This document shows, piece by piece, positions 1 through 8,246 of a stretch of 8,246 nt of DNA. The stretch is taken from the NCBI GenBank assembly GCA_026692885.1, contig JAPLNJ010000910.1, positions 1-8,246 on the forward strand. Reading direction: 5' to 3'. Within the stretch, counting starts at the first letter, position 1; each line of letters begins with the position of its first letter. Below the pieces are notes generated by a model, which ran no database searches, was not told where the DNA came from, and saw only the letters and a list, made by a program, of their open reading frames with translations. The translations under genes and the position numbers were made by a program. This DNA is from Planctomycetota bacterium (GTDB taxonomy: Bacteria > Planctomycetota > Planctomycetia > Pirellulales > Pirellulaceae).

Positions 1-73
1 CCGCAATGCTGGCGGGATTTCCGCAAGAGTCCGAATTGGGCAGCATCGATCTAAGGTCTAACCACACGATGAT

Positions 74-78
74 AGGAG
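74..78 (+). promoter_or_regulatory. Ribosome binding site of the precursor gene
   Basis: AGGAG, 8 nt before ATG 87. It decides the start: upstream in-frame ATGs at 6 and 69 have no comparable Shine-Dalgarno sequence. Confidence 0.7.
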
Positions 79-86
79 ATGAAGAT

Positions 87-431
87 ATGACACTAAAAGA
101 TGCGACATCATACAACGCCTTGGTGACTCCGGAGCTGGAGAGCCGAAACAAGGAGGCAGCCCTGAGCGAAGAGGGTTTTCTGGAGCGGCTCCTGACCGAC
201 CCGAAGGGAACCTATCGCCACCGCTTCGGCGAGGAACTGCTGCCGGGCGAGGAGATCGAGGTCCTGGACCGGGAAGATGGCGGTAAGGTGCTCTATTTGC
301 CCCGTTTTGATTGCGGCATGATCATTCATGATGCCAGGCCGGAAGGCGATGATGAGCTGACGGACGCGGAGTTGGAGATGGTGGCGGGTGGCATCAATTC
401 CAGGTGTAACGGAACGTGCAATTTCAAGTAG
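87..431 (+). CDS. NHLP-leader (nitrile-hydratase-like) RiPP/bacteriocin precursor peptide
   Basis: Precursor of a presumed ribosomally made, exported peptide of the proteusin/NHLP type, 114 aa. The frame is open from base 6, but ATG 87 is chosen because AGGAG (74-78) lies 8 nt upstream; ATG 69 is an alternative without a good RBS. Residues ~18-73 (AALSEEGFLERLLTDPKGTY, then an acidic stretch ending VLYLP) match the nitrile-hydratase-alpha-like leader pattern. ELTDAELEMVAGG (90-102) is a classic double-glycine recognition helix. Cleavage after Gly102 would free INSRCNGTCNFK (103-114), with Ser105, Cys107, Thr110 and Cys111. The core is very short. Two Cys could form a disulfide, or Ser/Thr plus Cys could give thioether rings, but no modifying enzyme is visible here. 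The C39 peptidase domain of the large downstream transporter is the obvious processing partner. The family call is from recognised motifs; the product's activity is unknown. Confidence 0.88.
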   Translation: MTLKDATSYNALVTPELESRNKEAALSEEGFLERLLTDPKGTYRHRFGEELLPGEEIEVLDREDGGKVLYLPRFDCGMIIHDARPEGDDELTDAELEMVAGGINSRCNGTCNFK

Positions 432-433
432 TG

Positions 434-544
434 TCACGTCGAGATCTGTGTAACGGGTTCAAGACTCACGGGTTGGGGCAGATTGAGTGCTAGGTCGGGG
501 GGCGCGTCCGGCGAGAAAGGCGCCGCCTGCCAATGCCACGTCAT
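434..544 (-). CDS. Very small hypothetical ORF (36 aa) coupled to the preceding one
   Basis: ATG at 542-544 overlaps the TGA (541-543) of the 57-aa ORF in an ATGA arrangement. The product starts MTWHWQAAPFSPDAPPDLAL and is Pro-rich. The frame is also open upstream to a GTG at 619. The pair may be two coupled small genes, or one ~90-codon gene broken by a frameshift. No family recognised. Confidence 0.25.
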   Translation of the reverse strand: MTWHWQAAPFSPDAPPDLALNLPQPVSLEPVTQIST

Positions 545-714
545 GCGGCGGTCTCGCGACGTCGTGCGTTGCGCGAAGTCGAGCATCTGCTCCCAGCGTC
601 GCTCAGCAGGTTCGCCCACTCCGCTTGACGAGCCTCCGTGGCTGAGGAAAAATCATCCAGCACACGCTGGGGTGAACCAATCACCGGTCCCCCTTCTTGC
701 AGACGGATCTTCAT
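541..714 (-). CDS. Small hypothetical protein (57 aa), opposite to the operon
   Basis: Begins MKIRLQEGGPVIGSPQ. ATG at 712-714 is preceded on the minus strand by GGAAGGAG with 6 nt spacing, a very good ribosome site, which is the main reason to list it. An in-frame TTG further upstream (783) is less likely. I do not recognise the protein. The first ~45 residues look like ordinary soluble protein (RVLDDFSSATEARQAEWANL); the last ~13 are Arg/Ser/Thr-rich and could be out-of-frame reading after a frameshift. It lies between precursor and transporter genes on the opposite strand and overlaps a second tiny ORF by ATGA. It could be a real small gene, a decayed gene or a relic of a mobile element. 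Confidence 0.4.
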   Translation of the reverse strand: MKIRLQEGGPVIGSPQRVLDDFSSATEARQAEWANLLSDAGSRCSTSRNARRRETAA

Positions 715-806
715 GGCGGTCTCCTTCCCGTTGTGCGTGATATTCACAACATGGTCGGAGACCGCCTTTCCTGACAAGATCAACTAATCAACCTCGCCCT
801 CGTCCA

Positions 807-818
807 AGTGCTAGCACT
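807..818. promoter_or_regulatory. 12-bp perfect palindrome AGTGCTAGCACT, possible operator
   Basis: A perfect palindrome 44 nt upstream of the transporter start, in a position suited to an operator. It is not the CIRCE element, in which the half-sites are 9 nt apart. No cognate regulator is visible. Confidence 0.25.
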
Positions 819-844
819 GACACGGTTTGGGATCAGACCCGTAC

Positions 845-853
845 GGGAAGGGA
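845..853 (+). promoter_or_regulatory. Ribosome binding site of the transporter gene
   Basis: GGGAAGGGA, 6 nt before GTG 860 and 9 nt before ATG 863. The start cannot be decided between these adjacent codons; they differ by one Met. Confidence 0.5.
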
Positions 854-859
854 CTGTAA

Positions 860-3800
860 GTGATGGACGGTGCAAGGGTTGTCACGCCAACGGTTCCCCA
901 GGGTGACGCCTGGGAATGTGGGGTGGCCGCTCTGGCCATTCTGATGGGCTATTACGGCTGTCATGTTCCTCTGGAGGAGTTGCGCCGCGCCACCGGGGTG
1001 TCCCGCCAGGGCAGCAACTTTCTCCAGATGCGCGACGCTGCCCGCCGCTACGGGCTGCGTGCCCGTGTCTTTCGCAAGTCTCCCGAGCATCTGGCCGAGG
1101 CAGGTTTTCCCTGCATCGTCCACATGAATTTCAACCACTTTGTGGTGGTCGAGGGGATGCGGAACGGGCGCGTCTTCCTGAACGATCAGGGCTGCGGCCC
1201 GCATGACATCTCTTGGGATGAATTCGACGAGGGGTTCACCGGCCTGGTGATGACGCTGGAGCCGGGGGAGGAAGCGGTGCTGCGCCGCCGTCCTCCCGCG
1301 CGCTGGCTGATATTGTGCCGTCAACTGCTTCCGGCCCGCCGAGCGCTGGTGGCGGCTGCACTGACGAGCATGGTTTACGGACTCGCCATTGCAGGCTTCG
1401 CCTGGTCGCTCGCCGCCCGCCTCGACGAAGCTGCCGGGCCGGGGAGTGACGCCATCTCGGCTGCCAGCCGCCTCCCCAGGCTCGGCCGAAAAATAACTCC
1501 CTCGCCCCGGTACTCCGGGGAGAGGGTTGGGGTGAGGGGCAACGCCGTTAAGGATTTTGGTAGCCGAATTCGCCAGAATTCGGGTGTTTGGCGAGAATCC
1601 CCGAAGTCTGGCGACTTCGGCTACGATGTACGTGCCGGTTTTTGCCCGCGTCAAAATCCTTCACGGCGTTGGGTGAGGGGGTTGATGGCAAATGACGAAG
1701 ATATTCTTCGGCCGTACCCCAGTTCAGCCTTGGGCTCCGCATGGCCCACAGCGTGGGTTCTGTTGGCACTTCTCTCGCTCGTAGGGCGAGGATACTGTCT
1801 GGAAAAAGCAGGAGATGCTCTGGTGGCAGCACACGTTCCCCGTGCGCTGCACCAGATCTTCGGATTGCCTTCGGCCTACTTCACACTGCGGTTCCCCGAC
1901 GGAGTGGCTGCCCACGCCACGGCGGGCCGTGACCTGGCCATCCTGGCAACGGGCCCATTGGGCACCACGCTGTTGGATATGGCAGCGGCGGGGATCGTCT
2001 TCGTGGCTCTCTGGTTGGCATCGCCCGTATTCGGCTTGGCAGCGTGCGGACTGATCGCTGTCTTCTTGACCGTTCTGTGGCGGCTCTATGGGCGCCGCGA
2101 GGGATCCTGGCGGCGCGTCCGCCACACGGGTGAGGAAGCTGTCGGGTTCTCTGCCGGGCGGTTGGCAAACATCGAGAGTGCAAAACTTGCCGGTCGCGAC
2201 GCAGAGACGTTCTCCGGCATTGCCGGGATGCAGGCCAATAGCTTGAATGCGGCTCAACCGTGGTGGGGAAATCTGGCCTGTGCTTCCCTGGTCGCCTGGG
2301 CAGGGGTGGCCGTGGTACTGGTGATGGTCTTCACCTGGGTGGCGTCATCGACTTTGGGTCCCGCACTCAGCACGGGGCAGGCGGCCGCAGGGGTGCTGCT
2401 GCTGTCCGCGCTGGGCGTGTGGCTGCACGGGTTGATCAGGCAGGGAAGTGAACTCTCGCGTTTGCAGGATCTCGCCGTGGAACTCGATGAGTTGTATGCG
2501 CACGAGCCCGCGGGGACGGGTTTCGCCATCCGGGGACGAGAGGCCTTCGAGCCTGTCCCAGAAGCGACTTCAGCCTGTACGACGGCCCTCCGAGGCCGTC
2601 GGGAATCTTCGAATTCCCGGCCTCGACGGCCTCGGAGGGCCGTCGTACAGATGTCCTGCGACGGGCTCGTAGACGGACCTGACTCGCACCGGCGATCCGC
2701 CCCTGCGAATTCCTCCGTGCCCACGCCGCATGACGCGGTTCCCGGCACGGTGACTCTGGAGAACGTTCGCTTTGGCTACTCCACGTCGCAGCCCCCGTTG
2801 TTGGACGGGGCTTCTCTCTGGATCCAGCCGGGGCAACACGTGGGGCTGACCGGCGAGTCCGGCGTCGGGAAATCCACGCTGGCCCGCCTCGTGTGCGGCC
2901 TGCACGATCCCTGGGAGGGGAAGATATCGGTCACCGGCGAGTGCGCCTTTGTGGGAGGCTATCCGACTCTCTTTGAGGGAAGCGTGCGCGACAACGTGAC
3001 GCTCTGGGACGCCCGTTTCAGCGAGGGCGAGGTGATTGCCGCGTTGCAGGATGCGTGTTTGTGGGATTGCGTGGTTTCACGCGACAAGGGCCTGGATGCC
3101 GGCGTGCGAGCTGACGGCTCGAACCTCAGCGGCGGCCAGCGCCGCCGCCTGATGATCGCGCGCGCTCTGGTGCATCGCCCCGGCCTGCTGGTCTTGGATG
3201 AGACGCTGGACAGTCTGGACGCCACGTTGGCTGAGGAGATCCTCGCCAGACTCCGCTGTCGGGGCTGCACGGTCCTTTTGGTCACGCGCCGCAATGCCAC
3301 CCTGGCTGGCTGCGAAGCCGTGCACCGGGTGAATGCGGGGCGCGTCGTTCCCGAGGCACGGCCGGAAAACGTCTCCCTCGCCCCGGTATCCCGGGGAGAG
3401 GGCTGGGGTGAGGGGCCGAATGGCGAATGCCGAGGTCTTTCTTCGGCCGTGCCTGAGTCGGAAATCGAGTCGTCCGTGAACCCTAGCGCTCCGGCCTGTG
3501 GCGGTGCGCTGCCATCGGCCTCCGACGGCGCGCCGTTCCGGATGAGTGAGTGCCCACGGGAGGTGCTGAGCGTGCTCGCGGCCATTGCCCGTGTACTGCC
3601 GGGCGGTCGCATCACGGTTCCCGACCGGTTGATGATTGCCTCGCAGGTCGAGCCGGTGCGGGCTGCGGCGCAGCTCATGGGACTTTATTTGCGTCGCGTG
3701 CGATTGCGTCCTGCTGGTTGGTGGCGGGAAGATCATGGCCCCCTGATCGCCTTTCGAGGTGATCGCCCCGTCGCTTTGCTGCCTGCGCCCGGTTCGGGTT

Positions 3801-5893
3801 ATCGCATTTTCGATCCGGTGCTCGGTCGTCCTGACTCGGTGGATGGAACGCGGGCTGCCGAGCTATCTCTGGATGCTTTCATGCCGTACCGACGGCAGAC
3901 TGATCGGAAGACATCCTTGCTGCGTTTGTTGTGGCAAGCCTGGTGCGCGGCCAAGGGAGACGCCGCTCTGGCTATAGTCGGCATGGCGGCCTCCTGGTTG
4001 GTCTGGCTGGGACTCATGCTGCTGCCGCTGGTATCGTGGCGGGGAGCCGCTCCCACAGACCAGGCGTTCCTGGCCCTGCTGTCGGGCCTGGGGATTGTGG
4101 GCGGCGCTGGCGGGCTGGGACTGGCGGCAAGCGTGGCTTTGGTGCGCTGGCAGGGCCAGGCGCTGCTGACCATCCAGACAGCAGTCTGGGCACGCCTGCT
4201 GCGATTGCCTGTCGCCTTCTTCCGGTACGCCTCGCCTGCTCAATTGGCCGGATGGGCGGAGCAGACCGGAGAGCTTCTGAAGCACTCGGTCAGCGCTCCG
4301 GTGCGGATTCTGAGCGGAGCGACAGGCTGCATCGCCGGATTGGCGGTGCTGGCCTGCATGGATTTTTCTCTGGCGACGTGGGCTTGCGTGCTGCTCATCC
4401 CTGGCCTGCTCGTGCCACCCTTATGTGCCTGGAACGAAAGCCGCTTTACGCGGCAAGCATTCACTTGCGGCAGACGCAATGGGGCTCTCGCCCAGGGCCT
4501 GTTGAGGGATATTCTGAGCATGCGCATTCTCGGCACGCATCGCTTCGTCGGAGCACGCTGGGAGAGCGGATTTGCCGTGGAGTATAAGCTCCGGCGGTGC
4601 GCCCAGCGCTGGCGTCATGGTGCCGATATCGTTGCAGCGATTCATCCGGTGGCTGGTTTAGCGCTGTTCCTGGCCTGGTCTCCTGAAGTGAGCCGGGTGA
4701 CGCTGGCCTGCTCCGGCTTTGTGTTTGTCTTCTGTACCGGTCTGGTCGAGAGTGTGGCCGGAGCCGTCGCAAAATGGATTCGTCTGCTTCCCACGGCCGA
4801 GCGGATGCGTCCGATCCTCGAAACGGAAACCGAGCGGCGCGAGGCGGATCGGGATATCGGGCCACTCGACGGTTGCCTGACGGCGACCGGCCTCTGTTTT
4901 ACCTACCCCGACACGCACCTGCCCGCCCTCCGGGACGTATCGTTCCACGCCGCAGCGGGCGAAATCGTCGCCCTCACCGGACCCTCCGGCAGCGGGAAAT
5001 CGACCCTCGTGCGTTTGCTGTTGGGATTCGAAGAGCCGGCTGCCGGTGAAATCCGTTACGGAGAGTACCGCCTGGACGAAATCGACCGCGAGGCGGCTCG
5101 TCGTTGGATGGACGCCGTCCTGCAGGACGAACTGCTCCCGGCGGCCACCATCCGCACACACATCGCCGGGCAGTCGCCCCACTCGCTCGATCAGGTATGG
5201 GAAGCAGCACGTCTGGCCTGCCTGGACCAAGATTTGACCCCCACGCCCCTGGAACTGCAACAACTGGCGTTCAGTGACAAGCTCTCGACGGGACAGGTGC
5301 AGCGCATTCAAATTGCCCGCGCTCTGCTGCATCGCCCGCGGATTCTCTTCTTGGACGAGACGACCAGCGGACTCGAGGCAGTGGCCCTGCAGGAAGTGCT
5401 GGCCCGCATCCGCGCCATGAGGACCACCTGTATCCTGGTGACGCACCGCCCGGATGTGATCGCCCTGGCGGATCGGGTCTATGTATTGCACGGCGGAAGC
5501 ATGGTTGCCGAACACGGCACCCGTGCGGCTGCCGGATGGGTTCAGCCGGATTCCCCACAGGGACAACGCCCGGGAGGCCACACGGGGACAGACCAAGAAA
5601 TGACAACCCGCGGGGAACCCACGGACCGGCCGAAGAATACTCTCCGCATTTGCCTCTCGGCCCCTCACCCCGCCCCTCTCCCCGGAGTACCTGGGCGAGG
5701 GAGTTATTTTTCGGCCGTGCCCAAGCAGCCCTTGTTTCGGCAGAAAGCCCTCGACCGTTTGCAGACGCCCGAGCTACTCGATCGGCTGGTGACCTTCCCG
5801 GTTTCAAAAAGTTGGCTGGCAATTGCGGCTGTGGGCTGGCTGGTGCTTTGCCTGCTTGCCTGGGTTCTCCTGACAGCAATGAGGTTGCCATGA
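860..5893 (+). CDS. Fused NHLM exporter: C39 peptidase-ABC + ABC + truncated HlyD N-terminus (1677 aa)
   Basis: Presumed inner-membrane leader peptidase and exporter of the NHLP peptide. Start is GTG 860 or ATG 863; AAGGGA (848-853) serves either. Domains in order: C39 peptidase 1-135 (oxyanion Gln14, Cys20 in WECGVAAL, His93, Asp109, all present); TMD1 ~160-530, six helices, with a repeat-derived insert 207-287 between helices 1 and 2; repeat-derived linker ~572-598; NBD1 ~629-830 (Walker A GESGVGKST 665, LSGGQ 756, LLVLDE 776, but Gly700 for the Q-loop Gln and Arg810 for the switch His); repeat linker 832-865; NHLM-ATPase N-domain ~897-1012; TMD2 ~1034-1300; NBD2 ~1339-1553 (Walker A GPSGSGKST 1374, Gln1422, LSTGQ 1475, ILFLDE 1495, His1529); repeat linker 1588-1621; HlyD-like start 1624-1677 (LFRQKALDRLQTPELLDRL plus one membrane helix 1651-1674). 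Family members are usually separate ~700-residue proteins. The intact frame argues for function; a decaying fusion is possible. Confidence 0.9.
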   Translation: MMDGARVVTPTVPQGDAWECGVAALAILMGYYGCHVPLEELRRATGVSRQGSNFLQMRDAARRYGLRARVFRKSPEHLAEAGFPCIVHMNFNHFVVVEGMRNGRVFLNDQGCGPHDISWDEFDEGFTGLVMTLEPGEEAVLRRRPPARWLILCRQLLPARRALVAAALTSMVYGLAIAGFAWSLAARLDEAAGPGSDAISAASRLPRLGRKITPSPRYSGERVGVRGNAVKDFGSRIRQNSGVWRESPKSGDFGYDVRAGFCPRQNPSRRWVRGLMANDEDILRPYPSSALGSAWPTAWVLLALLSLVGRGYCLEKAGDALVAAHVPRALHQIFGLPSAYFTLRFPDGVAAHATAGRDLAILATGPLGTTLLDMAAAGIVFVALWLASPVFGLAACGLIAVFLTVLWRLYGRREGSWRRVRHTGEEAVGFSAGRLANIESAKLAGRDAETFSGIAGMQANSLNAAQPWWGNLACASLVAWAGVAVVLVMVFTWVASSTLGPALSTGQAAAGVLLLSALGVWLHGLIRQGSELSRLQDLAVELDELYAHEPAGTGFAIRGREAFEPVPEATSACTTALRGRRESSNSRPRRPRRAVVQMSCDGLVDGPDSHRRSAPANSSVPTPHDAVPGTVTLENVRFGYSTSQPPLLDGASLWIQPGQHVGLTGESGVGKSTLARLVCGLHDPWEGKISVTGECAFVGGYPTLFEGSVRDNVTLWDARFSEGEVIAALQDACLWDCVVSRDKGLDAGVRADGSNLSGGQRRRLMIARALVHRPGLLVLDETLDSLDATLAEEILARLRCRGCTVLLVTRRNATLAGCEAVHRVNAGRVVPEARPENVSLAPVSRGEGWGEGPNGECRGLSSAVPESEIESSVNPSAPACGGALPSASDGAPFRMSECPREVLSVLAAIARVLPGGRITVPDRLMIASQVEPVRAAAQLMGLYLRRVRLRPAGWWREDHGPLIAFRGDRPVALLPAPGSGYRIFDPVLGRPDSVDGTRAAELSLDAFMPYRRQTDRKTSLLRLLWQAWCAAKGDAALAIVGMAASWLVWLGLMLLPLVSWRGAAPTDQAFLALLSGLGIVGGAGGLGLAASVALVRWQGQALLTIQTAVWARLLRLPVAFFRYASPAQLAGWAEQTGELLKHSVSAPVRILSGATGCIAGLAVLACMDFSLATWACVLLIPGLLVPPLCAWNESRFTRQAFTCGRRNGALAQGLLRDILSMRILGTHRFVGARWESGFAVEYKLRRCAQRWRHGADIVAAIHPVAGLALFLAWSPEVSRVTLACSGFVFVFCTGLVESVAGAVAKWIRLLPTAERMRPILETETERREADRDIGPLDGCLTATGLCFTYPDTHLPALRDVSFHAAAGEIVALTGPSGSGKSTLVRLLLGFEEPAAGEIRYGEYRLDEIDREAARRWMDAVLQDELLPAATIRTHIAGQSPHSLDQVWEAARLACLDQDLTPTPLELQQLAFSDKLSTGQVQRIQIARALLHRPRILFLDETTSGLEAVALQEVLARIRAMRTTCILVTHRPDVIALADRVYVLHGGSMVAEHGTRAAAGWVQPDSPQGQRPGGHTGTDQEMTTRGEPTDRPKNTLRICLSAPHPAPLPGVPGRGSYFSAVPKQPLFRQKALDRLQTPELLDRLVTFPVSKSWLAIAAVGWLVLCLLAWVLLTAMRLP
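1479..1718 (+). repeat. 99-nt inverted-repeat element, copy 1, interrupted by a nested 141-nt repeat
   Basis: Ends GGCTCGGCCGAA (1479-1490) and TTCGGCCGTACC (1707-1718) form imperfect terminal inverted repeats. The conserved 41-nt core (CCCTCGCCCCGGTACTCCGG, 1499-1518, continuing to 1539) starts 20 nt from the end, as in the other copies. 240 nt less the 141-nt nested unit is exactly 99 nt. It is in frame (80 codons) and encodes residues 207-287, the loop between helices 1 and 2 of TMD1. CCCCAG on both flanks (1474-1479, 1717-1722) may be a target duplication. Confidence 0.85.
1540..1670. repeat. Nested palindromic element inside copy 1
   Basis: Flanked by a 10-nt direct repeat GGGTGAGGGG (1530-1539 and 1671-1680), giving a 141-nt step that keeps the frame. 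Outer arms 1541-1558 and 1653-1670 pair 17 of 18. Inside is a second hairpin, 1560-1584 with 1600-1624 (23 of 25 paired, GTAGCCGAATTCGCCAGAAT type). The arrangement shows two successive insertion events, both translated. Confidence 0.8.
2575..2650. repeat. Perfect 27-bp inverted repeat in the TMD1-NBD1 linker
   Basis: Arms 2575-2601 and 2624-2650 are perfect reverse complements (begin CTGTACGACGGCCCTCCGAG). The loop contains a further GGGAAT/ATTCCC stem. Weaker outer arms at 2548-2561 and 2656-2669 (12 of 14) suggest the whole inserted unit is ~120 nt. It is read through in frame, giving the Arg/Ser-rich residues ~572-598 that have no place in an ABC transporter. Unrelated in sequence to the 99-nt element. 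Confidence 0.85.
3355..3453 (+). repeat. 99-nt inverted-repeat element, copy 2
   Basis: Ends GGCACGGCCGGAA (3355-3367) and TTCGGCCGTGCC (3442-3453). The 41-nt core is at 3375-3415, again 20 nt in from the left end. Exactly 99 nt, 33 codons, same orientation as copy 1 but read in a different frame. It encodes residues ~832-865, precisely the joint between the end of NBD1 and the N-domain of the second half-transporter. Confidence 0.88.
5623..5721 (-). repeat. 99-nt inverted-repeat element, copy 3 (inverted)
   Basis: Reverse orientation; ends GGACCGGCCGAA (5623-5634) and TTCGGCCGTGCC (5710-5721). Core at 5661-5701, 20 nt from the end. Exactly 99 nt and in frame, encoding residues ~1588-1621, the joint between NBD2 and the HlyD-like stub. 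Confidence 0.88.
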
Positions 5894-6804
5894 ATCCTGA
5901 TCTGCTGAAACGCCTGGATGCGACGGAGGCGGTCCGGTTCACTTCGCTGACCCTGCTTCCCTGGCGTTCCCTGCCGGCCAAGGCGGCAAGGGAAGGACCG
6001 GTCATTGCCATCGGCCTCTCTTTGATCGGCCGACCCGTAGGTTTCGGACTGGCAGAACTCTGCCCCCCTCATGAGTGTGGCCACGTACGGTCAATTGCGG
6101 TTGTGCCAGCCTACCGGAGAAGGGGTGTCGGTGCGGCGTTGCTGGCGCGGCTGGAGAACGAGATTCTACGTCACGGTTATGCCAAAGCAAGCACGAGCTA
6201 TCTGCCTCATGCCCCCTCGGCACCTGCTTTCGAGCGGATGCTGCACAACAGCGGCTGGGAATCGCCCAGGCCGGAGAAGGTGGTTTGCCGGCTGGACGGC
6301 GAAGGAGCTGTCAGACTGATGCAAACTCCCTGGTTCACGTGTCTTTCCCTGCCCGCGGCGTTCAGCGTCTTTCCCTGGGTGGAATTGAAGGATGAAGACA
6401 AACAGAGGCTACTGGCCGCTCACGAACGGGAACCCGTATGGGAGGAAGGACTGGATCCCTTCCGGGGCATCGGGAAGCCCGAACCTGTGAACAGCCTGGG
6501 ACTGCTGTACCAAGGGGAGGTGGTCGGGTGGATGCTTACCGAGCGTCTTGCCCCGGGCCTATTGCGCTACACGAACCTCTTCGTGCGTCGGGAGCACCGC
6601 TCCGCCGGGCTCGGCATTGTCCTGCTGGCCGAAACCATCCGTCGGCAGTGGGAACATGAGGGGCATCTGGCGTGCCGTGGCGGTCTCTGGCAAACCCTCT
6701 GCAGCAACGCCCCCATGGTGAAGTTCATCCAACGCTACATGGCACCTTACCTGACCAAGATTGTGGAAACCTGTGAGTCCCGGAAGTCCCTGACGGGAAG
6801 CTGA
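5890..6804 (+). CDS. Tandem GNAT-family acetyltransferase (304 aa)
   Basis: Transfers an acyl group from acyl-CoA to an unknown acceptor, probably in the cytosol; no signal peptide or membrane helix is seen. ATG 5890 overlaps the transporter stop as ATGA, with GAGG at 5881-5884, so translational coupling is likely. Two GNAT folds occur in one chain: residues ~12-135 with motif A HVRSIAVVPAYRRRGVGAAL (65-84, CoA pyrophosphate loop RRRGVG), and ~145-290 with YTNLFVRREHRSAGLGIVLL (227-246, loop HRSAGLG). Both CoA loops look intact. Its place in the operon suggests acetylation of the peptide, of its Lys or N-terminus, or self-protection of the producer; this is inference. Double-GNAT proteins with one degenerate half are common, so only one half may be catalytic. 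Confidence 0.85.
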   Translation: MNPDLLKRLDATEAVRFTSLTLLPWRSLPAKAAREGPVIAIGLSLIGRPVGFGLAELCPPHECGHVRSIAVVPAYRRRGVGAALLARLENEILRHGYAKASTSYLPHAPSAPAFERMLHNSGWESPRPEKVVCRLDGEGAVRLMQTPWFTCLSLPAAFSVFPWVELKDEDKQRLLAAHEREPVWEEGLDPFRGIGKPEPVNSLGLLYQGEVVGWMLTERLAPGLLRYTNLFVRREHRSAGLGIVLLAETIRRQWEHEGHLACRGGLWQTLCSNAPMVKFIQRYMAPYLTKIVETCESRKSLTGS

Positions 6805-7238
6805 GTGGGAAATCAAAGGCGCTGCGTCAAAATAACTTGATCCAATAGGAATTTGTAATGCTGGCGAGTCTGGGATGGTTGCGATGAAGGACGCCCTAAT
6901 CTCTCACCCTAATCTTCCTCCGGCTGCATGGGAATGAAGGGAGAGATTAGGGGGAAAGATTAGGGTTCCGGCGCAGCCGGATAAGTTCACGATCTTGCTT
7001 GACGGCGGCCGAGCCGCAGGTTGGGACACTGTCCCGCTGCTGTGCACATCTTTGCAGCCAGCCAAAGGCTGGAAATACAAGCACGACGCGCAAGCGAGTG
7101 AGTCCGGGGTGGACCGGCAAGCGAAATCCAGACTCACTCGCTTGCGCGTCGTGCTTGTAAAATACCGGCCTCCGGCCCGTTTGAGGATGTGCACAGCAGT
7201 GGGACTCTGTCGCGACCCGGTCGGGACGGAGTCCCAAC
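6805..7238. other. Intergenic region rich in palindromes, no gene seen
   Basis: No ORF here looks like a protein. The stretch holds the CCCTAATCT repeat cluster (6894-6981) and most of the nested palindrome at 7018-7240. No U-tract terminator is obvious after the GNAT gene; the first strong hairpin downstream may define the transcript end. Confidence 0.6.
6894..6981. repeat. CCCTAATCT inverted/direct repeat cluster
   Basis: CCCTAATCTCTC (6894-6905) pairs with GAGAGATTAGGG (6941-6952). CCCTAATCTT (6907-6916) pairs with AAGATTAGGG (6956-6965). TCCGGCTGC (6919-6927) pairs with GCAGCCGGA (6973-6981). The three stems interleave rather than nest, so alternative folds compete. Confidence 0.75.
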
Positions 7239-7240
7239 CT
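7018..7240. repeat. Three-layer nested palindrome (223 nt)
   Basis: Outer arms AGGTTGGGAC (7018-7027) and GTCCCAACCT (7231-7240). Middle arms CCCGCTGCTGTGCACATC (7033-7050) with 7186-7203, 17 of 18 paired. Inner arms 7076-7104 and 7131-7159, a perfect 29-bp inverted repeat (TACAAGCACGACGCGCAAGC at its start) with a 26-nt loop. The inner unit is a repeat type I associate with planctomycete genomes. The layering suggests one palindrome inserted into another. Confidence 0.85.
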
Positions 7241-7523
7241 ACGCGGGCCGGGGTTCGACGCGGCCCTCGGCCGTTCTGGCGATTCGCTCCACGGCGTCCG
7301 GGTGAGCCAACTCGTCGAGCGCCAAGCGTGCCAATTCGACCAACGGCCGGACGGGGGGGGCCGTAGTCGCTTGCGTGCGCAACTGCTGGTCCAGCCGCTG
7401 CAGGTTGTCCACGGCGGCGACGACCAGTCGGTGGAGCAAAATGACCGCCTCGTCACTCAGCGGCGGCATTCCCAGATAGGTTTCCAGCCGCGAGCCGGCG
7501 CGGTAGCGGGGGAAATCCTCCAA
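7239..7523 (-). CDS. Hypothetical helical protein (94 codons), possibly a gene fragment
   Basis: TTG start at 7521-7523 with GGGAG 8 nt upstream. No in-frame ATG exists before the upstream stop, although an out-of-frame ATG (reading MRDGNLRWEFWG) lies just before and one frameshift would join them. The product (EDFPRYRAGSRLETYLGMPP, then Leu-rich amphipathic segments such as AVILLHRLVVAAVDNLQRLD) looks like genuine helical protein, not shadow translation. No family recognised. It follows the sigma/anti-sigma relics on the same strand and may be the remains of a further gene of that locus. Confidence 0.4.
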   Translation of the reverse strand: MEDFPRYRAGSRLETYLGMPPLSDEAVILLHRLVVAAVDNLQRLDQQLRTQATTAPPVRPLVELARLALDELAHPDAVERIARTAEGRVEPRPA

Positions 7524-7571
7524 CCCCAGAACTCCCAGCGCAGGTTTCCGTCACGCATGGCGAGCCTCGGG

Positions 7572-7627
7572 CTAGGACATCCGAATTTCGAAGCACGAAA
7601 TCCAAGACAAACCCAACATCGGAATAC
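7572..7627. repeat. AT-richer repeat-like stretch interrupting the minus-strand locus
   Basis: Contains CGAATTTCGAAGCACGAAAT followed by CCAAGACAAACCCAACATC, a pattern resembling a widespread planctomycete intergenic repeat (from memory, not searched). Base composition differs from its surroundings. It begins just where the 16-codon anti-sigma-like frame stops. Confidence 0.4.
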
Positions 7628-7678
7628 TCAAATCCAGGCCTGCAGCTTTCGTTCCAAGTCTCGAAAGGATTCGTCCAC
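7628..7678 (-). pseudogene. First 16 codons of a possible anti-sigma-like gene
   Basis: GTG at 7676-7678 shares one base with the TAG stop (7678-7680) of the sigma-factor relic and has GGAGG about 10 nt upstream. It encodes VDESFRDLERKLQAWI and then stops. Short charged starts of this kind, coupled to an ECF sigma gene, are typical of anti-sigma or small partner genes. The frame ends at the boundary of the repeat-like stretch, so the gene appears truncated by insertion. Confidence 0.45.
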
Positions 7679-7776
7679 TACCAATCCACCTCCGCCAGCA
7701 GGTCCCTCAGGGCCGACAGAGCGTACCGATACCGGGATGCGCTCGTGTTGGCCGAAACGCCCGTGATGCAACCGAT
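7678..7776 (-). pseudogene. C-terminal HTH (region 4) relic of an ECF sigma factor
   Basis: The frame ends ITGVSANTSASRYRYALSAL followed by RDLLAEVDW and TAG. This matches the end of sigma-70 region 4 in ECF factors (pattern ITGVSANTxASRYRYALxxLR), whose second helix contacts the -35 box. Upstream in the same frame (to 7872) the sequence is no longer sigma-like and regions 2 and early 4 are missing, so only ~30 codons survive. Recognition is from the motif alone. Confidence 0.65.
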
Positions 7777-8097
7777 CCCGGGGAATAGATAGACTGGTCT
7801 CGAAGACGAATCTGTCTCTGGGAGCTGAAAACTCGATCTTGGCGGCAAGCCCCCAGCCACGCGACGAAGCACCCGCTCGCCACATCAGAATCTTCGTCAC
7901 GATGCTACCACAAACGCGCGAGCGGAAACAGCAGCCTCTGCCCCCTGGATTAAGTGGACCCGACTTTCCCACCTGCCCGTGCATCCTGTCCGCCCGGAAA
8001 GAAACGAGTTGCCGGTCGTCGCTACGAACGCCCCACCCACGAGCTTGCCTGGCAGGTGAGTCAGGTTGACGGGCTGAGATGCAGCCTTGCCGGTCTT

Positions 8098-8138
8098 GTC
8101 TCCCGCTTTCGCCGCCGGAGGCGGCTAAAGCGGGAGAC
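8098..8138. repeat. 19-bp hairpin with 3-nt loop
   Basis: Arms GTCTCCCGCTTTCGCCGCC (8098-8116) and 8120-8138 pair 18 of 19 around GGA. It may act as a bidirectional terminator or be a dispersed repeat; no U-tract follows on either strand. Confidence 0.7.
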
Positions 8139-8210
8139 GGAGGCAAAGTAGGTGGGCCGCGCGCCTTAGGACCGGCGCACCAATAAGTGTCGCAAGTATC
8201 GTAGTCGTCA

Positions 8211-8246
8211 CGCTCCGCCGTGACGACATGTCATCACGGCGGAGCG
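8211..8246. repeat. Inverted repeat reaching the window end
   Basis: CGCTCCGCCGTGA (8211-8223) and TCACGGCGGAGCG (8234-8246) pair perfectly; allowing one mismatch the pairing continues into the loop. The right arm ends at the window edge, so the element may be longer. Confidence 0.75.

Follow-up and report, generated by a model that had tools for sequence, protein, structure and literature searches.

Small palindromic repeats that persist within proteins, described most fully in Rickettsia, and repeats able to form an intrastrand triplex are two stories that are joined at the locus described here. The Rickettsia palindromic elements (RPEs) measure 105-146 bp in the accessible text of PMC2229807, and the available sections of PMC5896051 present QMITE2 of Coxiella as a MITE containing the known GTAG REP. 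In Escherichia coli MG1655 the TM motifs are, according to the accessible part of Holder et al. 2015 (PMC4666352), always intergenic and unlinked to transposons, phages or plasmids. No explanation of how intrastrand-triplex repeats spread was found in the open literature. Here we analyzed a stretch of 8,246 nucleotides (hereafter the window) in which, as the most probable reading, a 97-bp non-autonomous MITE-like element inserted three times into one exporter gene, whose product is still encoded at full length. With a carrier of the triplex motif that has inverted ends and target-site duplications (TSDs), the spread of triplex repeats becomes testable.

The exporter locus and its insertions

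The window contains an export locus of the NHLP/proteusin type, comprising a leader peptide gene, a 1677-codon ORF and a GNAT gene, all on the forward strand. The NHLP-type leader peptide gene (69-431) matched TIGR03793 with 30.2 bits, below the cut-off of 50.9. The ORF (860-5893, 1677 aa) consists of a C39 peptidase-ABC1 unit resembling TIGR03796 (598.8 bits, below the cut-off of 853.3), fused to an ABC2 unit resembling TIGR03797 (503.5 bits, below the cut-off of 709.4) and followed by a short HlyD-N-like tail that resembles positions 1-39 of 421 in the HlyD-like TIGR03794 (E 1.8e-4). The structure model of its first part was similar to the peptidase-containing transporter PCAT1 (6v9z, E 2.7e-33). 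We read the ORF as a C39-peptidase ABC exporter of the NHLP/RiPP type with a second ABC unit joined to it. The GNAT acetyltransferase gene (5890-6804) overlaps its end by 4 nt. No transposase was recognized in the window by the family scan of its three main genes, no Rfam family reached its gathering score in the window, and no close relatives of the exporter ORF were confirmed in genome_contigs.

Two homologues, P0002 and P0003, share 56% and 55% identity, respectively, with the window protein and 89% with each other. By alignment, codon 3287-3289 of ABC1 encodes R in the window and S in these two proteins, at a position usually held by the switch histidine of the first ATPase. The histidine appears to be replaced there, which might make ABC1 the weaker member of an asymmetric ABC pair. 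At 5536-5893, ABC2 is joined to what appears to be the first part of an HlyD adaptor, ending just past a predicted membrane helix, and no further part of this adaptor was recognized in the window.

A first-pass annotation had described a 99-nt repeat present three times in this gene, and the three copies were recovered at 1479-1718 (A), 3355-3453 (B) and, in reverse orientation, 5623-5721 (C). Their pairwise identity over 99 nt (A taken without 141 nt) was 80 for A-B, 82 for A-C and 80 for B-C, and the best other 99-mer of the window matched the copies at just 43-45 of 99 positions. The reported terminal inverted repeats (TIRs) of about 12 nt were also found, with 10/12 (A), 11/12 (B) and 10/12 (C) positions pairing when counted on the outer 12 nt of the 99-nt unit, as was a core at a common offset, said to be 20 nt, which starts about 19-20 nt in. 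The copies are therefore real, but the fit of the TSDs redrew the boundaries of the unit from 99 nt to 97 bp.

In these revised limits, copy A extends over 1480-1717 including a nested insert (left part 1480-1539 and right part 1681-1717, forward strand), copy B over 3356-3452 (forward strand, in the ABC1-ABC2 linker) and copy C over 5624-5720 (reverse strand, between ABC2 and the HlyD-N-like tail). Each is bordered by 5-bp direct duplications, given here on the forward strand as located by the TSD test: CCCAG at 1475-1479 and CCCAG at 1718-1722 around A, CCGAG at 3351-3355 and CTGAG at 3453-3457 around B, and CCACG at 5619-5623 and CCAAG at 5721-5725 around C. Together they match at 13 of 15 bases (5/5 in A, 4/5 in B, 4/5 in C). 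A length of 5 at the ends of the 97-bp element was the best among the 7 lengths and 10 offsets tried, and the nine other symmetric offsets at this length gave only 1 to 7 matches. With length and offset fixed, 2 of 200,000 random placements were as good; since both had been picked by looking, the test was rerun with the 7 lengths and 10 offsets free, and none of 5000 random sets was as good. An insertion of 97 bp plus a 5-bp TSD brings 102 bp, and hence adds 34 codons. Fold z-scores were -5.1 for B, -2.9 for C and -7.8 for A with its insert. With its inverted ends and 5-bp TSDs the element does look mobile, as had been proposed, and in terms of the copy number expected of a MITE there are three copies in 8.2 kb and possible relatives in the sequences P0121-P0124 (see below).

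The 141-nt unit previously noted within A is present, but it consists of a separate palindromic element of 132 nt (1540-1671, forward strand, 20-nt ends CAACGCCGTTAAGGATTTTG, fold z -10.4) plus a 9-bp duplication, GGTGAGGGG, found on the same strand on its left (1531-1539) and right (1672-1680) with 9/9 bases matching. This nested element is unrelated in sequence to the 97-bp family. It would have jumped into A later, adding 132 + 9 = 141 bp or 47 codons. A fourth palindrome of the exporter ORF, missed by the first-pass annotation, belongs to another family and lies in the TMD-NBD linker (D, about 2548-2669, forward strand, ends set by eye). Its inner arms of 27 nt are perfect (2575-2601/2624-2650) and its fold z-score (-11.3 over 2549-2672) was the lowest among the inserts folded; no TSD was recognized around it. 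The exporter gene has apparently taken in five insertions of three families with its frame kept.

Further palindromes lie outside the exporter ORF, at 6894-6965, 7015-7243 (with 7076-7159 nested), 8098-8138 and 8211-8246, the last being the end of the window itself. Among plasmids, none matched the nested element, D or the palindromes of 7000-7260 with an E-value of 1e-5 or lower, and viral_contigs contained no exact copy of pieces taken from the core, from D, from the nested element or from the 7076 repeat.

The triplex core and related sequences

The core of the element, whose nature had gone unnoticed in the first reading, is a predicted BoxC/TM intrastrand-triplex motif. In A (1499-1539, forward strand) its three strands are CCCTCGCCCC / GGGGAGAGGG / GGGTGAGGGG; the cores of B and C lie at 3375-3415 (forward) and 5662-5702 (reverse). 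Judged by sequence, 9 of 10 triads form in A, 9 of 10 in B and 8 of 10 in C, all in a Y-R-R arrangement with a third strand compatible with reverse-Hoogsteen pairing. Letter for letter, the A and B strands equal those of E. coli TM#6 as given in Table 1 of PMC4666352, and their single mismatched triad is also that of TM#6, whereas the strands of C differ from it. These were the only sites of this kind in the window, and none was found in 5 block-shuffled windows. All three lie inside ORF 860-5893, unlike the intergenic copies of E. coli.

The core is widespread. The core of A as a query had matches in 5368 of 5426 E. coli genomes, at a median of 14 places (E<=10, a count made without a reversed control). 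Matches resembling the core of B were obtained in 365 of 72,556 plasmid records (E<=10, none covering 80% of the query), against 9 for the reversed query, and in 7 of 50,697 phages. The core of C matched 2322 plasmid records, 1996 of them from Klebsiella (again without a reversed control). A strict core pattern occurred 5 times in a Rhizobium plasmid and 9 times in an Azospirillum plasmid, and 0 times when written backwards. These plasmid, phage and E. coli matches led us to reject the idea that the core is a repeat private to the source organism. For the surroundings of the core outside the window, we took 16 distinct loci, 14 from these two plasmids and 2 from one E. coli stretch. None of the 16 had the inverted ends of the window element with both arms within 1 mismatch, and 1 of 16 was enclosed by some other 10-nt inverted pair.

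As for the complete element, 4 of the 46 candidate proteins in a region search with the peptide of A scored at E<=10. The first (P0121, E 8e-28), encoded on another contig, is the exporter gene itself, identical at 253 of 262 aa. It contains the nested element along with the left half of A, so that the left junction of A is seen on a second contig too. P0121 departs from the window inside the nested element, where the frame changes, and the protein ends soon after; past the divergence there appears, by eye, a reverse-frame copy of the left half of the 97-bp element. P0121 may represent a real broken allele, a composite element, or a mis-assembly or chimera.

The remaining three proteins are more distant. 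P0122 has an element peptide of the same length with 24 of 32 residues as in the frame of A, and P0123 and P0124 share 20/32 and 21/32 residues with the peptide of A (database E 1.5 each). Concerning the question of whether the repeat is private to the window, a peptide of the same length thus occurs also in the P0122 contig, though with a database E of only 0.63. Neither P0122 nor P0124 belongs to a Pfam family, and P0123 has the element upstream of its domain; the three yielded no further real gene carrying the element in frame. A peptide translated from the triplex core, ITPSPRYSGERVGVRG, occurs in ORFs of the P0122, P0123 and P0124 contigs, and these occurrences are perhaps annotation noise. 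The exact TIR-core pattern had 0 matches in genome_contigs and 0 in viral_contigs, the protein search with the peptide of C gave one candidate and none scored, and no literature match was found for the encoded element peptides.

Reading frame, insertion sites and alternative explanations

The three copies are read in different ways, A and B in different forward frames and C in reverse, and none stops the ORF, as originally remarked. The absence of stops is real, but as evidence it is weak, because each copy has most of its 6 frames open: 4 in A, 5 in B and 5 in C (2 of 6 in the nested element). Dinucleotide shuffles were as open as the actual copy in 2.2% of cases for C, 11% for A, 30% for B and 55% for the nested element, so that only C is unusual. 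Simulated insertion into the ABC2 stretch left the ORF open in 66% of cases for A, 83% for B, 80% for C and 31% for the nested element, giving a joint chance of frame survival for the four of 0.66 x 0.83 x 0.80 x 0.31 = ~0.14. Frame survival alone is not unusual, and open frames as proof of selection were rejected on account of the shuffles and this joint chance of about 14%.

The position of the inserts appears to be better evidence on selection than the open frames. The insertion points of A, D and B, i.e., the three within the span of P0002 that the test covers, all lie at most 5 residues from sites at which insertions of at least 5 aa are present in other homologues. Tolerant zones of this kind make up 8-12% of P0002, giving p-values of 0.0005-0.0016 that were computed after the fact; with a threshold of at least 3 aa these became 0.0009-0.007, and at a threshold of at least 10 aa the site of A falls outside the tolerant set. 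Two AlphaFold models, with mean pLDDT of 76.3 and 76.9, had long stretches below 50 only at residues 196-290 (A), 552-624 (D), 1-67 (the linker of B) and 737-829 (C), a disorder that is partly caused by the inserts themselves; the other low runs were two of three residues each, at chain ends.

The homologues also provide empty sites. Copy A was absent from all 25 homologues of at least 1250 aa that were aligned (own protein excluded; drawn from the best 120 of 1752 matches), one of which, P0024, also lacks the whole N-terminal region. P0002 and P0003 align on both sides of A and of D without either insert. Relative to them, the stretches present only in the window comprise 89 residues at A and 65 at D, while A with the nested element and duplications accounts for 81 residues and D for about 40; since the stretches are longer than the inserts, ordinary variation of the loops accounts for some of the difference. 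In the linker of B, P0002 is 28 residues shorter than the window, and P0002 and P0003 end before the site of C. The variable linker and the early ends of these homologues make the empty-site evidence weak at B and C. From these alignments we would rate it as good for A, fair for D and only suggestive for B and C. Likewise, the search for orthologue residues homologous to the inserts, suggested at the outset as a test, found none at A and D, but it says little at B and C. P0003 differs from P0002, in this otherwise 89% identical pair, by a 28-residue insertion after P0002 residue 712, in the ABC1-ABC2 linker, which seems to take insertions repeatedly. The proposal that insert B made the ABC1-ABC2 fusion was rejected, as P0002 and P0003 are fused without B.

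An unlikely alternative, although the strongest of those considered, is that a decaying exporter gene piles up palindromic repeats and its frame is open by luck. The chance of about 0.14 that four inserts leave the frame open is not small, P0121 is truncated soon past the nested element, and the HlyD-like tail is a mere fragment of TIGR03794 (1-39 of 421, E 1.8e-4). However, the ORF has neither stops nor frameshifts over 1677 codons, its catalytic and nucleotide-binding motif residues are, in the alignment, those of P0002 and P0003, and the inserts are placed at tolerant sites. The host domains also keep a third-position GC bias: GC3 was 0.72-0.81 in the four host domains measured versus 0.57-0.66 in the inserts, with values also low in the host stretches around C (0.59 at 5536-5618 and 0.67 at 5726-5890).

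Less likely still, the units might not be transposable at all, with BoxC units spreading and converting by replication slippage and recombination, the ends being just a longer repeat and the TSDs a coincidence. The intergenic E. coli TM motifs, unlinked to transposons in the accessible text of PMC4666352, would fit this, as would the 16 outside core loci without the inverted ends of the window and the one mismatch in each of the TSDs of B and C. Against it stand the TSD match of 13/15, which none of 5000 random sets equaled with length and offset free, the constant length of 97 bp with the same ends in both orientations, and the homologues without insert A.

We consider it improbable that usefulness, for instance as a longer linker or loop of the exporter, is the reason why the inserts were retained. 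One gene has kept A, B, C, the nested element and D, and homologues also have insertions at these points (e.g., the additional 28 residues of P0003 at the linker of B), but the element is read in three different ways to give these peptides, and the models show little confident structure at the inserts. An assembly artefact, with short-read contigs misjoined at repeats, is the least probable of all: P0121 does diverge inside the palindromic nested element and the window does end in a palindrome, but both flanks of A, D and B are collinear with P0002 and P0003, the left junction of A recurs in the separate contig of P0121, and the duplications and inverted ends are regular.

Insertion of a mobile 97-bp element therefore stays our preferred reading, and its steps can be sketched as follows. 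A putative trans-acting transposase would cut with a 5-bp stagger at CCNAG-like sites, and the partner IS of the element would carry the ends GCACGGCCGAA. As the element is GC-rich and poor in stops, most insertions into an ORF stay open. Copies landing in domains would be lost by selection, while those in the TM1-TM2 loop (A) and in linkers (B and C) could persist as unstructured peptide; by analogy with known exporters, the TM1-TM2 loop holding A would lie outside the cytoplasm. The triplex core, as a widespread repeat, may have been captured by the 97-bp element, or the element may descend from it. It is a more tentative suggestion, and one we hold to be doubtful, that in this lineage the added length of 34 codons and the stop-poor sequence let the element colonize coding DNA, with a possible role of the core in transposition or excision.

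Comparison with known repeat families

The G/C-rich BoxC/PIT/TM(ECO) motif, as described in the available sections of PMC4666352, has the same Y-loop-R-loop-R core as the window copies. The window core differs in that it sits in an ORF, within a unit of 97 bp that has inverted ends and is flanked by 5-bp duplications. Like the RPEs, in the portions of PMC2229807 and PMC10969869 at hand, the element is a small stem-loop palindrome with TIRs, lying in frame in a conserved protein gene, here in one gene. On the other hand, compared by description with the published accounts available, it is shorter (97 bp against 105-146 bp) and has three readings, 5-bp duplications and a triplex core. The likeness to RPEs proposed in the first-pass annotation thus holds for the way of working, in frame in a conserved protein, and not for membership of one of the ten RPE sequence families of Rickettsia, which the length does not support.

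ERIC, Correia and QMITE2 of Coxiella are, in the accessible text of PMC2229807 and PMC5896051, small non-autonomous elements of which some lie in ORFs, as here, whereas their lengths, duplications and cores, compared by description, differ as reported there. As far as that text goes, QMITE2 holds a REP as the window element holds BoxC, and it offers an earlier case of a known palindromic repeat carried on a mobile element. Our search of the open literature found no paper linking the triplex motif to an element with TIRs and TSDs. As far as open papers show, a BoxC triplex motif carried by an element with TIRs and TSDs is new, and so is the insertion of such an element into one ORF three times over. 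The presence of three copies in one gene with an unbroken frame hints that the usually intergenic BoxC repeat is able to move as a transposable element through coding DNA. On its sequence features, the element is best described as a MITE-like carrier of BoxC that resembles the RPEs in its working and is not classed among them.
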